Translations under genes and position numbers: made by a program
The notes under the pieces: generated by a model
What the model saw: only the letters and a program-made list of their open reading frames with translations
Database searches by the model: none
Told to the model about the DNA's origin: nothing
Source: Stenotrophomonas maltophilia R551-3
GTDB lineage: Bacteria; Pseudomonadota; Gammaproteobacteria; Xanthomonadales; Xanthomonadaceae
NCBI RefSeq assembly: GCF_000020665.1
Contig: NC_011071.1
Span: 1,912,501-1,976,500, forward strand
Reading direction: 5' to 3'
DNA: 64,000 nt
In this document: piece by piece, positions 1-64,000 of the stretch
How positions within the stretch are numbered: the first letter of the stretch is position 1
Layout of the letters: each line of letters starts with the position of its first letter

Positions 1-1185
1 GACCACGGCCAGTACGAGGCCGCGGCCGCGCTGGGCCTGCCACGTGGCCGCCAGGTGCGCCGCATCATCCTGCCGCAGGCGATGCGCTCGATCCTGCCGG
101 CAGCGTTCAACGATGTGATCGGCCTGGCCAAGAGCACGTCGGTGGTCTACGTGCTGGCGCTGCCGGAGCTGTTTTACACGGTACAGGTGATCTACCGACG
201 CAACCTGGAAGTGGTGCCGCTGCTGATGGTGGCCACGGTCTGGTACCTGGTGATCCTGACCGTGCTGTCGCTGCTGCAGCGGCGCGTGGAGCAGCGCTTT
301 GCGCGCGGCCAACTGCAGCGCGAGCGTTCGGTATCGCGTGTCTCGTCACCGACGCGCGCCACAGGTGAGGCTGCACCGCGCGTGGTCAATCGCCCGCGCA
401 TCGCCGCGCAGGTTGAAGCGGGCGAGGGGGCATCGGTGTCGCTGCATGGCGTAGGCAAGGTGTTCGGCGACCAGCCGGTGCTGGAAGACGTGAACCTGGA
501 CCTGCGCGCTGGCAGCGTGACGGTGCTGATCGGCCCGTCCGGCGCTGGCAAGTCCACGTTGCTGCGGCTGATCAACCACCTGGAACGTGCCGTCAGCGGT
601 TACGTGACCGTCGGCGGGCAGCTGATCGGCTACCGCCGCGATGGCGACACCCTGTACGAGCTGCCCGAACGCGAGATCCGCCGCCGTCGTGCGGAGGTGG
701 GAATGGTGTTCCAGGGCTTCAACCTGTTCCCGCACCTGACCGCGCTGGAGAACATCATCGAAGCGCCAATCGCGGTGCGTGGCGTGTCACGCGCGCAGGC
801 CGAGCAGCAGGCGCGCACGCTGCTGGAACGGGTTGGTCTGGCCGACAAGGCCGATGCCTTCCCGCGTCAGCTGTCCGGTGGCCAGCAGCAGCGCATTGCG
901 ATTGCCCGCGCACTGGCGCTGCAGCCGAAGGTGCTGCTGTTCGACGAACCGACTTCGGCACTGGATCCGGAACTGGTGGCCGAGGTGCTCAGCGTGATCG
1001 AGGAGCTGGCAAGCTCCGGCACCACGCTGGTGATTGTCACCCACGAACTGAGCTTCGCCCGCCGCGTGGCCGACCACGTGGTGATGATGGACCAGGGGCG
1101 GGTGATCGAGCAGGGCACGCCCGAAGCCCTGTTCGAGCGTCCGCGCCAGCAACGTACGGCCGATTTCCTCGCCAAAACACTGTAA
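1..1185 (+). CDS. Amino-acid ABC transporter, fused permease/ATP-binding protein (5' truncated)
   Basis: The frame is open from base 1, so the gene starts before the window. The first visible residues form an EAA loop (EAAxALGL followed by ILPQA), the motif by which His/Glu-type inner-membrane permeases dock to their ATPase. After a short Pro/Arg-rich linker (about nt 300-430) comes a complete polar-amino-acid ATPase: Walker A GPSGAGKST (about 532-560), LSGGQQQR signature (about 871-895), Walker B VLLFDEPTSALDP (about 931-969) and the H-loop VTHE (about 1036). Permease and ATPase are normally separate proteins in this family, so this is a natural fusion. It lies 16 bp before a periplasmic binding protein gene, so the two probably form one importer. 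The substrate cannot be read from the sequence. Confidence 0.93.
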   Translation, partial: DHGQYEAAAALGLPRGRQVRRIILPQAMRSILPAAFNDVIGLAKSTSVVYVLALPELFYTVQVIYRRNLEVVPLLMVATVWYLVILTVLSLLQRRVEQRFARGQLQRERSVSRVSSPTRATGEAAPRVVNRPRIAAQVEAGEGASVSLHGVGKVFGDQPVLEDVNLDLRAGSVTVLIGPSGAGKSTLLRLINHLERAVSGYVTVGGQLIGYRRDGDTLYELPEREIRRRRAEVGMVFQGFNLFPHLTALENIIEAPIAVRGVSRAQAEQQARTLLERVGLADKADAFPRQLSGGQQQRIAIARALALQPKVLLFDEPTSALDPELVAEVLSVIEELASSGTTLVIVTHELSFARRVADHVVMMDQGRVIEQGTPEALFERPRQQRTADFLAKTL

Positions 1186-1201
1186 CCCCGAAAGGAACGC
1201 C

Positions 1202-2176
1202 ATGAGCCCTGCCGCACCGCGTCGCCCCTCGCGCAGCACCCTGTTGATCGTGGGCGTGCTGGTCATTGGCATTGCCGGCATCGTCTACTCGCGCGTGCGC
1301 CAGGCACCGGATGCGAGCGTCGTGGCCGCGACCAGCCTTGCCGGTGCGAATACGGCGCTGCTGAAAGGAACGCTCGATCCCAAGGCGCAGGCATTGATCC
1401 CGGCCGGCTACCGCTTCGTCACGCCCGGTGCGTTCACCATCGCCACCCATCCCGGTCAGCTGCCCTTGGCCGACTACGGCGCCGACAGCAAGGACGTGGT
1501 CGGCGTGGAGCCGGATATCGCTCGCCTGATTGCCGATGGACTGGGGTTGAAACTGGTGGTGGTGCCGGTGGCTTGGGCCGACTGGCCGCTGGGTCTGGAA
1601 TCGGGCAAGTACGATGCGGTGCTGTCCAATGTGACCGTCACTGAAGAGCGCAAGAAGAAGTTCGACTTCTCCAGCTACCGCTACGATCTGCTCGGCATCT
1701 ATACGCGCAGTGATGGCCCGATCCAGAAGATCGAAAAGCCGGCCGACGTGGCCGGGCTGAAGGTGGTGGTCGGTGCCAGCACCAACCAGGACCAGATCCT
1801 GCGCCAGTGGGACCAGCAGAACATCGCCGCTGGATTGAAGCCGGTGGAATACCAGTACTTCGATGACGCCGTGGTCGGGCGGCTGGCGGTGATCACCGGG
1901 CGCGCCGATGTGTCGTTCGAACCCAATGCCACCGGCGCTTACTCGGCACGCGACGGCAAGGTGCGGCGTGTGGGCCTGTTCCCCGGTGGCTGGCCGAACG
2001 CCGCGGCGATTTCGGTCACCACACGCAAGGGCAGCGGCTTGGCCGATGCGGTGACCCAGGCGTTGAACACCCAGATCAGCAGCGGCACTTATGCCCAGGC
2101 GCTGGCGCGCTGGAACGTGGCCGAGGAGGCCGTGCCGCAGTCGCAGACCAATCCGCCGGGCCTGCCGGCGTTGTAG
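1202..2176 (+). CDS. ABC transporter substrate-binding protein (SBP family 3)
   Basis: 324 aa. An N-terminal hydrophobic segment (about residues 13-30) has no lipobox and no clear cleavage site, so it may anchor the protein in the inner membrane facing the periplasm. The rest matches family 3 amino-acid binding proteins: GVEPDIARLIADGLG near the N-terminus, the LSNVTVTEERKKKFDFS segment in the middle, and the ligand-lobe motif FEPNATGAY. A Shine-Dalgarno GAAAGGAA precedes the ATG. It is co-transcribed with the upstream permease/ATPase and should deliver its substrate to it. The TAG stop is part of a REP element. Confidence 0.9.
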   Translation: MSPAAPRRPSRSTLLIVGVLVIGIAGIVYSRVRQAPDASVVAATSLAGANTALLKGTLDPKAQALIPAGYRFVTPGAFTIATHPGQLPLADYGADSKDVVGVEPDIARLIADGLGLKLVVVPVAWADWPLGLESGKYDAVLSNVTVTEERKKKFDFSSYRYDLLGIYTRSDGPIQKIEKPADVAGLKVVVGASTNQDQILRQWDQQNIAAGLKPVEYQYFDDAVVGRLAVITGRADVSFEPNATGAYSARDGKVRRVGLFPGGWPNAAAISVTTRKGSGLADAVTQALNTQISSGTYAQALARWNVAEEAVPQSQTNPPGLPAL

Positions 2177-2243
2177 ATGACGCCGGGCATGGCCCGGCGC
2201 TACCGCTGCCTTTGTAGAGCCGAGCCATGCTCGGCTGCTCTAC
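2173..2243. repeat. Two GTAG-headed REP hairpins
   Basis: Two short hairpins lie between convergent genes. The first (2173-2203) begins GTAG and ends CTAC around stem CGCCGGGC/GCCCGGCG. The second (2214-2243) begins GTAG and ends CTAC around stem CCGAGC/GCTCGG. They belong to the REP type common in Stenotrophomonas. The first supplies the TAG stop of the binding-protein gene and the second supplies the TAG stop of the minus-strand gene. Confidence 0.85.
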
Positions 2244-5200
2244 CAACGCGCCTCCAGCGTTTTGAACGGCTTTGCCAGCCGAACACCTTCAGCATCGAAG
2301 TCGGAAACGCTGCGTCCATCCACGCGCACAGACTTCGGCGCGGTCCGGTTCGGCCACCACATGCGCACGGCGGTGTCCTTGCGCAGCCCCTCGCCAATCA
2401 CCACTGTCAGCAGCCCGTCGCGCTGCCGCGCCTGCATCTGCAACGTGCCATACGCGGTCGGCAGACGCTCCACCGCCAATCCATCGCCGGCCACCCACGA
2501 AGGCGGTGTGCCCGGCAGCAATGACAACGCGTCATCGTCCTCGCGCATCAACATGCCGAACAGCGTGCGGCCGTATTCGGCACCGATCCAGGTATGCGGC
2601 ATGTCGCCGAGGTAGCGCGGGAAGCGCAGCCGTGAATGCACTACTTCGGCCAGCACCTGCCATTCAAGCGGGCGCCGATCGTGAAGCAGGCCCTGCAACA
2701 GCTCGTCAGCCACGTCTGGCTGGCCAAGATGCACATAGCTCAGCACATTGCGGATCTCGTACGGTGTGTAGGCATACAGCGCACCGGGCTGGCTGCGCTT
2801 GCGCACGTCGTCCAGGTAGCGGGCGAAGGTGGTCCGCAACGCATCTGCCGGCAGCACGCTCTGCGCGCCGGTGGGATCCAGTGCGATCGATACGCCGGTG
2901 GGATCACCATCGCCCAGATCCGCGGAGGAAGGAATGAAGTCGATGCCCTTCCAGGCCATCGTTGCGCGGATCGACGCATGCAGGGCGTCGTACAGCGCCT
3001 TGTACTGCTCACGCGCCCAGCGTGCGGTCTCGTGGTCACCCAGCGATTCGGCCAGCCATGCACCGTCGTGCCAGCCCTTCAGGCCCCAGTAGTCATCCCA
3101 GTAGCTGTGGGTGGGCGACGGATAGCCCTCATGGCTGATCGACGGCGCAAGAATGCCCGCGAATCGCTCCGGCGCCGGCTGGTCGGCCTTGTAACCGGGC
3201 ACCAGCGTGCGCTCGCGCAGTTCCTGCAGGAAGCGCAGTGCGGCCTTCACTTTCGGCAGGTACGCGCGCACCGACTCCGGACCACCATCGAGGCGGGCGA
3301 CGTCGGCGACCAGCGCCACATACTGGCCCTGGCTGTCGTACTCGATATCCGAACCGAAGCCGGTGTTGACGCTGCCATCGCCGTTGAGGATGGGCGAGAC
3401 CAGGCCGTTGCCGTGCACGCCATGTTCGCTGTACCAGGCCAGATAGTCGCGCGCGACCTTGGCTTCGCCCATGCGCAGCAGCACCGCCGAGGTGGCCATG
3501 CCATCGCGGATGAAGGAGCGGTTGTAGTTGCGCGGGCCGGGCTGCATGGCCGGGCCGGTCTGGTTGATCAGCATGTAGGCAGCCTGCGCGCGCAGCATGT
3601 CGACCAGCGAGGGATCGGGCAGGCGCAGGCCGACCTGGCCCAGCCGCGCCTGCCAATCTGCGGACGCCTGCGTGGCCAGCGTCTCGAACGCCGCATTGGC
3701 ATCACGGGGCAGCGTGGTCAGGTCAAGCGCAGGCGCTTCGGGCAGCACGCCATTGGCATCGGCAGCGGCGGTGCCGAGTGGGAACGCCACGACCACCGCA
3801 TCGCTGGTACCGGGGGCGAGGCGGATCCGGTAGCTCAACGCGGCCGCGGCCAGTCCTTGCTCATCGCGTGCCTGCTGAGCGGCAGGCAGACGCCCGGCTG
3901 CGATGCCGGCGGTGATTTCCGTTGCACCTTCGTTGCCGAACGGCGCGGCTCCGGCAGCATCCACCGGCGTGAGCGAGCGCAGCAGCGTGCGGCCGTTCAC
4001 GCGCACCGTGTTGGCTTCGACGGCGACCTCGCGGATCGGCGACAGCCCGCCGTTCTGCCACGGCGGGTTCATCTGCATCGGTCGTACCGCCAGTGTCAGC
4101 GTGCCGTCGATCGTGGCGGTGCCGGTGTTGCGCAGGCGGTGGCGGACCAGGGTGACCGGTTGCCCGCCGCGTTCGATGGCGAAGGCCTCGCTGCGTAGTT
4201 CCAGTCCCGGCTGCGGTGCCCACGTGGCAGACGGCATTGGCTTCCAGCCGTCGCGCAGCGCGTGCTGCACCTTCTGCCCGGCGGCCCCGGCTGCGCTGCC
4301 GTCGGCATTGCGCCAGATCGGCTGTACCAGCGGTGCGCCCTTGAAGGCCTCGATGTTGCCGTACTCGTCGTAGATCGATTTCTGCCGGCCCGCGTGCACA
4401 CCCACGGCGGTCCAGTAGGTCTGCTGCATCTGCAGCGAGGCGGGGAACAAGGAACGTTGCGCACCGCTGGCGGCAATCTGGTAGCGCTTCATCGGCGTCA
4501 TCACGGCTTTCGGGCCGAGCAGGCGGATGCGTGCCACCTGGGGGGCATCGCCGTCGACGTTCAGCCGCAGTGCCTGCAGGTCCAGCGGCGCGCTGGCCGC
4601 GAGCCAGCTCTGCTGCCGGGTTGCCGCCTGTGCATCCGTGGCCAGTTCGTGCCAGCGGCCCTGGGCATCGCGTGCCTGCAGGCGCGCAGCGCCGTGCTCA
4701 TTGGCCCAGTCCACCGCCAGCCCGGTGCTGGACTGCGCGCGCGGCAGAACGATGTCGAGTGTGTGGGTACCGCCCTTGCCGGCGGGAATCGCCACCGCAC
4801 TGCCGCCCTGCCAGAGTGCCGCGGACTGCGTGGCATCGAGTCCGGCCACGCGCGCACTGAGCGTGGTGTCCAGCGGCTCCATTTCGAAGATGGACACGCC
4901 CCAGTCAGAAGTGCGCTGCGGGCTGGCCAGACGCAGGTAGCGGGCCTGGCGCGGTGCGAAGTACAGCGTTTCGATGCCGCCGAGCGAATCGGCCATGGTG
5001 TAGGCGGTCTGCCACTGCATGCCGTCCAGCGAGGTCTGCAGCGAATAGCCTTCCGGGTTGGAGACGTCCCAGGTGAGGCGTGCGCCGGCCAGCATTGCTG
5101 GCGCGCCGAGGTCGATCTGGAACCAGTGGCCCGGACTGAAGGCACCGCCGGTCACTGTTTTCGGATCGTTGTCGATCAGGTGGCTGATGGCCATCGCCGG

Positions 5201-5356
5201 AACCTGTTGCGACGACGCACTGGCCTGCCACTGGTCGCGGGCTGGCAGGTTCTGGGCATGCGCGGACATGGCCAGCCCGACAAACAGCAGGACCGCGGTG
5301 GGGCGGAAAGAGGAGGGCAGCTTGAGGACCGTGGAGCGTTCAACGCGAAATGCCAT
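2240..5356 (-). CDS. Secreted discoidin (F5/8 type C) domain protein with glycosidase-like helical barrel
   Basis: 1038 aa. A signal peptide ending SAHA is followed by a discoidin-like carbohydrate-binding domain (about residues 40-160, including DWGVSIFEMEPLD) and a second beta-rich region to about 290. A large C-terminal part has features of alpha/alpha-toroid glycoside hydrolases: RSFIRDGMATSAVLLRMGE near the middle, then SYWDDYWGLKGWHDGAWLAE and TWIGAEYGR. The acidic and aromatic residues fit a sugar-binding cleft, but I cannot assign a GH family or substrate. It is probably periplasmic or exported. A LacI-type operator lies about 56 bp upstream of the start, so it is probably induced by a sugar. 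The stop codon lies in a REP. Confidence 0.8.
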   Translation of the reverse strand: MAFRVERSTVLKLPSSFRPTAVLLFVGLAMSAHAQNLPARDQWQASASSQQVPAMAISHLIDNDPKTVTGGAFSPGHWFQIDLGAPAMLAGARLTWDVSNPEGYSLQTSLDGMQWQTAYTMADSLGGIETLYFAPRQARYLRLASPQRTSDWGVSIFEMEPLDTTLSARVAGLDATQSAALWQGGSAVAIPAGKGGTHTLDIVLPRAQSSTGLAVDWANEHGAARLQARDAQGRWHELATDAQAATRQQSWLAASAPLDLQALRLNVDGDAPQVARIRLLGPKAVMTPMKRYQIAASGAQRSLFPASLQMQQTYWTAVGVHAGRQKSIYDEYGNIEAFKGAPLVQPIWRNADGSAAGAAGQKVQHALRDGWKPMPSATWAPQPGLELRSEAFAIERGGQPVTLVRHRLRNTGTATIDGTLTLAVRPMQMNPPWQNGGLSPIREVAVEANTVRVNGRTLLRSLTPVDAAGAAPFGNEGATEITAGIAAGRLPAAQQARDEQGLAAAALSYRIRLAPGTSDAVVVAFPLGTAAADANGVLPEAPALDLTTLPRDANAAFETLATQASADWQARLGQVGLRLPDPSLVDMLRAQAAYMLINQTGPAMQPGPRNYNRSFIRDGMATSAVLLRMGEAKVARDYLAWYSEHGVHGNGLVSPILNGDGSVNTGFGSDIEYDSQGQYVALVADVARLDGGPESVRAYLPKVKAALRFLQELRERTLVPGYKADQPAPERFAGILAPSISHEGYPSPTHSYWDDYWGLKGWHDGAWLAESLGDHETARWAREQYKALYDALHASIRATMAWKGIDFIPSSADLGDGDPTGVSIALDPTGAQSVLPADALRTTFARYLDDVRKRSQPGALYAYTPYEIRNVLSYVHLGQPDVADELLQGLLHDRRPLEWQVLAEVVHSRLRFPRYLGDMPHTWIGAEYGRTLFGMLMREDDDALSLLPGTPPSWVAGDGLAVERLPTAYGTLQMQARQRDGLLTVVIGEGLRKDTAVRMWWPNRTAPKSVRVDGRSVSDFDAEGVRLAKPFKTLEARW

Positions 5357-5411
5357 TACAGACAGCCTCGCAGGTTCGGCCGGGATCGGGCGAGCGCTAC
5401 GCTAGCAAGTG

Positions 5412-5427
5412 ATGTAACCGTTTACAT
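5412..5427. promoter_or_regulatory. LacI/GalR-family operator
   Basis: ATGTAACCGTTTACAT is a 16-bp palindrome with one mismatched central pair. It matches the TGTAAnCGnTTACA consensus of LacI/GalR-family repressors that control sugar catabolism. It lies 56 bp upstream of the minus-strand secreted hydrolase-like gene. No LacI-family gene is present in the window, so the repressor must be encoded elsewhere. Confidence 0.65.
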
Positions 5428-5525
5428 GACGCGCTGCGGTAAGGGATGCGGCGGGCGTTGACGGATGTGGCTCTGGACGCATGGCCAGGATCGCCTAGGG
5501 TCATTGCCCAAGGTCGAATTGCCTG

Positions 5526-5543
5526 GGTTGTCATTTGACAACC
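5526..5543. promoter_or_regulatory. Perfect palindrome overlapping a -35 box (putative autoregulatory operator)
   Basis: GGTTGTCATTTGACAACC is an exact 8+2+8 inverted repeat ending 35 bp before the start of the small HicA-like gene. It contains a consensus TTGACA (5535-5540) on the coding strand, so a bound protein would block the -35 element. A weak -10 (CAGACT, 5559-5564) follows after 18 bp. The layout is typical of toxin-antitoxin autoregulation. The helix-turn-helix protein encoded at 5852 is the likely ligand. Confidence 0.6.
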
Positions 5544-5578
5544 TGGGTATGCCATGTGCAGACTAGGGAGAACAAGGA

Positions 5579-5821
5579 ATGTCTCGTGCTCGTCATCCCG
5601 ACAAGGACATCGAATGGGTACTGCGGTTCGCGGAAGCTCGAGGTTGGACCCTCCGTGTAGGTGGGAGCCATGCGTGGGGCCGCATGTATTGCCCTTACAA
5701 CGACACCGACTGCCGATGTGGAGAGTTCTGCGTCGTGAGCATCTGGAGCACGCCGCGCAGTCCTGGCAATCACGCGCGCGCCTTGCGCCGTGTGGTCGAG
5801 AACTGCAGTCGTGAGCAATGA
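5579..5821 (+). CDS. Small HicA-like protein, candidate toxin
   Basis: 80 aa. The order is a helical start, then RGWTLRVGGSHAWGRMYCP, a Cys-rich turn (CPYNDTDCRCGEFC), a beta strand VVSIWSTPRSPGNH and a C-terminal helix RALRRVVENC. The G-G-S-H core with a following basic helix resembles the double-stranded-RNA-binding fold of HicA/YcfA toxins, where the histidine is catalytic. The cysteine loop is not typical of HicA and could bind a metal. It is followed after 30 bp by a helix-turn-helix gene. Translation starts at ATG with GGGAG 8 bp upstream. The homology is judged by eye only; the family and the toxicity are inferred. Confidence 0.6.
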   Translation: MSRARHPDKDIEWVLRFAEARGWTLRVGGSHAWGRMYCPYNDTDCRCGEFCVVSIWSTPRSPGNHARALRRVVENCSREQ

Positions 5822-5851
5822 GATCAGGCGTTGATGGAAGTGAGGTGGCAG

Positions 5852-6352
5852 ATGATGGAATTCAATTTCACCCTGAAGTACCGCTTGCCGGACATCTGCG
5901 ATGACGTGGGTGTGCTCGAGCGGCGGCTGGTAGAGGCGGGGTGTGACGATGCCCTTCTGGGCAGCGGCCTGCCCGGAAGGATGGCGCTGGCCTTCTGCCG
6001 TGACGCCGACAGCGCGGTGGCTGCGTTGTGCTCGGCCGTCGATGACGTGCAACGGGCCGTGCCGGGTGCCGAACTGGTGGAAGTGAGCCCCGATCTGGTG
6101 GGGCTCACGGACGTGGCCGATCTGCTCGGGGTGTCACGCCAGAACATGCGCAAGCTCATGCTGGCCAACCCGCAGTCGTTTCCATCCCCGGTGCACGACG
6201 GCTCAACCTCCATCTGGCATCTCGCCGACATTCTGGGGTGGATGCGCGCGCGCGGCAGCGAGAAAGTCACCACGGAAATGTCCGATCTCGCCGCCGCCGC
6301 ACTGCAGCTGAATCTGGCACGCGAAGGGCGCAGGCTGCAGCCCAAGGTGTAG
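5852..6352 (+). CDS. Helix-turn-helix protein, candidate antitoxin of the HicA-like gene
   Basis: About 166 aa from the ATG at 5852, chosen because GAGG lies 7 bp upstream; TTG 5831 and ATG 5834 are alternatives. The N-terminal half (FNFTLKYRLPD to about residue 75) is a small alpha/beta domain. It is followed by PDLVGLTDVADLLGVSRQNMRKLM, a clear MerR/excisionase-like winged helix, with SIWHLADILGWMRARG at its end. In HicB antitoxins a small alpha/beta domain also precedes a DNA-binding domain, but this protein is not a recognisable HicB. It probably binds the palindrome at 5526-5543. I do not recognise a named family. Confidence 0.65.
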   Translation: MMEFNFTLKYRLPDICDDVGVLERRLVEAGCDDALLGSGLPGRMALAFCRDADSAVAALCSAVDDVQRAVPGAELVEVSPDLVGLTDVADLLGVSRQNMRKLMLANPQSFPSPVHDGSTSIWHLADILGWMRARGSEKVTTEMSDLAAAALQLNLAREGRRLQPKV

Positions 6353-6440
6353 TGCAGGGCGACCGCATCAGCGCCGTCATCACCGCTGGCGTCCTGCAGG
6401 GCGCTCGAAGGCGCCTTGCAGGTGCGCTGCCACTCCCGCT

Positions 6441-7334
6441 TCAGCCTCGTGGCGAGAGCAGGTCTGCGAGACCGATGGCGGTGTACATCTCGCGTCGCAT
6501 GCGATCGGCAACGGCATTGACCACTTCGGCGCCGTCCTGTGAGGGGTCTACATGTACCCGGAACGGCCGATGTCCGTGTGGCAGGCCCACGACCCGCACG
6601 ATCTGCCGCGCGACCTCCTCGGGATCGGCATCTGCAGGCTCCAACCCTACCAGGCCCTTCAGCGCCTGGTCGGCGACACCGGCGTAGGGACCGTTCTCAT
6701 AGTCGGCCGCGATGGCGGTATCGGCGGGCGTGCCCGAATGCAGGAAATGGTTGGTGCCCTTGGTGAATGCACCCGGCACCATGATGGTGGTCTCGATGCC
6801 CCACCGCGACAGTTCGGTTGAATAGGACACGGCCAGTGCATCCATGGCTGCCTTGGCGGCGAAATAGGGCGCAAGGAACGGAGGAGTGCCACCGCGTGTG
6901 GAGGACGAGCCGATCCAGACGAGCAGGCCGTTGCCACGGCGGCGCAGGTGCGGAAGCGCGGCGCGGTTCACCCGCTGTGTGCCCAGTACGTTGACGTCGT
7001 ACTGCTGCATCAGCTGTTCCGGGGTGAACGCTTCAGCCGGCCCGAACACCATGTGCCCGGCGTTATGCACGATGACGTCGAGCGCGCCTGCGTCGGTCAG
7101 CACCTGTTCGACCGCCGCCTGGCTGGACGCGTCCGACTGTACGTCCAGTTCGACGCTGCGAAGGTCGGCGTGATGCGCGTCTGCCCACTGTGCGATGTCG
7201 GCCACCCGCGTTGCATTGCGCCCGCGTGTTTCGCGCATCGAGGCGTAGACGACGTGGCCGGCAAGGGCCAGTGCCTTGGCGGTCATCAGGCCGAAGCCGG
7301 AGGATGCGCCGGTGATCAGGATGGTGTGTGACAT
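6441..7334 (-). CDS. SDR family oxidoreductase
   Basis: 297 aa classical short-chain dehydrogenase. The NAD(P) motif GASSGFG lies near the N-terminus, followed by NAGHMVFG (NAG motif), the active-site Ser in WIGSSSTRG, and a catalytic YxxxK in APYFAAKAAMD. I chose the ATG at 7334 because GGAG precedes it; an in-frame ATG at 7361 overlaps the stop of the upstream gene (ATGA) and cannot be excluded. It is the last gene of a minus-strand operon with a DUF1097 membrane protein and another SDR. The substrate is unknown. Confidence 0.88.
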   Translation of the reverse strand: MSHTILITGASSGFGLMTAKALALAGHVVYASMRETRGRNATRVADIAQWADAHHADLRSVELDVQSDASSQAAVEQVLTDAGALDVIVHNAGHMVFGPAEAFTPEQLMQQYDVNVLGTQRVNRAALPHLRRRGNGLLVWIGSSSTRGGTPPFLAPYFAAKAAMDALAVSYSTELSRWGIETTIMVPGAFTKGTNHFLHSGTPADTAIAADYENGPYAGVADQALKGLVGLEPADADPEEVARQIVRVVGLPHGHRPFRVHVDPSQDGAEVVNAVADRMRREMYTAIGLADLLSPRG

Positions 7335-7357
7335 GGGAGCTCCAGAAGAAGAGAGGG

Positions 7358-7855
7358 TCATGGCCGGGCGCGGGCCAACAGGCGCTGCGGCACGGTGTGT
7401 GCGGTCCAGGCGGCCAGTGAACCGAGGGCGCTGGCCGCGGCCAGCTCGGAGAGATGGGCCAGCGAGGGCTCAAGGTGGGCCGCGAACCAGCTGACCAGTC
7501 CGAGGAAGTACCCCAGCAGGTTGTTCAACACCGGCAGGCCACGCAGGGCAACCACGCACAGCGCTACGACCAGTACAACGACGGGCACGGCCAACGAGGG
7601 ATCCAATGGGTGAGAGAGCAGGCCCACTGCAAGTGTTGCCAATGCGCCGATGCCCAGCCCGAACCAGACGCAGGCCAGGTTTTCGATCGTGGAGCGCGTG
7701 CCCTGCAGCTGGGTGAAAAAGGCAATCCAACCGATGAACATCGTCCACACTGGCCAGCCGGCATGCAGCGCTCCGGCTGCGGCGAAGGCAGCGGTGACCG
7801 CTGCGGTCACGGTGACGAGGGCGTAAGCGCTGCGGGAAACGGGGATCGGATTCAT
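7358..7855 (-). CDS. DUF1097 family membrane protein
   Basis: 165 aa from MNPIPVS. At least four hydrophobic segments cover most of the protein, including WTMFIGWIAFFTQ and the Leu/Val-rich stretch after HPLDPSL. The LPVLNNLLGYFLG region fits the DUF1097 family of small inner-membrane proteins with no known function. It sits between two SDR genes, 16 bp after the first and adjoining the second, so all three are probably co-transcribed. Confidence 0.72.
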   Translation of the reverse strand: MNPIPVSRSAYALVTVTAAVTAAFAAAGALHAGWPVWTMFIGWIAFFTQLQGTRSTIENLACVWFGLGIGALATLAVGLLSHPLDPSLAVPVVVLVVALCVVALRGLPVLNNLLGYFLGLVSWFAAHLEPSLAHLSELAAASALGSLAAWTAHTVPQRLLARARP

Positions 7856-7871
7856 GGCGTCTCTCCGTGGT

Positions 7872-8615
7872 TCAGACCGCGCCGCCGTTGGCACGCAGAA
7901 CCTGACCGTTGATCCACCCGCCGTCGGTACCGGCCAGGAAGGCCACAGCAGCGGCGATGTCATCCGGCGTACCCAGGCGTTCAAGCGGGCTCATCTTTGC
8001 CAACCGGTCGATCAGTTCGGCTGACTTGCCTTCCAGGAACAGGCTCGTTGCCGTCGGGCCCGGTGCGACGGCGTTCACGGTGATGCCGCGGCCGCGCAGC
8101 TCCTTGCTGAGGATGGCGCTCATGGTTTCCACCGCCGCCTTGCTTGCCGCATAGACGCCATAACGCTCGAGCTTGAATCCGACCACGCTGGTGGACAGGG
8201 TGACGATGCGGCCGCCATCGCGAACCCGTCGTGCGCTCTCGCGCAGCACATTGAACGCACCCTTCAGGTTGATGGCGATGAGGCGGTCGAACAGCGCGTC
8301 TTCGCTTTCGGCCAGCGCAGCGAGTTCCAGTACCCCGGCACTGTGCACGACCACATCGATACCGCCGAAGCGGGCCTCAATGGCATTGAACAGGGATTGC
8401 ACCGCCTGAGGATTGGCAACATCGGCTTGAAGTGCGATGGCCTGGCCGCCGTTGGCCATCAGTTCGGCGGCCAGTGCTTCGGCTTCTTCGTGACGGCCGG
8501 CATAGTTGATGGCAACCGAGAAGCCATCGGCGGCGAGGCGGCGGGAGATGGCGGCACCGATACCGCGCGAGCCGCCGGTGACAAGGGCAACGGGGGCTGA
8601 GGAAGCGATGTTCAT
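7872..8615 (-). CDS. SDR family oxidoreductase (3-oxoacyl-ACP reductase-like)
   Basis: 247 aa. It begins with the Rossmann motif VTGGSRGIGAAI and has NYAG, HSAGVLE, the active-site Ser in TLSTSVVG, and YGVYAASKAAVE (YxxxK). It ends with the FabG-like AFLAGTDGGWINGQVLRANGG. This pattern places it with the NADP-dependent FabG-like SDRs. It is the first gene of a three-gene minus-strand operon. An inverted repeat at 8676-8709 lies in its promoter region. The physiological substrate cannot be told from the sequence. Confidence 0.88.
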   Translation of the reverse strand: MNIASSAPVALVTGGSRGIGAAISRRLAADGFSVAINYAGRHEEAEALAAELMANGGQAIALQADVANPQAVQSLFNAIEARFGGIDVVVHSAGVLELAALAESEDALFDRLIAINLKGAFNVLRESARRVRDGGRIVTLSTSVVGFKLERYGVYAASKAAVETMSAILSKELRGRGITVNAVAPGPTATSLFLEGKSAELIDRLAKMSPLERLGTPDDIAAAVAFLAGTDGGWINGQVLRANGGAV

Positions 8616-8675
8616 GTTCAGATCCAGGAAGGTGCACCCACATGGCGCACGATCATCCTGAGCGTAATTTCCTGA

Positions 8676-8709
8676 CGGATAATCCCCCTTGATCCGCCAA
8701 TATTATCCG
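8676..8709. promoter_or_regulatory. Inverted repeat upstream of the SDR operon
   Basis: CGGATAAT (8676-8683) and ATTATCCG (8702-8709) are exact inverted arms separated by 18 bp in the AT-richest part of the 222-bp gap before the SDR operon. The position 60-95 bp upstream of the start fits a regulator site. The binding protein is unknown. Confidence 0.4.
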
Positions 8710-8837
8710 GATGGTCGAACAATCAGGCGGCCGACCCGCTGCAGGTCCCCGTCCGGGCCCCCAGAGGCGGCTGCGCCTGCTGCAACACCCGCGCGAGGCG
8801 GGTGCGGCAGAGGGTTCCAGGCAAGGGCGGTTGCTGG

Positions 8838-9914
8838 TTACAGCTGCACCTGCTCCCACCAGCGCGTGCCGGCGCTAGGCGCCTGCATGTCCAGCGCTTC
8901 GCCCATCATCGGCGTGGCGACCGGCACGCTGTTTGCCTCCGCCAAGGCGGTGATGCGTTCGAAGGGCTGCTGCCATTCGTGCAGGGCCAGGTCGAAGGTG
9001 CCGTTGTGGATCGGCAGCAGCCACTTGCCGCGCAAGTCCAGGTGCGCCTGCAGGGTCTGTTCGGGCTGCATGTGCACGAACGCCCAGCGCGGGTCGTAGG
9101 CACCGGTTTCGATCATGGTCAGGTCGAACGGGCCGTACTTCTCACCGATGGCCTTGAAACCGTCAAAGTAGCCGGTATCGCCACTGAAGAAGATGCGGAA
9201 GTCGCCGTCCTGGATCACCCACGACGCCCACAGGCTGCGATCGCTGTCGCCCAGCCCACGGCCGGAGAAATGCTGGCCCGGGGTGGCGGTCAGGCGCAGG
9301 CCGCTGGCTTCGGTGGACTGCCACCAATCCAGCTGTTCCACCTTGCTGGCGTCCACGCCCCACGCAATCAGCTGGTCGCCCACACCCAGCGGTGCGATGA
9401 AGCGCGCGGTCTTGCCGGCCAGCTGCATCACCGCGGCATGGTCCAGGTGGTCGTAGTGGTTGTGCGAGAGGATCACGCCGGCGATCGGCGGCAGTTGGTC
9501 GATGCTGATCGGCGGCGCGTGGAAGCGGGCCGGGCCCATCCATTGCACCGGCGAAGCGCGCTCGGAGAACACCGGATCGGTCAGCCAGTACTGCCCGCGC
9601 AGCTTCAGCAGGATCGTGGAATGCCCAAGCCGGAACAGGCTGCGATCAGGCGCGGCGTCCAGGGTGGCGCGGTCCAGCGGCAGCACCGGAATGGGGTGGG
9701 CGGGCACGGTGCCCTTGGGCTTGTTGAACAGGAACGTCCACCAGATCTCCGCGCCATCGCGCAGGCCCATCGCCGGACGCGGCAGGGCATTACGGAACTT
9801 GCCGTCGCGGTACTGCGGCGATTCGGGGAAGTCGGGGAGGGACCAGGACTTGCAGAAGGTGTAGGCGGTCACGGCGAGGATTCCAAGCAAAAGGACAAGG
9901 AGCAGGCGCTTCAT
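8838..9914 (-). CDS. MBL-fold metal-dependent hydrolase (RomA/UlaG-like)
   Basis: 358 aa from MKRLLL. A single N-terminal hydrophobic helix (about residues 2-20) anchors or exports it. The metal-binding motif SHNHYDHLDHAAV, the later FSGDTGYFDGF and the C-terminal LPIHNGTFDLALH fit the beta-lactamase-superfamily branch that includes RomA and NAPE-PLD-like lipases. It is transcribed divergently from a TetR gene, and two copies of a palindromic operator lie between them, so that TetR protein very likely represses it. The true substrate is unknown. Confidence 0.85.
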   Translation of the reverse strand: MKRLLLVLLLGILAVTAYTFCKSWSLPDFPESPQYRDGKFRNALPRPAMGLRDGAEIWWTFLFNKPKGTVPAHPIPVLPLDRATLDAAPDRSLFRLGHSTILLKLRGQYWLTDPVFSERASPVQWMGPARFHAPPISIDQLPPIAGVILSHNHYDHLDHAAVMQLAGKTARFIAPLGVGDQLIAWGVDASKVEQLDWWQSTEASGLRLTATPGQHFSGRGLGDSDRSLWASWVIQDGDFRIFFSGDTGYFDGFKAIGEKYGPFDLTMIETGAYDPRWAFVHMQPEQTLQAHLDLRGKWLLPIHNGTFDLALHEWQQPFERITALAEANSVPVATPMMGEALDMQAPSAGTRWWEQVQL

Positions 9915-9931
9915 GGGTGACGTCCGCTGGG

Positions 9932-9982
9932 TACACTGCACAGTGTAGTTTCGTGTTTTTCAAAAGTACACTGAACGGTGTA
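9932..9982. promoter_or_regulatory. Two TetR operator copies between divergent genes
   Basis: TACACTGCACAGTGTA (9932-9947) is an exact 7+2+7 palindrome. TACACTGAACGGTGTA (9967-9982) is the same site with one mismatch. The copies start 35 bp apart in the gap between the MBL-fold gene (minus) and the TetR gene (plus), suggesting one operator per promoter and autoregulation. Confidence 0.75.
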
Positions 9983-10018
9983 AAATGTGCAGATCCGTTC
10001 AGCTATCTGGTTCCTGCC

Positions 10019-10630
10019 ATGCCCCGTGCCCCGCAACGCCTGACCGACCGCAAACGCGACGCCATCGTGCGCGCGGCGGTGGAGGAGTTCCGTGCGGCGG
10101 GGTACGAGGCGACCAGCATGGACCGCATCGCCGAAGTGGCCGGGGTCTCCAAGCGCACCGTCTACAACCACTTCCCGAGCAAGGAAGCGTTGTTCTCGAT
10201 GATCCTGGAGGAGCTGTGGGAGCGCAGCGTGGCCAGCGACGCACTGCCGTACCGCGCCGACCAGCCGCTGCAGGCGCAGCTGATGCAGCTGCTGGGGCAG
10301 AAGCTGGAACTGCTCAGCGATGCCAACTTCATCGACCTGGCACGGGTGGCAATGGCCGAGATCATCCATTCGCCGGAACGTGCGCAGGCCATCGTCTGCC
10401 GCATGGGCGAGAAGGAAAGTGGCGAGAGTGCCTGGATCCGCGCGGCGATCGCCGACGGCCGGCTGCGCAAGGTGGATCCGGAGTTCGCCGGTCACCAGCT
10501 GCACGGCCTGGTGAAGAGCTTTGCGTTCTGGCCGCAGGTGACGATGGGTCAGGCGCCGTTGAACGAACAGGAGCGTGCACGCGTGGCCGAATCGGCGGTA
10601 GCGATGTTCCTGGGTTTCTACGCGATCTAG
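10019..10630 (+). CDS. TetR/AcrR family repressor
   Basis: 203 aa from MPRAPQRL. It has the TetR-type DNA-binding domain: RDAIVRAAVEEFRAAGYEATSMDRIAEVAGVSKRTVYNHFPSKEALF. The C-terminal ligand domain resembles the AefR-like group (HSPERAQAI, FAGHQLHGLVKSF). It is divergent from the MBL-fold hydrolase and two matching palindromes lie between them. Its stop shares the sequence CTAG with the stop of the convergent EAL gene. Confidence 0.88.
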   Translation: MPRAPQRLTDRKRDAIVRAAVEEFRAAGYEATSMDRIAEVAGVSKRTVYNHFPSKEALFSMILEELWERSVASDALPYRADQPLQAQLMQLLGQKLELLSDANFIDLARVAMAEIIHSPERAQAIVCRMGEKESGESAWIRAAIADGRLRKVDPEFAGHQLHGLVKSFAFWPQVTMGQAPLNEQERARVAESAVAMFLGFYAI

Positions 10631-12573
10631 CTGGCAGCGAAGCGGCGGAACTCGTCGGCCGGCAATGCCGCCGAGTACAGATAACCCTGGCCGACATCCA
10701 CCCCCAGTGCGCGCAGTTGCTGTTCCTGGGCCAGGGTTTCAGTGCCTTCGGCCACCACGATCGCACCGCAGCGGTGCGCGACTTCGACGATGAAGCGCAC
10801 GATCGACTGCGACTTGGCATCGGACAGCGTGGCGATCAACGCCTGCTCGATCTTGACCTCGGCGATGGCCAGCTGCGAAAGCAGGATCAGGGTCGAATAG
10901 CCCGCGCCGAAATCATCCAGCGACAGGGTGACCCCGGCTGCCAGCAGCTGTGCGATGTTGGCATCGACCACGTCGCGCTCGACGATCTCGGTCCACTCGA
11001 CGATTTCCAGCCGCAGCATCGCACCGGGGATGTCGTGCAGCTGCAGCAGCTCCTGCAGGCGCAGACCGAAGTCGGGCAGGCGCAGGGATTCGGCGGAAAC
11101 ATTGACCGCGATCGTCAGCTTGCTGCCTTCCTGATGGCAGCGCTGCAGGAACTGGATGGCTGACTGCAGCGTGGCCCATTCCAGATCGGCCAGCCGGCCG
11201 TGCCGACGCAGCAACGAGATCACCCGCATCGGCGCGATCAAGCGGTTCTCGCCGTCACGCATGCGCAGCAATGCTTCGGCGCCGACCAGCTGGCGGTCCT
11301 GCAGGCGATGCTTGGGCTGGTAGCACAGCGGCGCGTCGCCATGCTGCAGCCAGTGCTCGAGTGCGCGCTCGATCAATGCGTCGATCTCGCTGTCGCGCTG
11401 GACCGGGTCATCGAAAAACACCACGCCCGACTCGATCGCACTCAGCGCCAGGGTGATCGCACGGAACGGGAGATGGCCATCGTCGGCAGTGGCCGGTGGC
11501 TTCAGCTCGACTACCGCACAGCGGAACAGTGGCCGGAAGCCCGGCCAGTCGCGCCCGACCAGATCAGCCAGGTTGCGAGCCAGATCGGTGATCTGCGACT
11601 GCGTGCGCAGCTCGGGCAGCGAGGTGTCACGTACCAGGATCGCCAGCGCAGCGTCGCCGAACTGGTAGATCTCCAGTTGGTGCGCCGGTAGCGAGGGCAG
11701 CAGCTGATGCACTTCGTCGGTGCTGTCATGCCGCCACAGGCCGTTGTCCTGCAGCGGCCCATAGCGCAGGCGGAGGTCGCGCAGGTTGCCCATCTCGGCC
11801 ACCACCAGGCAGGCCTTGCCGACGCCATCATTGTCACGCCAGTAGTGCTTCAGCCGTTCGCCGAGCGCGCGCATGTTGGGCAGGCCACTGATCGGGTCGA
11901 TGCGCAACCAGGCTTGCTCACGCTGCCGCTGCGTATCGATCTGTGCATCGTTGTAGACCAGCGCGAACACTGCGCCGAGCACCAGCAGCGACACCGGCAG
12001 TGCCAGTACGCGCTGGATCGCCAGCTCGGCAACCGGCAACTGCGCGGCACCGATGATGGCCACGCCCAGCGCCAGCCCCAGCGCTGTCACTGCGATGCGC
12101 ACGCCCCATGCCTGCAGGATCATGCGCGCTGACAGCTCGCTGAGCATGCGTGGGTGCAGGCGCGTGCGCAGCCAGATGCCGGCCATCACCTGCAACGTGG
12201 CTTCGATGCTGGCGGGAAGGAAGTACGGGGTGCCTGAGAACTGGTAACGGGCCAGCAGGCTGGCGGCCAGGCAGGCCAGACCGCCGCGCCAGCCACCGAG
12301 CAGGCCACTGATCAGCAGGACGTCGAAGCCGAGATTGAGCTTGACCACGCCCTGGGTGTAGCCGGCGACGAACCAGGCGTTGAACAGGTAGATCAGGCCG
12401 AGTGCTACGCCTACATACAGGCGGCGGCCTTCAATAGCGTGGCCGGAGCGGCGGGTGGCGATCAGCAGTACGCCGATCATGCCGATCACCGCCGTGGCCT
12501 GCAGCAGGTACAACGGCAGGCTGGGCAGGGCGCTGTCCAGGACCTGGGCCGAGACCCGTGAAAGCGCATCCAT
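10627..12573 (-). CDS. Membrane EAL-domain protein with degenerate GGDEF (c-di-GMP phosphodiesterase)
   Basis: 648 aa from MDALSRV; a TTG at 12603 is a less likely start. Five to six N-terminal membrane helices carry a 5TM-LYT-like signature (GLLGGWRGGLACLAASLLARYQ). A degenerate GGDEF follows: DPISGLPN is kept but the catalytic loop reads FGDAA. The EAL domain keeps the expected catalytic set: EALLR, the Asn of VNVSAESL, the Glu of EIVEW, DDFGAGYS, the Lys of EVKIEQ, AEGTET and QGYLYS. It should therefore hydrolyse cyclic di-GMP in response to an unknown membrane signal. Confidence 0.87.
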   Translation of the reverse strand: MDALSRVSAQVLDSALPSLPLYLLQATAVIGMIGVLLIATRRSGHAIEGRRLYVGVALGLIYLFNAWFVAGYTQGVVKLNLGFDVLLISGLLGGWRGGLACLAASLLARYQFSGTPYFLPASIEATLQVMAGIWLRTRLHPRMLSELSARMILQAWGVRIAVTALGLALGVAIIGAAQLPVAELAIQRVLALPVSLLVLGAVFALVYNDAQIDTQRQREQAWLRIDPISGLPNMRALGERLKHYWRDNDGVGKACLVVAEMGNLRDLRLRYGPLQDNGLWRHDSTDEVHQLLPSLPAHQLEIYQFGDAALAILVRDTSLPELRTQSQITDLARNLADLVGRDWPGFRPLFRCAVVELKPPATADDGHLPFRAITLALSAIESGVVFFDDPVQRDSEIDALIERALEHWLQHGDAPLCYQPKHRLQDRQLVGAEALLRMRDGENRLIAPMRVISLLRRHGRLADLEWATLQSAIQFLQRCHQEGSKLTIAVNVSAESLRLPDFGLRLQELLQLHDIPGAMLRLEIVEWTEIVERDVVDANIAQLLAAGVTLSLDDFGAGYSTLILLSQLAIAEVKIEQALIATLSDAKSQSIVRFIVEVAHRCGAIVVAEGTETLAQEQQLRALGVDVGQGYLYSAALPADEFRRFAAS

Positions 12574-12636
12574 AGCAGGTTCCCGCCTGTGACCGACGGC
12601 CAATGACGAGCAGGGTAGTCGCAGCAGCGCGCAGGT

Positions 12637-13539
12637 TCAATTGTGACCGCCGCCCTCAGGGAGAAGGTGGCCGGCCATGAAATCGACGAACACACGCACG
12701 CGCGGTTGCAGATGACGATGGCTTGGCCAGAGTGCCCAGAAGGTGCTTTGTTCGGTGGTCCATTCGTCCAGGATGCTGACCAGCGTGCCGTTGCCAAGCG
12801 CGTCCCGTGTGGCGAAGTCGGGCAGGCACGCAATGCCGTGGCCATCAATGGCCATGTGCAGGATTGTCTCAAGATGATTGGCGGTCATTGCAGGCATCAG
12901 CCGCACGTCCTGGCCTGCAGCGTTTGCCTGAAGCGGCCATCGCTCGATCAGGCCGGTGCCGGGAAAACGATGGAGAAGGCATGCGTGGCCGCCCAGCTCG
13001 TCCGGGTGCCGTGGCGTGCCTCGGTTCGCGAAGTACGCAGGGGCACCCACGCAGAGCAGCCGGGTGCTGCCCAGGTTGCGGCCGTGCAGCCGGGAGTCGG
13101 CGGGACTGCCTGTCCGAACGACGACGTCGAAGCCTTCCTCGATGACATCGACAAGACGATCACTGAAGTGCAGGTCCAGTTCTATGGCCGGAAAGCGGTG
13201 CGCGAATGCGGAAAGCAGCGGCAGCATCAGGCCGCTTACAAGAGGAAGACTTGCTTTCAGGCGACCGCTGGGCGCGGCGTGGGCATCGGTCAGCTCACGC
13301 TCGGCGGCAGCGACTTCGACCATGATGCGGCGGCAGCGTTCAAGGAATTGCTCGCCCTCGGCAGTCAGGCTGACACTGCGGGTATTGCGATTCAGCAGGC
13401 GGGCTCCCAGGCGCTCCTCCAGGCGGGCAATGGTCTTGCTTGCCGCCGAAGGGGTGATGCCACGCTGGCGAGCTGCGGCGGCGAAGCTGCGCGCCTCGGC
13501 GACCAGAACGAAGAGACTGAGACCGGCAAGGCTGTCCAT
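12637..13539 (-). CDS. LysR family transcriptional regulator
   Basis: 300 aa. It has the N-terminal winged helix LVAEARSFAAAARQRGITPSAASKTIARLEERLG and a substrate-binding half typical of the group that controls neighbouring transporters or reductases (VVRTGSPADSRLHGR, HLETILHMAIDGHGIACLPDF). It is divergent from an MFS exporter gene 120 bp away, which is the classic arrangement for LysR control of the neighbour. Confidence 0.88.
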   Translation of the reverse strand: MDSLAGLSLFVLVAEARSFAAAARQRGITPSAASKTIARLEERLGARLLNRNTRSVSLTAEGEQFLERCRRIMVEVAAAERELTDAHAAPSGRLKASLPLVSGLMLPLLSAFAHRFPAIELDLHFSDRLVDVIEEGFDVVVRTGSPADSRLHGRNLGSTRLLCVGAPAYFANRGTPRHPDELGGHACLLHRFPGTGLIERWPLQANAAGQDVRLMPAMTANHLETILHMAIDGHGIACLPDFATRDALGNGTLVSILDEWTTEQSTFWALWPSHRHLQPRVRVFVDFMAGHLLPEGGGHN

Positions 13540-13658
13540 GATTGGTGATTGATGACGTTGGTGTCATGAAAGTATGGACCTGATGTGGGATTTTTCCAGA
13601 ATCATGTCGTCGATAGCATCAATCCCATGGCGCTTGGCCATGTTGAAGCTTCATCCAC

Positions 13659-15170
13659 ATGTCTGTTCCCTATTCGCGGGCTGCCGAATCGTCCGCTCGG
13701 GGGCTGGTCCTTGCCGGCTGCCTGACCGCCCTCATCATTCCACTGAGCATCGCCAGCCCCGCGGTGGCCATCCCTGCGATACGTGCTGCATTGGGCGGGT
13801 CTCCCGCAGAGCTGTCCTGGATGATCAACGCCTATCTGCTGACCTACGGCAGTACGACGCTGGTGGCCGGTGGATTGGCCGATCTGTACGGCAGGCGCAG
13901 GATCTGGATCCTGGGTGCCCTGCTGTTTGCGATCGTCACCGGCCTGATTCCCTTGATGCCCGATGTGGCATGGATGAATGGCATGAGGCTGCTGCAGGGA
14001 ATGGCCGCGGCGGCAGCGTTTGCCGGCGCGATGGCGTCGTTGGCACAGGTGTTCGACGGCCAGGCGCGGGCCAGGGTGTTCAGTCTGATCGGGACCACCT
14101 TCGGCGCAGGGGCTGCGGGCGGGCCCTTGCTGGCCGGCGGGCTGATCGATGGCCTGGGCTGGGAGTGGGTGTTCTTTCTGCCCGCGCTGCTGGCCGCGTT
14201 GACCGTACCGTTGATCGCCGTTACATCCGTCGAATCGAAGAATTCAGGCTCGCCCCGGTTGGATTGGCTGGGGGCGGCAACCTTCACGCTTTCCCTGGGT
14301 TCACTCACCTACGCGATGATCGTGCTTCCAGAGTTCGGTGGACTGCATCCGCAGACGCTTGTACCGCTACTGCTCTCGGTCGTTCTGCTGGCAGCATTCA
14401 TTGCGGTGGAGCGGTCCCATCGCACGCCGCTGCTGGACCTCGAACTGCTCCGCAACCGGCGCTTTGTCGGGGTGCAGATTCTGGCCGTGGCGCCCGCGTT
14501 CTGCTACGTGGTGCTGCTGGTCATGCTGCCGGCGGGCTTCATTGGTGTGGAAGGCCTGCGGCCAACCGAAGCCGGGCTGGCGATGGCAGCATTGTCGGGT
14601 CCATTGCTTGTCGTTCCGCTGGCGTCCGGTTATCTGCTGCGATGGATTCCCGCGCGGGCGTTGTGCTGTGCCGGTCTGTTGATCGCTGCGGCTGGTCTCG
14701 CGTGGCTGGCACAGGTGTTCGAGTCCCCGCCGCAACGGTGGATGCCGATGTTGGCCATCGGTATCGGTATCGGGCTTCCGTGGGGAATCATGGATGGTCT
14801 TGCGGTCAGCGTGGTCGGCAAGGAGCAGGCAGGCATGGCTGCTGGCATCTTCAACGCGATGCGATTGGCCGGTGATGCAATCGCGCTCGCCGTGGTCGGC
14901 ATCATGCTCTCGGCCGGTATCAGTCGGAGCATGATGCTGGAGGTCGGTCACGTGGCCCGTGCCACATCGCACAAGCTGTCCATGGGCGACCTTGCCGGTG
15001 TTGCGCAGGAGCTGCCCGGCGTATCCAGAACGGTTCTGGCCCAGGCGTACCTGGGCGCGGTCCACAGCCAGCTGTTGATCCTGGCCGCTGCCACGGTAAT
15101 TTCAGCCCTCGTGCTGTGGTACCTGCTGCGCGACGAGGTTGAGCCCACGCCGGGCCGATGCAGTCAGTAG
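13659..15170 (+). CDS. MFS transporter, DHA2 (14-helix) drug exporter-like
   Basis: 503 aa with about 14 hydrophobic segments. SWMINAYLLTYGSTTLVAGGLADLYGRRRIW is the family motif A region. The central loop ends in the DWLGAATFTLSLG segment typical of EmrB/QacA-like antiporters. The substrate is unknown but is probably an organic or drug-like compound exported by proton exchange. It lies divergent to a LysR gene. Its 3' end overlaps the convergent SDR gene by 7 bp. Confidence 0.87.
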   Translation: MSVPYSRAAESSARGLVLAGCLTALIIPLSIASPAVAIPAIRAALGGSPAELSWMINAYLLTYGSTTLVAGGLADLYGRRRIWILGALLFAIVTGLIPLMPDVAWMNGMRLLQGMAAAAAFAGAMASLAQVFDGQARARVFSLIGTTFGAGAAGGPLLAGGLIDGLGWEWVFFLPALLAALTVPLIAVTSVESKNSGSPRLDWLGAATFTLSLGSLTYAMIVLPEFGGLHPQTLVPLLLSVVLLAAFIAVERSHRTPLLDLELLRNRRFVGVQILAVAPAFCYVVLLVMLPAGFIGVEGLRPTEAGLAMAALSGPLLVVPLASGYLLRWIPARALCCAGLLIAAAGLAWLAQVFESPPQRWMPMLAIGIGIGLPWGIMDGLAVSVVGKEQAGMAAGIFNAMRLAGDAIALAVVGIMLSAGISRSMMLEVGHVARATSHKLSMGDLAGVAQELPGVSRTVLAQAYLGAVHSQLLILAAATVISALVLWYLLRDEVEPTPGRCSQ

Positions 15171-15880
15171 CGCGGGTCGGCGATGGCCGGCAGTACCAGC
15201 TCGCGCACGAAGCCGGACGGTGACAGCTGCAGCAGCGCCCGCACCATCGTCACCACGTCATGCACCGGCACCAGCTCGCCTTCACCGCGTGTGGCGGCTT
15301 CGGATACCGGCACCGAAAGCGCATCGTCGGTATTGAGATACCCCAGCTGCAAGCTGGTCACCGCCAGCCGACGGTCGCGGAAGCCTTCGCGCAACGCATC
15401 GGCAATACCGTTGAGGGCGAACTTGGAGGCGCCGAATGCCACTTCCGGGCGGCCACTGCGCGGCAGCGCGGAGGTCGAGCCGGTCAGCACCAGCTGCGGA
15501 CGCGGCGAGGTCAGCACGCGGGGCAACAGGCGCTGCAGCAGCACCAGGGTCGCGCTGATGTTGACGTCGACCAGCTGCGTGAGCGCCGCATCACTTTCAT
15601 CGAGGAAGTCGTACGCGTCGCTGAAGGCCCTGTCTTCCCAGATGCCCAGGTTGTGGATCAGCACATCGATATCGGCCGGTGCCTGCGCCGCGATGTGGTC
15701 GGCAGCCACGGTCGGCTGGGACAGGTCTGCTTCGATCCATTGCAGGGTGACGCCTTCGGGGCAGGCGATGTCGCGTGGGCGGGTACGCGAGACACCGATG
15801 ACGGTGTCACCTGGGCCGCACAGGCCTTCCACGAACGCGCGCCCCAGGCCCCGGCTGGCGCCGATGATCATCAACTTCAT
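15164..15880 (-). CDS. SDR family oxidoreductase
   Basis: 238 aa from MKLMIIGASRGLGRAF, an N-terminal Rossmann motif. LIHNLGIWED is the NAG-type motif, TGSTSALP has the active-site Ser, and FGASKFALNG carries a Lys but Phe in place of the usual YxxxK Tyr, so the catalytic activity may be altered. It is the last of three minus-strand genes after ArsR-rhodanese and GNAT, with a 28-bp gap. Confidence 0.82.
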   Translation of the reverse strand: MKLMIIGASRGLGRAFVEGLCGPGDTVIGVSRTRPRDIACPEGVTLQWIEADLSQPTVAADHIAAQAPADIDVLIHNLGIWEDRAFSDAYDFLDESDAALTQLVDVNISATLVLLQRLLPRVLTSPRPQLVLTGSTSALPRSGRPEVAFGASKFALNGIADALREGFRDRRLAVTSLQLGYLNTDDALSVPVSEAATRGEGELVPVHDVVTMVRALLQLSPSGFVRELVLPAIADPRY

Positions 15881-15908
15881 GTTGCTTCCTTGTTGTGCTG
15901 CGGCGGCC

Positions 15909-16637
15909 TCACGCGGCCGCCAGAATGATGTCCCAGTCACCGAACGCGCGCAGGCCGGCGCGTTCGGCGGTGATGAGCGATGCCATGTTGTCGAGCTGGC
16001 AGCGGTACTGCGGCTGCAGCCCGGACACCTGCGCGGACAGGGCCATGGCCTGCACCAGATGGCGTGCATGACCGCAGCCACGGGCCGCCGGCAGGGTCAG
16101 CACGCCCATGTCGGCAAGCGTCGGATCCAGGCTCCACGGATACACGCTGCCGGCAGCGGCCAGCCGCTCGCCGTCGAAGGCGCCGAATACCTGCCAGTGT
16201 TCGAGTTCGACCCAGGCGGCATCGAGATCCTCCTCACTGGCGCTGGCCTGGAACACGTCAAACGCAGCAGCGTCGGCTGGGCCGAGACGGCGGATGTGGG
16301 GTGGAGCAGGGTGTTCGGCCAATGCCGCCAGGGATGCGGCAGGGAAACAGAAAATGCGGTCTGCGCCATGCGTGCGCTGGCCGATGTCGATCAGGCGCTG
16401 TTGCAGATGTTCCAGGGTCCAGTGCGCGCGTGCCTGCAGTTGCAGGCGTTCAGCCAGGACAGGGCGCAGCAGTGCGCGCGCGGGGCCGGAAACCGGCTGC
16501 AGCAGCATGCCGTTCTCGCCCTCATCGAGGTCGTCGCTGCAGGCAATGTGCAGCGTCGGGTCATCCTGCAGGACGCGTTCGCCCGCGAACAGGCGCCGCC
16601 AGCAGTTGTCGATCAACGGGGAGAACACATCATCCAT
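15909..16637 (-). CDS. GNAT family N-acetyltransferase
   Basis: 242 aa from MDDVFSPLI. The N-terminal part is unlike common GNATs. The C-terminal half carries the acetyl-CoA fold: GSVYPWSLDPTLADMGVLTLPAARGCGHARHLVQAM, where RGCGHA is the pyrophosphate loop, then YRCQLDNMASLITAERAG. It lies 14 bp after the ArsR-rhodanese gene and probably belongs to the same operon. The substrate is unknown. Confidence 0.78.
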   Translation of the reverse strand: MDDVFSPLIDNCWRRLFAGERVLQDDPTLHIACSDDLDEGENGMLLQPVSGPARALLRPVLAERLQLQARAHWTLEHLQQRLIDIGQRTHGADRIFCFPAASLAALAEHPAPPHIRRLGPADAAAFDVFQASASEEDLDAAWVELEHWQVFGAFDGERLAAAGSVYPWSLDPTLADMGVLTLPAARGCGHARHLVQAMALSAQVSGLQPQYRCQLDNMASLITAERAGLRAFGDWDIILAAA

Positions 16638-16651
16638 GACACGCAACTCAC

Positions 16652-17317
16652 TCAGTGCTGGGGCAGATCGACCTGCAGGCCCGCGGCTTTCCATTCGGGG
16701 TAGCCGGCGGCGAGCCGCTGCGCGGTCAGTCCGGCCTCGCGCAGCATCGCCACCGCATCGTTGGAAAGCACGCAGTAGGGCCCGCGGCAATAGGCCACAA
16801 TGTGGACGGCACGCGGCAGTTCGTCCATCCGTGCGCGCAATTCTGTAACGGGAATGTTCAGCGCGCCGGGCAGATGTCCGAGCGCGAACTCTTCCTGCGG
16901 CCGCACATCCAGCAACACCACATTGTCTCGTTGCTGCAGCAGCTGTTCCACCGTCAGCCCATCCAATGCATCGCGGCGCAGCACGCTGTCGGCAATCACA
17001 TCGTGCATTTCGCTGCGCTGGTGGTCGGCGTAGTCGCGCAGCGCGGCCATCAGGTTGCCCAGCGGGCCATCACCACTGCGGTACAGGATGCGCTTGCCGT
17101 CGCGACGGGTCTGCACCAGGCCAGCGCGGCGCAGCTGCTGCAGATGCTGGGAGGTATTGGCCACCGACAGCCCTGTCAGTTCGGCCAGCCGTTCCACCGC
17201 GCGTTCACCCTGGGCGATGTGTTCCAGCAGGGCCAGGCGGTGGGCATGGCCGAGGGTGCGGGCGATCTCGGCCAGTGCTTCCAGCGGCGAGGGGGGCGGC
17301 TCGGTTGCGGCGTTCAT
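16652..17317 (-). CDS. ArsR-type regulator fused to a rhodanese domain
   Basis: 221 aa from MNAATEPPP. The N-terminal winged helix (LGHAHRLALLEHIAQGERAVERLAE, then LSVANTSQHLQQLRRAGLV) is followed from about residue 125 by a rhodanese domain. Its active-site loop reads YCRGPYC and its entry motif is VLLDVRPQEEFALGHLPGALNIP. Such fusions are thought to sense reactive sulfur or thiol stress through the rhodanese cysteine. An inverted repeat at 17345-17362 lies in the divergent promoter region. Confidence 0.88.
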   Translation of the reverse strand: MNAATEPPPSPLEALAEIARTLGHAHRLALLEHIAQGERAVERLAELTGLSVANTSQHLQQLRRAGLVQTRRDGKRILYRSGDGPLGNLMAALRDYADHQRSEMHDVIADSVLRRDALDGLTVEQLLQQRDNVVLLDVRPQEEFALGHLPGALNIPVTELRARMDELPRAVHIVAYCRGPYCVLSNDAVAMLREAGLTAQRLAAGYPEWKAAGLQVDLPQH

Positions 17318-17344
17318 GCGGCGCACGCTAGCATCGCTCTATCA

Positions 17345-17362
17345 TTCAAGCAAATAATTGAA
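17345..17362. promoter_or_regulatory. Inverted repeat between ArsR-rhodanese and DUF2938 genes
   Basis: TTCAA (17345-17349) and TTGAA (17358-17362) flank an AT-rich 8-bp spacer, in an otherwise GC-rich region. ArsR-family operators often have this form. The site lies between divergent starts (17317 minus, 17373 plus), so one site could control both directions. Confidence 0.5.
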
Positions 17363-17372
17363 GGTGCGCGAT

Positions 17373-17876
17373 ATGAGCGGGTTGGCGACATGGGTAGTGG
17401 ACGCGGTGCTGATCGGTGTGGGCGCGACCGCAGTGATGGATCTGTGGGCGCTGTTGCAGCGGCGCCTGCTCGGCATTCCTTCGTTGGACTTCGCGATGGT
17501 GGGCCGCTGGCTGGGCCATCTGCCGCGCGGGCGCTTCCGCCACGATGGCATCGGCCGCTCGGCGGTGGTCGGCGGTGAACGCGCGCTGGGCTGGACCGCG
17601 CATTACCTGATCGGGGTGATCTTCGCCGGGCTGCTGCTGGCGGTGGTCGGCGTTGACTGGGTGCGTGCACCGACCCTGCTGCCGGCGCTGGCCTTCGGCA
17701 TTCTCAGTGTGGCCGCGCCCTTCTTCATCCTGCAACCGGGCATGGGCGCGGGCATTGCGGCATCGAAAACGCCAGCGCCGGGCAAGGCGCGCCTGCGCAG
17801 CCTGGTGGCGCACAGTGTGTTCGGTCTCGGCCTGTATCTAGCGGCCGCGCTGTTGGCGGCGGTCGGCGCGGAATGA
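17373..17876 (+). CDS. DUF2938 family membrane protein
   Basis: 167 aa from MSGLATWV, with GAAGGTG as ribosome-binding site. Four hydrophobic segments are visible, with VMDLWALLQRRLLGIPSLDFAMVGRWLGH near the start and FFILQPGMGAGIAASKTP in the middle, as in DUF2938 proteins of unknown function. It diverges from ArsR-rhodanese and its stop overlaps the start of the APH(3') gene (ATGA), so the two are translationally coupled. Confidence 0.75.
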   Translation: MSGLATWVVDAVLIGVGATAVMDLWALLQRRLLGIPSLDFAMVGRWLGHLPRGRFRHDGIGRSAVVGGERALGWTAHYLIGVIFAGLLLAVVGVDWVRAPTLLPALAFGILSVAAPFFILQPGMGAGIAASKTPAPGKARLRSLVAHSVFGLGLYLAAALLAAVGAE

Positions 17877-18721
17877 GCGAGAATCCATGGGGTCACCGGC
17901 AACTGGAGCACCCCGGCATGCAGGCAACACACGCAAGCAGCGACGGCATGCCGTTGCCATCGGCGTGGCGCGAAGCGCTGGCCGGCGCGCGCATCGAGCG
18001 GCAGTCGATCGGGGTTTCGCGTGCGGACGTCGCCCGCGTGCATCGACCGGGGCAGGCCGATGCCTTCCTGAAATCGGAAGTGATCGATCCCTTCAGTGAG
18101 CTGGGCGATGAGATCGCCCGCCTGCGTTGGCTGCAGGCGCAGGGCCAGCCGGTGCCGACGGTGATCGCCACCGCCGAGGACGCTGGCCGGCGCTGGTTGC
18201 TGATGAGCGCGCTGCCCGGCCGTGACCTGGCGTCCTCGCCGGAACTCGTCCCGCAGCGGCTGGTGGAGGTGCTGGCCGATGCGTTGCGCGGGCTGCATGC
18301 GTTGCCGGTGGCAGCATGTCCGTTCGATCAGCGCCTGGCCTCGCGCGTGCAGGCCGCGGTGGCGCGCGCCGAAGCAGGCCTGGTCGATGCCGATGATTTC
18401 GATGATGAGCGCCTGGGGCAGAGCGCGCAGCAGGTGCTTGCCGAGCTGCTCGCCAGCCAGCCCGCACATGAAGATCTGGTGGTCAGCCACGGTGATGCCT
18501 GCCTGCCCAACCTGATGGTTGCCGAGGGCCGCTTCAGTGGTTTCATCGATTGTGGCCGGCTGGGTGTGGCCGACCGCTATCAGGACCTTGCGCTGGCCGC
18601 GCGCAGCCTTGTCCACAATTTCGGTGATACGCGCTGGGTCGCGCCGTTGTTCCAACGCTACGGCGCGGTGGCCGACGAGCGCCGGCTGGCGTTCTACCGG
18701 TTGCTCGACGAGTTCTTCTGA
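17873..18721 (+). CDS. aph(3')-IIc: Aminoglycoside 3'-phosphotransferase, APH(3')-II type
   Basis: 282 aa from the ATG that overlaps the preceding stop. A second ATG at 17918 (267 aa) has a better ribosome-binding site (GGAG) and may be the real start. It shows the APH/choline-kinase fold: LMSALPGRDLASS, the Brenner motif VVSHGDACLPNLMV with catalytic Asp, and the metal-site motif FIDCGRLGVADRYQDLALA. These match the APH(3')-II group, which inactivates kanamycin and neomycin by 3'-phosphorylation with ATP. S. maltophilia is known to carry chromosomal aph(3')-IIc. The variant name rests on recall, not alignment. Confidence 0.85.
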   Translation: MSENPWGHRQLEHPGMQATHASSDGMPLPSAWREALAGARIERQSIGVSRADVARVHRPGQADAFLKSEVIDPFSELGDEIARLRWLQAQGQPVPTVIATAEDAGRRWLLMSALPGRDLASSPELVPQRLVEVLADALRGLHALPVAACPFDQRLASRVQAAVARAEAGLVDADDFDDERLGQSAQQVLAELLASQPAHEDLVVSHGDACLPNLMVAEGRFSGFIDCGRLGVADRYQDLALAARSLVHNFGDTRWVAPLFQRYGAVADERRLAFYRLLDEFF

Positions 18722-19119
18722 GCCCGCGCATGGCTGGCGATGGCCGCGCAGATCAGGCCACCGACCACGCTCAGGTGTTCCAGCGCGAAGAACAGGGCCA
18801 GCTGCTGTTCGGCGCCGTGCTTGTTCCAGAAGGTATGCACGATGACGATGGTCAGCAGCATGAACACCGCCAGCGCGCCGCTGCCCAGCCAGAGCAGGCG
18901 ATCAAGCAGCAGGCACACTGCGCCGCCCAGCAGCACCACGGCGCTGGCGATGTTGAACATAACAGGCGGTTGCAGCCCGGCCGCCTGCATTTCGGCCACG
19001 CTGTTGTCCCACGCCAGCAGCTTGGCCAGGCCCGAGGACAGGAACACCACGGCCAACAGCAGTCGGGCGAGGAACCACAGCACGCGGCTGTCGAGCAGGG
19101 TGGTGATCATCCGTGGCAT
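18694..19119 (-). CDS. DoxX family membrane protein
   Basis: 141 aa from MPRMITTL, with GGAG upstream. Four hydrophobic helices are visible, with FLARLLLAVVFLSSGLAKLLAW near the start and an HTFWNKHG motif, as in DoxX/YphA-like small membrane proteins. Its 3' end overlaps the end of the convergent APH(3') gene by 28 bp. The role is unknown; DoxX relatives are linked to respiratory or redox functions. Confidence 0.8.
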   Translation of the reverse strand: MPRMITTLLDSRVLWFLARLLLAVVFLSSGLAKLLAWDNSVAEMQAAGLQPPVMFNIASAVVLLGGAVCLLLDRLLWLGSGALAVFMLLTIVIVHTFWNKHGAEQQLALFFALEHLSVVGGLICAAIASHARAQKNSSSNR

Positions 19120-19233
19120 GCAGGAACTCCGGGTTGAGCGTGGGACAGGCCGCGCAGCATCGGGCCTCAACCGCAGTTGAGGTCAAGGCTGGCTGAACGG
19201 AGCCCGACCTCGGCCGGATCGTCAGCTTCTAAT

Positions 19234-19251
19234 TGGACGAACGTTCGTTCA
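19234..19251. promoter_or_regulatory. TetR-type operator
   Basis: TGGACGAACGTTCGTTCA is an 18-bp palindrome with one mismatched pair, centred on AACGTT. It is a frequent form of TetR-family operator. It lies 12 bp upstream of the start of the TetR gene at 19263, so autoregulation is likely. Confidence 0.65.
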
Positions 19252-19262
19252 CTATTTTCGCC

Positions 19263-19853
19263 ATGAACCGAGCCGACCGCAACGAGCAACGCATCGCGCA
19301 GATCCTGCAGGCCGCCCTGCAGTGCTTCCTCGTGAAGGGATTCCACCAGACCAGCATGCGTGACATCGCGCAGGCGGCCGGCGTCAGCCTGGGCAATCTC
19401 TACAACCACTTCCCGGGCAAGGAAGCGATCATCCTTGCAGTGGCGGTGGCCGAGAGCGAAGAACTGGCACCGTTGCTGCAGCGACTGGCCGCGTCCGATG
19501 GCGAACGCACACAGGTGATGGCCTTCCTGCAGGACTTCCATGCGCTGTGCCGGCAGCCGGAATGGGCAACACTTGCGGTCGAGGTGCTGGCCGAGAGTGC
19601 ACGCAACCCTGCCGTGGCCGAGGCCTTTGCGACCAACCGCAGGCAGCTGCAGCAGGCGCTGGGCGATGCCCTGCAGCGTGTTGCGCAGCGCGAGCGGCGG
19701 CGACCCGCGCTGGCCCCGGCGCTGCAGGCGCAGGTGCTGTTGGATGCGATCGAAAGCGATGCGCTGCGTCGGGGACTGGGCGAAGCCGATGGCACCGACG
19801 ATGCATCGCTGGATCTTGGCCTGCTCGCGCTGCTGCTGGGGGCGCGTGCATGA
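19263..19853 (+). CDS. TetR/AcrR family regulator
   Basis: 196 aa. The DNA-binding domain reads IAQILQAALQCFLVKGFHQTSMRDIAQAAGVSLGNLYNHFPGKEAII, typical of TetR. The C-terminal ligand domain has no recognisable signature. The stop overlaps the start of the DUF418-like gene (ATGA), so they are co-translated and the membrane protein is the likely target. A palindrome lies just upstream. Confidence 0.88.
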   Translation: MNRADRNEQRIAQILQAALQCFLVKGFHQTSMRDIAQAAGVSLGNLYNHFPGKEAIILAVAVAESEELAPLLQRLAASDGERTQVMAFLQDFHALCRQPEWATLAVEVLAESARNPAVAEAFATNRRQLQQALGDALQRVAQRERRRPALAPALQAQVLLDAIESDALRRGLGEADGTDDASLDLGLLALLLGARA

Positions 19854-20884
19854 GCACCGTGGACCGGCGGTTGCACGGGCTGGACCTGGCGCGTTACCTC
19901 GCACTGGCCGGCATGGTGCTGGTCAACTTCCGTCTGGCGATGGCCGTGCCTGCAGAGGGTACGAGCTGGTTGGCAGGCTTCTTCCATCTGCTGGAAGGCA
20001 AGGCCTCGGCGACGTTCGTCACCCTGGCCGGGCTGGGCCTGGTGCTGGCAACGCAGCGGCAGCCCTGGTGGCAGGCCAGCGTGCAGACCTGGCGGCGCGC
20101 CGTGTTCCTGCTGGTGCTGGGCCTGCTCAACCTGATCCTGTTCCCGGCCGATATCCTGCACTACTACGCGGTGTACTTCGCGCTGGCGGTGCTGTGGCTG
20201 CGAGCATCGCCGCGCATCCTGCTGGCCAGCATCGTGGCGTTGGCATTGGTTTCGTTCTGGGCGCTGCTGCACTGGAACTACAGCGAAGGCTGGAACTGGC
20301 AGACGCTGGAGTACGCCGGCCTGTGGCAGTGGCCGGGTGCGGCGCGAAACCTGTTGTTCAACGGTTTCCACCCGTTGATGCCATGGCTGTGCTTCTTCCT
20401 GCTGGGCATGCTGCTGGCGCGCCTGCCACTGGCGCAGCCGCGGGTGCAACGCGGGTTGCTGGTGCTGGGCCTGCTGCTGATCGGCGCCGGCCATGGTGTG
20501 CAGCATCTGGCGCAGGGAACGCCGTGGCAGGCATGGCTGGGAACGCAGCCGATGCCGCCGGGTCCTGCCTATGTACTGACCGGGGCGGGCGCGGCCTGCA
20601 GTGTGATTGCCGCCTGCCTGTGGCTCACGCGGGTACACCCGGGTGACTGGCTGGAACCCTTCACGGCGGCGGGACGCATGACCTTGACCCTGTATGTCGG
20701 CCACATCCTGCTGGGCATGGGCACGCTGGAAAGCCTGGGCCTCCTGGACGGCAGCGCGTCATTGGCCTCGGTACTGCTGTGGGCACTGCTGTTCCTGATG
20801 CTCGCGACCGCTGCGGCGTGGCTGTGGTCATGGCAGTTTGCGCGCGGTCCGCTGGAGGCAGTGATGCGGCGCATCGCAGGCTAG
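19850..20884 (+). CDS. DUF418-like membrane protein
   Basis: 344 aa from MSTVDRR. About nine hydrophobic segments are seen, beginning with RLHGLDLARYLALAGMVLVNF, which matches the N-terminus of DUF418/acyltransferase-3-related proteins. The C-terminal FTAAGRMTLTLYVGHILLG is the typical DUF418 end. The family is poorly characterised. The gene is coupled to the preceding TetR gene by an ATGA overlap. Confidence 0.8.
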   Translation: MSTVDRRLHGLDLARYLALAGMVLVNFRLAMAVPAEGTSWLAGFFHLLEGKASATFVTLAGLGLVLATQRQPWWQASVQTWRRAVFLLVLGLLNLILFPADILHYYAVYFALAVLWLRASPRILLASIVALALVSFWALLHWNYSEGWNWQTLEYAGLWQWPGAARNLLFNGFHPLMPWLCFFLLGMLLARLPLAQPRVQRGLLVLGLLLIGAGHGVQHLAQGTPWQAWLGTQPMPPGPAYVLTGAGAACSVIAACLWLTRVHPGDWLEPFTAAGRMTLTLYVGHILLGMGTLESLGLLDGSASLASVLLWALLFLMLATAAAWLWSWQFARGPLEAVMRRIAG

Positions 20885-20982
20885 TTCTTTGGTTGCACCG
20901 CACGATGTTGTGACGGACATGTCTGTGTCGCAGCGAAGTCATCTGCGATAGTGGCGGCAGGTAATACTTTCCGTTTGCATCC

Positions 20983-21990
20983 ATGTCATTCGCTTCGGCG
21001 CAGCATCTCGGCGAAGTCCTTCAGCAATCCTATGGCATCACCGCCACTGCGGTGGTGCCGCGCCCGGTGGGCGCCGACGCCAATGCCAGCGTGTATCGCA
21101 TTGATGCACGGCACGGGCAATGGTGGCTGAAATGCCGGAACTACCAGGTTGATCCCTCGGTATGGGACAGCCTGCATTGGCTGCGCGGCACCCTCGGCAT
21201 AGACGAAATCGTCGCGCCATGGCCGGCGCTGACCGGCGGCGCGTCGGTGCAGCGCTGGGGCCTGCAGTTCACCCTGTTCCCCTATATCGAAGGCCAGTCC
21301 GGCTTCGAGGCGGCGCTGAGCCGCACGCAGTGGCGGCGGCTGGGGGAGGTGTTGCGACGCCTGCACGGCGCGCCGCTGCCTCCGGAGTTGCAGCAGGCAT
21401 TGCCGATCGTACGGCTGGAAACCGCGGCGCTGGAGACGGTGGGGCAATGGTTGGCCGGTGAAGGACTGGCGGTGGCGCAGGACGGGCTGGGGCGCGCATT
21501 CGCTTCGGTCTGGGATCAACAGCATGCGCGCATCGCTGCGCTGCATGCGCACGCGCTGGAGCTGCACGCTGCGTTGAAGGATGCGCCGGTCGACCTGCAT
21601 CTGTGCCACACCGATCTGCATGCCGGCAATCTGCTGATGGGCAACGACGGCGGTCTGCATCTGATCGACTGGGATGGCCTGTCACTGGCGCCGCGTGAGC
21701 GCGACCTGATGTTCATCGGTGGCGCCGTGGGCGGTCGCTGGGGCCGCGAGAATCCGCTCGATTTCGCGGAGGGCTATGGCGGCGACCTCGGGGATCCGCG
21801 CTGGATCGCGTGGTACCGGCATTGGCGGATCCTGCAGGACCTGATCGAGTTCCAGCAGGTGCTGCTGGGCAGCGACGGTGAGGAGCGTTCGCCGCAACTT
21901 CGCCGGCAGTCGCTGCATTACCTGGGAGAGCAGTTCGCGCCGGGCAATGTGTTCGATGCGGCGGAGCGGGTGTATCGGGCGTTGGATTAG
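20983..21990 (+). CDS. APH-family phosphotransferase, spectinomycin-kinase APH(9)-like
   Basis: 335 aa. It has the APH kinase motif LCHTDLHAGNLLM (catalytic Asp and Asn) and the metal-site Asp in LIDWDGLSLAPRERDLMFIGG, plus the nucleotide-site Lys in WWLKCRN. Length and motifs agree with APH(9) spectinomycin kinases (about 330 aa), and S. maltophilia is reported to carry chromosomal aph(9) variants. A related kinase for a sugar or nucleoside remains possible, so I leave the symbol blank. A REP pair follows its stop. Confidence 0.75.
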   Translation: MSFASAQHLGEVLQQSYGITATAVVPRPVGADANASVYRIDARHGQWWLKCRNYQVDPSVWDSLHWLRGTLGIDEIVAPWPALTGGASVQRWGLQFTLFPYIEGQSGFEAALSRTQWRRLGEVLRRLHGAPLPPELQQALPIVRLETAALETVGQWLAGEGLAVAQDGLGRAFASVWDQQHARIAALHAHALELHAALKDAPVDLHLCHTDLHAGNLLMGNDGGLHLIDWDGLSLAPRERDLMFIGGAVGGRWGRENPLDFAEGYGGDLGDPRWIAWYRHWRILQDLIEFQQVLLGSDGEERSPQLRRQSLHYLGEQFAPGNVFDAAERVYRALD

Positions 21991-22019
21991 ATTCTGGGCC
22001 GTTGCCAGGATCGCGCCGG

Positions 22020-22106
22020 GTAGAGTCGACTGTTAGTCGACTGCTCTTCGATTGGAACGGGCAAAGCCCGCGCTGCGCGCGATAGTCGACTAACAGTCGA
22101 CTCTAC
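22020..22106. repeat. REP pair (inverted GTAG-headed hairpins)
   Basis: GTAGAGTCGACTGTTAGTCGA near 22020 and its reverse complement near 22084-22106 face each other across about 40 bp. Each is itself a hairpin (AGTCGACT-type stem). This is an inverted pair of REP elements between the convergent APH(9)-like and DMT-transporter genes. Confidence 0.85.
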
Positions 22107-22132
22107 CAAGGGCTTGTCCATCGAGGCGGTTT

Positions 22133-23059
22133 TCATTCGGCGGGCTTGGCTGCTGATGAGGCCGCAGCGCTCGCTGCGCGGCGCGACAGCACCGCTTCGC
22201 GGTGGGCGATGTAGGCGTTGGCGGCGAGGATGATGCCGGCACCGACGATCGTCCATCGATCCACGGTTTCATTGAACAGCAGCCAGCCGCACAGCGTCAC
22301 CAGTGGCAGCTGCAGGAAGCTGATCGGGGTCAGCGCCGAGACTTCGCCCAGGCGCAGCGCACGTGTCCACAGCAGCTGGCCGATGGTGCCGAGCACGCCG
22401 GTGGCCAGCAGCCACAGCCAGGCCACGCCGGTCGGCCAGACCCAGACGAACACTGCCGGGATCAGCGACAGCGGCACCCAGAACACGTAGGTATAGAGCA
22501 CCACGGTGTCGGCGCTGTCGATGCGGGTCAGCTGCTTGATCTGGATCGCCACCAGCGAACTGAGCACGGCCGCACCCACCGCCACCAGGCTGCCCGCAGT
22601 GAAGCCCGCGGTACCGGGGCGGACGATCACCAGCACGCCGATGAAACCGACCACCACCGCGGCCCAGCGGCGCACGCGCACGACCTCGCCCAGCCACAGC
22701 ACGGCGGCGATGGTGACGAACAGCGGCGTGGAGTAGGAGAGCGAGACCGCCTGCGCCAATGGCAGATGGCCCAGCGCCCAGAATGCGCACAGCATTGAGC
22801 CGAGGCCAATCGCACTGCGTACGAAGTAGCGCGGCAGCTGCTGCGTCTTCAGCGGCGCGTGGCCCGGCCGCAGCAGCATCGGCAGCAGCGCGAGCAGTCC
22901 GAAGGCGTTGCGGAAGAATGCCACTTCCTGGGTGGGCACGTAACGGGTGGCATAGCGGATCGCCACCGCCATCAGGCCGAACGCCAGGGTGCTGCCGAGC
23001 ATCAACAGCGCCGCCCGCATCGGGGTGGCGCTGGGGGAGAGGGCGGGGGTGTTCACCAC
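22133..23059 (-). CDS. EamA/DMT family transporter
   Basis: 308 aa, GTG start. Ten hydrophobic segments are arranged as two EamA repeats ([31 protein letters not shown] in the first; [27 protein letters not shown] in the second). Its start overlaps the murB stop, so it is translated together with murB. It probably exports a metabolite; the substrate is unknown. Confidence 0.85.
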
Positions 23060-24114
23060 TGTGCGCCGAGCAGGCGGGGCTCCGGTTCGATCGGCACGCC
23101 GAACTTTTCCAGCACCGAGGCCGAGATGCGGCGGGCCAATGCCAGCAGTTCAGCGCCGGTGGCGTTGCCGTGGTTGACCAGCACCAGCGCGTGGCTCGGC
23201 GCCACGCCGGCATCGCCTTCGCGGAAGCCCTTCCAGCCGCAGGACTCGATCATCCATGCCGCCGAGACCTTGCGCTTGCCGTCCTGGTCGGACGGAAACA
23301 CCGGCAGTTCGGGGAAGTGCTGCAGCAGCACGTCGACCTGCTCCAGCGGCAGCACCGGGTTCTTGAAGAAGCTGCCGGCATTGCCGAGCACATCCGGGTC
23401 GGGCAGCTTGCGGCGGCGGATCGCGATCACCGCATTGGCCACGTCCACCGCGCTCGGCAATTCCACGCCCTGCGCCTGCAGTTCCTCGCGGATGCCGGCG
23501 TAGTCCATGCGCAGGTCATGCAGCAGCGGCAGCTTCAATTCGATGGCGGTGATCAGGTAGCGATCGGGCTGTTGCTTGAACACGCTGTCGCGGTAGGCGA
23601 AACCACATTGTTCGTTGTCCAGCCGTATCCAGGCCTGTTCCTGGCAGTCCCAGGCTTCGACGGCCTGGATGAACTCGCCGACCTGCGCGCCATAGGCGCC
23701 GATGTTCTGGATCGGCGCGGCACCGGCCGTACCGGGAATCAGGGCCAGGTTCTCCAGCCCGGACAGGCCTTCCTGCAGCGACCACATCACCAGGCCGTGC
23801 CAGGGCACGCCGGCGCCGGCGCGGATCACCGCATGGTCGGCGCGGTGCTCAAGGAAACTGATGTCACGGTTGCCGAACACCAGCACGGTGCCGGGGAGGT
23901 CTTCGGCGATCAGCACGTTGCTGCCTGCACCCAACACCAGCAGCGGGCCGCTGGCCACGTCGGGCAGGGCGAGTACTTCCGGCAGCAGCGCCGCATCGTG
24001 CAGTTCCAGCAGCTGAGCCGCGCTGGCCTGCACGTGGAAGGTGTTCAGTGCCTGCAGCGGCGCGTTGCGGGTGAGCGTCCAGCGCAGCGGGGCATTGCCG
24101 TCGACGGTATCCAT
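23053..24114 (-). CDS. murB: UDP-N-acetylmuramate dehydrogenase
   Basis: 353 aa from MDTVDGNAP; a GTG 12 bp further upstream overlaps the pyrD stop and is an alternative. MurB reduces UDP-GlcNAc-enolpyruvate to UDP-MurNAc with NADPH and FAD in the cytoplasm, an early step of peptidoglycan synthesis. Visible motifs are the FAD-binding [16 protein letters not shown], the YRDSVFK segment, and the catalytic-Ser motif [10 protein letters not shown]. The full length is typical of type I MurB. It lies between pyrD and a DMT-transporter gene in an overlapping run. Confidence 0.95.
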
Positions 24115-24122
24115 GGGCGCGC

Positions 24123-25178
24123 TCACAGCGGGGCCACCGCGCCGCGGCTCGGCGCTTCGCGGCGGCGACGGATCGCCTCCACGCATTCCGATACCAGCGA
24201 CGGGCCGCGGAAGATCAGGCCGCTGTAGCACTGCACCAGCGCCGCACCGGCAGCCATCTTGGCCACCGCGTCGGCACCGGACAGGATGCCGCCAACGCCG
24301 ATCAGCGGCATCGATTCGGGCAGGCGCGCGCGCAGGCGGCGCAGCACCAGCGTGGACTGTTCCAGCACCGGCGCACCGGACAGGCCACCGGCTTCGTTGG
24401 CCAGCGGGTCGCCGGCCACCTTGCTGTGGTCGATGGTGGTGTTGGTGGCGATCACGCCGTCCACCTGCAGTTCGCCCAGCACGCGCGCGGCGGCGTCGAT
24501 GTCGCGCTCGCTGAGGTCCGGTGCAACCTTCACCAACATCGGCACGCGGCGGCCATACCGGGCGGCCAGGCTTTCCTGGCGCTCACGCAGCTGGCTGACC
24601 AGCTGGCGCAGCGAGGTTTCTTCCTGCAGTTCGCGCAGGCCGGCGGTGTTCGGCGAGGAAATATTGACGGTGATGTAGTCGGCCAGCGGGTACACCTTGT
24701 CCAGGCAGGCGATGTAGTCATCTGCGGCCTGTTCGTTGGGGGTGTCCTTGTTCTTGCCGATGTTGATGCCGAGCATGCCGCGACGGTTGCGCGCGCGCTC
24801 GACGTTGCGCACCAGCGCGTCCACGCCCGCATTGTTGAAGCCCATGCGGTTGATGATCGCGTTGTGTGCGGGCAGGCGGAACAGCCGCGGCTGCGGGTTA
24901 CCTGCCTGCGGGCGCGGGGTGATTGTGCCGATCTCGACGAAGCCGAAGCCGAGCGCGAACAGTGCGTCGATGTGCTCGCCGTTCTTGTCCAGGCCGGCGG
25001 CCAGGCCGACCGGATTGGGGAAGGTCAGCCCGAACACCGTGCTGGGCATCGGCGCGATGCGCGCGGCGAGCAGCGGCGTGGTGCCGGTGCGATAGGCCAG
25101 GTCCAATGCGGACAGGCCAAGGCCGTGGGCGCGCTCGGCGTCGAGCGAGAACAGGAAGGGGCGGGCAAGCGAATACAT
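24123..25178 (-). CDS. pyrD: Dihydroorotate dehydrogenase (quinone), class 2
   Basis: 351 aa. PyrD oxidises dihydroorotate to orotate at the inner membrane, passing electrons to quinone, in pyrimidine synthesis. A short hydrophobic/amphipathic N-terminus precedes the barrel. FMN and substrate motifs are [40 protein letters not shown], the catalytic Ser in [20 protein letters not shown], and [11 protein letters not shown] near the end. It lies directly upstream of murB. Confidence 0.96.
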
Positions 25179-25186
25179 GCGTCGGT

Positions 25187-25957
25187 TCAGTCCAGCGTGC
25201 CGAGGAAGGCTCGGGTTCGATATTCAAAATCAACCTGGCCGTCGACCGCATGGGCGGCGAACAGGTCCTGCAAAGCGTCGATCATCGGCGCGTGGCGCGG
25301 ATGACCGGATTGGGGGGCATAGGAGGAGGACAGCAGGCGCCCGCGCAGGGCATCGAAGTCCAGATGCTGCACGTTCGGCAGCTCCACCGCGCCGCGCAGG
25401 CCGTTGCCGAACCAGGCCTGCATGGTGGCGTTATCCTGGTAGCGCTCGGCCACGGCGGAGTAGTCGGTGCCGTAGTCCAGCAGCAGCTGTTCGTAGCCGA
25501 CCAGGAACGGGCTGGCATCGAGCAGGCGCGAATTCCAGTAGATCAGCGCTTGGCCGCCGGGGCGCAGGATGCGCTGCCATTCGGCGCGCACCGCCACGGT
25601 ATCGAACCAGTGGAAGGCCTGCGCGACGCTGACCAGATCAATGCTGGCATCGGCCAGTCCGGTGGCCTCGGCGCGGCCGTCGACCGCGCGGAACTGCGGG
25701 TACTGCGGTGCCAGCCATTGCTCAGCCGCGCCCCGCATGGCCGCATTGGGCTCAACCGCAACAACGGGATGACCGCTGGCCAGGAACTGGCGGCTGGAAA
25801 TGCCGGTGCCGGCGCCGATGTCGGCGACCAGCGCCTCGCGGTTGACACCCATCGGGCCGTGCAGCCAGTCCAGCAGGGCCGGCGGGTAATCGGGCCGGTA
25901 GCGGACGTAATCGGCGACGCGGCTGCTGAAGCGTTCAGTGCTGTCGGAGGCGGTCAT
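25187..25957 (-). CDS. Class I SAM-dependent methyltransferase
   Basis: 256 aa. Motif I is [29 protein letters not shown], followed by [18 protein letters not shown], the post-I motifs of the Methyltransf_11 type. The substrate is unknown. It is the gene before pyrD on the minus strand, 9 bp upstream. Confidence 0.85.
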
Positions 25958-25962
25958 GGCGC

Positions 25963-26247
25963 TCAGTTCGACATCGCAGCGAGCCAGGCCAGGCCGCCGA
26001 AGAACAGGATGAAAACCAGGATGGCGGCGATCACCGCGCCGACCATCACCCAGCCCAGTACCAGGCCGGTGACGGCCAGGCCATCGCCTTCCAGTTCATG
26101 CTGGCGGCGGCGGATCTCGGCGCGGGCCATATGCCCGGTGATGATGGCCACGATGCTGGCCACGAAGGGCAGGACGGTCCAGCTGGCGATGCCCATGACC
26201 AGGCTGACCACGGCCAGGGCGCTTGTCTGTCGGGGTGCCACGCTCAT
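25963..26247 (-). CDS. DUF4190 family small membrane protein
   Basis: 94 aa, with two hydrophobic helices (ALAVVSLVMGIASWTVLPFVASIVAIITGHMA and VTGLVLGWVMVGAVIAAILVFILFFGG). The sequence fits DUF4190, a small membrane family of unknown function. The start at 26247 is set by a strong AAGGAGG Shine-Dalgarno 6 bp before the ATG. It probably shares an operon with the downstream methyltransferase. Confidence 0.72.
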   Translation of the reverse strand: MSVAPRQTSALAVVSLVMGIASWTVLPFVASIVAIITGHMARAEIRRRQHELEGDGLAVTGLVLGWVMVGAVIAAILVFILFFGGLAWLAAMSN

Positions 26248-26319
26248 CGGGGTCCTCCTTGGCAGTGTGCACATGATAGTGCCTCTGCCCTGGCAATCCC
26301 ATGCCCGGAGGATACGATG

Positions 26320-26372
26320 GTAGGCCTCGACCTTGGTCGACGAAAGGCATGCCAACCAAGGTTGGCAGCTAC
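26320..26372. repeat. REP-like inverted pair
   Basis: GTAGGCCTCGACCTTGGTCGA and the reverse-complement form ending GTTGGCAGCTAC face each other across a short spacer. They are the same GTAG-headed REP type found elsewhere in the window, here upstream of the DUF4190 gene and after the SDR gene stop. Confidence 0.7.
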
Positions 26373-26385
26373 CGGGATGCCGGTG

Positions 26386-27225
26386 TCAGCCCATCAACAC
26401 CTGGCCGCCATCCACGTTGAGCACGCTGCCGGTGACCCAGCGCGCCAGCGGCGAGCACAGGAACAGGGCGGCATCGGCGATCTCGCGCGGGTGGCCGAAG
26501 CGGCCGAACGGAATCTTCGCCAGCGTACCGTGGTACAGGGCGGGATCTTCGGTGCGGCGGCGGTCCCAGAGGCCGTCATCGAACTCGATCGAACCCGGTG
26601 CGATGGCATTGACCCGGATCCGATCCTTGGCCAGCGCCAGTGCCTGCGAGGTGGTGTAGTGCGACAGCGCGGCCTTGGCGGCGGCGTAGGGTGCGCCACC
26701 GGGGCGCGGCTGCTGCGCGGCAATCGACGACAGGTTGAGAATGCAGGCATCGCTGGATGCGCGCAGCCAGGGCAGGGCCAGGCGCGAGGCCCTAACGGCG
26801 GCCATCAGATCGATCTGCAGGCTGGCCGCCCAGCCATCCTCGTCGTCGGCCATGCCATAGCCGGTGGCGTTGTTGACCAGCACGTCGATGCCGCCGAGTG
26901 TGTCGGCGGCTGTTTGCAGCCAAGCCTGGATCTGGCCAGCGTCGGCCAGATCGGCGGAGAACGTATGCAGTTCGAAGTTCTGCGCCCGCGCATCGGCGCG
27001 CAGTGCATCCAGACCGACCTGGCCTCGGGCGCAGACCGAAACCTGCGCACCGGCGCCGGCAAACGCCAGCGCCATTTCACGACCGATGCCCTTGCTGCCG
27101 CCGGCGATCAACACGCGGCGGCCGGTGAAATCGAGGATCGGAGCCCCTGCGGGGATCCGACCCTTCTCTTGGGTCAGATCCCCGGAGGGGCTCTGACCCA
27201 CGGACGTGGCCGGATCCGTTGCCAT
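26386..27225 (-). CDS. SDR family oxidoreductase, coupled to the ALDH gene
   Basis: 279 aa from [10 protein letters not shown]. The N-terminal 30 or so residues are unlike SDRs and come from a hairpin-forming DNA insert (see 27140-27194). The core begins DFTGRRVLIAGGSKGIGREMALAFAGAGAQV with the Rossmann motif. It has NNATGYG, LSSIAAQQP (active-site Ser), YAAAKAALSHY (YxxxK), and a C-terminal WVTGSVLNVDGGQVLMG. Its ATG overlaps the stop of the aldehyde dehydrogenase gene. The function is not certain from the sequence. Confidence 0.83.
   Translation of the reverse strand: MATDPATSVGQSPSGDLTQEKGRIPAGAPILDFTGRRVLIAGGSKGIGREMALAFAGAGAQVSVCARGQVGLDALRADARAQNFELHTFSADLADAGQIQAWLQTAADTLGGIDVLVNNATGYGMADDEDGWAASLQIDLMAAVRASRLALPWLRASSDACILNLSSIAAQQPRPGGAPYAAAKAALSHYTTSQALALAKDRIRVNAIAPGSIEFDDGLWDRRRTEDPALYHGTLAKIPFGRFGHPREIADAALFLCSPLARWVTGSVLNVDGGQVLMG
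27140..27194. repeat. REP-like hairpin inside the SDR reading frame
   Basis: Two near-complementary 24-base arms (27140-27163 and 27171-27194) flank a 7-base loop. The sense arm begins GGGTCAGATCCCCGGAGGGG and the opposite arm is its inverse with about three mismatches. It encodes the N-terminal extension of the SDR from about residue 11 to 28. Similar GGATC/GGGTC hairpins are common in xanthomonads, so this is a repeat element embedded in frame. Confidence 0.75.
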
Positions 27226-28757
27226 CACAGATCGAACTTGATGCCCTGGGCCAGCGGCAGCGAATCGGAGTAGTTGATGGTGTTGGTCTGGCGGCGCATG
27301 TAGACCTTCCATGCATCCGAGCCGGACTCGCGGCCACCGCCGGTGTCCTTCTCGCCACCGAACGCGCCGCCGATTTCCGCACCGGACGTGCCGATGTTGA
27401 TGTTGGCGATGCCGCAGTCGCTGCCGGCCGCCGACAGGAACTTCTCGGCGGTCTTCAGGTTGGCGGTGAAGATGGAGGACGACAAGCCCTGCGGCACGCC
27501 GTTCTGCATGTCGATGGCTTCGTCGATGGTGTCGTACGGCATCACGTACAGGATCGGCGCGAAGGTCTCATGCTGGACCACGGCGTCGCTGTTCTTCAGG
27601 CCGGAGACAATCGCCGGCAGCACGAAGTTGCCAGCGCGATCGATGCGGGTGCCACCAGTTTCGATGGTGCCGCCGGCGGCCTTGGCCTGGGCGATGGCAT
27701 CGAGGAACTGCTGCACGGCGCCATCGCTGTTCAGCGGGCCCATCAGGTTGGCGGCGTCGGTCGGGTCGCCGATCTTGCCTTCCACCTGCTTGTAGGCCTT
27801 GACCAGGGTGGCCAGCACGTCGGCGTAGATCGAGCGGTGCACGATCAGGCGGCGGGTGGTGGTGCAGCGCTGGCCGGCGGTACCGACCGCGCCGAACACG
27901 ATGCCCGGCACGGCCAGCTTCAGGTCGGCGGTTTCGTCCAGGATGATGGCGTTGTTGCCACCCAGCTCCAGCAGGCAGCGGCCGAGGCGACGCGCGACCT
28001 TCTCGTTGACGGTGCGGCCAACCTGGGTCGAGCCGGTGAAGCTGATCAGCGGCACGCGACGGTCATCGACCATCTTTTCCGACAGCGCGGTACCGGCATC
28101 GTTGATCAGGAAGAAGATGTCCGGGAAACCGGCTTCGCGAAGAGCGTCGTTGCAGATCTTCATCGAAGCGATGGCGGTCAGCGGCGTCTTGTTGGACGGC
28201 TTCCAGATGCACACGTCGCCACAGATGGCGGCCAGGAATGCATTCCAGCTCCACACCGCGACCGGGAAGTTGAAGGCCGAGATGATGCCGACCAGGCCCA
28301 GCGGGTGGTACTGCTCGTACATGCGGTGGCCGGGGCGCTCGGAATGCATGGTGTAGCCGTACAGCATGCGGCTCTGGCCCACGGCGAAATCGGCGATGTC
28401 GATCATCTCCTGCACCTCGCCATCGCCTTCCGGCTTGCTCTTGCCCATTTCCAGGGCGACCAGCGAACCCAGCGCGTCCTTGTGTTTGCGCAGTGCTTCA
28501 CCGCACAGGCGCACGGCTTCACCGCGGCGCGGCGCCGGCGTGGTACGCCAGACCTTGAAGGCTTCCTGGGCGCGGGCGACGACGGTGTCGTACTCGGCCT
28601 CGGTGGTCGCGCGGACCTGCGCGATCGGCTCGCCGGTGGTCGGGTTGACCGGGGTGATCAGCTCACCGCTGGTCGCGCTCGACCACTCCCCGTTGCCCAG
28701 GTACGTGCCAGCGTTGATCGCGTCCAGGCCAAGGGACTTGAGCAGCTCGGAAGACAT
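27225..28757 (-). CDS. amaB: Aldehyde dehydrogenase, antiquitin (ALDH7) family; piperidine-6-carboxylate dehydrogenase
   Basis: 510 aa. It oxidises alpha-aminoadipate semialdehyde (piperideine-6-carboxylate) to aminoadipate with NAD in L-lysine/pipecolate breakdown. NAD site [25 protein letters not shown], the ELGGNNAII Glu, and the catalytic Cys in [12 protein letters not shown] are visible. The C-terminal [37 protein letters not shown] is the ALDH7-specific end. AGGAG precedes the ATG. The role is inferred from family features. Confidence 0.88.
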
Positions 28758-28898
28758 GCAGACTCCTGTGTTTCGTTACGTTGTTTGGTGCCATCGCGGG
28801 CAGGTGGGGGACGCGATGAACTGAGCCGCCGATGGTAGCAGAGCAACCCGCACAGCCATGGTGCAACGCGCCAGTAAAATGCGATGGAACATGAACGC

Positions 28899-28928
28899 TT
28901 GGAGGGCAGGGGCGCTTACCTGTAAACT
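28899..28928 (+). promoter_or_regulatory. Promoter of tRNA-Arg
   Basis: TTGGAG (28899-28904), 18 bp, TAAACT (28923-28928), ending 12 bp before the mature tRNA 5' end. Plausible sigma-70 elements, matched by eye. Confidence 0.45.
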
Positions 28929-28940
28929 TCCCGGCTGCAT

Positions 28941-29017
28941 GGCCCCGTAGCTCAGCTGGATAGAGCGTCCCCCTCCTAAGGGGAAGGTCGCCCGTTCGAA
29001 TCGGGCCGGGGTCACCA
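28941..29017 (+). tRNA. tRNA-Arg (anticodon CCT)
   Basis: 77 nt with an encoded CCA end. The acceptor stem GGCCCCG pairs with CGGGGTC (one G-U pair). The D-arm reads GCTC-AGCTGGATA-GAGC. The anticodon stem TCCCC/GGGGA encloses loop CTCCTAA, giving anticodon CCT. The T-arm carries GTTCGAATC. It decodes AGG. No integrated element is seen beside it. Confidence 0.96.
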
Positions 29018-29053
29018 TCCGCTGCAGCCTCCTGACAGGTGCTCGCCGGGGTT

Positions 29054-29944
29054 TCACCGTAACCCGAGCCCGCCCAGCACCGTCGCGACCTCTTCCCGCT
29101 CGCCATCACGCAGCCCCTGCAACGGCAGTGGCAGGCAGTCCTCGCCGCACAGCCCCAGCAGCGCCGCCGAGCAGGCCATGACGCGAATCCCGCCGAACCG
29201 GTCGTACAGTGACCAAAGCGGTGCCAGCCGCGCAGACAGGGCAATAGCGCCCTCCGCATCGCCGCTACCCACGGCTCGCGTGATCTGCAGCGCAACCTCG
29301 GGGAACAGCCCGGCGGTCACCGAATACCAGCCATCGCACCCCGCCAGTAGTCCACGCACCGCAGATGCGTCACCACTGACGCCCAACGTCACATGTGCGG
29401 GAACGCACGCACGGAGTGCCGCAACACGCGCGGCCGCATCGGCCGGATCATCAGCAAGGCGCGGAATCTTGATCGAAGCGATGTTGGGCAGCGCGGCAAT
29501 CCGGCCATGCAGTGCATCGGTGAAGCGGAAGTGCGTGGTGCCTGGGTTGTCATAGACGCAGATCGGCGTGCGCACCGCCGCACAGATGGTTTCAAACAGC
29601 GCTTGCACCTCATGATCCTTCAGGGGCTGGTAGGACACGGGCGCGAGCAGCAGGCCTGCGGCACCCGCATCTTCGGCATCCAGGGCCAGCTCCAGCACAT
29701 CCCGGGTGCGTAGTGCGCCGATGCCAGCGATGACCGGTACGCCTCCTGCGTGGGCCAGGGCCTCGCGCAGCACGCGCTTGCGTTCACGCTTCTCCAGATA
29801 GGCATAGCTGCCGGTGGAGCCAAGCACGCCCATCGAGTCAACTCCGGAATCGGCCAGGCGCTCGACCAATCCCGCAAATGCCCGAAAGTCGATGTTGGAT
29901 TCAGAGAGGGGCGTAAGTGGAAACGCGCTGAGGCCTTTGAACAT
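29054..29944 (-). CDS. Dihydrodipicolinate synthase family protein (DapA-like aldolase)
   Basis: 296 aa from MFKGLSAF. It has the class I aldolase barrel of the DapA/NanA family: GSTGSYAYLEKRER (GxxGE-like entry), CVYDNPGTTHFRF with the conserved Tyr, and the Schiff-base Lys in IASIKIPR. The first motif is degenerate compared with true DapA (Tyr in place of Glu in GSTGSYA), and no lysine genes lie nearby, so it is probably a paralogue acting on another keto acid. Confidence 0.85.
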   Translation of the reverse strand: MFKGLSAFPLTPLSESNIDFRAFAGLVERLADSGVDSMGVLGSTGSYAYLEKRERKRVLREALAHAGGVPVIAGIGALRTRDVLELALDAEDAGAAGLLLAPVSYQPLKDHEVQALFETICAAVRTPICVYDNPGTTHFRFTDALHGRIAALPNIASIKIPRLADDPADAAARVAALRACVPAHVTLGVSGDASAVRGLLAGCDGWYSVTAGLFPEVALQITRAVGSGDAEGAIALSARLAPLWSLYDRFGGIRVMACSAALLGLCGEDCLPLPLQGLRDGEREEVATVLGGLGLR

Positions 29945-30082
29945 GGGATCTCCCGAATCTGGGGTGGGCTGGGTGCTACCGCGCTTGGGGCGTGGCGGCT
30001 GGACGCCTGGAATTGTTTGTTGTCCTATGACAAAACTCAAGCGCCACCGTGCAGCGTGTCTGCTCGGTGCAGATGGCGCACC

Positions 30083-30556
30083 ATGAGCGTCATGAAGCCG
30101 AGCCTTTGCCCTGTCCAGCCTCCGCACTACGCCACCATCGCCGATTGGCTTGATTCCGCCGAGGCCACCCAGCGCTGGGCAGGCCCCGGTGTGCCGTTTC
30201 CCTTACCGTCGGAACGGTTCGCGCAGGTGCTCGAACTCGGGTTGCGGCCGGGCTGGGCGCTGCTGGACGAGCAGGGCCAGTGCCTTGGCTTTGGCCAGTA
30301 CTGGATGACCGACGCCTGCACCGCACACCTGGGCCGCATCATTGTTTCGCCATTGGCGCGCGGGCGCGGCCTTGGCCGGCTGCTCATGCAGTCCCTGGGG
30401 GAACAGGCGCTGCGCGAAGACGGTATGCAACGCCTCACCCTGCGCGTCTATCGTGACAACGCAGCCGCCGTTGCCCTGTATCGCGACCTCGGTTTCCAGC
30501 AGGTCGGCGCGTCCTCGACGCCAGAACTTCTATTCATGCAGCACATGGCGGGCTGA
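30083..30556 (+). CDS. GNAT family N-acetyltransferase
   Basis: 157 aa from MSVMKPSL; MKPSL at 30092 is an alternative start. The acetyl-CoA loop is RGRGLGRLLMQSLGEQAL, followed by LRVYRDNAAAVALYRDLGFQQVG, the typical GNAT C-terminus. The substrate is unknown. It is convergent with the next GNAT gene and 6 bp from its stop. Confidence 0.85.
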   Translation: MSVMKPSLCPVQPPHYATIADWLDSAEATQRWAGPGVPFPLPSERFAQVLELGLRPGWALLDEQGQCLGFGQYWMTDACTAHLGRIIVSPLARGRGLGRLLMQSLGEQALREDGMQRLTLRVYRDNAAAVALYRDLGFQQVGASSTPELLFMQHMAG

Positions 30557-30562
30557 GACCGC

Positions 30563-31120
30563 TCAGGCCGGTGTGGCGGCCTGCAGGGCAAACCACTGCT
30601 CGCGGGTGATGCGGCTGATGTGCTCGGTGCGGTAGTCGCCGAGAAAGCTGTTGAACTTGTCCACTTCGGTATGGTGATGCTGAAAACCGCATTTGCTCTG
30701 TGCGCTGAGCGATTGCAGGTTGTCAGCGAAGTAGCCGCACCACAGTGCGTCCAGTTCCAGCTGCATGAAGGCGTGTCGCATCACTTCGCGCACCGCTTCG
30801 GGGACCAGCCCGCGGCCCCAGTACGGGACGCCGATCCAGTAGGCGATCTCACCCTCTCGATTGCTGATCTCGAAATTGCTGTCAGCGCCGATCAGGATGC
30901 CGACGCAGCCGATGGCGCGGCCATCCTCGCGGTTCTGCAGTGCGTAGACCTCCGGCTGATTGAAGACGGTGCGGATGATTTCGGTACTTTCCTCGACGCT
31001 GGTGTGTACCGGCCAGCCGGCGATGGGGCCCACGCGCGGGTCGCGGGCGTACTCGTACAGATCGGCGGCGTCGGTGTCGCGCCAGGGGCGCAGGATCAGG
31101 CGTTCAGTGTGCAGCTGCAT
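30563..31120 (-). CDS. GNAT family N-acetyltransferase, RimJ/RimL type
   Basis: 185 aa from MQLHTERLILRPWRDTDAADLYEY, the hallmark N-terminus of the RimJ/RimL subgroup. It continues with AYWIGVPYWGRGLVPEAVREVMRHAF (acetyl-CoA loop) and NLQSLSAQSKCGFQ. Such enzymes acetylate protein N-termini or small molecules. The specific substrate is unknown. Confidence 0.87.
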   Translation of the reverse strand: MQLHTERLILRPWRDTDAADLYEYARDPRVGPIAGWPVHTSVEESTEIIRTVFNQPEVYALQNREDGRAIGCVGILIGADSNFEISNREGEIAYWIGVPYWGRGLVPEAVREVMRHAFMQLELDALWCGYFADNLQSLSAQSKCGFQHHHTEVDKFNSFLGDYRTEHISRITREQWFALQAATPA

Positions 31121-31266
31121 GGCAGTTCCAGGTACAGAAAGAGAGTGCACAGGCTAGGTTCCGGCGCATCGCGGGCACAGGGCGGGACCTTGATGATTCC
31201 GGTACTTTTGACAACTCAATGCCGAGGGCCGCTATGCTGTGCCCCGGAATCCAGCCGGAAGGGCCC

Positions 31267-32160
31267 ATGGACCGCATACCCCAGCTTCTGGATCAGGACG
31301 AATCCATGCGCCTGGAGGTCAGCACGCTGGCCGAGGGGCAGGGCGTCCCGTTGTCGTTCGGCCACGCCTATCTGGCGGTACTGGTATGCGTATCGGGGCG
31401 CGCACGCTTTGCACTGAACTTCCGCGAGGTGGCGATGCAACGGCACGATGTGCTGGTGCTGGCCGAGGACACGCTGGCGCTGCTGCGGCAGCGCTCACGC
31501 GGCTTTCTGGCCGTGGTCTGCCTGATGCCCAAGGCGCTGGCGTCGGAGGTGGCTTATGTACTGCCCAATGCGCTGTTCCAGTTCCTGCACGAACAGCCGC
31601 ACTGTCGGCCGTCAGCGCTGGATCTGCCGCTGCTGCAGGGCTGGCTGCAGCTGATGATGGACGCGCAGCACAACGGCGGACGGCACCGCCATGTGATGCT
31701 GCGCAATCTGCTGCAGAGCTTCTTCCTGAAGATGGCCACGCTGCTGCCGAAGCAGAAGCGGGTGCCGGCACAGGTCAGCCGGCGCGAGCGCCTGGCCTGG
31801 AACTTCTGGGAGCTGGTGGGCCAGCGCAGCACGCGCCAGCGTGACGTGCAGTCCTATGCGGAGGCGCTGTGCATCACCCCGTTCTATCTCTCGCAGCTCA
31901 CCCGCGAATGTTTCGATGAAACGCCGAAGGCGTTGATCGACCGCCAGGTGGTGCTGGAGATCAAGGCGCTGCTTACGTACAGCGAATTGCCGATCGGACG
32001 CATTGCCGATCGCCTGCAGTTCGAGGATGCGTCGTACCTGTGCCGGTATTTCCGGCGGCATACCGGTCAATCGCTGACCGGCTACCGCCGAGCGGGGCAG
32101 GGCGGGACTAGTGCGATACGAACAGCGGCGCCGGCACTTCGGCCAGCAGATCCTCGGTGA
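31267..32160 (+). CDS. AraC family transcriptional regulator
   Basis: 297 aa from MDRIPQLL, with GGAAGG before the ATG. An N-terminal cupin-like sensing domain (residues about 20-110) is followed by the double helix-turn-helix: YAEALCITPFYLSQLTRECFDETPKALIDRQVVLEIKALLTYSELPIGRIADRLQFEDASYLCRYFRRHTGQSLTGYRR, which is diagnostic. The effector is unknown. Its last 53 bp overlap the end of the convergent universal stress gene. Confidence 0.88.
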   Translation: MDRIPQLLDQDESMRLEVSTLAEGQGVPLSFGHAYLAVLVCVSGRARFALNFREVAMQRHDVLVLAEDTLALLRQRSRGFLAVVCLMPKALASEVAYVLPNALFQFLHEQPHCRPSALDLPLLQGWLQLMMDAQHNGGRHRHVMLRNLLQSFFLKMATLLPKQKRVPAQVSRRERLAWNFWELVGQRSTRQRDVQSYAEALCITPFYLSQLTRECFDETPKALIDRQVVLEIKALLTYSELPIGRIADRLQFEDASYLCRYFRRHTGQSLTGYRRAGQGGTSAIRTAAPALRPADPR

Positions 32161-32938
32161 CCCCGCCAAGCACGCGCTCCACCACCCGGCTGCGGCTGTA
32201 GGGGCCCAGAACCAGCAGATCGGCTTCGGCGTCCAGCACGTGCTGGCGGATGGTTGCGGCGATGCCGCCCTGGCTCGAGTTGATCGCCTGTACTTCCACT
32301 TCAACGCCGTGCCGCGCCAGATGCTGGGCCATCTCGGTACCGGGTGCGCCTTCGGTCTTGGGCGTGTCGACCATCAGCAGGTGCACGGCCTGTGCACGGG
32401 CGAGCAGCGGCAGCGCATCGGCCACCGCGCGACGCGCCTGTTTGCTGGCATTCCAGGCCACCACGATGCGACGACCGACCTGTTCACCGCGCCAGTGTGG
32501 AGGCACCAGCAGCATTGGCACGCCGGTCTGGCGCAGCGTGCCCAGGGGCCGCCAGCCGCTGGGGGCGCCGGGTGTGTGCGGATAGCCGGCGATGATCAGG
32601 TCGCAGTACAGCGATTGCAGGGCCAGGTCGGCACCGCCCAGATAATCCGAAACGATGCGTAGCTCGGTGCTGATCTGCAGTGGTTCGGACACGGCACGCA
32701 GGTTCTGCATCAACTGCGCGGTACAGGCCGCGTCGGCGCGCGCTTCATGATCGAGCGCTGCGGCAATGCCGGCGCCACGCGCGAACCCGTTGGCGATGTC
32801 GGTGGGATGCTGGGCAGTGGACACTGCGACCAGATGCGCCTGCTGTGCCTGCGCCAAGTGGGAGGCGATGTTCAGTACGCGTTGTCCGGTGTCGCTGGCA
32901 TCGAACAGCACAGCGATATCGCGTAGGGGATGCAGCAT
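32108..32938 (-). CDS. Universal stress protein with two Usp domains
   Basis: 276 aa, made of two tandem Usp domains. The first (about 6-145) begins DIAVLFDASDTGQRVLNIASHLAQ. The second (about 160-276) has RIVVAWNASKQARRAVADALPLL and ends DLLVLGPYSRSRVVERVLGGVTEDLLAEVPAPLFVSH, the usual Usp C-terminal pattern, but the nucleotide glycine loop is changed (GPYSRSR). AAGGAGAAAG precedes the ATG. It probably acts as a cytoplasmic stress protein. Confidence 0.87.
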   Translation of the reverse strand: MLHPLRDIAVLFDASDTGQRVLNIASHLAQAQQAHLVAVSTAQHPTDIANGFARGAGIAAALDHEARADAACTAQLMQNLRAVSEPLQISTELRIVSDYLGGADLALQSLYCDLIIAGYPHTPGAPSGWRPLGTLRQTGVPMLLVPPHWRGEQVGRRIVVAWNASKQARRAVADALPLLARAQAVHLLMVDTPKTEGAPGTEMAQHLARHGVEVEVQAINSSQGGIAATIRQHVLDAEADLLVLGPYSRSRVVERVLGGVTEDLLAEVPAPLFVSH

Positions 32939-33033
32939 GGCCTTTCTCCTTCGATGCCTGTGACGCGTTCCCTGCCATGCACCGACCCGGGTGCACCGGA
33001 CGCAGCTCCCTTGTAGCGCATCTGCGATTCGGA

Positions 33034-33071
33034 TGAATCACTTTTGATTCAGTTTATTAATTGATGATTCA
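33034..33071. promoter_or_regulatory. Repeated TGATTCA operator before the TetR gene
   Basis: TGAATCA (33034-33040) and TGATTCA (33045-33051) are exact inverted half-sites separated by 4 bp. A third TGATTCA lies at 33065-33071, 14 bp after the second. All lie in the AT-rich stretch just upstream of the TetR start at 33109. A symmetric site with an extra half-site suggests cooperative self-repression. Confidence 0.6.
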
Positions 33072-33108
33072 TGCTAGCGTGGCCGTATTCCCGGTTTCCG
33101 ACCCTTTC

Positions 33109-33675
33109 ATGCGACCCGCCACCGCCCGCCCACGCCGCGACCTGCACCACGCCCTGGCGGCCACCCTGGTCAGTCATCCGCGCTGCACGCTCAGCGAGCT
33201 GGCGAGGGGGGCCGGCATCAGTCGCGCCACCCTGTACCGGTTCGCGCCGACCCGCGAGGCGATCGACGAGGCGTTGTTCGCCGCGGGCTTCGAGCGCCTG
33301 GAGGCAGCGGCCAGCTGGTTCGACAAGGGCGCTGATGCGCAGCACGTGCTGGAGCAGGTCACCACCACGCTGCTCGCCGATTGGGAGCTGGTGACCCTGG
33401 TGTTCGCGAGGATGATGGAAGAGCAGCAGCGGCAGGGTGACCTGCATCTGCTGCCAGAGCGCTGGGCACCGATCGGCGATCGCTTCGAGGCGTTTTTCCT
33501 GGATGGCCAGAAGGCCGGTGTGTTCAACGTCGAGTTCAGCGCGGTGTGGCTGGCGGACTTTTACTGGACCTGCTTCTACGGCATCACCTGGTCGCTTGCG
33601 CGCGGTCGCATGGCACCGGCATCTGCAGCGTCCACGCTGCTGGCCTCGTTCCGTCATGGTGCGATGAAAGGGTGA
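33109..33675 (+). CDS. TetR family regulator
   Basis: 188 aa from MRPATARP. The DNA-binding helix pair is LSELARGAGISRATLYRFAPTREAIDEALF. The remaining C-terminal domain has no family signature. An inverted TGAATCA repeat precedes the gene. A universal stress gene lies upstream on the opposite strand (divergent), making it a possible target. Confidence 0.82.
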   Translation: MRPATARPRRDLHHALAATLVSHPRCTLSELARGAGISRATLYRFAPTREAIDEALFAAGFERLEAAASWFDKGADAQHVLEQVTTTLLADWELVTLVFARMMEEQQRQGDLHLLPERWAPIGDRFEAFFLDGQKAGVFNVEFSAVWLADFYWTCFYGITWSLARGRMAPASAASTLLASFRHGAMKG

Positions 33676-33706
33676 CCGTCGTGCTGCCCACGCAGCTGGG
33701 CAGGCC

Positions 33707-34066
33707 TCACGCCTGTTTCAACAGCTCCACCAGCTGGCGCAGGCGATAGGGCTTGGGCAGGAACTCAACCTGCTCGGGTAGCGGCGGCAGCTGCGAGCGG
33801 GCGTAGCCGGATGACAGGATCATCCGCGCCTGCGGTTGATCGCGCGCCACGTGTTCGCTGAGTTCGATGCCGGACATGCCGTTGGGCATGCTGATGTCGC
33901 TGAACACCACGTCGAAGCGTGCTTCACCCTTCAACAGGGCGGCCGCTTCGTGTGCATCGGCGGTCGTGGCCACGTCGATGCCGAAATCGCGCAGGGCCAG
34001 GCCGATCATTTCGCGAAGATCGGTCTGATCCTCCACCATCAATACGCGGATCGGGTCATCGGTCAT
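33707..34066 (-). CDS. Single-domain response regulator
   Basis: 119 aa from MTDDPIRVLMVEDQ. It is a lone receiver with the acidic pair (ED), the phospho-acceptor Asp in DVVFSDISMPNGMSG, the SSG switch and Lys in LPKPY. No output domain is present. It overlaps the end of the PAS histidine kinase gene by 11 bp and should be its partner. Confidence 0.9.
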   Translation of the reverse strand: MTDDPIRVLMVEDQTDLREMIGLALRDFGIDVATTADAHEAAALLKGEARFDVVFSDISMPNGMSGIELSEHVARDQPQARMILSSGYARSQLPPLPEQVEFLPKPYRLRQLVELLKQA

Positions 34067-35225
34067 GGGCAGGTTCCTCCATTGCGGGAAGCAGCAGGCT
34101 GACCGTGGTGCCGACACCGGGCGTGGTGGACACGTCGACGAAGCCGCCGCTCTGGGTAGTGAATCCGAACACCTGGCTCAGGCCCAGGCCGCTGCCTTTG
34201 CCGATGTCCTTGGTGGTGAAGAACGGTTCGGTTGCCCGTTCGGCGATATCAGCGGCCATGCCATGGCCCTCGTCGCAGACGCTGAGGGTGACATAGCCAC
34301 GTTGCAGCGTGGAGTCCGCATCCGGGTCGAGGCGATGCTCCAGTGCAGTGCCGATCAGGATGCGGCCGCCTTCAAGGGTAGCATCTGCGGCATTGGCGAC
34401 CAGATTGGCCAGCGCCGTCTGCAGCTGCAGCGCATCGGTGTTGATCGCAGGCAGGCCGGGCGCAAGCTGCGCATCCAGCACCACCGTGGGCGGGCAGGCG
34501 CGTTGCAGGTCCGGCAGCCACTGCCGTATCAGCGCATTGATATCCAGTGGTTCGCGGATCAGGGTCTGCCCGGTGCTGAAGGCCAACAGCTGGCGGGTCA
34601 GCAGTGCACCGCGATCGGTCGCAGTCTGCGCCGCATCAAGCAGCTCGGCGGCGCGCGCATCGTCACCGTTCACGCGCAGGGACAGCAGGTCCAGTGCGTT
34701 GCCGATGGTGGTCAGCAGATTATTGAACTCGTGCGACAGCCCGCGGCTGAGGCGGCCGACCGTCTCGAACTGTTGGGTATTGCGCAGCGCGCGCTGGGCA
34801 TCACGCAGCAACCGCTGTGCCTGCCACTGCTCGGTGATGTCGCGGGTGATCTTGACGAAGCCGAGTAGCTCGCCCGCTTCGACGACCGGCTCGATGACCA
34901 CGCTGGCACGGAAAGACGAGCCATCGCGGCGCACTCGCCAGCCTTCACTGGCGACGTGGCCCTGCTGCGCTGCGAGGCGGAGCAAGCGCTGCGGTTCCCC
35001 GGCTTCGCGATCGGCAGCCAGATAGAAACGGCCAAAGTGCGTGCCGACCACTTCATCGGCTGAATAGCCCTTGATGCGCTCCGCGCCCGGGTTCCAGCTG
35101 CAGACGATGCCATCAGGATCAAGCAGGTACAGCGCATGGTCGCGCACGCTGTCGATCAGCAGTCGCAGTTGGCGAGAAGGGTCCGTCAGCACGGACGTCG
35201 TAGAGGCATCAGCGTCCACGTACAA
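34056..35225 (-). CDS. PAS-domain histidine kinase
   Basis: 389 aa. The start appears to be TTG; a GTG at 35219 is an alternative. A PAS domain (DHALYLLDPDGIVCSWNPGAERIKGYSADEVVG, ending ITRDITEQ) precedes the HisKA His box GLSHEFNNLLTTIGNALDLL and the ATPase core ANLVANAADAT, DEGHGMAAD, GSGLGLSQVFG. There is no membrane segment, so it is cytoplasmic. The PAS ligand is unknown. The lone receiver gene follows with an 11-bp overlap. Confidence 0.88.
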   Translation of the reverse strand: MYVDADASTTSVLTDPSRQLRLLIDSVRDHALYLLDPDGIVCSWNPGAERIKGYSADEVVGTHFGRFYLAADREAGEPQRLLRLAAQQGHVASEGWRVRRDGSSFRASVVIEPVVEAGELLGFVKITRDITEQWQAQRLLRDAQRALRNTQQFETVGRLSRGLSHEFNNLLTTIGNALDLLSLRVNGDDARAAELLDAAQTATDRGALLTRQLLAFSTGQTLIREPLDINALIRQWLPDLQRACPPTVVLDAQLAPGLPAINTDALQLQTALANLVANAADATLEGGRILIGTALEHRLDPDADSTLQRGYVTLSVCDEGHGMAADIAERATEPFFTTKDIGKGSGLGLSQVFGFTTQSGGFVDVSTTPGVGTTVSLLLPAMEEPAHDR

Positions 35226-35371
35226 ATAAGTGTTACCCCTGTGAGGGACGTGAAGCTAGGCATTCAAGTGTGAAGGCGGTGTGGAGGCGCGGCACGTGCC
35301 AATGGTCCTGTGCGGCTGAATACGACACGGAGTACCATCACCCACCTTTTTGTCTACTGGAGCCGACCTGC

Positions 35372-38300
35372 ATGCGTCCTGGTGCGACCACGCGTGACCG
35401 CTGGATCTGGATGACCTCTGCTGTGCTGCTGGGCGCGACCATTGCACTGGAGCTGGTGGTGCCGCTGGGCTACGCGGTATGGCTGGCTTACTTCCTTGCC
35501 GTGGGCGTGACGGTGTTCCAGCGCAGTGCGCGGGCTCCATTCATCGTGGCGGTGCTCGCCTGCATTCTGTTGATTGTCGGCTATAACGTTGCACCGGCCA
35601 GCTCGAACTCGGCATTCTCGTTTGTCAATCGCAGCATCGGCGGCGGCGCATTCCTGATGATCGCGCTGATTGTTTCCCGAGCGATCCAGGCCCGGCGCCA
35701 GGCGATGCGGGCGTTGTGGCTGCAGGAAGCCGAGAATGCAGTGGCGATGAGCCTGCGCGGCGACCTGGGCCCGGAGCAGATCGCCGACGCGGCGGTGACC
35801 CGCCTGGCGGAGCAGCTGCGCGCCGACGTAGGGGCGGTCTATCGGCTGGAGGGCGGACGGCTGCAGCTCACCGGTGGCATGGCGCTGCCATCCGGCACAC
35901 CCGCCTCGTTGTCGTTGCAGGAAGGGCTGGCCGGGCAGGTCGCGCGTGATGAGCGCATCCGTCACCTGCACGGCGACGAGGCAGCTGTGCTCGAACTGCA
36001 GACCAGCCTGGGCCGGTTGCCGGTGCGCGAACGCATCCTGGCGCCGATCAACAGCGATGGCAGCGTGGTGGGTGTCATCGAGCTGGGCCGGGCGCGCATC
36101 GGTGACCAGCAGGGCCTGGACGACGAACTGCTGGAGCGCTGCGCCGAGACCATCGGCATGGCCCTGCGCGCGTCATTGCTGAGGGCGCAGCTGGTGGTCC
36201 TGCTGGAAGAATCGCAGCGTCAGGGCGAAGAACTGCAGGCCCAGCAGGAAGAGCTGCGCGTGGCCAACGAGGAGCTGGAAGAGCAGAGCCGCAGCCTGTT
36301 GCAGTCGCAGAGCCATCTGGAAGAGCAGCAAGCCGAGCTGGAGCAGAGCAATGTCCAGCTGGAAGAGCGTACCCATGAACTGGAGGCACAGAAGCAGGCG
36401 CTGCTGGTTGCGCAGGGGCAGTTGGTCCGCAACAGCAATGAGCTGGCTGCCACCTCGCGTTACAAGTCCGAGTTCCTCGCCAACATGTCGCACGAGCTGC
36501 GCACGCCACTGAACAGCTCGCTGATCCTGGCCAAGCTGCTGGCTGACAACAAGGACGGCACGCTGACCGAAGAGCAGGTGAAGTATGCCCGCGCGATCCT
36601 GTCGTCCAATAATGACCTGCTGGCGCTGATCAACGACATCCTCGATCTGTCGCGCATCGAGGCCGGTCATGTCGAGCTGGCCGATGAAGTGGTGGTGGTC
36701 GACAGTGTGCTGCAACGCCTGCGCGAGACCTTCGAGCCGATGGCACGACAGAAGGGCCTGGCGCTGGAGATCGAGGCCGATGCGCTGGCACCGACCCAAC
36801 TGGTGGCCGACAACCAGCGCCTGCAGCAGATCCTGAAGAACCTGCTGGCCAATGCCCTGAAGTTCACCGAGCACGGCAAGGTCAGCCTGCACGTGCGCGC
36901 TGGCGGCAATGGGCGCGTGCGTTTCGATGTCTGCGATACCGGCATCGGCATTGCCCGCGAGCAGCTGCCGGTCATCTTCGAGGCGTTCCGCCAGGCCGAT
37001 GGCAGCACGCGTCGCCGCTACGGCGGCACCGGCCTGGGCCTGTCGATCTCGCGCGACCTGGCCGAGCGCATGGGCGGCAGCATCCAGGTTGACAGCGAGC
37101 CGGGACGCGGCAGCTGCTTCATCCTTGAGCTGCCGCTGCAGGGTGCGCCGGCGTCCCAAGCTCTCCCGGCGATGGCGACGGAAGCTGTTCCGTTGCCAGT
37201 GGCAGCACCGGCGCCCGCTCGTGTTGTGGCTGCGCCTGCGGCTGTGCCCCCCGCTGCTGTGTCGATGGCAGTTGCAAGCGTGGCGGATGACCGGGGCCGG
37301 CGCCAGCGCGCCGGTCGGCTGATCCTCGCAGTGGAGGATGACACCACCTTCGCCGAGGCGCTCGTGTCACTGGCCCATGAGCTGGACTTCGACTGCGTGG
37401 TAGCCAGTACGGCCGAAGAGGCCCTGGCGCTGGCCGCCGAGCTGCGTCCGAACGGCATCCTGCTCGATATCGGCCTGCCCGACGTTTCCGGTCTGAGCGT
37501 GCTGGAGCGGCTGAAGCGCAATCCGGACACGCGCCACATCCCGGTGCATGTGGTTTCGGCGATGGATCGCAGCCAGGTCGCGCGCGAGTTGGGCGCGATC
37601 GGCTTCGCGATCAAGCCGACCACACGTGAGCGACTGGCAGCGGCCATCGAGCAGCTGGAACAGACCAGCCGGCGCGATGTGCGGCGCCTGCTGATCGTCG
37701 AGGACGACAGCGAGCTGCGCCGCAACCTGGAGCTGCTGCTGGGCCGCGAGCAACTGCAGATTGTCGCCGTCGGTACTCTCGCCGGCGCGCTGGAACAGCT
37801 CAGCACGGTTACCTTCGATTGCATGGTGATGGATCTGTCGTTGCCGGATGGCAGCGGTTACGACCTGCTCGAGCATATGGCCAGCAACGATGACGTCGGC
37901 TTCCCGCCGGTGATCGTCTACACCGGCCGTGCGCTCAGCCGCGAGGAAGAGCAGCGTCTGCGCCGTTACTCGAAGAGCATCATCATCAAGGGCGCGCGCT
38001 CCCCGGAGCGACTGCTGGACGAGGTGACCCTGTTCCTGCACAGCGTCGAGGCCAGCCTACCCAGCGACCAGCAGCGCCTGCTGCGCGAGGCACGCCGCCG
38101 CGATACCGTGCTCGATGGCCGTACCGTGCTGCTGGCCGAGGATGACGTGCGCAACATCTTCGCGCTGTCCAGCGTGCTCGAGCCGCTGGGCGTGACGTTG
38201 GAGATCGCGCGCAACGGCCAGGAGGCGGTGGATCGCCTGGCTGAGCGCGAGGTCGACCTGGTGCTGATGGACATCATGATGCCGGAGAAGGACGGCCTGG

Positions 38301-38485
38301 CCGCGATGCGCGAGATCCGCGCGCAGCGCCACTTGCAGGACCTGCCGATCATTGCGCTGACCGCCAAGGCCATGCCGGACGACCGCGAACGTTGCCTGCA
38401 GGCCGGTGCCAATGACTACATCGCCAAGCCGATCGATGTCGACAAGCTGGTCTCGCTGTGCCGGGTCTGGTGCTCGCGGCAATGA
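35372..38485 (+). CDS. Membrane hybrid histidine kinase with GAF, long coiled coil and three receivers
   Basis: 1037 aa from MRPGATTR. Four membrane helices (about 12-105) precede a GAF-like domain (about 125-270). A Glu/Gln-rich coiled coil (about 275-360) leads to HisKA (His374 in FLANMSHELRTPLN) and an ATPase core (NLLANALKFTEHG, DTGIGI, GGTGLGLSIS). A Pro/Ala linker is followed by three receiver domains with phospho-Asp near residues 699, 821 and 967. It heads an operon with cheR, cheB and a receiver-kinase, each overlapping the next. The signal is unknown. Confidence 0.92.
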   Translation: MRPGATTRDRWIWMTSAVLLGATIALELVVPLGYAVWLAYFLAVGVTVFQRSARAPFIVAVLACILLIVGYNVAPASSNSAFSFVNRSIGGGAFLMIALIVSRAIQARRQAMRALWLQEAENAVAMSLRGDLGPEQIADAAVTRLAEQLRADVGAVYRLEGGRLQLTGGMALPSGTPASLSLQEGLAGQVARDERIRHLHGDEAAVLELQTSLGRLPVRERILAPINSDGSVVGVIELGRARIGDQQGLDDELLERCAETIGMALRASLLRAQLVVLLEESQRQGEELQAQQEELRVANEELEEQSRSLLQSQSHLEEQQAELEQSNVQLEERTHELEAQKQALLVAQGQLVRNSNELAATSRYKSEFLANMSHELRTPLNSSLILAKLLADNKDGTLTEEQVKYARAILSSNNDLLALINDILDLSRIEAGHVELADEVVVVDSVLQRLRETFEPMARQKGLALEIEADALAPTQLVADNQRLQQILKNLLANALKFTEHGKVSLHVRAGGNGRVRFDVCDTGIGIAREQLPVIFEAFRQADGSTRRRYGGTGLGLSISRDLAERMGGSIQVDSEPGRGSCFILELPLQGAPASQALPAMATEAVPLPVAAPAPARVVAAPAAVPPAAVSMAVASVADDRGRRQRAGRLILAVEDDTTFAEALVSLAHELDFDCVVASTAEEALALAAELRPNGILLDIGLPDVSGLSVLERLKRNPDTRHIPVHVVSAMDRSQVARELGAIGFAIKPTTRERLAAAIEQLEQTSRRDVRRLLIVEDDSELRRNLELLLGREQLQIVAVGTLAGALEQLSTVTFDCMVMDLSLPDGSGYDLLEHMASNDDVGFPPVIVYTGRALSREEEQRLRRYSKSIIIKGARSPERLLDEVTLFLHSVEASLPSDQQRLLREARRRDTVLDGRTVLLAEDDVRNIFALSSVLEPLGVTLEIARNGQEAVDRLAEREVDLVLMDIMMPEKDGLAAMREIRAQRHLQDLPIIALTAKAMPDDRERCLQAGANDYIAKPIDVDKLVSLCRVWCSRQ

Positions 38486-39306
38486 ACGAGCAGGCGCTGT
38501 TCGATCTGGAACTGAAGGTGTTGCTGGAGGCGTTGTACCAGCGCTACCACTACGACTTCCGCAGCTATGCGGTGTCGTCGCTGCGCCGGCGCATCCGCCA
38601 GGCCATGCAGCGTTACGAGTGCGAGCGACTGGCGGACCTGCAGCATCGCCTGCTGCATGAGCCGGAGCTGTTCGCCCAGGCCATGCAGTTTTTCACCGTG
38701 CAGGTCTCGGAGATGTTCCGTGACCCCGCCTATTTCCGTGAGCTGCGCGAACAGGTGGTGCCGGTGCTGCGCACCTATCCGTCGGTGAAACTGTGGGTGG
38801 CCGGTTGCAGCACCGGCGAGGAAGTGTGGTCACTGGCGATCCTGCTGCATGAGGAAGGCCTGCTTGATCGCAGCATCGTCTATGCCACCGACATCAATCC
38901 GGCCGCGTTGGCCACCGCCGAGGCGGGTGCCTATGGCATCGACCGGATGGCCCAGTTCAGCCGCAACTACCTGGCCGCCGGTGGCACCGCGTCGCTGTCC
39001 GACTACTACGCCACGGCCTACGATGGCGCGGTGTTCGACCGTCAGCTGCGCCGCAACGTGGTGTTCGCCGACCACAGCCTGGCCACCGATACCGTGTTCT
39101 CCGAAGTGCACCTGGTGTCGTGCCGCAACGTATTGATCTATTTCAACCGTGATCTTCAGGACCGGGCCGTGGGCCTGTTCCGGGAGGCGCTGGTGCACCG
39201 CGGATTCCTCGGCCTGGGTAGCAAGGAGTCGCTGCAGTTCGGGCGCCACCACGATGCCTTCGCGGTCTGTTCGCGCGAGCATCGCCTGTACCGGAAGGTT
39301 GCCTGA
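38482..39306 (+). CDS. CheR-type protein-glutamate methyltransferase
   Basis: 274 aa from MNEQALF. The CheR N-terminal helical domain is followed by the SAM-binding VKLWVAGCSTGEEVWSLAILL, the ATDINPAAL motif, and RNVLIYFNRDLQ. It methylates glutamates in a protein substrate. No chemoreceptor, CheA or CheW gene is nearby. The ATG overlaps the stop of the hybrid kinase (ATGA). The substrate may be the kinase itself. Confidence 0.9.
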   Translation: MNEQALFDLELKVLLEALYQRYHYDFRSYAVSSLRRRIRQAMQRYECERLADLQHRLLHEPELFAQAMQFFTVQVSEMFRDPAYFRELREQVVPVLRTYPSVKLWVAGCSTGEEVWSLAILLHEEGLLDRSIVYATDINPAALATAEAGAYGIDRMAQFSRNYLAAGGTASLSDYYATAYDGAVFDRQLRRNVVFADHSLATDTVFSEVHLVSCRNVLIYFNRDLQDRAVGLFREALVHRGFLGLGSKESLQFGRHHDAFAVCSREHRLYRKVA

Positions 39307-39881
39307 TGGCGGTGCAGGCTCGCCCTGCGGTGCTGGTGGTCGGCGCCTCCGCGGGAGGTGTTGCCGCGCTGCAGGTGGTACTCGGCGCACTTCCGGCCCG
39401 GTTGCCGGCGCCGGTGCTGGCCGTGCTGCACCTGCCGCGAGACCGTACCAGCCGCATTGCCGAAGTGCTGGCGCCCTATTGCGCGCTGCCGGTGCGCGAG
39501 GCGGAAGACAAGCAGCCGCTGCAGCCCGGCACGGTGACGTTCGCCCCGCCGGACTACCACCTGCTGGTGGAGGACGCCGGCGCGGTGGCGTTGTCGGTGG
39601 ATGCGCCAGTGCTGTTCTCGCGCCCGGCCATCGACCCGCTGTTTGAATCGGCCGCTGCGGTGTTTGGTCCGCAGGTGCTGGCGCTGCTGCTGACCGGTGC
39701 GAGCAGTGACGGCAGCGAAGGAGTGGCCGCCGTGCGCGCCGCTGGCGGCCGCGCCTGGCTGCAATGTCCCGAGGAGGCCGAGGCATCGATGATGCCGGCC
39801 TCCGCCCTGCAGCACGCTGGCGCCGATGCCGTGCTGCCCCTTGAACTGATGTGTCGTCGCCTGAAGGAGTTGTTTGCATGA
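39306..39881 (+). CDS. Stand-alone CheB methylesterase domain
   Basis: 191 aa. It contains only the esterase domain, not the usual receiver. Catalytic Ser15 is in VVGASAGGV, the His lies in VLHLPRD, and the Asp in LTGASSDGSEG. It should hydrolyse glutamyl methyl esters or deamidate Gln. Without the receiver it lacks the standard phosphorylation control. It overlaps the stop of the CheR gene and is followed by a receiver-kinase, again overlapping. Confidence 0.9.
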   Translation: MAVQARPAVLVVGASAGGVAALQVVLGALPARLPAPVLAVLHLPRDRTSRIAEVLAPYCALPVREAEDKQPLQPGTVTFAPPDYHLLVEDAGAVALSVDAPVLFSRPAIDPLFESAAAVFGPQVLALLLTGASSDGSEGVAAVRAAGGRAWLQCPEEAEASMMPASALQHAGADAVLPLELMCRRLKELFA

Positions 39882-41011
39882 ACCTGCTGCCACCGGACCC
39901 TGCGCAGTCGCAGTCCCCGGTCAACCTGCTGATCGTCGATGACGTGCCGCAGAACCTGGTGGCCATGCAGGCGCTGCTGCAACGCGAGGGCGTGAATCTG
40001 CTGCTGGCCGGTTCCGGCGCGCAGGCGCTGGAGCTGCTGCTGGAGCATGAGGTCGCGCTGGCCCTGCTGGACGTGCACATGCCGGAGATCGATGGCTTCA
40101 CCCTGGCCGAGCTGATGCGCGGTTCGCATCGCAGTCGCACGGTACCGATCATATTCCTGACCGCCTCGCCGGATGATCCGGTGCGCGCGTTCAAGGGCTA
40201 CGAAACCGGCGCGGTGGATTTCCTGCACAAGCCGGTGGCGCCGCAGGTGATCCTGAGCAAGGTCAACGTCTTCATCGAGCTGTACCAGCAACGCCAGTTG
40301 CTGAAGGCGCGCAACGAGGCGCTGGAGCGTGCGCTCAAGCTCAACGAGACGATGGCTGCGGTACTGACCCACGACCTGCGTACGCCGTTGTCGGCAATCC
40401 TGCTGTGCGTCGACAAGCTGGCGCTGGACCTTCCGCAAGGCAACGCGGGTGCGCAGCAGACGCTGCAGTATCTGGAGGCCAGCACCCTGCGCATGGCGCG
40501 GATGGTGGAGCAGCTGCTGGACTTCTCGCGGATCCGCAGCGGCGGCCTGCGCCTGCAGGCCAGTACCTGCGATCTGGCCGAGGTCACCCGCGCGGTGGTG
40601 GCGGAGGTGGGCAGTGCGCATGGTGCAGGCCGGATCCGACTGGATACACACGGCGACACGCAGCTTCAGGGCGACCTGGATCGACTGGGACAGGTTGCAG
40701 CAAACCTGATCGGCAATGCACTGACGCATGGCAACGAGGCACAGGTCGAGGTGGATGGCCGTGACCCGCGCAACGTGCTGCTGCGGGTGCGCAATGCCGG
40801 TGAGATAGATGCGGCGCTGCTGCCGCGCCTGTTCGAACCGTTCAAGGCCAGCTTCCACCAGAGCAATGGACTTGGCCTCGGCCTGTACATCGTCGATCAG
40901 TTCGTGCGGGCGCATGGCGGCCGTATCGGTGCCCGCAACGAAGCAGGGCAGGTGGTGTTCGAGGCGTTGTTGCCAAGGCGCAGTGACGGGGCGGTGGCGA
41001 CCGCAAGCTGA
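39878..41011 (+). CDS. Receiver-histidine kinase protein
   Basis: 377 aa. It has an N-terminal receiver (DVHMPEIDGF with the phospho-Asp, FLHKPVAP with Lys) followed by HisKA (MAAVLTHDLRTPLSAIL) and an ATPase core (NLIGNALTHG, GLGLGLYIVDQFV). Receiver-then-kinase order suggests it receives phosphate from the hybrid kinase and controls a further regulator. It is the last of four overlapping genes in this operon. Confidence 0.9.
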   Translation: MNLLPPDPAQSQSPVNLLIVDDVPQNLVAMQALLQREGVNLLLAGSGAQALELLLEHEVALALLDVHMPEIDGFTLAELMRGSHRSRTVPIIFLTASPDDPVRAFKGYETGAVDFLHKPVAPQVILSKVNVFIELYQQRQLLKARNEALERALKLNETMAAVLTHDLRTPLSAILLCVDKLALDLPQGNAGAQQTLQYLEASTLRMARMVEQLLDFSRIRSGGLRLQASTCDLAEVTRAVVAEVGSAHGAGRIRLDTHGDTQLQGDLDRLGQVAANLIGNALTHGNEAQVEVDGRDPRNVLLRVRNAGEIDAALLPRLFEPFKASFHQSNGLGLGLYIVDQFVRAHGGRIGARNEAGQVVFEALLPRRSDGAVATAS

Positions 41012-41094
41012 ATTCTTCAGCAAACGTTTCCGGATACTGAGACGGGCTCGTCCGCAACTGCTACCGTGGCGACTCACGTTGCCAAGGAAGCTCC

Positions 41095-41523
41095 ATGCCA
41101 TTGCGTGCCATCGCCTACGTCAGCAAGGTGCTGCCGGATCTTTCCGCCGAACGCCTGCATGTATTGGTCGAGGATGCGGCACGCTTCAACAAGCTGGCCG
41201 GGGTGACCGGCGTGCTGCTGCATGACGGTGACCGTTTCCTGCAGTACATCGAGGGACCACCGGACGGCATCGATTCGGTGTATGAGCGCATCCTGCAGGC
41301 GGGCAGCCATATCGACATCGTCGAGCTGGCGCGCGGCCGGCTGGGCCAGCGCCAGTTCCCGTACTGGTCGATGCGCGCGCTGCCGGTGGATGCGGCGCTG
41401 TTGCGTCAGCTGTCTGCCAGTGACTGGTCCGGCTTTACTCGCGCACTGCAGGGCGATCGTTCCGCGCCGACGCCGGTGGACCTGCTCGACAGGGTGGTGC
41501 AGCCGGTCCTTCACGTCGGCTGA
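41095..41523 (+). CDS. BLUF-domain blue-light sensor
   Basis: 142 aa. It is a short BLUF protein that should bind FAD and respond to blue light. The key residues are present: Tyr8 (IAYVS), Asn32 (RFNKLAGVTGVLL) and Gln50 (RFLQYIEGP). These form the hydrogen-bond network that switches in light. A C-terminal extension of about 45 residues has no recognised output domain. It lies 83 bp after the kinase operon and may feed into it. Confidence 0.93.
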   Translation: MPLRAIAYVSKVLPDLSAERLHVLVEDAARFNKLAGVTGVLLHDGDRFLQYIEGPPDGIDSVYERILQAGSHIDIVELARGRLGQRQFPYWSMRALPVDAALLRQLSASDWSGFTRALQGDRSAPTPVDLLDRVVQPVLHVG

Positions 41524-41538
41524 CCCCGAACCACAGGC

Positions 41539-41859
41539 TCAGCGTGGATCGCCACCACAGTAGGCGGCATGCAACGCCTTCAGTACACCCAGCGCCGGGC
41601 CATCGACCACGCGGTAGTGGATGGCCTGCGCCTGGCGGCGGGTCGCCACGATATCCAGTTCGCGCAGCACCGCCAGATGCTGCGACAGCGCCGATGCACT
41701 GAGCCCGGTCAGCGCCTGTAGTTCCGGCACCGGCGCTTCGCCTTCCACCAGTCGGCACAGCACGCGCAGCCGCGCAGGATGGGCCAGGCTCTTAAGCAGC
41801 GTTGCAGCCTCGGCGGCGTGTTCGGCCATGGCGGCGCTGTCGAGCGGGGTGCGGGCCAT
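41539..41859 (-). CDS. bigR: ArsR-family BigR/SqrR-type sulfide sensor
   Basis: 106 aa. The winged helix (LTGLSASALSQHLAVLRELDIVATRRQAQAIHYRV) is typical of the family. Two cysteines, Cys35 (LRVLCRL) and Cys101 (AYCGGDPR), are separated by 66 residues, as in the redox pair of BigR. This supports a persulfide switch rather than metal sensing. It diverges from two YeeE/YedE genes with palindromic operators between. Confidence 0.85.
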   Translation of the reverse strand: MARTPLDSAAMAEHAAEAATLLKSLAHPARLRVLCRLVEGEAPVPELQALTGLSASALSQHLAVLRELDIVATRRQAQAIHYRVVDGPALGVLKALHAAYCGGDPR

Positions 41860-41874
41860 GGTTGACCTTTTTGT

Positions 41875-41905
41875 TTAGAAGTGTCTAATTTAGATAAATC
41901 TAAAT
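41875..41905. promoter_or_regulatory. Overlapping BigR-type operators
   Basis: ATTTAGATAAATCTAAAT (41888-41905) is an exact palindrome. A second inverted repeat, TTAGA (41875-41879) AGTG TCTAA (41884-41888), overlaps its edge by one base. Both are AT-rich and lie between bigR and the YeeE/YedE pair, so a BigR dimer could repress both promoters. Confidence 0.75.
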
Positions 41906-41945
41906 CAAAGGGCAATCCCATGAGCGGCGTGAAAGAGGGCAGGGC

Positions 41946-42383
41946 ATGAACCTGCCATGGACCGCGGTGGCTGGCGGAGCGCTGATCGGCGCCGCCGCGG
42001 TGTTGCTGCTCGCCACTGTCGGGCGCGTGGCGGGTATCAGTGGGATCGCCGCGGGCAGCCTGCGCGCAGCAGAAGGCGAGCGCGGCTGGCGCTGGGCATT
42101 CCTGCTGGGCCTGCTCACAGCAGCGGGGCTGGTGCTGTGGTGGCAGGCGTTGCCCGAGGCCTCGCCACGCGTGCTGTTGCGCGATGCCTTGCCGGCCTGG
42201 CAGTTGATCTGCGCCGGCCTGCTGGTGGGCTTCGGCACGCGCCTGGGCAGTGGTTGTACCAGTGGTCATGGCGTCTGTGGCATGGCCCGCGGCTCGAAGC
42301 GTTCGCTGCTGGCAGTGCTGGTGTTCATGGCCTGCGCAATGCTGACCACGTTCCTGATCCGGCACGGCGGAGGGCTGGCATGA
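41946..42383 (+). CDS. YeeE/YedE family membrane protein, first half
   Basis: 145 aa with about four membrane helices. The motif GFGTRLGSGCTSGHGVCGMARGSKRSLLA has the conserved cysteines and glycines of the YeeE/YedE family, which moves thiosulfate or other reduced sulfur. Here the fold is split over two genes; the stop overlaps the start of the second (ATGA). Confidence 0.87.
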   Translation: MNLPWTAVAGGALIGAAAVLLLATVGRVAGISGIAAGSLRAAEGERGWRWAFLLGLLTAAGLVLWWQALPEASPRVLLRDALPAWQLICAGLLVGFGTRLGSGCTSGHGVCGMARGSKRSLLAVLVFMACAMLTTFLIRHGGGLA

Positions 42384-42793
42384 GTCGCGCACTATGGGCC
42401 GCCGCTGCGGCCGGTGTGCTGTTTGGCGCTGGGCTGGCGCTTTCCGGGATGACCGACGCGCGTCGCGTGCTCGGCTTCCTCGATGTCGCCGGTGATTTTG
42501 ATCCGACGTTGATGTGGGTGCTGGCCTCGGCGCTGCTGGTCAGTGCGGTCGGGCAGCGCTGGGTGCTGCGACGCGCGCGTCCCGGGTATGCGGCCCGCTT
42601 CCAGCTGCCCACCGCACGTGATGTCGATGCGCGCCTGCTGCTGGGCGCCGCGCTGTTCGGTATCGGCTGGGGATGGGCTGGTTACTGCCCCGGACCGGCC
42701 ATCGCGGGGCTGGCGGTGGCATCGCGCGAAGCGCTGTGGTTCGTACCCGCGATGCTGTTGGGCTTCTGGCTGCACGACCGCTTCGTACGCTGA
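42380..42793 (+). CDS. YeeE/YedE family membrane protein, second half
   Basis: 137 aa with four helices. LFGAGLALSGMTDARRVLGFLDVAGDFDPTLM and GIGWGWAGYCPGPAIAGLA match the C-terminal half of YeeE/YedE, including the conserved Cys in GYCPGP. It is coupled to the preceding gene and would form the second subunit of a sulfur importer or exporter controlled by BigR. Confidence 0.87.
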   Translation: MSRALWAAAAAGVLFGAGLALSGMTDARRVLGFLDVAGDFDPTLMWVLASALLVSAVGQRWVLRRARPGYAARFQLPTARDVDARLLLGAALFGIGWGWAGYCPGPAIAGLAVASREALWFVPAMLLGFWLHDRFVR

Positions 42794-42860
42794 GGTTTCA
42801 CCGCTGTGTCACGATGGATCGGGTCAGATCCACGGACCACGGGGAAAGGAGCGTACCGAC

Positions 42861-43913
42861 ATGGCACGGATGAAGTGGAAGGGAAAGGCAATGCTGGCCA
42901 TGGCGCTGGCATCCGCGATCACACCGGCACTGGCCTGCACGCGTGCGGTGTACCTGGGCGACAACGGTGATGTGATCACCGCGCGTTCGATGGACTGGAA
43001 GGTCGATGTAGCGACCAATCTCTACGTCCTGCCGCGCGGCATTGCGCGCACCGGCCAGGCCGGCCCGAAGTCGCTGGCGTGGACCGCGCGCTACGGCAGC
43101 GTGGTGGCCACCGGCTACGACGTGTCGACCACCGATGGCATGAACGAGAAGGGCCTGGTCGCCAACCTGCTGTGGCTGGTGGAGTCGGAATACCCGCAAC
43201 AGCGCGGCAAAAAGCCCGGCTTGTCCATCTCGCTGTGGGCGCAGTACGTACTCGATAATTTCGCAACAGTGGAAGAGGCGGTGGCGGCGCTGAAGCGCGA
43301 GCCGTACTCGATCGTCACCGACAAGGTTCCCGGCGAAGACCGCCAGGCGACGTTGCACCTGTCACTGTCCGACGCGAGTGGCGACAGCGCTATCGTCGAG
43401 TACATCGGTGGCCGCCAGGTGATCCATCACGATCGTCGCTACCAGGTGATGACCAACTCGCCGACCTTCGAGCAGCAGCTGGCACTCAACAGCTACTGGC
43501 AGCAGATCGGTGGCACGGTGATGCTGCCGGGCACCAACCGCTCGTCCGACCGCTTTGCGCGGGCTTCGTTCTACATCAATGCCATTCCCAAGGCGGAAGA
43601 CCCGGTGGAGGCGTTGGCCAGTGTCTTCAGCGTGATCCGTAACGCGTCGGTGCCGTACGGCATCACCACCCCGGGCGAGCCGAACATCTCGTCCACGCGC
43701 TGGCGCACCGTAGCCGACCACAAGCGCCGGCTGTATTTCTTCGAATCGGCGTTGACTCCGAACACCTTCTGGGTCGATCTGAACAAGGTCGATTTCGGCG
43801 GCCAGGTGCTCAAGCTCGACCTTGGCAAGGACCAGCGCAATACCTTTGCCGGCGATGCACTGGGCCAGTTCGTGCCCAGCGCACCGTTCACCTTCCTTGG
43901 CGTCGACGGTTAG
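42861..43913 (+). CDS. Secreted linear amide C-N hydrolase (Ntn, choloylglycine-hydrolase family)
   Basis: 350 aa with an AAGGAG ribosome-binding site 10 bp before the ATG. A signal peptide ends ITPALA and the next residue is Cys26, so signal cleavage would expose the N-terminal nucleophile of the Ntn class. Other active-site motifs are ITARSMDWK (Arg, Asp), MNEKGLVANLLWL (Asn) and a later PGTNRSSDRF Arg. These fit bile-salt hydrolase/penicillin-V acylase relatives. The substrate is not known. The stop overlaps the convergent next gene by 4 bp. Confidence 0.88.
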   Translation: MARMKWKGKAMLAMALASAITPALACTRAVYLGDNGDVITARSMDWKVDVATNLYVLPRGIARTGQAGPKSLAWTARYGSVVATGYDVSTTDGMNEKGLVANLLWLVESEYPQQRGKKPGLSISLWAQYVLDNFATVEEAVAALKREPYSIVTDKVPGEDRQATLHLSLSDASGDSAIVEYIGGRQVIHHDRRYQVMTNSPTFEQQLALNSYWQQIGGTVMLPGTNRSSDRFARASFYINAIPKAEDPVEALASVFSVIRNASVPYGITTPGEPNISSTRWRTVADHKRRLYFFESALTPNTFWVDLNKVDFGGQVLKLDLGKDQRNTFAGDALGQFVPSAPFTFLGVDG

Positions 43914-44689
43914 TTCGACGCCTGGCTGGAGGCCGGATAGACCGCCTGGATCGTGCAGCTGCCGCGGGTGTACTGCGGCAGCGGCGCCAGCGCATCGTTG
44001 CGCAGGTCGCCATTCTCGAAATCGGCGGTGAGGATGCGATCGCCGGGATTGCCACAGATCAGCCCGTTCTGCATGCCGGAGCGGAAGCTGAGCTGCGGCG
44101 CACGGTCGAGCTGGCGGCAGTGGCCGCCGAGTTCGACGCGGTAGTAGCGGTGACCACCATTGCGACGCGGATTGGTCTCCACCAGCATGCCTTGTGGGTC
44201 GGATGACCAGGCGCGGACGTTGCGGGTGGCGAAGCAGTAGGACGGTGAGCCGCCGAAGCTGCGGCGGACGTCTTTGCGTTCGCTGATGGTCAGGGTGGGC
44301 AGCGTGGCTGTGCGCAGGCGGTCACTGGTGCGGGCGACGCTGGCGTAGTCGCGATCCTGTACCGGGGTAATCGCGCTGACGGCGCAGCTGCGGCCGTCGA
44401 CCACGACGCGTTCGCTGGGACGACCGCAGGCCCAGCCGGCCGGCGCTTCCAGTTTCAGCGTGGTGGCATCGCGAACACCGGGGCAGTCTTCGCTGAAATC
44501 GATGCGATAGGCCTGGCCGGAGGCGGCGCGCAATGCGATCGAACGCGGCGATGCCTGCTCCACTTCCTGCACGCCGACCGCATCCATGCAGTGCGGAGCG
44601 GGCGGGGTGCGTTCCTGTGCCGATGCAGAGCTGGCGACTGCCAGGCCGAGACTTGCGGCCAGCACCGCGAAAACGTGCCGATGGGTCAT
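43910..44689 (-). CDS. Secreted protein of unknown function (DUF6491-like?)
   Basis: 259 aa from MTHRHVF, with GGGAG before the ATG. The signal peptide ends ASSASA. The mature part has at least six cysteines (for example DFSEDCPG, GWACGR, GGHCRQLD, GLICGN, RGSCTI), which suits a periplasmic disulfide-bonded protein, and two similar halves (each with a YRxD/YRVELGG-HC-type motif). It resembles Xanthomonadaceae secreted proteins of unknown function. I cannot assign a role. Confidence 0.65.
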   Translation of the reverse strand: MTHRHVFAVLAASLGLAVASSASAQERTPPAPHCMDAVGVQEVEQASPRSIALRAASGQAYRIDFSEDCPGVRDATTLKLEAPAGWACGRPSERVVVDGRSCAVSAITPVQDRDYASVARTSDRLRTATLPTLTISERKDVRRSFGGSPSYCFATRNVRAWSSDPQGMLVETNPRRNGGHRYYRVELGGHCRQLDRAPQLSFRSGMQNGLICGNPGDRILTADFENGDLRNDALAPLPQYTRGSCTIQAVYPASSQASN

Positions 44690-44770
44690 GACCTGCACTC
44701 CCTGCGTTGGATGACGGATCGACTATAGCAGCGGTTTGCACGGCCGTTGTTACACGCGCACACTGCCCGG

Positions 44771-45466
44771 ATGGGCGCGATCTTCCATCTGCGGCACTAC
44801 GGACAGGCCACCGGCCTGGACCGCCATGACTACGCGCAGTGGGTGCTGCCGCTGCAGGGTGAACTGCAGTTCGAGATGGAAGGCCGCGGCGGTCGCCTGG
44901 ACCTGCTGCAGGGCGCTTTCGTGGCTGCTGGTGAAGCGCATGATCAGATGGCCGATGGCCCGAACGGTTTCGTGATCGTCGATTGCCCCCCGGGCGTGCT
45001 CGATGACGGCACGCAGGAGCATCTGTGCCGGCAGCGCTGGCTGCACCTGCCGCTTGCGCTACGACAACGCCTGGCGGGTGTGCAGGACGGGCAGCCGATG
45101 CCGGCCCTGTTGCCGCAGCTGCTGCAGGTGTTCGCACCTGCGGGCAGTGGTGCGCGCATGCAGGGGCTGTGCGCGGCGGTGCAGGCCGATCCGGGCCAAG
45201 CATGGCCGGTGGCGCGCATGGCCGCGTCCGTCGGGGTCAGCGAGAGCCGGTTGCACGCGCTGTTCCAGCGTGAGTTCGGGCTCAGCCCGCAGGCTTGGCT
45301 CAGTGCAGGCCGGTTGCGCTGGGCCAAGCACCAGCTGCGCACCAGTACGGCGCCGATCAGTGACATCGCGCTGGCCGCAGGCTATTCCGAGCAGAGCGCA
45401 CTGACCCGCGCGCTGCGGCGTGAGTGTGGGCAGACCCCGGCCGCCTGGCGCAGGGCCGCAATCTGA
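44771..45466 (+). CDS. AraC family regulator
   Basis: 231 aa from MGAIFHL; a TTG at 44747 is a further possible start. An N-terminal cupin-like sensor (YAQWVLPLQGELQFEMEG) precedes the double helix-turn-helix: VARMAASVGVSESRLHALFQREFGLSPQAWLSAGRLRWAKHQLRTSTAPISDIALAAGYSEQSALTRALRRECGQTPAAWRR. The ligand and targets are unknown. A REP pair follows its stop. Confidence 0.87.
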   Translation: MGAIFHLRHYGQATGLDRHDYAQWVLPLQGELQFEMEGRGGRLDLLQGAFVAAGEAHDQMADGPNGFVIVDCPPGVLDDGTQEHLCRQRWLHLPLALRQRLAGVQDGQPMPALLPQLLQVFAPAGSGARMQGLCAAVQADPGQAWPVARMAASVGVSESRLHALFQREFGLSPQAWLSAGRLRWAKHQLRTSTAPISDIALAAGYSEQSALTRALRRECGQTPAAWRRAAI

Positions 45467-45469
45467 CCT

Positions 45470-45544
45470 GTAGAGCCGAGCCCATGCTCGGCTGCCGTTC
45501 GCGAGGGGCCGTGCAAAAAGCAGTCGAGCATGGCTCGACTCTAC
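45470..45544. repeat. REP pair
   Basis: GTAGAGCCGAGCCCATGCTCG at 45470 and a reverse-complement form ending GGCTCGACTCTAC at 45544 face each other across about 25 bp. Same family as the other GTAG-headed repeats in the window. Confidence 0.85.
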
Positions 45545-45631
45545 ATGGGCGGGAGGGCAGTAGCCTCGGTCAAGAGCCCGCGCTGGCCACCGCTTACACT
45601 GCGCAGCCTGTTCTCCCCCCAAGAACCCGAA

Positions 45632-46582
45632 ATGCGCAACAACCCGATGGCCCTGGGCATCGCCAATGGCGTTGCCGCCGGCGCGGTGTGGGGCGTGGTC
45701 TTCCTCGCGCCCGCCGTGCTGCAGTCGTTCAACGCCCTGCAACTGTCAGCCGGCCGCTACCTGGTCTACGGCTTGATCGCCGTGGTACTGCTGCTGCCGC
45801 GCTGGAAGCGATTGGCCCCGCGGTTGGGTCGTGCCGAGTGGATCGGTCTGCTGTGGCTGAGCCTGGCCGGCAACCTGGTGTACTTCCTGCTGCTGGCCAC
45901 GGCCGTGCAGTGGGCCGGAGGTGCGGCGGCGTCGTTGATTGTCGGCCTGATTCCGGTGGTTGTGACCCTGGTTGGCGTGCGCGAGCAGGGCGCGGTGCCG
46001 TTGAAGCAGCTGTTGCCGGCACTGGGGCTGTGCGTGCTGGGCGTGGCGCTGGTTGGCTGGGAAGCACTGATGTCCGAGCATCTGGCAACGCCCTGGCGGC
46101 AGCGCCTGATCGGCCTGCTGTGCGCGTTTGGTGCGCTGTTCTCCTGGGCGCTGTACTCGATCGGCAACAGCCGCTGGCTGGCGCGCCGTTCCGATCTGTC
46201 CAGCCACGACTGGTCACTGCTGACCGGCGTCACCACTGGCGGCCTGGCCCTGCTGCTGGTGCCGATGGCGTTCATCGGCCACACCGGCAGCCACACGTCA
46301 GCGCAATGGAGTGGTTTCTGGGCGATCAGTGCCGGCGTGGCGGTGGTGGCTTCGATCCTTGGCAATGCGTTCTGGAACCGCGCCAGCCGCCTGCTGCCGT
46401 TGACCCTGACCGGGCAGATGATCGTGTTCGAAACGCTGTTCGCGCTGCTCTACGCATTCGCCTGGCAGCAGCGCTGGCCGAGCCTTCTTGAAGCGCTGGC
46501 GATCGTGTTCCTGGTGGCAGGCGTGATGCTGTGTGCGCACGCCCACCGCACACCACGGGCGATCGCCGAACATGCCGGCTGA
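45632..46582 (+). CDS. EamA/DMT family transporter
   Basis: 316 aa from MRNNPMAL. Ten hydrophobic helices are arranged as two EamA repeats (GIANGVAAGAVWGVVFLAPAVLQS at the start; LFALLYAFAWQQRWPSLLEALAIVFLVAGV at the end). It probably exports an amino acid or metabolite; the substrate is unknown. It lies 138 bp upstream of the thr leader. Confidence 0.86.
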   Translation: MRNNPMALGIANGVAAGAVWGVVFLAPAVLQSFNALQLSAGRYLVYGLIAVVLLLPRWKRLAPRLGRAEWIGLLWLSLAGNLVYFLLLATAVQWAGGAAASLIVGLIPVVVTLVGVREQGAVPLKQLLPALGLCVLGVALVGWEALMSEHLATPWRQRLIGLLCAFGALFSWALYSIGNSRWLARRSDLSSHDWSLLTGVTTGGLALLLVPMAFIGHTGSHTSAQWSGFWAISAGVAVVASILGNAFWNRASRLLPLTLTGQMIVFETLFALLYAFAWQQRWPSLLEALAIVFLVAGVMLCAHAHRTPRAIAEHAG

Positions 46583-46683
46583 ATGCCGTCGTCAAGCGCG
46601 CTGATACCGATTTTGTCACAGATGCAACCAAATGGCGGCACGATGACCGATGATCGCCGCAGCGGTTTTTTGCATCGCAGCAC

Positions 46684-46713
46684 TTGACAGCACCCCGGCG
46701 GCCGGTGTTTTCT
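46684..46713 (+). promoter_or_regulatory. Possible thr operon promoter
   Basis: TTGACA (46684-46689) with a weak TTTTCT (46708-46713) 18 bp downstream. Transcription would begin near 46720, almost at the ATG of the leader peptide. The -10 is poor, so this is tentative. Confidence 0.35.
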
Positions 46714-46720
46714 GTGCGTC

Positions 46721-46855
46721 ATGGTTTTTGATGCCGCCCACGCCAGCCTGATCGCCCCTGCCACTGCGGGCCGTTCGACTGCGCCGGTCGCCACCACCAC
46801 CATTACCACCACCACCGTCACCACTGCCCTGGTGCGGCCCGTCGTCTTCGTGTAA
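46721..46855 (+). CDS. thrL: thr operon leader peptide
   Basis: A 44-aa frame starting ATGGTTTTTGAT and ending TAA, 84 bp before thrA. Its C-terminal half reads ATTTITTTTVTT, a run of nine Thr with one Ile and one Val, then ALVRPVVFV. Such runs cause ribosome stalling when charged tRNA-Thr or tRNA-Ile is low and control transcription of thrABC by attenuation. No Shine-Dalgarno precedes the ATG. RNA pairing segments follow the stop. Confidence 0.85.
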   Translation: MVFDAAHASLIAPATAGRSTAPVATTTITTTTVTTALVRPVVFV

Positions 46856-46869
46856 CTCCCGAAAACCAC

Positions 46870-46934
46870 GGCCCCGCACCATACAGGTGACGGGGAAACT
46901 CGACACCTGCATGCGACGGGGCCTCCTACCGAGG
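46870..46934 (+). promoter_or_regulatory. Attenuator-like RNA structures before thrA
   Basis: GGCCCCG (46870-46876) can pair with CGGGGCC (46917-46923), enclosing CAGGTG (46884-46889) with CACCTG (46904-46909). Alternatively CCCCG (46872-46876) pairs with CGGGG (46891-46895). CCTC (46922-46925) can also pair with GAGG (46931-46934), the thrA ribosome-binding site. A T-run terminator is not evident, so control may act on translation. Confidence 0.5.
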
Positions 46935-46939
46935 TCTGC

Positions 46940-49444
46940 ATGTCTTCCCACGCCCCCGCCCATCTCGCTGCTCCGTCCGATCTGGCTGCGCCGTCCACTG
47001 TCGTGCACAAGTTCGGTGGCACCTCGGTGGCCGACGCCGAGCGCTACCGCCATGTTGCTGGCCTGCTGCTCGCCCGCCCCGAATCGCTGCAGGTCGCCGT
47101 TGTCTCGGCGATGAAGGGCGTCACCGACGCGCTGATCGAACTGGCCCAGATGGCGGCAAAGGGTGACGAAGGCTGGCGCGAGGCCTGGCATGCCCTGCGC
47201 GCCCGCCATCGTGGCGCGGCGGTGGCCCTGCTCGGCGAGCAGGTGGGCGAGACCGTGGAATGGATTGACGTGCGTTTCGATCAGCTGGCCGACGTGCTGG
47301 CGGCACTGGCGGTGATCGGCGAACTGCCGCGCGAGGTACTCGATCGCGTGCAGGGCCTGGGCGAAGTGTTCTCCGCGCAGCTGCTCGGTACCCACCTGCG
47401 CGCGCTGGGTGAAGACTGCGCGGTGCTTGATGCGCGCGACGTGCTGGTGGTCGCGCACGGCGAGCTGGGTGTCGACGTCGACTGGGAAGTCAGTGCCGAT
47501 CGCCTGGCCAGATGGCGCCTGCAGCATCCGCAGTCGCGCCTGGTCGCCACCGGTTTCGTTGCCCGTGACCGCCACGATCGCATCACCACGCTCGGCCGCA
47601 ATGGCAGCGACTACTCCGGCGCGATCTTCGCGGCACTGTTCAACGCCGACCAACTGCACATCTGGACCGACGTCGACGGCGTGCTGTCGGCGGACCCGCG
47701 GCTGGTGCCCGAAGCGGTACAGCTGGAATCGCTGAGCTACGACGAAGCCTGCGAACTGGCCTATTTCGGCGCCAAGGTGGTGCACCCGCAGACGATGTCG
47801 CCGGCGATCCGACTCGGCCTGCCGATTTTCATCCGCAACACCTTCCAGCCGGCGCATCCGGGTACGCGCATCAGTGCCGAGCGCTCGCCGCGCGGGCCCG
47901 TGAAAGGCCTGACCCTGAGTCCCGGACTGGCCCTGCTCAACCTGGAGGGTACCGGCCTGATCGGCGTCCCCGGCACCGCCGAACGCGTTTTTGCGGCACT
48001 GCGCCAGGCGCAGGTCTCAGTGGTGATGATCTCGCAGGGGTCGTCCGAACATTCGATCTGCTGCGTGGTGCGTGCGGCCGAAGCCGCTCGCGGTCGTGAG
48101 GCGCTGCTGCAGGCATTCGCGCATGAACTCTCGGTCGGCCACGTGCAGCGTGTGCAGGTCAGCGACGGTGTCAGCGTGCTGGCGGCGGTGGGCGACGGCA
48201 TGGCGGGCCAGCCCGGCGTCGCCGCGCGCCTGTTCGAGGCCCTCGGCCGGGCGCAGGTGAACATCCTGGCGATCGCGCAGGGCTCGTCGGAACGCAACAT
48301 CTCGGTGGCGGTGGACAGTGCCGATGCCACCCGTGCGCTGCGCGCCGCACATGCCGGCTTCTGGCTGTCGCCGCAGACATTTGCGGTGGGTGTGATCGGG
48401 CCGGGCAATGTCGGTGCCGCACTGCTGGACCAGTTGCTGTCGGCGCGCCCGCAGCTGCTGGCCAAGGCCAATGTCGACCTGCGCCTGCGCGCGCTGGCCT
48501 CGCGTTCGCGCATGCGGCTGGAGGCTGATGGCCTGCATGCCGATTGGCGGCAGGCACTGCAGCAGGCGGGCGAGGCCAGTGACCTGGACCGTTTCACCGA
48601 GCACCTGCTGGCCGCGCACCTGCCGCACGCGGTGGTGATCGATTGCAGTGGCAGTGCCGAGGTGGCCGAGCGCTACGAGGGCTGGCTGGCCGCCGGCATC
48701 CACGTGGTCACCCCGAACAAACAGGCCGGTGCCGGTCCGCTGGCGCGCTATCAGCGCATCCGCGCTGCCGCCGCTGCCAGCGGTGCGCGTTTCCGCTACG
48801 AAGCCACGGTCGGCGCCGGGCTGCCGGTGATCACCACGCTGCGCGACCTGGTCGATACCGGCGACGAGGTGCTGGCCATCGAAGGCATCTTCTCCGGCAC
48901 GCTGGCCTGGCTGTTCAACCGTTACGACGGCAGCCAGCCGTTCTCGGCCTTGGTCGCGCAGGCGCGTTCGATGGGCTACACCGAGCCGGATCCGCGTGAC
49001 GATCTGTCCGGCATCGATGTCGCGCGCAAGCTGGTGATCCTGGCCCGCGAAGCCGGTCATCCGCTGAGCCTGGAACAGGTCGAGGTGGAAAGCCTGGTGC
49101 CAGCGCTGCTGCGCGAGGGCGGCGTGGATGATTTCATGGCGCGCCTGGGCGAGTCCGATGCCAGCCTGTTGCAGCGCCTGCAGGACGCACGGCAGCGCGG
49201 TGCGGTGTTGCGCTACGTGGCGCGGCTGGGTGCCGACGGTGCCTCGGTCGGCCTGCAGGAACTGCCCATCGAGCATGCGTTCGCCAATCTGCGGCTGACC
49301 GACAACGTGGTGCAGTTCCGTACCCGCCGTTACTGCGACAACCCGCTGGTGGTGCAGGGGCCGGGTGCCGGCCCGGAAGTCACGGCCGCAGGCGTGTTCG
49401 CCGACCTGCTGCGGGTGGCCGCCGGTGAAGGAGCGCGGCTGTGA
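46940..49444 (+). CDS. thrA: Bifunctional aspartate kinase / homoserine dehydrogenase I
   Basis: 834 aa. The aspartate kinase (about 20-300) starts [16 protein letters not shown] and has [11 protein letters not shown]. Two ACT-like regulatory segments follow ([52 protein letters not shown]). The homoserine dehydrogenase (about 475-834) has [45 protein letters not shown] and [15 protein letters not shown]. It catalyses the first and third steps of threonine synthesis and is probably feedback-inhibited by threonine. The leader peptide lies just upstream and thrB overlaps its end. Confidence 0.96.
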
Positions 49445-50355
49445 TCGCACGTGCGTTCGCACCGGCCTCGGTGGCCAACGTGGCGGTGGGCTTCGATATT
49501 CTCGGCCATGCCATTGCCGGTGTCGGCGATACCGTGAGCGTGCGTCGCATCGATGAACCGGTGGTGCGGATCGAGGCAATCCGTGGCAGTGCGGTCGAGC
49601 TGCCGCTGGACGCTGCCAGCAATACCGCAGGGGCCGCGCTCATGTCGTTGCGCGAAGGGCTGGGTCTGGACTTCGGCTTCGCGGTCGAGATCGACAAGGG
49701 CATCCCGTTCGGCTCCGGCATGGGTGGTTCGGCGGCGTCAAGCGTTGCGGCGTTGGTTGCCGCCAATGCACTGCTGGACGCACCGCTGGCGCGCGAGGCG
49801 TTGTACCCGTTTGCGCTGGATGGCGAGGCGGTGGCCAGCGGTGGTCGCCACGGTGACAACGTGGGGCCGCTGCTGCTGGGGGGTCTTGCGCTGTGCACGG
49901 CCGATCGGCTGCTGCCGATTCCAGTGCCGGCTACCTGGCACAGCCTGCTGGTGCATCCGCACGCGGTGCTGGAAACGCGCCGCGCACGCCAGGCGCTGCA
50001 GGGCAGCTATGCGCTGGGCGAGTTCGTGGCGCAGAGCGCGAACCTCGCACTGGTGCTCAGTGGTTGCCATCGCAGCGATGCCGCACTGGTGCGCGCGGGA
50101 CTGCGTGACGTGCTGGTGGAGCCGCGCCGGGCCGGATTGATTGCCGGCTTCGAAGCTGCCCGTGATGCGGCGCTGTCGGCCCATGCAATGGGCGCAGGCA
50201 TCTCCGGTGCCGGCCCCAGCGTGTTCGCCTGGTTCGAGGATGCCGACCAGGCCCATGCCGCAGCGGCACCGGTGCGCGCCGCGTTTGCAGCGGCCGGCTT
50301 CGACAGCGATGCCTGGGTGTCGCCGCTGGACGCGCCGGGAGCGCGGCTGTGCTGA
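49441..50355 (+). CDS. thrB: Homoserine kinase
   Basis: 304 aa with a GTG start that overlaps the thrA stop (GTGA). It is a GHMP kinase: ATP loop [24 protein letters not shown] and a C-terminal [16 protein letters not shown] motif. It phosphorylates homoserine with ATP. It is the middle gene of the thr operon, followed 29 bp later by thrC. Confidence 0.94.
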
Positions 50356-50384
50356 ATTCTTCCCCTCTACTGGATACCTTGCCC

Positions 50385-51671
50385 ATGCATTTCGTTTCGA
50401 CCCGTGGCCAGTCACCTGCTGTCGGCCTCAGTGCGGCAATCGCCGCAGGATTGGCGCCCGATGGCGGGCTGTATGTGCCTGAGGTTCTGCCTGCACCTCG
50501 TGAATTGCAGGCCGGTGCAACCCTGGCCGATACCGCCGCTGATCTGCTGGCACCGTTCTTTGCCGGCGATGCGCTGGAAGGCGCGCTGCCGTTGATCTGC
50601 CGCGAGGCCTTCGACTTCCCGGTTCCGCTGCGCCCGCTGGGCGATGGTGACCACGTTCTGGAGCTGTTCCATGGGCCGACGGCGGCGTTCAAGGACATCG
50701 GCGCGCGCTTCCTGGCCGGTACGCTGTCGCGGCTGCAGGCGGGCCGCGACCGTGACCTGACGATTGTTGTTGCCACCTCCGGCGATACCGGTGCCGCCGT
50801 TGCAGCGGCCTTCCACCGCCAGCCGGGCGTGCGCGTGGTGGTGCTGTATCCCGACGGCCGCGTGTCGCCGCGACAGGCGCACCAGCTCGGTTGCTTCGGT
50901 GACAACATCCGGGCGCTGCGCGTGGCCGGTTCGTTCGACGACTGCCAGGCCTTGGTCAAGCAGGCGCTGGCTGACCGCGAACTGCAGGCGCAGGTGCCGT
51001 TGAGCTCGGCCAACAGCATCAGCCTGGGCCGACTGCTGCCGCAGATGAGCTACTACGCGCATGCGGCGCTGACCCATCATGCCGCACATCGACGCCGGCT
51101 CAACCTGGTTGTGCCCACCGGCAACCTCGGCAACGCAATGGCGGCAGTGCTGGCGCGCGCGCTGGGCGTGCCGGTCGGGCAGATCGTGCTGGCCACCAAT
51201 GCCAATGCCGTACTGCCGGCCTACTTCAATGGCGACGACTATCAGCCGCAGGCCAGTGTTGCCACCGTTGCCAACGCGATGGACGTGGGGGCGCCCAGCA
51301 ACTTCGAGCGTCTGCGCTGGCTTTACCACGGAGATGATGCCGAGCTGCGCGCTGCGTTCCGTGCGTTTGCGGTAGATGACGTGACCATCCGCGCGACGAT
51401 TGCGGCTGAGCATGCCAGCCATGGCGAGCTGTTCTGCCCGCACACGGCCACCGCAGTGAAGGTGCTGCAGGATCTGCGCAGTGGCGGTGCCAAGGGGGAC
51501 TGGGCGGTAGTGGCCACCGCGCATCCGGCCAAGTTCGAAGCCGTGGTCGAGCCGCTCATCGGCGAAGCTGTGGCGGTGCCGCCGGCACTGGAGGCATTGC
51601 TGCAGCGACCGGCGCATGCCGAGCCGTTGGCCGCAGACTATGCGGCGTTGCGCGACGTGCTGCTGCGCTGA
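50385..51671 (+). CDS. thrC: Threonine synthase
   Basis: 428 aa from MHFVSTRG. PLP-dependent enzyme converting O-phosphohomoserine to threonine. The N-terminus (STRGQSPAVGLSAAIAAGLAPDGGLYVPE) is typical of the long bacterial form. The PLP Lys is in HGPTAAFKDIGARFL, with TSGDTGAAVAAAF and the PLP-phosphate loop PTGNLGNAMAAV. It is the last gene of the operon; REPs follow the stop. Confidence 0.95.
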   Translation: MHFVSTRGQSPAVGLSAAIAAGLAPDGGLYVPEVLPAPRELQAGATLADTAADLLAPFFAGDALEGALPLICREAFDFPVPLRPLGDGDHVLELFHGPTAAFKDIGARFLAGTLSRLQAGRDRDLTIVVATSGDTGAAVAAAFHRQPGVRVVVLYPDGRVSPRQAHQLGCFGDNIRALRVAGSFDDCQALVKQALADRELQAQVPLSSANSISLGRLLPQMSYYAHAALTHHAAHRRRLNLVVPTGNLGNAMAAVLARALGVPVGQIVLATNANAVLPAYFNGDDYQPQASVATVANAMDVGAPSNFERLRWLYHGDDAELRAAFRAFAVDDVTIRATIAAEHASHGELFCPHTATAVKVLQDLRSGGAKGDWAVVATAHPAKFEAVVEPLIGEAVAVPPALEALLQRPAHAEPLAADYAALRDVLLR

Positions 51672-51687
51672 CCCGGAGATGGGTACG

Positions 51688-51756
51688 GTTGCCGGCCAGC
51701 GGCCGGCACTACCGGGGGAATGCAATTCGGGTAGTGCCGGCCGCTGGCCGGCAACC
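51688..51756. repeat. REP pair after thrC
   Basis: A GTAG-type REP in reverse orientation (51688-51712, ending GGCCGGCACTAC) and one in forward orientation (51731-51756, GTAGTGCCGGCCGCTGGCCG) face each other across 18 bp. Each has a long GCCGGCC-type stem. Confidence 0.9.
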
Positions 51757-51774
51757 CCACGGACCGCGATACGG

Positions 51775-52527
51775 TCAGATCAACCCTTCACCGGCCAGCG
51801 TGCGCAGCCCATCCTCGTCGAGGATCTCCACCACGTTCAGGTGGGGCAGGGCGATCAGCTCCTGTTGGCGCAGCTTGGTGAAGGTGCGGCTGACCGTTTC
51901 CATGGTCAGGCCCAGATGGTCGGCAATATCGCCGCGGCCCATCGGCAGCGATACGCGCAGGCCGTCGCCACCTAGCTTGGCCTCGCGTGCGGCCAGCCGC
52001 AGCAGGAAATCGGCCAGCTTCTCGGCCGGCTGCAGGCGTGCCAGCGCCAGGGCGGCATCCTGTGCGGCGTCCAGTTCCTGGCAGGCGCGCTGCAGCAGCT
52101 TGCGCTCCAGGTGCGGGTAGCGGCTGCGCAGCGCCTTCATCTGCGGCAGCGCGACGCGGCACACGCGGCTGTCGGCGATGGCTTCGATATCGTAGCGGTG
52201 GTGGTCGCTGCCGCTCAGGCCCAGGTAATCGCCGGGCAGCACGAAACCGTTGATCTGGCGGCGGCCATCGGCCAGGGTGCGCACCAGGCGCAGCGCGCCG
52301 CCGGTCAATGTATAGACATGCTGGCGTTCTTCACCGGTGCGGGCCAGGGTACTGCCCATCGTCACCTGCTGCGAAACGGTGACCTGTTCCAGCGCCTGTA
52401 CTTCATCGGGCGACAGCGCCGAGCAGACCGCCAGGTGGCGAACCGAGCAGTGCAGGCAGTCCTGCGTGACGCAGGACGGCGCGGCGGAGTCATTGGTGGC
52501 GGGCGGAGCGCCGGAAGGCCGTGACAT
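51775..52527 (-). CDS. fnr: Fnr-type oxygen-responsive regulator (Crp/Fnr family)
   Basis: 250 aa. The N-terminus has a cysteine cluster [17 protein letters not shown] and a further Cys in [10 protein letters not shown], matching the four [4Fe-4S] ligands of FNR. The cyclic-nucleotide-type barrel ([28 protein letters not shown]) is followed by the helix-turn-helix [29 protein letters not shown] with the E-x-x-SR recognition helix. It should bind TTGAT-type half-sites when oxygen is low. It is divergent from hisS. Confidence 0.88.
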
Positions 52528-52654
52528 GTTGCGGGGGGCGTATCGCGGTCGGGGAGGGCCTTATGATACTTCAAGCGGGCGTTCGACCCTGCCCGAGGCG
52601 GGGGCGCTAGAATGTCGCCCCCTCCCACGTCCCGTTCCAGCAGGAGTTCCGCCC

Positions 52655-54052
52655 GTGATCAAGCCCCGTACCCCGCCCGGCACCCTTGAACTGCTGCCGC
52701 GCGAGCAGATCGCGTTCCAGCGCATGCTGGACGTGATCCGCCGCAATTACGAGCGCTTCGGGTTCCTGCCGGTGGAGACGCCGGTGTTCGAGCTGTCCGA
52801 TGTGCTGCTGACCAAGTCCGGTGGCGAGACCGAGCGCCAGGTGTATTTCGTGCAGTCCACCGGCGCGCTGGCCAATGCGGCCGAATCGGGCGACCGTTCA
52901 CTGCCGGAAATGGCGCTGCGCTTCGACCTCACCGTGCCGCTGGCGCGCTACGTGGCCGAGCACGAACACGAACTGACCTTCCCGTTCCGTCGCTACCAGA
53001 TGCAGCGCGTGTACCGCGGCGAGCGTGCGCAGCGCGGTCGTTTCCGCGAGTTCTACCAGTGCGACATCGATGTGATCGGCAAGGACAGCCTGAGCGTGCG
53101 TTACGACGCCGAAGTGCTGGCGGTCATCCATGCGGTGTTCTCGGAGCTGCGCATCGGTGATTTCAGCATCCAGCTGAACAACCGCAATCTGCTGCGTGGT
53201 TACTTCGAGAGCCTGGGCGTGGCCGAAGGCGAACGCCAGCTGGCGGTGCTGCGCGAAGTGGACAAGCTGGACAAGCGCGGCGCCGACTACGTGCGCGAGA
53301 CGCTGGTTGGCGAGGGCTTCGGGATTCCGGCCGAACAGGTCGAGAAGATCCTGGCCTTCGTCGCCGTGCGTTCGAAGGGCCACGACGATGCGCTGGCGCA
53401 GCTGGCCGCGCTGGAAGCGGCGGCGGAATCGTCGGAAACCCTGCGTGCCGGCGTGGCCGAACTGCGCGAAGTGCTGCAGCTGGTGCAGGCGCTGGGCGTG
53501 CCGGAAACCGCGTACTGCCTGAACTTCTCCATCGCGCGCGGCCTGGATTACTACACCGGTACCGTGTACGAGACCACGCTGACCGACCACCCGCAGATCG
53601 GCTCGATCTGCTCGGGCGGCCGCTACGAAGACCTGGCCAGCCACTACAGCAAGTCGAAGCTGCCGGGCGTCGGTATCTCCATCGGCCTGTCGCGCCTGTT
53701 CTGGCAGCTGCGCGAGGCCGGCCTGATCGACGGCATCGAAGCCAGCAGCGTGCAGGCGCTGGTGGCGCTGATGGACGAGCAGGGCATGCCGCAGTCGCTG
53801 GACATCGCGCGCCGCCTGCGCGCCGGTGGCATCAACACCGAAGTGCAGATGGAGCCGAAGAAGATCGGCAAGCAGTTCCAGTACGCGGCCAAGGCTGGCA
53901 TCCGCTTCGTGGTGCTGGCGGGTGAGGATGAACTGGCGCGCGGCGTGGTGGCAGTGAAGGACCTGCTGCGCGAACAGCAGTTCGAAGTGTCGCGCGACGA
54001 GCTGGCCAGCACCCTGCTGGTGGAGCTGGAGCAGTCCAGGGCGATGGTGTGA
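52655..54052 (+). CDS. hisS: Histidyl-tRNA synthetase
   Basis: 465 aa with GTG start, AGGAG 8 bp upstream. It charges tRNA-His. Class II motifs: motif 1 region [28 protein letters not shown], motif 2 [29 protein letters not shown], the HisA motif [13 protein letters not shown] and motif 3 [15 protein letters not shown]-terminal anticodon-binding domain follows. It overlaps the next gene by 3 bp. No his-operon attenuation is seen here; it is separate from hisG. Confidence 0.95.
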
Positions 54053-54345
54053 TGCGTGCCGCCGCAGGAGTGCTGAGCGTGCTCCTGCTGGCGGGCTGCC
54101 AGAGTGACCCGGTGCTGCGCAGTGCCCGGCTGGGTCCGACGCAGTACCGGCTGCAGGTTGATCGCTGCCACGTGGTCGACCGTGCGCAGCTGGAGGGTGA
54201 CCTGCAGGTCCTGGCGGCACGGAAGTGCCCGGCGGGTGCAGGGGCGTTGGAGAGTATCCAGCCCCTGCCGAGCCGGCAGGGCAGCCTGTTCGGCGAATGC
54301 CTGCGACGCGGGGCGCTGCAAGCGGAGGTGCACTGCCGGCCCTGA
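54052..54345 (+). CDS. Small cysteine-containing lipoprotein
   Basis: 97 aa. The start overlaps the hisS stop (TGATG). The signal peptide ends LLLAGC, a clear lipobox, so Cys16 would be lipidated. Four more cysteines lie in the mature part (DRCHVVD, ARKCPAG, GECLRRG and EVHCRP). The family is unknown. A rho-independent terminator follows. The coupling to hisS seems functionally unrelated. Confidence 0.6.
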   Translation: MRAAAGVLSVLLLAGCQSDPVLRSARLGPTQYRLQVDRCHVVDRAQLEGDLQVLAARKCPAGAGALESIQPLPSRQGSLFGECLRRGALQAEVHCRP

Positions 54346-54374
54346 GCTTCGGCAGGATGTTGATTTCAAGGTAG

Positions 54375-54399
54375 AACGCCCACCCCTGGTGGGCGTTTT
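54375..54399 (+). terminator. Rho-independent terminator after hisS operon
   Basis: AACGCCCACC (54375-54384), loop CCT, GGTGGGCGTT (54388-54397) followed by TT. A perfect 10-bp GC-rich stem with a short T-run, 30 bp after the lipoprotein stop. Confidence 0.85.
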
Positions 54400-54417
54400 G
54401 CGTTTCCGGGTGAAGCG

Positions 54418-54509
54418 CAGTCGAGCATGGCTCGACTCTACAAAGGCCGGCTCCCCGCCATCCGGCGGAATGCAGGCCTTTGACGTTGCCGGCCAGCGGC
54501 CGGCACTAC
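54418..54509. repeat. REP elements between hisS and his operons
   Basis: A REP in reverse orientation (54418-54441, stem GTCGAGC/GCTCGAC, ending CTCTAC) and another (54485-54509, GCCGGCC-type stem ending CACTAC). Two different REP subtypes lie in the same gap. Confidence 0.8.
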
Positions 54510-54551
54510 CGGGTGCAGGGCTGCAGCCCTGCCGCCCCCTCAATCCACGAT

Positions 54552-54600
54552 TTGACGCACTGCGCAAGAATGCGTTAATGTACTAACACGCTATTACATT
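54552..54600 (+). promoter_or_regulatory. his operon promoter and 24-bp HisR-type operator
   Basis: The palindrome (54577-54600) has exact outer arms AATGTA and TACATT with matching TA pairs inside: AATGTAcTA, six bases, TAtTACATT. A promoter can be seen as TTGACG (54552-54557), 18 bp, TAATGT (54576-54581), so the operator covers the -10. It lies 18 bp upstream of the TrpR-like gene, the first gene of the operon. This agrees with the HisR sites known from Xanthomonadales. Confidence 0.75.
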
Positions 54601-54618
54601 GATGCAAGAGCCCTGCCT

Positions 54619-54927
54619 GTGAAAGCCCGTCCCGATATCACCGCCAAAGACCCGAAGGCCGACCTGGAAGCCCTGGCCGAGGCCTTTGCCGCACTGCGCG
54701 AGCCGGAACAGGTCGAGGCCTTCCTGCGCGACCTGTGCACCCCGGCCGAGCTGGAAGCCATGGCCGACCGCTGGAAAGTGGTGCCGCTGCTGCAGCAGGG
54801 CGTGCCGTATCGCGAGATCCACGAGCGCACCGGCGTCAGCGTGACCACCACCGGACGGGTGGCACGCACGCTCGAGCATGGCCATCGAGGCTATGCCGCC
54901 GCCATCGACCGCCTTGCTTCGCGCTGA
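54619..54927 (+). CDS. hisR: TrpR-like regulator of the his operon (HisR, YerC/YecD family)
   Basis: 102 aa. It is an all-helical TrpR/YerC protein: [54 protein letters not shown], the TrpR-type DNA-binding helices. It lies 34 bp before hisG and directly behind a palindromic operator. In Xanthomonadales a TrpR-family protein in this position is predicted to repress histidine synthesis with histidine as co-repressor. Confidence 0.85.
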
Positions 54928-54961
54928 TCCGCGCCCCGTTCCGAACTTCGAGACCTCCCCC

Positions 54962-55873
54962 ATGAGTGCAACCCAGGCAGCGCCGGCACGTGACCGGTTG
55001 CGTATCGCCATCCAGAAGAGTGGCCGGCTGGCCGAACCCGCCCGCAACCTGCTCAGCGCCTGCGGCCTGAGCTGGCGCGAGAGCCGCGACAAGCTGTTCT
55101 GCTACGGCGAATCGCTGCCGGTGGACCTGCTGCTGGTGCGCGACGACGACATTCCCGGCCTGATTGCCGATGGCGTCTGCGACCTCGGCATCGTCGGCCG
55201 CAATGAGCTGGACGAACAGGCCGCCGCGCGCCGCCAGATCGGCCTGCCGGATGCCTACCAGGCGTTGCGCGGGCTAGGCTTCGGCCAGTGCCGGCTGATG
55301 CTGGCGGTGCCCGAGGAATGGCAGTGGCAAGGCCCGGCCCAGCTGGCCGGCACCCGCATCGCCACCAGCTACCCGGCCATCCTCAAGCAGTGGCTGGCGG
55401 AGCAGGGCGTGGACGCGCAGGTAGTCGAACTGTCTGGCTCGGTCGAGATCGCACCGCGTCTGGGCACTGCGGATCTGATCTGCGACCTGGTCTCCAGCGG
55501 TGCCACGCTGCGTGCGAACCAGTTGGCACCGGTGCACAACCTGCTGGACAGCGAAGCAGTACTGGCCGGCGCGGTGCGCGCGCCGGACGATGCCCGTGGC
55601 GCGCTGCGCAGCATGCTGCTGCGCCGTCTTGATGGCGTGGTGCAGCGCCAGGACCGCAAGCTGCTGATGTTCCGCGCCAGCGAAGACCGTGTCGATGCAT
55701 TGGCACAGTTGCTGGTCGATGCCGAACCGCTGGTGCGTTTGCCGGCCGATGGCGGCGCACTACGTCTGCAGACCATGTGCCCTGGCCCGTTGAGCTGGCA
55801 GCGCATGGAAGAGCTGGAGCGCGCGGGTGCGCAGGGCCTGATGGTGCTGAGTGTGGAGCGATCGCTGGCATGA
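54962..55873 (+). CDS. hisG: ATP phosphoribosyltransferase
   Basis: 303 aa from MSATQAAP. Long-form His[44 protein letters not shown], and the PRPP site [27 protein letters not shown], with a C-terminal regulatory domain. It catalyses the first step of histidine synthesis, and long HisG is usually inhibited by histidine. Overlaps hisD by 4 bp. Confidence 0.95.
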
Positions 55874-57165
55874 ACCGTCTGATATGGTCCCGACTTGATG
55901 AGGCCGCGCGCAGCGCGGCACTGACCCGCCCGGTGCAGACCGTCGCGCAGCAGACCCGTGACGCCGTGGCTGCGCTGATTGCACAGGTGCGTGCACAGGG
56001 CGACGATGCGCTACGTGCAATCACCGCGCGCTTCGATGGTGTCGAGCTGGCCTCGTTCGAAGTTTCCGAAGCCGAATTCGCCGCTGCCGACGCAGCGGTG
56101 CCGGCCGAATTGCGGCAGGCGATGGTCGAAGCCGCAGAACGCATCGCGCGCTTCCACGCCGCCGGTATGGGCAAAGGCTATGCGGTGGAAACCGCACCGG
56201 GCGTGGTCTGCGAACGCATGCTGCGCCCGATCGGCCGGGTGGGTCTGTACGTACCGGCCGGCAGTGCGCCGCTGCCGTCCACCGCGTTGATGCTGGGCGT
56301 ACCGGCACAGCTGGCCGGCTGCCCGCAGGTGGTGCTGTGCACGCCGCCGCGCGCCGACGGCAGTGCCGATCCTGCAGTGCTGGTGGCCGCGCGCCTGACC
56401 GGAGTGCAGCGCGTGTTCAAGCTGGGCGGCGCGCAGGCAATCGCGGCGATGGCCTACGGCACCGCCAGCATTCCGGCCTGTGACAAGCTGTTCGGACCGG
56501 GCAACAGCTTCGTTACCGAGGCCAAGCAGCAGATTGCACAGGACGGCGCGGCGGCCATCGACATGCCGGCCGGTCCGTCGGAAGTGCTGGTCATTGCCGA
56601 CGCCGGTGCCAATCCCGCTTTCGTGGCGGCCGACTTGCTGTCGCAGGCCGAGCACGGCCCGGATTCGCAGGTCCTGCTGTTGACCGACGACGCGGCGATG
56701 CTGGCCGCAGTGGAAGCCGAAGTGGAGCGCCAGGTCGCCTTGCTGCCGCGCCAGCAGATCGCACGTCAGGCGCTGTCTGCGTCGCGCCTGATCCAGGTCG
56801 ATGCGCTGCCTGAAGCCTTCGCCATCAGCAACCGTTATGCACCCGAGCACCTGATCCTGGCCCTGCGTGAACCGCGCGACTGGCTCGGCCAGGTGCAGGC
56901 CGCCGGCTCAGTCTTCCTTGGCGATTACACCCCCGAAGCGCTGGGCGACTACTGCAGCGGCACCAACCACGTGCTGCCGACGGCCGGTGCCGCGCGCGCC
57001 TACAGCGGCGTCAGCGTGGCCAGCTTCCAGAACTTGATCAGCGTGCAGAGCGCCAGCGCTGCCGGCCTGGCGGCGATTGGCGGCTGCGCGCGCATCATCG
57101 CCAGCGCCGAAGGCCTGGATGCGCATGAGCGTGCGGTTGCGCTTCGCATGGAGGCGGCGGCATGA
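55870..57165 (+). CDS. hisD: Histidinol dehydrogenase
   Basis: 431 aa. NAD-dependent zinc enzyme making histidine from histidinol. Visible motifs: [66 protein letters not shown] (zinc and active-site His), and the C-terminal [19 protein letters not shown]. Its ATG overlaps the hisG stop and its own stop overlaps hisC. Confidence 0.95.
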
Positions 57166-58256
57166 ACGCGGATATCGATGATGTGCTGGCGCTGGTGCGC
57201 CCCGATCTGCAGGCCTTTGCCGGCTACAGTTCGGCGCGCAGCGCGGCGGTGCAGGGCGAGGTCTGGTTGAATGCCAACGAATCGGCCTGGGCCAATCCGG
57301 CTGATGCGGCGGGCAACAGCCGGCGCTATCCGGAACCGCAGCCGTTGGCATTGCGCGAGGGCCTGGCGGCGCTGTACGGCGTGACGCCGCCGCAGCTGCT
57401 GATCGGTCGTGGCAGCGACGAAGCCATTGATCTGCTGGTGCGTGCCCTGTGCGTGCCGGGCCGCGATGGCGTGCTGGTCACGCCGCCGGTATTTGGCATG
57501 TACGCGGTCTGCGCGCGCCTGCAGGGCGCCGCACTGATTGAAGTGCCCCTGGTGGATACCGAAGACGGCCTGCGTGCCGATCTGGATGCTGTGATCGATA
57601 CGGCAAAGTCGCGCAACGCCAAGCTGGTGTTCCTGTGCGCACCGTCCAACCCGGCCGGCAGTGACATCGCCCTGGACGAGATCGAGCGCGTGGCCACTGC
57701 TCTGCGTGGGCAGGCGCTGGTGGTGGTGGACGAGGCCTATGTCGAGTATGCGCAGCGCCCGTCAGCGGCCACGCTGCTGGCCGCGCATGCCAACCTGGCG
57801 GTGCTGCGCACGCTGTCGAAGGCGCACGCACTCGCGGCCGCCCGCATTGGCAGCCTGATCGCTGCTCCGGAGCTGATTGCCGTGCTGCGCCGCTGCCAGG
57901 CGCCGTACCCGGTGCCGACCCCGTGCGCGGAGCTGGCCGTGCAGGCACTGCAGCCGGCCGGGCTGGCACGCACCGCCGAGCGCGTAGCGACGGTCATCGC
58001 CGAGCGCGAACGCCTGTTCGCGGCGTTGCCGGGCCTGCCCGGCGTTCGTCGCGTGTACCGCTCGGCCGGCAACTACCTGCTGGTCCGCTTCGCCGATGCC
58101 CAGGCCGCGTTCGATACGCTGCTGGCTGCTGGTGTGGTGGTGCGCGATCAGCGCGCCGCGCCGCAGCTGGGTGATGCGCTGCGCATCAGTATCGGCAGCC
58201 CCGAAGAGAATGACCGCGTGCTTGCGGCCCTGTCGGCGCGGAGGGCCGCAGCATGA
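57162..58256 (+). CDS. hisC: Histidinol-phosphate aminotransferase
   Basis: 364 aa. PLP-dependent class I/II aminotransferase. [50 protein letters not shown] and [15 protein letters not shown] (PLP Lys) are seen. It overlaps both neighbours by 4 bp. Confidence 0.94.
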
Positions 58257-59326
58257 CCCCGATCCTGTTCATCGACCGCGACGGCACCCTCATAGAGGAG
58301 CCTTCCGATTTCCAGATCGACGCCTACGAGAAGCTGCGCTTCGTGCCGCAGGTGATCCCGGCGCTGCTGAAGCTGCGGGATGCCGGCTACCAGTTCGTGA
58401 TCGTCACCAACCAGGATGGCCTCGGCAGCGACAGCTACCCGCGCGCCAGCTTCGATGGCCCCAACGAGCTGATGCTGCAGATCTTCGAGAGCCAGGGCAT
58501 CACCTTCCGTGACGTGCTGATCGACTGCAGTTGGCCGCAGGACAACGCGCCGACCCGCAAACCGGGCATCGGCCTGATGACCGCCTACCTGCAGGACCGC
58601 AGCATCGACTGGGCGCGCTCGGGCATGGTCGGCGACCGCATCACCGACCTGCAGTTTGCCGAGAACCTCAACATCCGCGGTTTCCAGCTGCGCACCGAGC
58701 AGTTCGGTGGCGAGTGGGACTGGCCGGGCATCGCCCACGCGCTGGCCGATGCGCCGCGCATCGCGGTGGTCCAGCGCGATACCAAGGAAACGAAGATCCG
58801 CGTCGAACTGGACCTGGATCGGGCCGGTGATGCACGCATCGACACCGGGCTGCCGTTCTTCGACCACATGCTGGAGCAGATCGGCAAGCATGGTGGCTTC
58901 GCGCTGGACATCCAGGCCGAGGGCGACCTGCACATCGACGAGCACCACACCATCGAGGACACCGGGCTTGCACTCGGCCAGGCACTGCGTGAGGCGCTTG
59001 GCGACAAGCGCGGCATCGGCCGCTACGGTTTCACCCTGCCGATGGATGAGACCCTGGCCAGTGCCGCGCTGGACTTCAGTGGCCGCCCCTATTTCGTGTT
59101 CGAGGGCGAGTTCAAGCGCGAGCGCGTGGGCGACATGCCGACCGAGCTGGTACCGCACTTCTTCCGTTCGCTGTGCGACGCCAGCGGCCTGAACCTCAAC
59201 CTGCAGGTGCGCGGCGACAACGACCACCACAAGGTCGAGGCCTGCTTCAAGGCACTGGCGCGGGCATTGCGCCCGGCGTTGGCCCGCCAGGGCACGGCGC
59301 TTCCCACCACCAAGGGGGCACTGTGA
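58253..59326 (+). CDS. hisB: Bifunctional histidinol-phosphatase / imidazoleglycerol-phosphate dehydratase
   Basis: 357 aa. The N-terminal HAD phosphatase (about 1-165) has [12 protein letters not shown] and a later [13 protein letters not shown]. The C-terminal dehydratase (about 170-357) has [35 protein letters not shown] and [18 protein letters not shown] with metal-binding His/Glu. This fusion is typical of gammaproteobacteria. Confidence 0.95.
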
Positions 59327-59925
59327 GCGACGTCGCGCTGATCGATGCCGGTGGTGCCAACCTGGGCTCGGTGCGCTATGCATTGGAGCGCCTGGGTGCA
59401 ACGGTGCGGCTGGTGCGCGACGCCGACAGTCTGGTTGGCGCGCAGCGGGTGATCCTGCCCGGCGTCGGCGCTGCCGGTCCCGGCATGCAGCGCCTGCATG
59501 CGCAGGGTCTGGTGGAACCATTGCAGCGGCTGGAAGTGCCGTTGATGGGCATCTGTCTGGGCATGCAGCTGCTGTTCGAGCGCTCCGAAGAGGCCGGCGT
59601 AGAAGCGCTGGGACTGATTCCCGGCGTGGTGCGCAAGCTGGTACCGGCCTGTGGCATCCGCGTGCCGCACATGGGCTGGAACCGGTTGCTGCCATTGCGC
59701 GGATCGCTGCTGCTGCAGGGCGTGCCGGAGCGCGCCAGCGCCTATTTCGTGCACAGCTATGCGGCACCACTCAACGCCCACACGGTAGCCGCCTGCGATC
59801 ACGGCGGCCTGTTCACCGCGGTGGTGGAGCAGGGGCGCTACTTCGGCGCGCAGTTCCATCCCGAGCGCTCCGGCGATACCGGTTCGTTGATGCTGCGCAA
59901 TTTCCTCGAGGGCACTGCTGCATGA
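59323..59925 (+). CDS. hisH: Imidazole glycerol phosphate synthase, glutaminase subunit
   Basis: 200 aa with GTG start overlapping the hisB stop (GTGA). Class I glutaminase triad: Cys in [11 protein letters not shown], His in [12 protein letters not shown], Glu in HPERS. It supplies ammonia to HisF. The stop overlaps hisA. Confidence 0.94.
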
Positions 59926-60656
59926 GTTTCATCGTCTACCCCGCGCTGGATATCCGCGATGGCCGCGTGGTGCGGCTGCGCCAGGGCGACTACGCGCAGG
60001 AAACCTCCTATGGCGACGATCCGCTGCCGCGCACGCAGGCCTTTGCCGCGCAGGGCGCGCAGTGGATGCACCTGGTCGACCTGGATGCCGCGCGCGCCGG
60101 GGGCTACACGCTGGCACCGCTGCTGTCGTCGATCCGCGCGCAGACCACGCTGCAGGTGCAGACCGGTGGCGGCGTGCGTGGCCGTGACGATGTGGCGCGC
60201 ATCCTCGATGCCGGCGCTGGCCGTGTGGTGGTCGGCTCACTGGCGGTGCGTCGTCCGGATGAAGTGGTCGGCTGGCTGGAGGAGTTCGGCGCCGAGCGCA
60301 TCACCATCGCGCTGGATGCCCGTCAGGACGCGCAGGGCCAATGGCAATTGCCGGTGCATGGCTGGACCGAGAACGCCGACGTGACCCTGGATGATCTGGC
60401 CCGGCGCTATGCGCGTGCGGGTATGCGCCACCTGTTGTGCACCGACATTGCCCGCGACGGCATGCTGGCTGGGCCCAACATCAGCCTCTACCAGCACCTG
60501 TCGGCGCTGCTGCCGGGCGTGGCGGTGCAGGCCTCCGGTGGCATCCGTGACGTGGCCGATGTGGCCGAGGCGCGTGCCGCCGGCTGCGGTGGCGCGATCC
60601 TCGGCAAGGCACTGCTGGAGCAGCGCATGGACCTGGCGGAGGCGCTGGCATGTTGA
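59922..60656 (+). CDS. hisA: ProFAR isomerase
   Basis: 244 aa. TIM barrel: [36 protein letters not shown], and [15 protein letters not shown] near the end. It isomerises ProFAR to PRFAR. It overlaps hisH by 4 bp and hisF by 7 bp. Confidence 0.95.
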
Positions 60657-61426
60657 GCCGTCGCATCATTCCCTGCCTGGACGTGCGCGACGGCCGCGTG
60701 GTCAAGGGTGTGCGCTTCCGCGACCACGTCGACATGGGCGACATCGCCGAGTTGGCGCAGCGCTATCGCGACCAGGGGGCGGACGAGTTGGTGTTCTATG
60801 ACATCGGCGCCAGCCCCGAGGCGCGTTCGGTCGACGTGGCGTGGATCGAGCGCATCGCACGGCTGATCGACATTCCGTTCTGCGTGGCCGGTGGCATCGA
60901 CAGCGTGGAAACCGCGCGCCGTGTGCTGTTCGCCGGTGCCGACAAGGTGTCGATCAATTCGCCGGCGCTGGGCCGCCCGGAACTGATCACCGAGTTGGCA
61001 GACGAGTTCGGCGTGCAGTGCGTGGTGGTCGGTGTCGATTCGGTGCGCGAGGCTGATGGCCAGTGGCGGGTGCGTCGTTTCAGTGGCGACCCGGACAAGA
61101 CCCAGGCGGTGCCGCTGCGCACGCTGGACTGGATCGTCGACGCACAACGGCGTGGCGCAGGCGAGATCGTGCTGAACTGCATGGACAGCGATGGCGTACG
61201 CCGTGGCTACGATGTCGTGCAGCTGCAGCAGGCGCGGGCCCTGTGCCAGGTGCCGCTGATAGCTTCCGGTGGCGCCGGTGCGATGGAACACTTCGCCGAG
61301 GCCTTCGACCAGGCCGACGTCGACGGTGCGCTGGCGGCCAGTGTGTTCCACAGCGGCGCCATCGCCATTCCGGAATTGAAGCGCTACCTGCGCGGGCAGC
61401 AGATCGAGGTGCGGGATGTCTATTGA
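60650..61426 (+). CDS. hisF: Imidazole glycerol phosphate synthase, cyclase subunit
   Basis: 258 aa. TIM barrel: [63 protein letters not shown] and [16 protein letters not shown]. It joins HisH to make IGP and AICAR. The start overlaps hisA; the end overlaps hisIE by 11 bp. Confidence 0.95.
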
Positions 61427-62036
61427 AGTGAAGCCATCACTGGATGTACTGCAGGCGCTGGACTGGGGCAAGGGCGAAGGTCTGTTGCCGGCGGTGGTGC
61501 AGGATGCCGACACCCTGCAGGTGTTGATGCTGGGCTATGTCAGTGCCGAGTCGCTGGCGGCCACGCTGGCCATCGGTCACATGACCTTCTTCAGCCGCAG
61601 CAAGCAGCGGTTGTGGACCAAGGGCGAGCAGTCCGGCAACGTGCTGGTGGTGCAGTCGATCAGTGTCGACTGCGATGCCGACACGTTGCTGGTGATGGCA
61701 CGCCCGGCGGGGCCAACCTGCCACACCGGCGCCGAGAGCTGTTTCGACCAGGCGCCGAAGGACTTCCTGGGTGGGTTGGGCCAGCTGGTGGCGGTGCGCG
61801 AGGCGCAGCGCCCGCCAGGCAGCTACACCACCAGTCTGTTCGAGGGCGGCATCCGCCGCATCGCGCAGAAGGTGGGCGAGGAGGGCGTGGAGACCGCCTT
61901 GGCGGCGGTGGCGCAGGATGACGAGGCGCTGCTGGGTGAGGCTTCGGACCTGCTGTACCACCTGCTGGTGCTGCTGCGCGCGCGCGGTTTGTCGCTGGAT
62001 GATGCGCGGGCGGTACTGGAAAAACGCCATCGTTGA
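61416..62036 (+). CDS. hisIE: Bifunctional phosphoribosyl-AMP cyclohydrolase / phosphoribosyl-ATP pyrophosphatase
   Basis: 206 aa. HisI part (about 1-115): [38 protein letters not shown], the zinc Cys/Asp in DCDADTLL and CHTGAESCF. HisE part (about 118-206): [34 protein letters not shown] and [17 protein letters not shown]. It performs steps two and three of histidine synthesis and ends the operon; a REP pair follows. Confidence 0.95.
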
Positions 62037-62042
62037 GCTGCG

Positions 62043-62116
62043 GTAGTGCCGGCCGCTGGCCGGCAACCACCAGATGCCCGACGATCATGAGGTTGCCGGC
62101 CAGCGGCCGGCACTAC
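62043..62116. repeat. REP pair after hisIE
   Basis: GTAGTGCCGGCCGCTGGCCG (from 62043) and its reverse complement ending GGCCGGCACTAC (62116) are separated by about 23 bp. Same type as the pair after thrC. Confidence 0.9.
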
Positions 62117-62192
62117 CGGCAATGCGCCACCGCGTGCGCGATGTCATCAACGGAATCTACAATAGGCGGTCTTCTTTTTCCCCGGACCGCCC

Positions 62193-63782
62193 ATGAAACT
62201 GCCTGCCGCCTGGCTGTGCTGCCTGTTGTTGACCTCGCCGGCCTGGGCCGCGGACACCGTGGTCAGCGGCAAGGTCTACCTGGAGCGCGACGGCAAACCC
62301 GGGCGCGGTGCGACCGATCCGGGCCTGGCCGGGGTGCAGGTCTCCAACGGCGAAGCCATCGTCAAGACCGCCGCCGATGGCAGCTACAGCCTGCCACTGC
62401 GCGACGGCCAGACCGTATTTGTGATCAAGCCCGATGCCTACACCTTCCCGAAGGCCACCGACGGCCTACCGTCGTTCTGGCGCCACTACCGCCCGAACGG
62501 TTCGCCGGCGCTGAAGTACGGCGGCATCGCCGCCACCAGTGACGTCACCCGCAACTGGGATTTCGCCCTGCAGTCGGACCGCCATGACAGCCGCCGTGGT
62601 TTCCAGATGCTGGTGTTCACCGATTCGCAGACCGCCAGCCTGAAGGACATCGGCTACTACCAGCAGTCGATCGTGGCACCGCTGATCGGCCAGACCAGGG
62701 CGCGCATGGGCACCACCCTGGGTGACATCGTCAACGACGACCTGGCCCTGTACCCGGCGATCAACAAGGTCACCACCGAGCTCGGCGTGCCGTGGTTCCA
62801 CGTGCCGGGCAACCATGACCTCGATTTCGATGCGGCCAGCGATGAGCATTCGCTGGACAGCTGGCGCAACATCTACGGCCCGGACACCTACGCGGTGGAA
62901 GAGGGTGGCGCCAGTTTCGTGTTCCTGGACGACGTGGTCTACGACCCCAAGGCCAAGCCGAAGTACATCGGCGGCCTGCGCGAGGATCAGTTCGCCTTCC
63001 TTGCCAGTTACCTGAAGGGCCTGCACAAGGACCGCCTGCTGGTGCTGGGCATGCACATCCCGTTGTTCGACGCCGCGCCGGGGCGCGAGACCTTCCGCCA
63101 CGGTGACCGCCAGCGCCTGTTCGACCTGCTGAAGGACTTCCGCAACGTGCTGGTGCTCAGCGGCCACAGCCACACCCAGCAGCACGTCTACCACGGCAAG
63201 GCCGAGGGCTGGAACGGCGACAAGCCGCTGCACGAATACAACGTCGGTGCCAACTGCGGTGCGTTCTGGTCGGGCGTGAAGAATGCCGCCGGCGTGCCGG
63301 ACAGCACCATGAGCGATGGCACGCCGAAGGGTTATGCGCTGCTCGACGTGGCTGGCAATGGCAGCTACAAGCTGCAGTACCGCGTGGCCGGCCAACCGGC
63401 CAGTGAGCAGATCGGCCTGCATGCCCCCAAGGTGCTGCGCCAGGGCGCCTACCCGGCGTGGGGTGTCTACGCCAATGTCTACATGGGTGAGGATGCCAGC
63501 GTGGTCGAGTACCGCGTGGATGGCGGCGCCTGGCAGCCGATGAAGCAGGTCAGCCAGCCCGATCCGCGTCTGATGGTGGAGAACGTGGCCGACGATCTTG
63601 CAAACAACCTGCGTGGCTACGATCGCTCGCCGGAGGCCACCGCATCGCCGCACCTGTGGCGCGGCGCGTTGCCGACCGATCTGGCGGTGGGCAGCCACAA
63701 GATTGAAGTGCGTTCGACCCAGCCCGACGGCGCGGTGTTCACCGCCACCACCAGCTACAGCCTGCAGACTGCCCAGCCCTGA
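62193..63782 (+). CDS. Secreted calcineurin-like phosphoesterase
   Basis: 529 aa. The signal peptide ends SPAWA. An N-terminal beta domain (GVQVSNGEAIVKTAADGSYSLPLRDGQTVFVIKP) precedes the metallophosphatase core: FTDSQTAS, GDIVNDD, PGNHDLDFD, LGMHIPLFD and LSGHSHTQQHVYHG, all metal-binding motifs. A C-terminal beta-rich domain follows (about 390-529). It is an exported phosphoesterase of unknown substrate. A weak -10-like TACAAT lies at 62158-62163. Confidence 0.88.
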   Translation: MKLPAAWLCCLLLTSPAWAADTVVSGKVYLERDGKPGRGATDPGLAGVQVSNGEAIVKTAADGSYSLPLRDGQTVFVIKPDAYTFPKATDGLPSFWRHYRPNGSPALKYGGIAATSDVTRNWDFALQSDRHDSRRGFQMLVFTDSQTASLKDIGYYQQSIVAPLIGQTRARMGTTLGDIVNDDLALYPAINKVTTELGVPWFHVPGNHDLDFDAASDEHSLDSWRNIYGPDTYAVEEGGASFVFLDDVVYDPKAKPKYIGGLREDQFAFLASYLKGLHKDRLLVLGMHIPLFDAAPGRETFRHGDRQRLFDLLKDFRNVLVLSGHSHTQQHVYHGKAEGWNGDKPLHEYNVGANCGAFWSGVKNAAGVPDSTMSDGTPKGYALLDVAGNGSYKLQYRVAGQPASEQIGLHAPKVLRQGAYPAWGVYANVYMGEDASVVEYRVDGGAWQPMKQVSQPDPRLMVENVADDLANNLRGYDRSPEATASPHLWRGALPTDLAVGSHKIEVRSTQPDGAVFTATTSYSLQTAQP

Positions 63783-63818
63783 TCCAGGGCGCTGCTGCCC
63801 AACGCGAAAGGACCCCGC

Positions 63819-64000
63819 ATGGATATCCGCTTCATGGCCGGCACCACGCCGGTGACCCTCAGCCGCCACTGGTTCACCGGTGCGATGCTGCTGCAGAGCG
63901 CCACCGAGAAGGTCTGGGTGCAGCACCCGCTGCATCCGGGCACCCACTTCTCGTTCTCGCTGGTACAGTCGTGGCTGCGTCACATCGCCGGCCACGAAGT
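63819..64000 (+). CDS. Unknown conserved-looking protein (3' truncated by window end)
   Basis: The first 60 codons are present, starting MDIRFMAGTTPVTLSRHWFTG, with GAAAGGA before the ATG. No signal peptide or membrane segment is visible. It is 36 bp after the phosphoesterase, so probably co-transcribed. The family is not recognised. Confidence 0.65.
   Translation, partial: MDIRFMAGTTPVTLSRHWFTGAMLLQSATEKVWVQHPLHPGTHFSFSLVQSWLRHIAGHE

Follow-up and report, generated by a model that had tools for sequence, protein, structure and literature searches.

Does a small gene followed by a gene for a DNA-binding protein on the chromosome of Stenotrophomonas maltophilia R551-3 form a self-regulating toxin-antitoxin operon, and if so, of which kind? 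The pair lies in a window of 64,000 nucleotides (the whole stretch of DNA that was analysed, bases 1,912,501-1,976,500 of the 4.57-Mb single-contig genome), and an earlier note on this DNA had put it forward as an undescribed toxin-antitoxin-like module. We examined the two genes, here termed A and B, their promoter and their relatives in other genomes (loci numbered L, genomes G), and consider it probable that they form an autoregulated type II-like toxin-antitoxin operon, in which a HicA-like toxin is paired with an antitoxin/repressor of a new kind.

Gene layout and database membership

Gene A (5579-5821, + strand) encodes a HicA-like putative toxin of 80 amino acids and is followed, after a gap of 33 nt, by gene B (5855-6352, + strand), which encodes a putative antitoxin/repressor of 165 amino acids. 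Gene B most likely starts at 5855, with the purine-rich GGAAGTGAGG immediately 5' of this position, and an ATG at 5852 is an equally possible alternative. The TTG at 5831, given as the start in the ORF list, was rejected as a mechanical assignment. The pair is flanked by a divergent F5/8-type domain gene (2240-5356, - strand) and a short-chain dehydrogenase gene (6441-7361, - strand), and the nearest named relatives are from Stenotrophomonas.

Using PADLOC-DB 2.0.0, six PDC-M06A models matched A, the best being PDLC04385 at 3.2e-44 (1-79 of 91), while PDLC04388 matched B at 1.6e-70 (1-164 of 174). The two genes are adjacent and match PDC-M06A and PDC-M06B over nearly their whole length, and are thus members of PDC-M06; the A-B pair and PDC-M06 are the same thing. 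PADLOC-DB assigns PDC-M06 no function. When ten neighbouring proteins (55-13539) were compared with the PADLOC models at 1e-5, nine had no match and the tenth, an ABC-type ATPase (55-1185), matched many generic ATPase models, so that no defence island is evident. No Rfam family was detected within 5300-6500.

Protein A has a predicted HicA-like fold

The 80-residue ORF with a GGSH core and cysteine loop that the earlier note had pointed out was confirmed at 5579-5821, with GGSH at residues 28-31, the loop C38-x6-C45-x-C47-x3-C51 and a further cysteine at position 76. Its likeness to HicA, also claimed there, holds for the predicted fold and for one motif but not for sequence homology. There was no match to A in Pfam and a single one in NCBIfam, far under its cut-off, and none of the 25 A members compared with the HicA family PF07927 matched it at E≤10. 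Modelling (pLDDT 83.9) predicted the alpha-beta-beta-beta-alpha dsRNA-binding fold of HicA plus the Cys/His loop. Foldseek searches of the PDB with this model gave no E below 0.9, and structural matches to HicA had middling scores that were tied with unrelated folds. HicA entries were covered over almost their whole chain, and 6 among the 50 viral structural matches listed were named HicA or HicA-like. With the sequence of A alone, a search of the PDB turned up WD-40 repeat proteins at weak scores (best E 0.0027 over 31 residues), and with the A profile it yielded nothing.

In HicA the histidine of the GSH motif is catalytic. His31 holds this position in A, is aligned with the HicA GSH by profile comparison, in a weak alignment, and is invariant in 25/25 aligned A members, as are H6, T58, P59 and C76. 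Likewise, the loop carries at least three Cys/His residues in 24 of these 25 members. Within the query clade, median dN/dS was 0.081 for A and 0.146 for B (L018, in which A is broken, was excluded), and both genes are under purifying selection.

Predicted architecture of protein B

Gene B encodes a helix-turn-helix (HTH) protein, as had been noted, and its model (pLDDT 86.0) predicts a ferredoxin-like domain at residues ~1-79, a winged HTH at ~81-132 and a C-terminal helix at 140-161. The predicted order of the N-terminal domain is beta-alpha-beta-beta-alpha-beta, with pLDDT ~90 over residues 1-80, and this model does not present the partial RNase H fold of HicB (beta-beta-beta-alpha-beta). 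In a Foldseek search against the PDB the nearest folds among the matches listed were ferredoxin-like, which is uninformative for the N-terminal domain, and there was no HicB chain among the 50 structural matches listed, which by itself excludes nothing. Pfam gave only a weak match to HTH_17 (E 0.17), there was no match in NCBIfam, and a sequence search of the PDB returned nothing informative. Furthermore, when 25 B members were compared with Pfam at E≤10, their matches fell in 24 families, none of them HicB, and hhalign produced no alignment between the N-terminal domain and 11 ORFs taken as HicB from their position beside hicA. Phage_AlpA (PF05930) was touched weakly by 8 of the 25 members at E≤10 (best 0.0039), the query B not being one of them. 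The earlier note's view that B is no clear HicB is borne out: B is not a HicB on the evidence of Pfam, profile comparison and predicted fold.

A conserved operator over the -35 box

Upstream of A, GGTTGTCATTTGACAACC at 5526-5543 is composed of two perfect 8-bp arms around a TT centre, GGTTGTCA-TT-TGACAACC, with the right arm overlapping TTGACA (5535-5540). The earlier note had described an exact palindrome containing TTGACA; the inverted repeat and the TTGACA inside it stand, but it is not an exact 18-bp palindrome. The best -10 candidate after TTGACA is CAGACT, 18 nt further on, which gives a candidate promoter at 5535-5564 (+ strand) in keeping with the family pattern, and a scanner for consensus sigma-70 promoters found no full match across 4800-7200.

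The 4.57-Mb genome has a single exact copy of GTTGTCNNTTGACAAC, at this locus. From 142 loci we retained 120 with an A start, B and enough upstream sequence, which gave 98 distinct upstreams of A homologues. The core GTTGTCNNTTGACAAC was exact in 78/98 and present at ≤1 mismatch in 85/98, compared with 1/19,600 base-shuffled upstreams reaching ≤1 mismatch, although, as the loci are related, these 85 are not independent events. The conserved palindrome upstream of homologues that the operon proposal called for is thus present, and it lies at -48 from the A start in 60 of the 85 upstreams and between -53 and -41 in the others. Nine of the remaining 13 (L125, L128, L130-L134, L139 and L140) have a different inverted repeat over TTGAC, GTTGAC-N4-GT(C/T)AAC, which is sometimes imperfect; L081 and L142 have the core at two mismatches, and no inverted repeat was seen in the upstreams of L126 and L129. 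TTGACA is present in 91 upstreams. When the best of three spacings (16-18) was taken for each, the -10-like hexamer lay at 17 nt in 73 of them and at 18 nt in 16, and it read CATACT, AATACT or CAGACT in 62.

Across a phylum sample of 398 genomes, the exact 18-mer was detected in nine (one genome for the reversed-pattern control) and was directly upstream of A in 8/9, which indicates that the operator is specific to the A-B operon. The one occurrence with no clear A beside it is at G345:C23:2993-3010 (L228). We infer that B binds this operator.

The genes are kept together and A is often lost before B

A protein search at E≤1e-3 found 474 A-like clusters among 474 candidates and 1272 B-like clusters among 2348, of which the best 120 of each were listed; among the records listed, family members are named hypothetical protein, HTH or AlpA-type regulator and, once, HicA/HicB. 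In a genus sample of 91 genomes, A was present in 21 and B in 34 (three weak, E 3e-9 to 3e-4), and B adjoined A in 21/21 genomes carrying A. Likewise, clear A (E<1e-10) was found in 23 genomes of the phylum sample, with an adjacent B in 23/23. Clear B was found in 26, the three without clear A being G230 (full length), G345 and G471 (both partial). Weaker A matches with no adjacent B in G166, G172 and G360 (E 3e-5 to 4e-4) were taken as chance, and seven weaker B matches mostly covered the HTH. Scanning named genomes yielded 361 encoding stretches, of which we kept the best 80; wherever the A profile found A in these, it immediately preceded B on the same strand (77/77 loci). A small gene first, a DNA-binding gene second and an operator in the promoter, the arrangement to which the earlier note had drawn attention, is thus a conserved one.

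The pair is also carried by a plasmid of the cyanobacterium Gloeothece (L141), a Sulfitobacter conjugative plasmid and the phage-plasmids SSU5 and Cyrano. DNA resembling the SSU5 pair was present in 134 of 5,426 complete E. coli genomes, always on plasmids, with matches covering at least 80% of the query in 2/134. A contig labelled 'Nostoc sp. XA010' (L034, NZ_JAIVFX010000079.1) is probably a contaminant, since its last 100 nt upstream are identical to those of L012 from the Stenotrophomonas group and its profile scores are equal; it was left out as evidence of breadth, which for cyanobacteria rests on the plasmid L141. Equal A and B profile scores and common downstream genes, which resemble arsenic-resistance genes, mark a recently spread element in nine loci (L048-L051, L053 and L056-L059) that belong to several genera (Roseateles, Delftia, Pigmentiphaga, Paracidovorax, Achromobacter and others).

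Gene loss is one-sided. Among 80 named loci found with B, A was intact by length in 71, broken or partial in 6 and absent in 3, and tblastn showed the frame to be damaged in L079 and L098, both counted among the 71. Of the 30 genus loci found with B, 19 had both genes intact and 1 had an intact B behind a broken A; 4 had B but no A (one of these, L024, lies at the edge of a contig), and 6 had a partial B and no A. However, as sets found with B select for B, the evidential weight lies on those found with A: of 22 such phylum loci (window excluded), 20 had both genes intact, 1 had a broken A with intact B and 1 had both broken, with no intact A without B (0/22). One chromosomal locus, recognised by neighbours that the window also has (the F5/8-domain gene on the upstream side and/or the beta-lactamase-fold and TetR genes on the downstream side), occurs in several states among relatives: with both genes intact (e.g. 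L010-L017), with a stop codon in A (L018), with B but no A (L021-L023) and with nothing but the N-terminal domain of B (L025, L028-L030). Similarly, the E. coli phage-plasmid pTB212 (L229) has kept B and lost A, and A is interrupted in the phage-plasmid pYLPD4a (L230). That B often outlives A, with no intact A alone, is as predicted for a toxin held by its antitoxin. The earlier note had named three findings that would speak against its proposal, namely a structure unlike HicA, genes not kept together in other genomes and no conserved palindrome upstream of homologues; none of the three was what we found.

Stand-alone B N-terminal domains, with neither HTH nor A, were seen at L025-L030, L044:9194-9415 and L065:9118-9339. 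Those at L025, L026 and L028-L030 look like relics, having neighbours in common with the window locus. L028-L030, possible domesticated antitoxins, keep an open frame with dN/dS of 0.25-0.35 over three pairs, which reflects either weak purifying selection or recent decay.

Relatives carry a covarying hairpin around the operator

In some relatives outside the query clade (e.g. L002, L003, L066, L069, L075 and L089) the operator core lies within a longer hairpin whose outer arms covary. Across 69 distinct windows outside that clade, outward pairs 2-7 flanking the core were Watson-Crick in 60.9%, versus 16-28% when one flank was slid by 1-3, and position 3 paired in 47/69 windows with four pair types (shuffle mean 20, maximum 31). 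Parsimony on the B-gene tree gave 46 pair-keeping double changes, versus 0-5 in slid controls, and on the same tree 80 single and 6 double changes break pairs. The signal thins as redundancy is removed: 33 representatives with <90% B identity retained 20, 20, 19 and 22 pairs at positions 2-5 (slid mean 7.0, maximum 13), and 10 representatives with <70% B identity retained 6, 5, 7 and 5 (slid mean 2.5, maximum 6). In the 14 windows of the query clade there were no covarying arms, position 3 pairing in 1/14.

An integrase of one family lies upstream of A in the same direction in 38 of 83 distinct operator windows, within 400 nt and mostly, counting from where its match ends, at 42-69 nt; the one representative tested matched PF00589 and PF13356. 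Unbroken flanking arms of at least 4 bp occurred in 29/38 windows with this integrase versus 3/45 without, a comparison confounded by descent. We do not propose a terminator, as no T-tract follows the arms in the sequences inspected, or a single-stranded-DNA promoter, the -10 being outside the stem. That the arms covary through coevolution with repressor specificity is made less likely by paired arm changes that separate loci with B proteins of 96-98% identity (L002/L003 and L066/L069), and template switching between arms could produce such changes (PMC8794818 and PMC7202029, in the text available). The hairpin may form the 3' end of the integrase transcript, act as an insulator or reflect template-switch repair of the arms.

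A model for the operon and its rivals

The genes are kept together, the promoter has a conserved operator and the putative toxin gene was not seen intact on its own in the samples examined, all features of an autoregulated toxin-antitoxin system. Toxicity, RNase activity, neutralisation, metal binding and biological role are inferred. In our model, a metal ion, probably zinc, would be bound by the Cys/His loop of A, which lies between strands 2 and 3, and by the invariant Cys76, located where helix 2 ends, and would keep the fold together. B would attach to A and silence it, probably via its ferredoxin-like N-terminal domain, and a B dimer would bind the inverted repeat over the -35 box via its winged HTH, repressing the operon. 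Should B fall, upon loss of a plasmid or island or upon phage takeover, A would be released and could serve maintenance of the element and/or abortive anti-phage defence. A further-reaching version, which we hold slightly less likely than not, is that the pair founds a new toxin-antitoxin class on chromosomes, integrative islands, plasmids and phage-plasmids, in which a metal-stabilised HicA-fold RNase, too divergent to be recognised by sequence, is joined with a ferredoxin-like/winged-HTH antitoxin, a fold unreported among partners of HicA. In this version the single operator of island copies doubles as the core of an integrase-following hairpin, whose outer arms are swapped one base pair at a time. 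If so, this hairpin perhaps insulates the toxin operon from integrase read-through.

B could instead regulate integration/excision, or genes of the element, in the manner of AlpA, with A as a small co-factor and not a toxin. The integrase in 38 of the 83 windows, the AlpA names and weak Phage_AlpA matches of some B homologues, and the HicA-like Shi in the alpA operon of the element ICEclc (PMC6812849, available text) all point this way. However, 45/83 windows, the query included, have no upstream integrase of that family (other integrases would escape), the restriction of the exact operator to A in 8/9 cases leaves no regulon visible, and A disappears where B persists, with A alone not seen; we regard this explanation as unlikely. 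We give still less credence to a two-gene anti-phage defence in which A and B act jointly and not as toxin and antitoxin. Its basis is the PADLOC-DB listing as PDC-M06: PDC stands for phage defence candidate, such candidates originate from a guilt-by-embedding screen (PMC12988326), and the available portions of three reports describe them as unpublished or untested (PMC11811056, PMC12429752 and PMC12988326). Against this, most such candidates are untested, PDC-M63 and PDC-S04 gave no defence in one native host, according to the text available (PMC12409345), and there is no evident defence island around our pair, although a two-gene defence role is compatible with the toxin-antitoxin reading rather than exclusive of it.

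The least probable explanation, to which we attach little weight, is that B is a plain self-repressor, A an unrelated passenger and the likeness to HicA a coincidence of small folds. The middling, tied structural scores and the lack of sequence homology would suit it, but it sits poorly with a histidine in the GSH position of 25/25 members, HicA chains covered nearly throughout, HicA names among the viral matches listed, and the asymmetric loss. The evidence fits an autoregulated toxin-antitoxin pair better than these rivals.

Comparison with known systems

The pair is not undescribed in the sense of the earlier note, as PADLOC-DB lists it and the copy in the Cyrano prophage, CYRAN_51/CYRAN_50, has been published as HicA/HicB (PMC9928086, available text). 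A search of a library of published papers found none that names PDC-M06 or links Stenotrophomonas with the PDC-M candidates, and as far as we searched the pair is known to the database with no described function in the literature. By profile, CYRAN_51/CYRAN_50 and SSU5_055/054 are of the same family as A/B, although their A proteins are 32-33% identical to the query, have a shorter Cys/His loop and lie behind the GTTGAC-type operator. In an E. coli LF82 lysogen grown in LB, transcription of Cyrano A and B was 30-fold and 14-fold, respectively, above the prophage background (PMC9928086, Table 1, available part). The sequence comparisons do not support the label 'HicB' for this family, and it is B that makes the HicAB label fail.

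As in HicAB (Gerdes classes 3/4; PMC10865869, available text), A has the GSH histidine. However, A has no PF07927 match and bears a Cys/His insertion, and the N-terminal domain of B is predicted to be ferredoxin-like and not a partial RNase H fold. In the available main text of the same HicA survey, a B-type partner occurs in 0/14 of the classes described, and there is no mention of zinc, cysteine, ferredoxin or AlpA. The host probably also carries an ordinary HicAB: a hicA at G000:C1:2839510-2839680 (L154), the sole PF07927 match in the genome (9.5e-18), has an ORF 8 nt downstream that looks like HicB, judged from its position and appearance.

ICEclc resembles our pair in having the HicA-like Shi on an integrative element, with an AlpA-annotated regulator in the operon, but, as its available description has it, Shi works with ParA and has no B-type partner (PMC6812849). 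The chief caution for the toxin reading is that Shi, in the same description, is HicA-like yet not toxic alone.

No described toxin-antitoxin type that we found matches the anatomy of A-B, which is most likely a toxin-antitoxin pair built along HicA-like lines but with an antitoxin of a new type. The family is a widespread, unpublished defence candidate, and the model can be tested via His31, the Cys loop and the operator. If it is right, the pair adds a new type of antitoxin to those of HicA toxins, together with a well-defined operator for studies of regulation.
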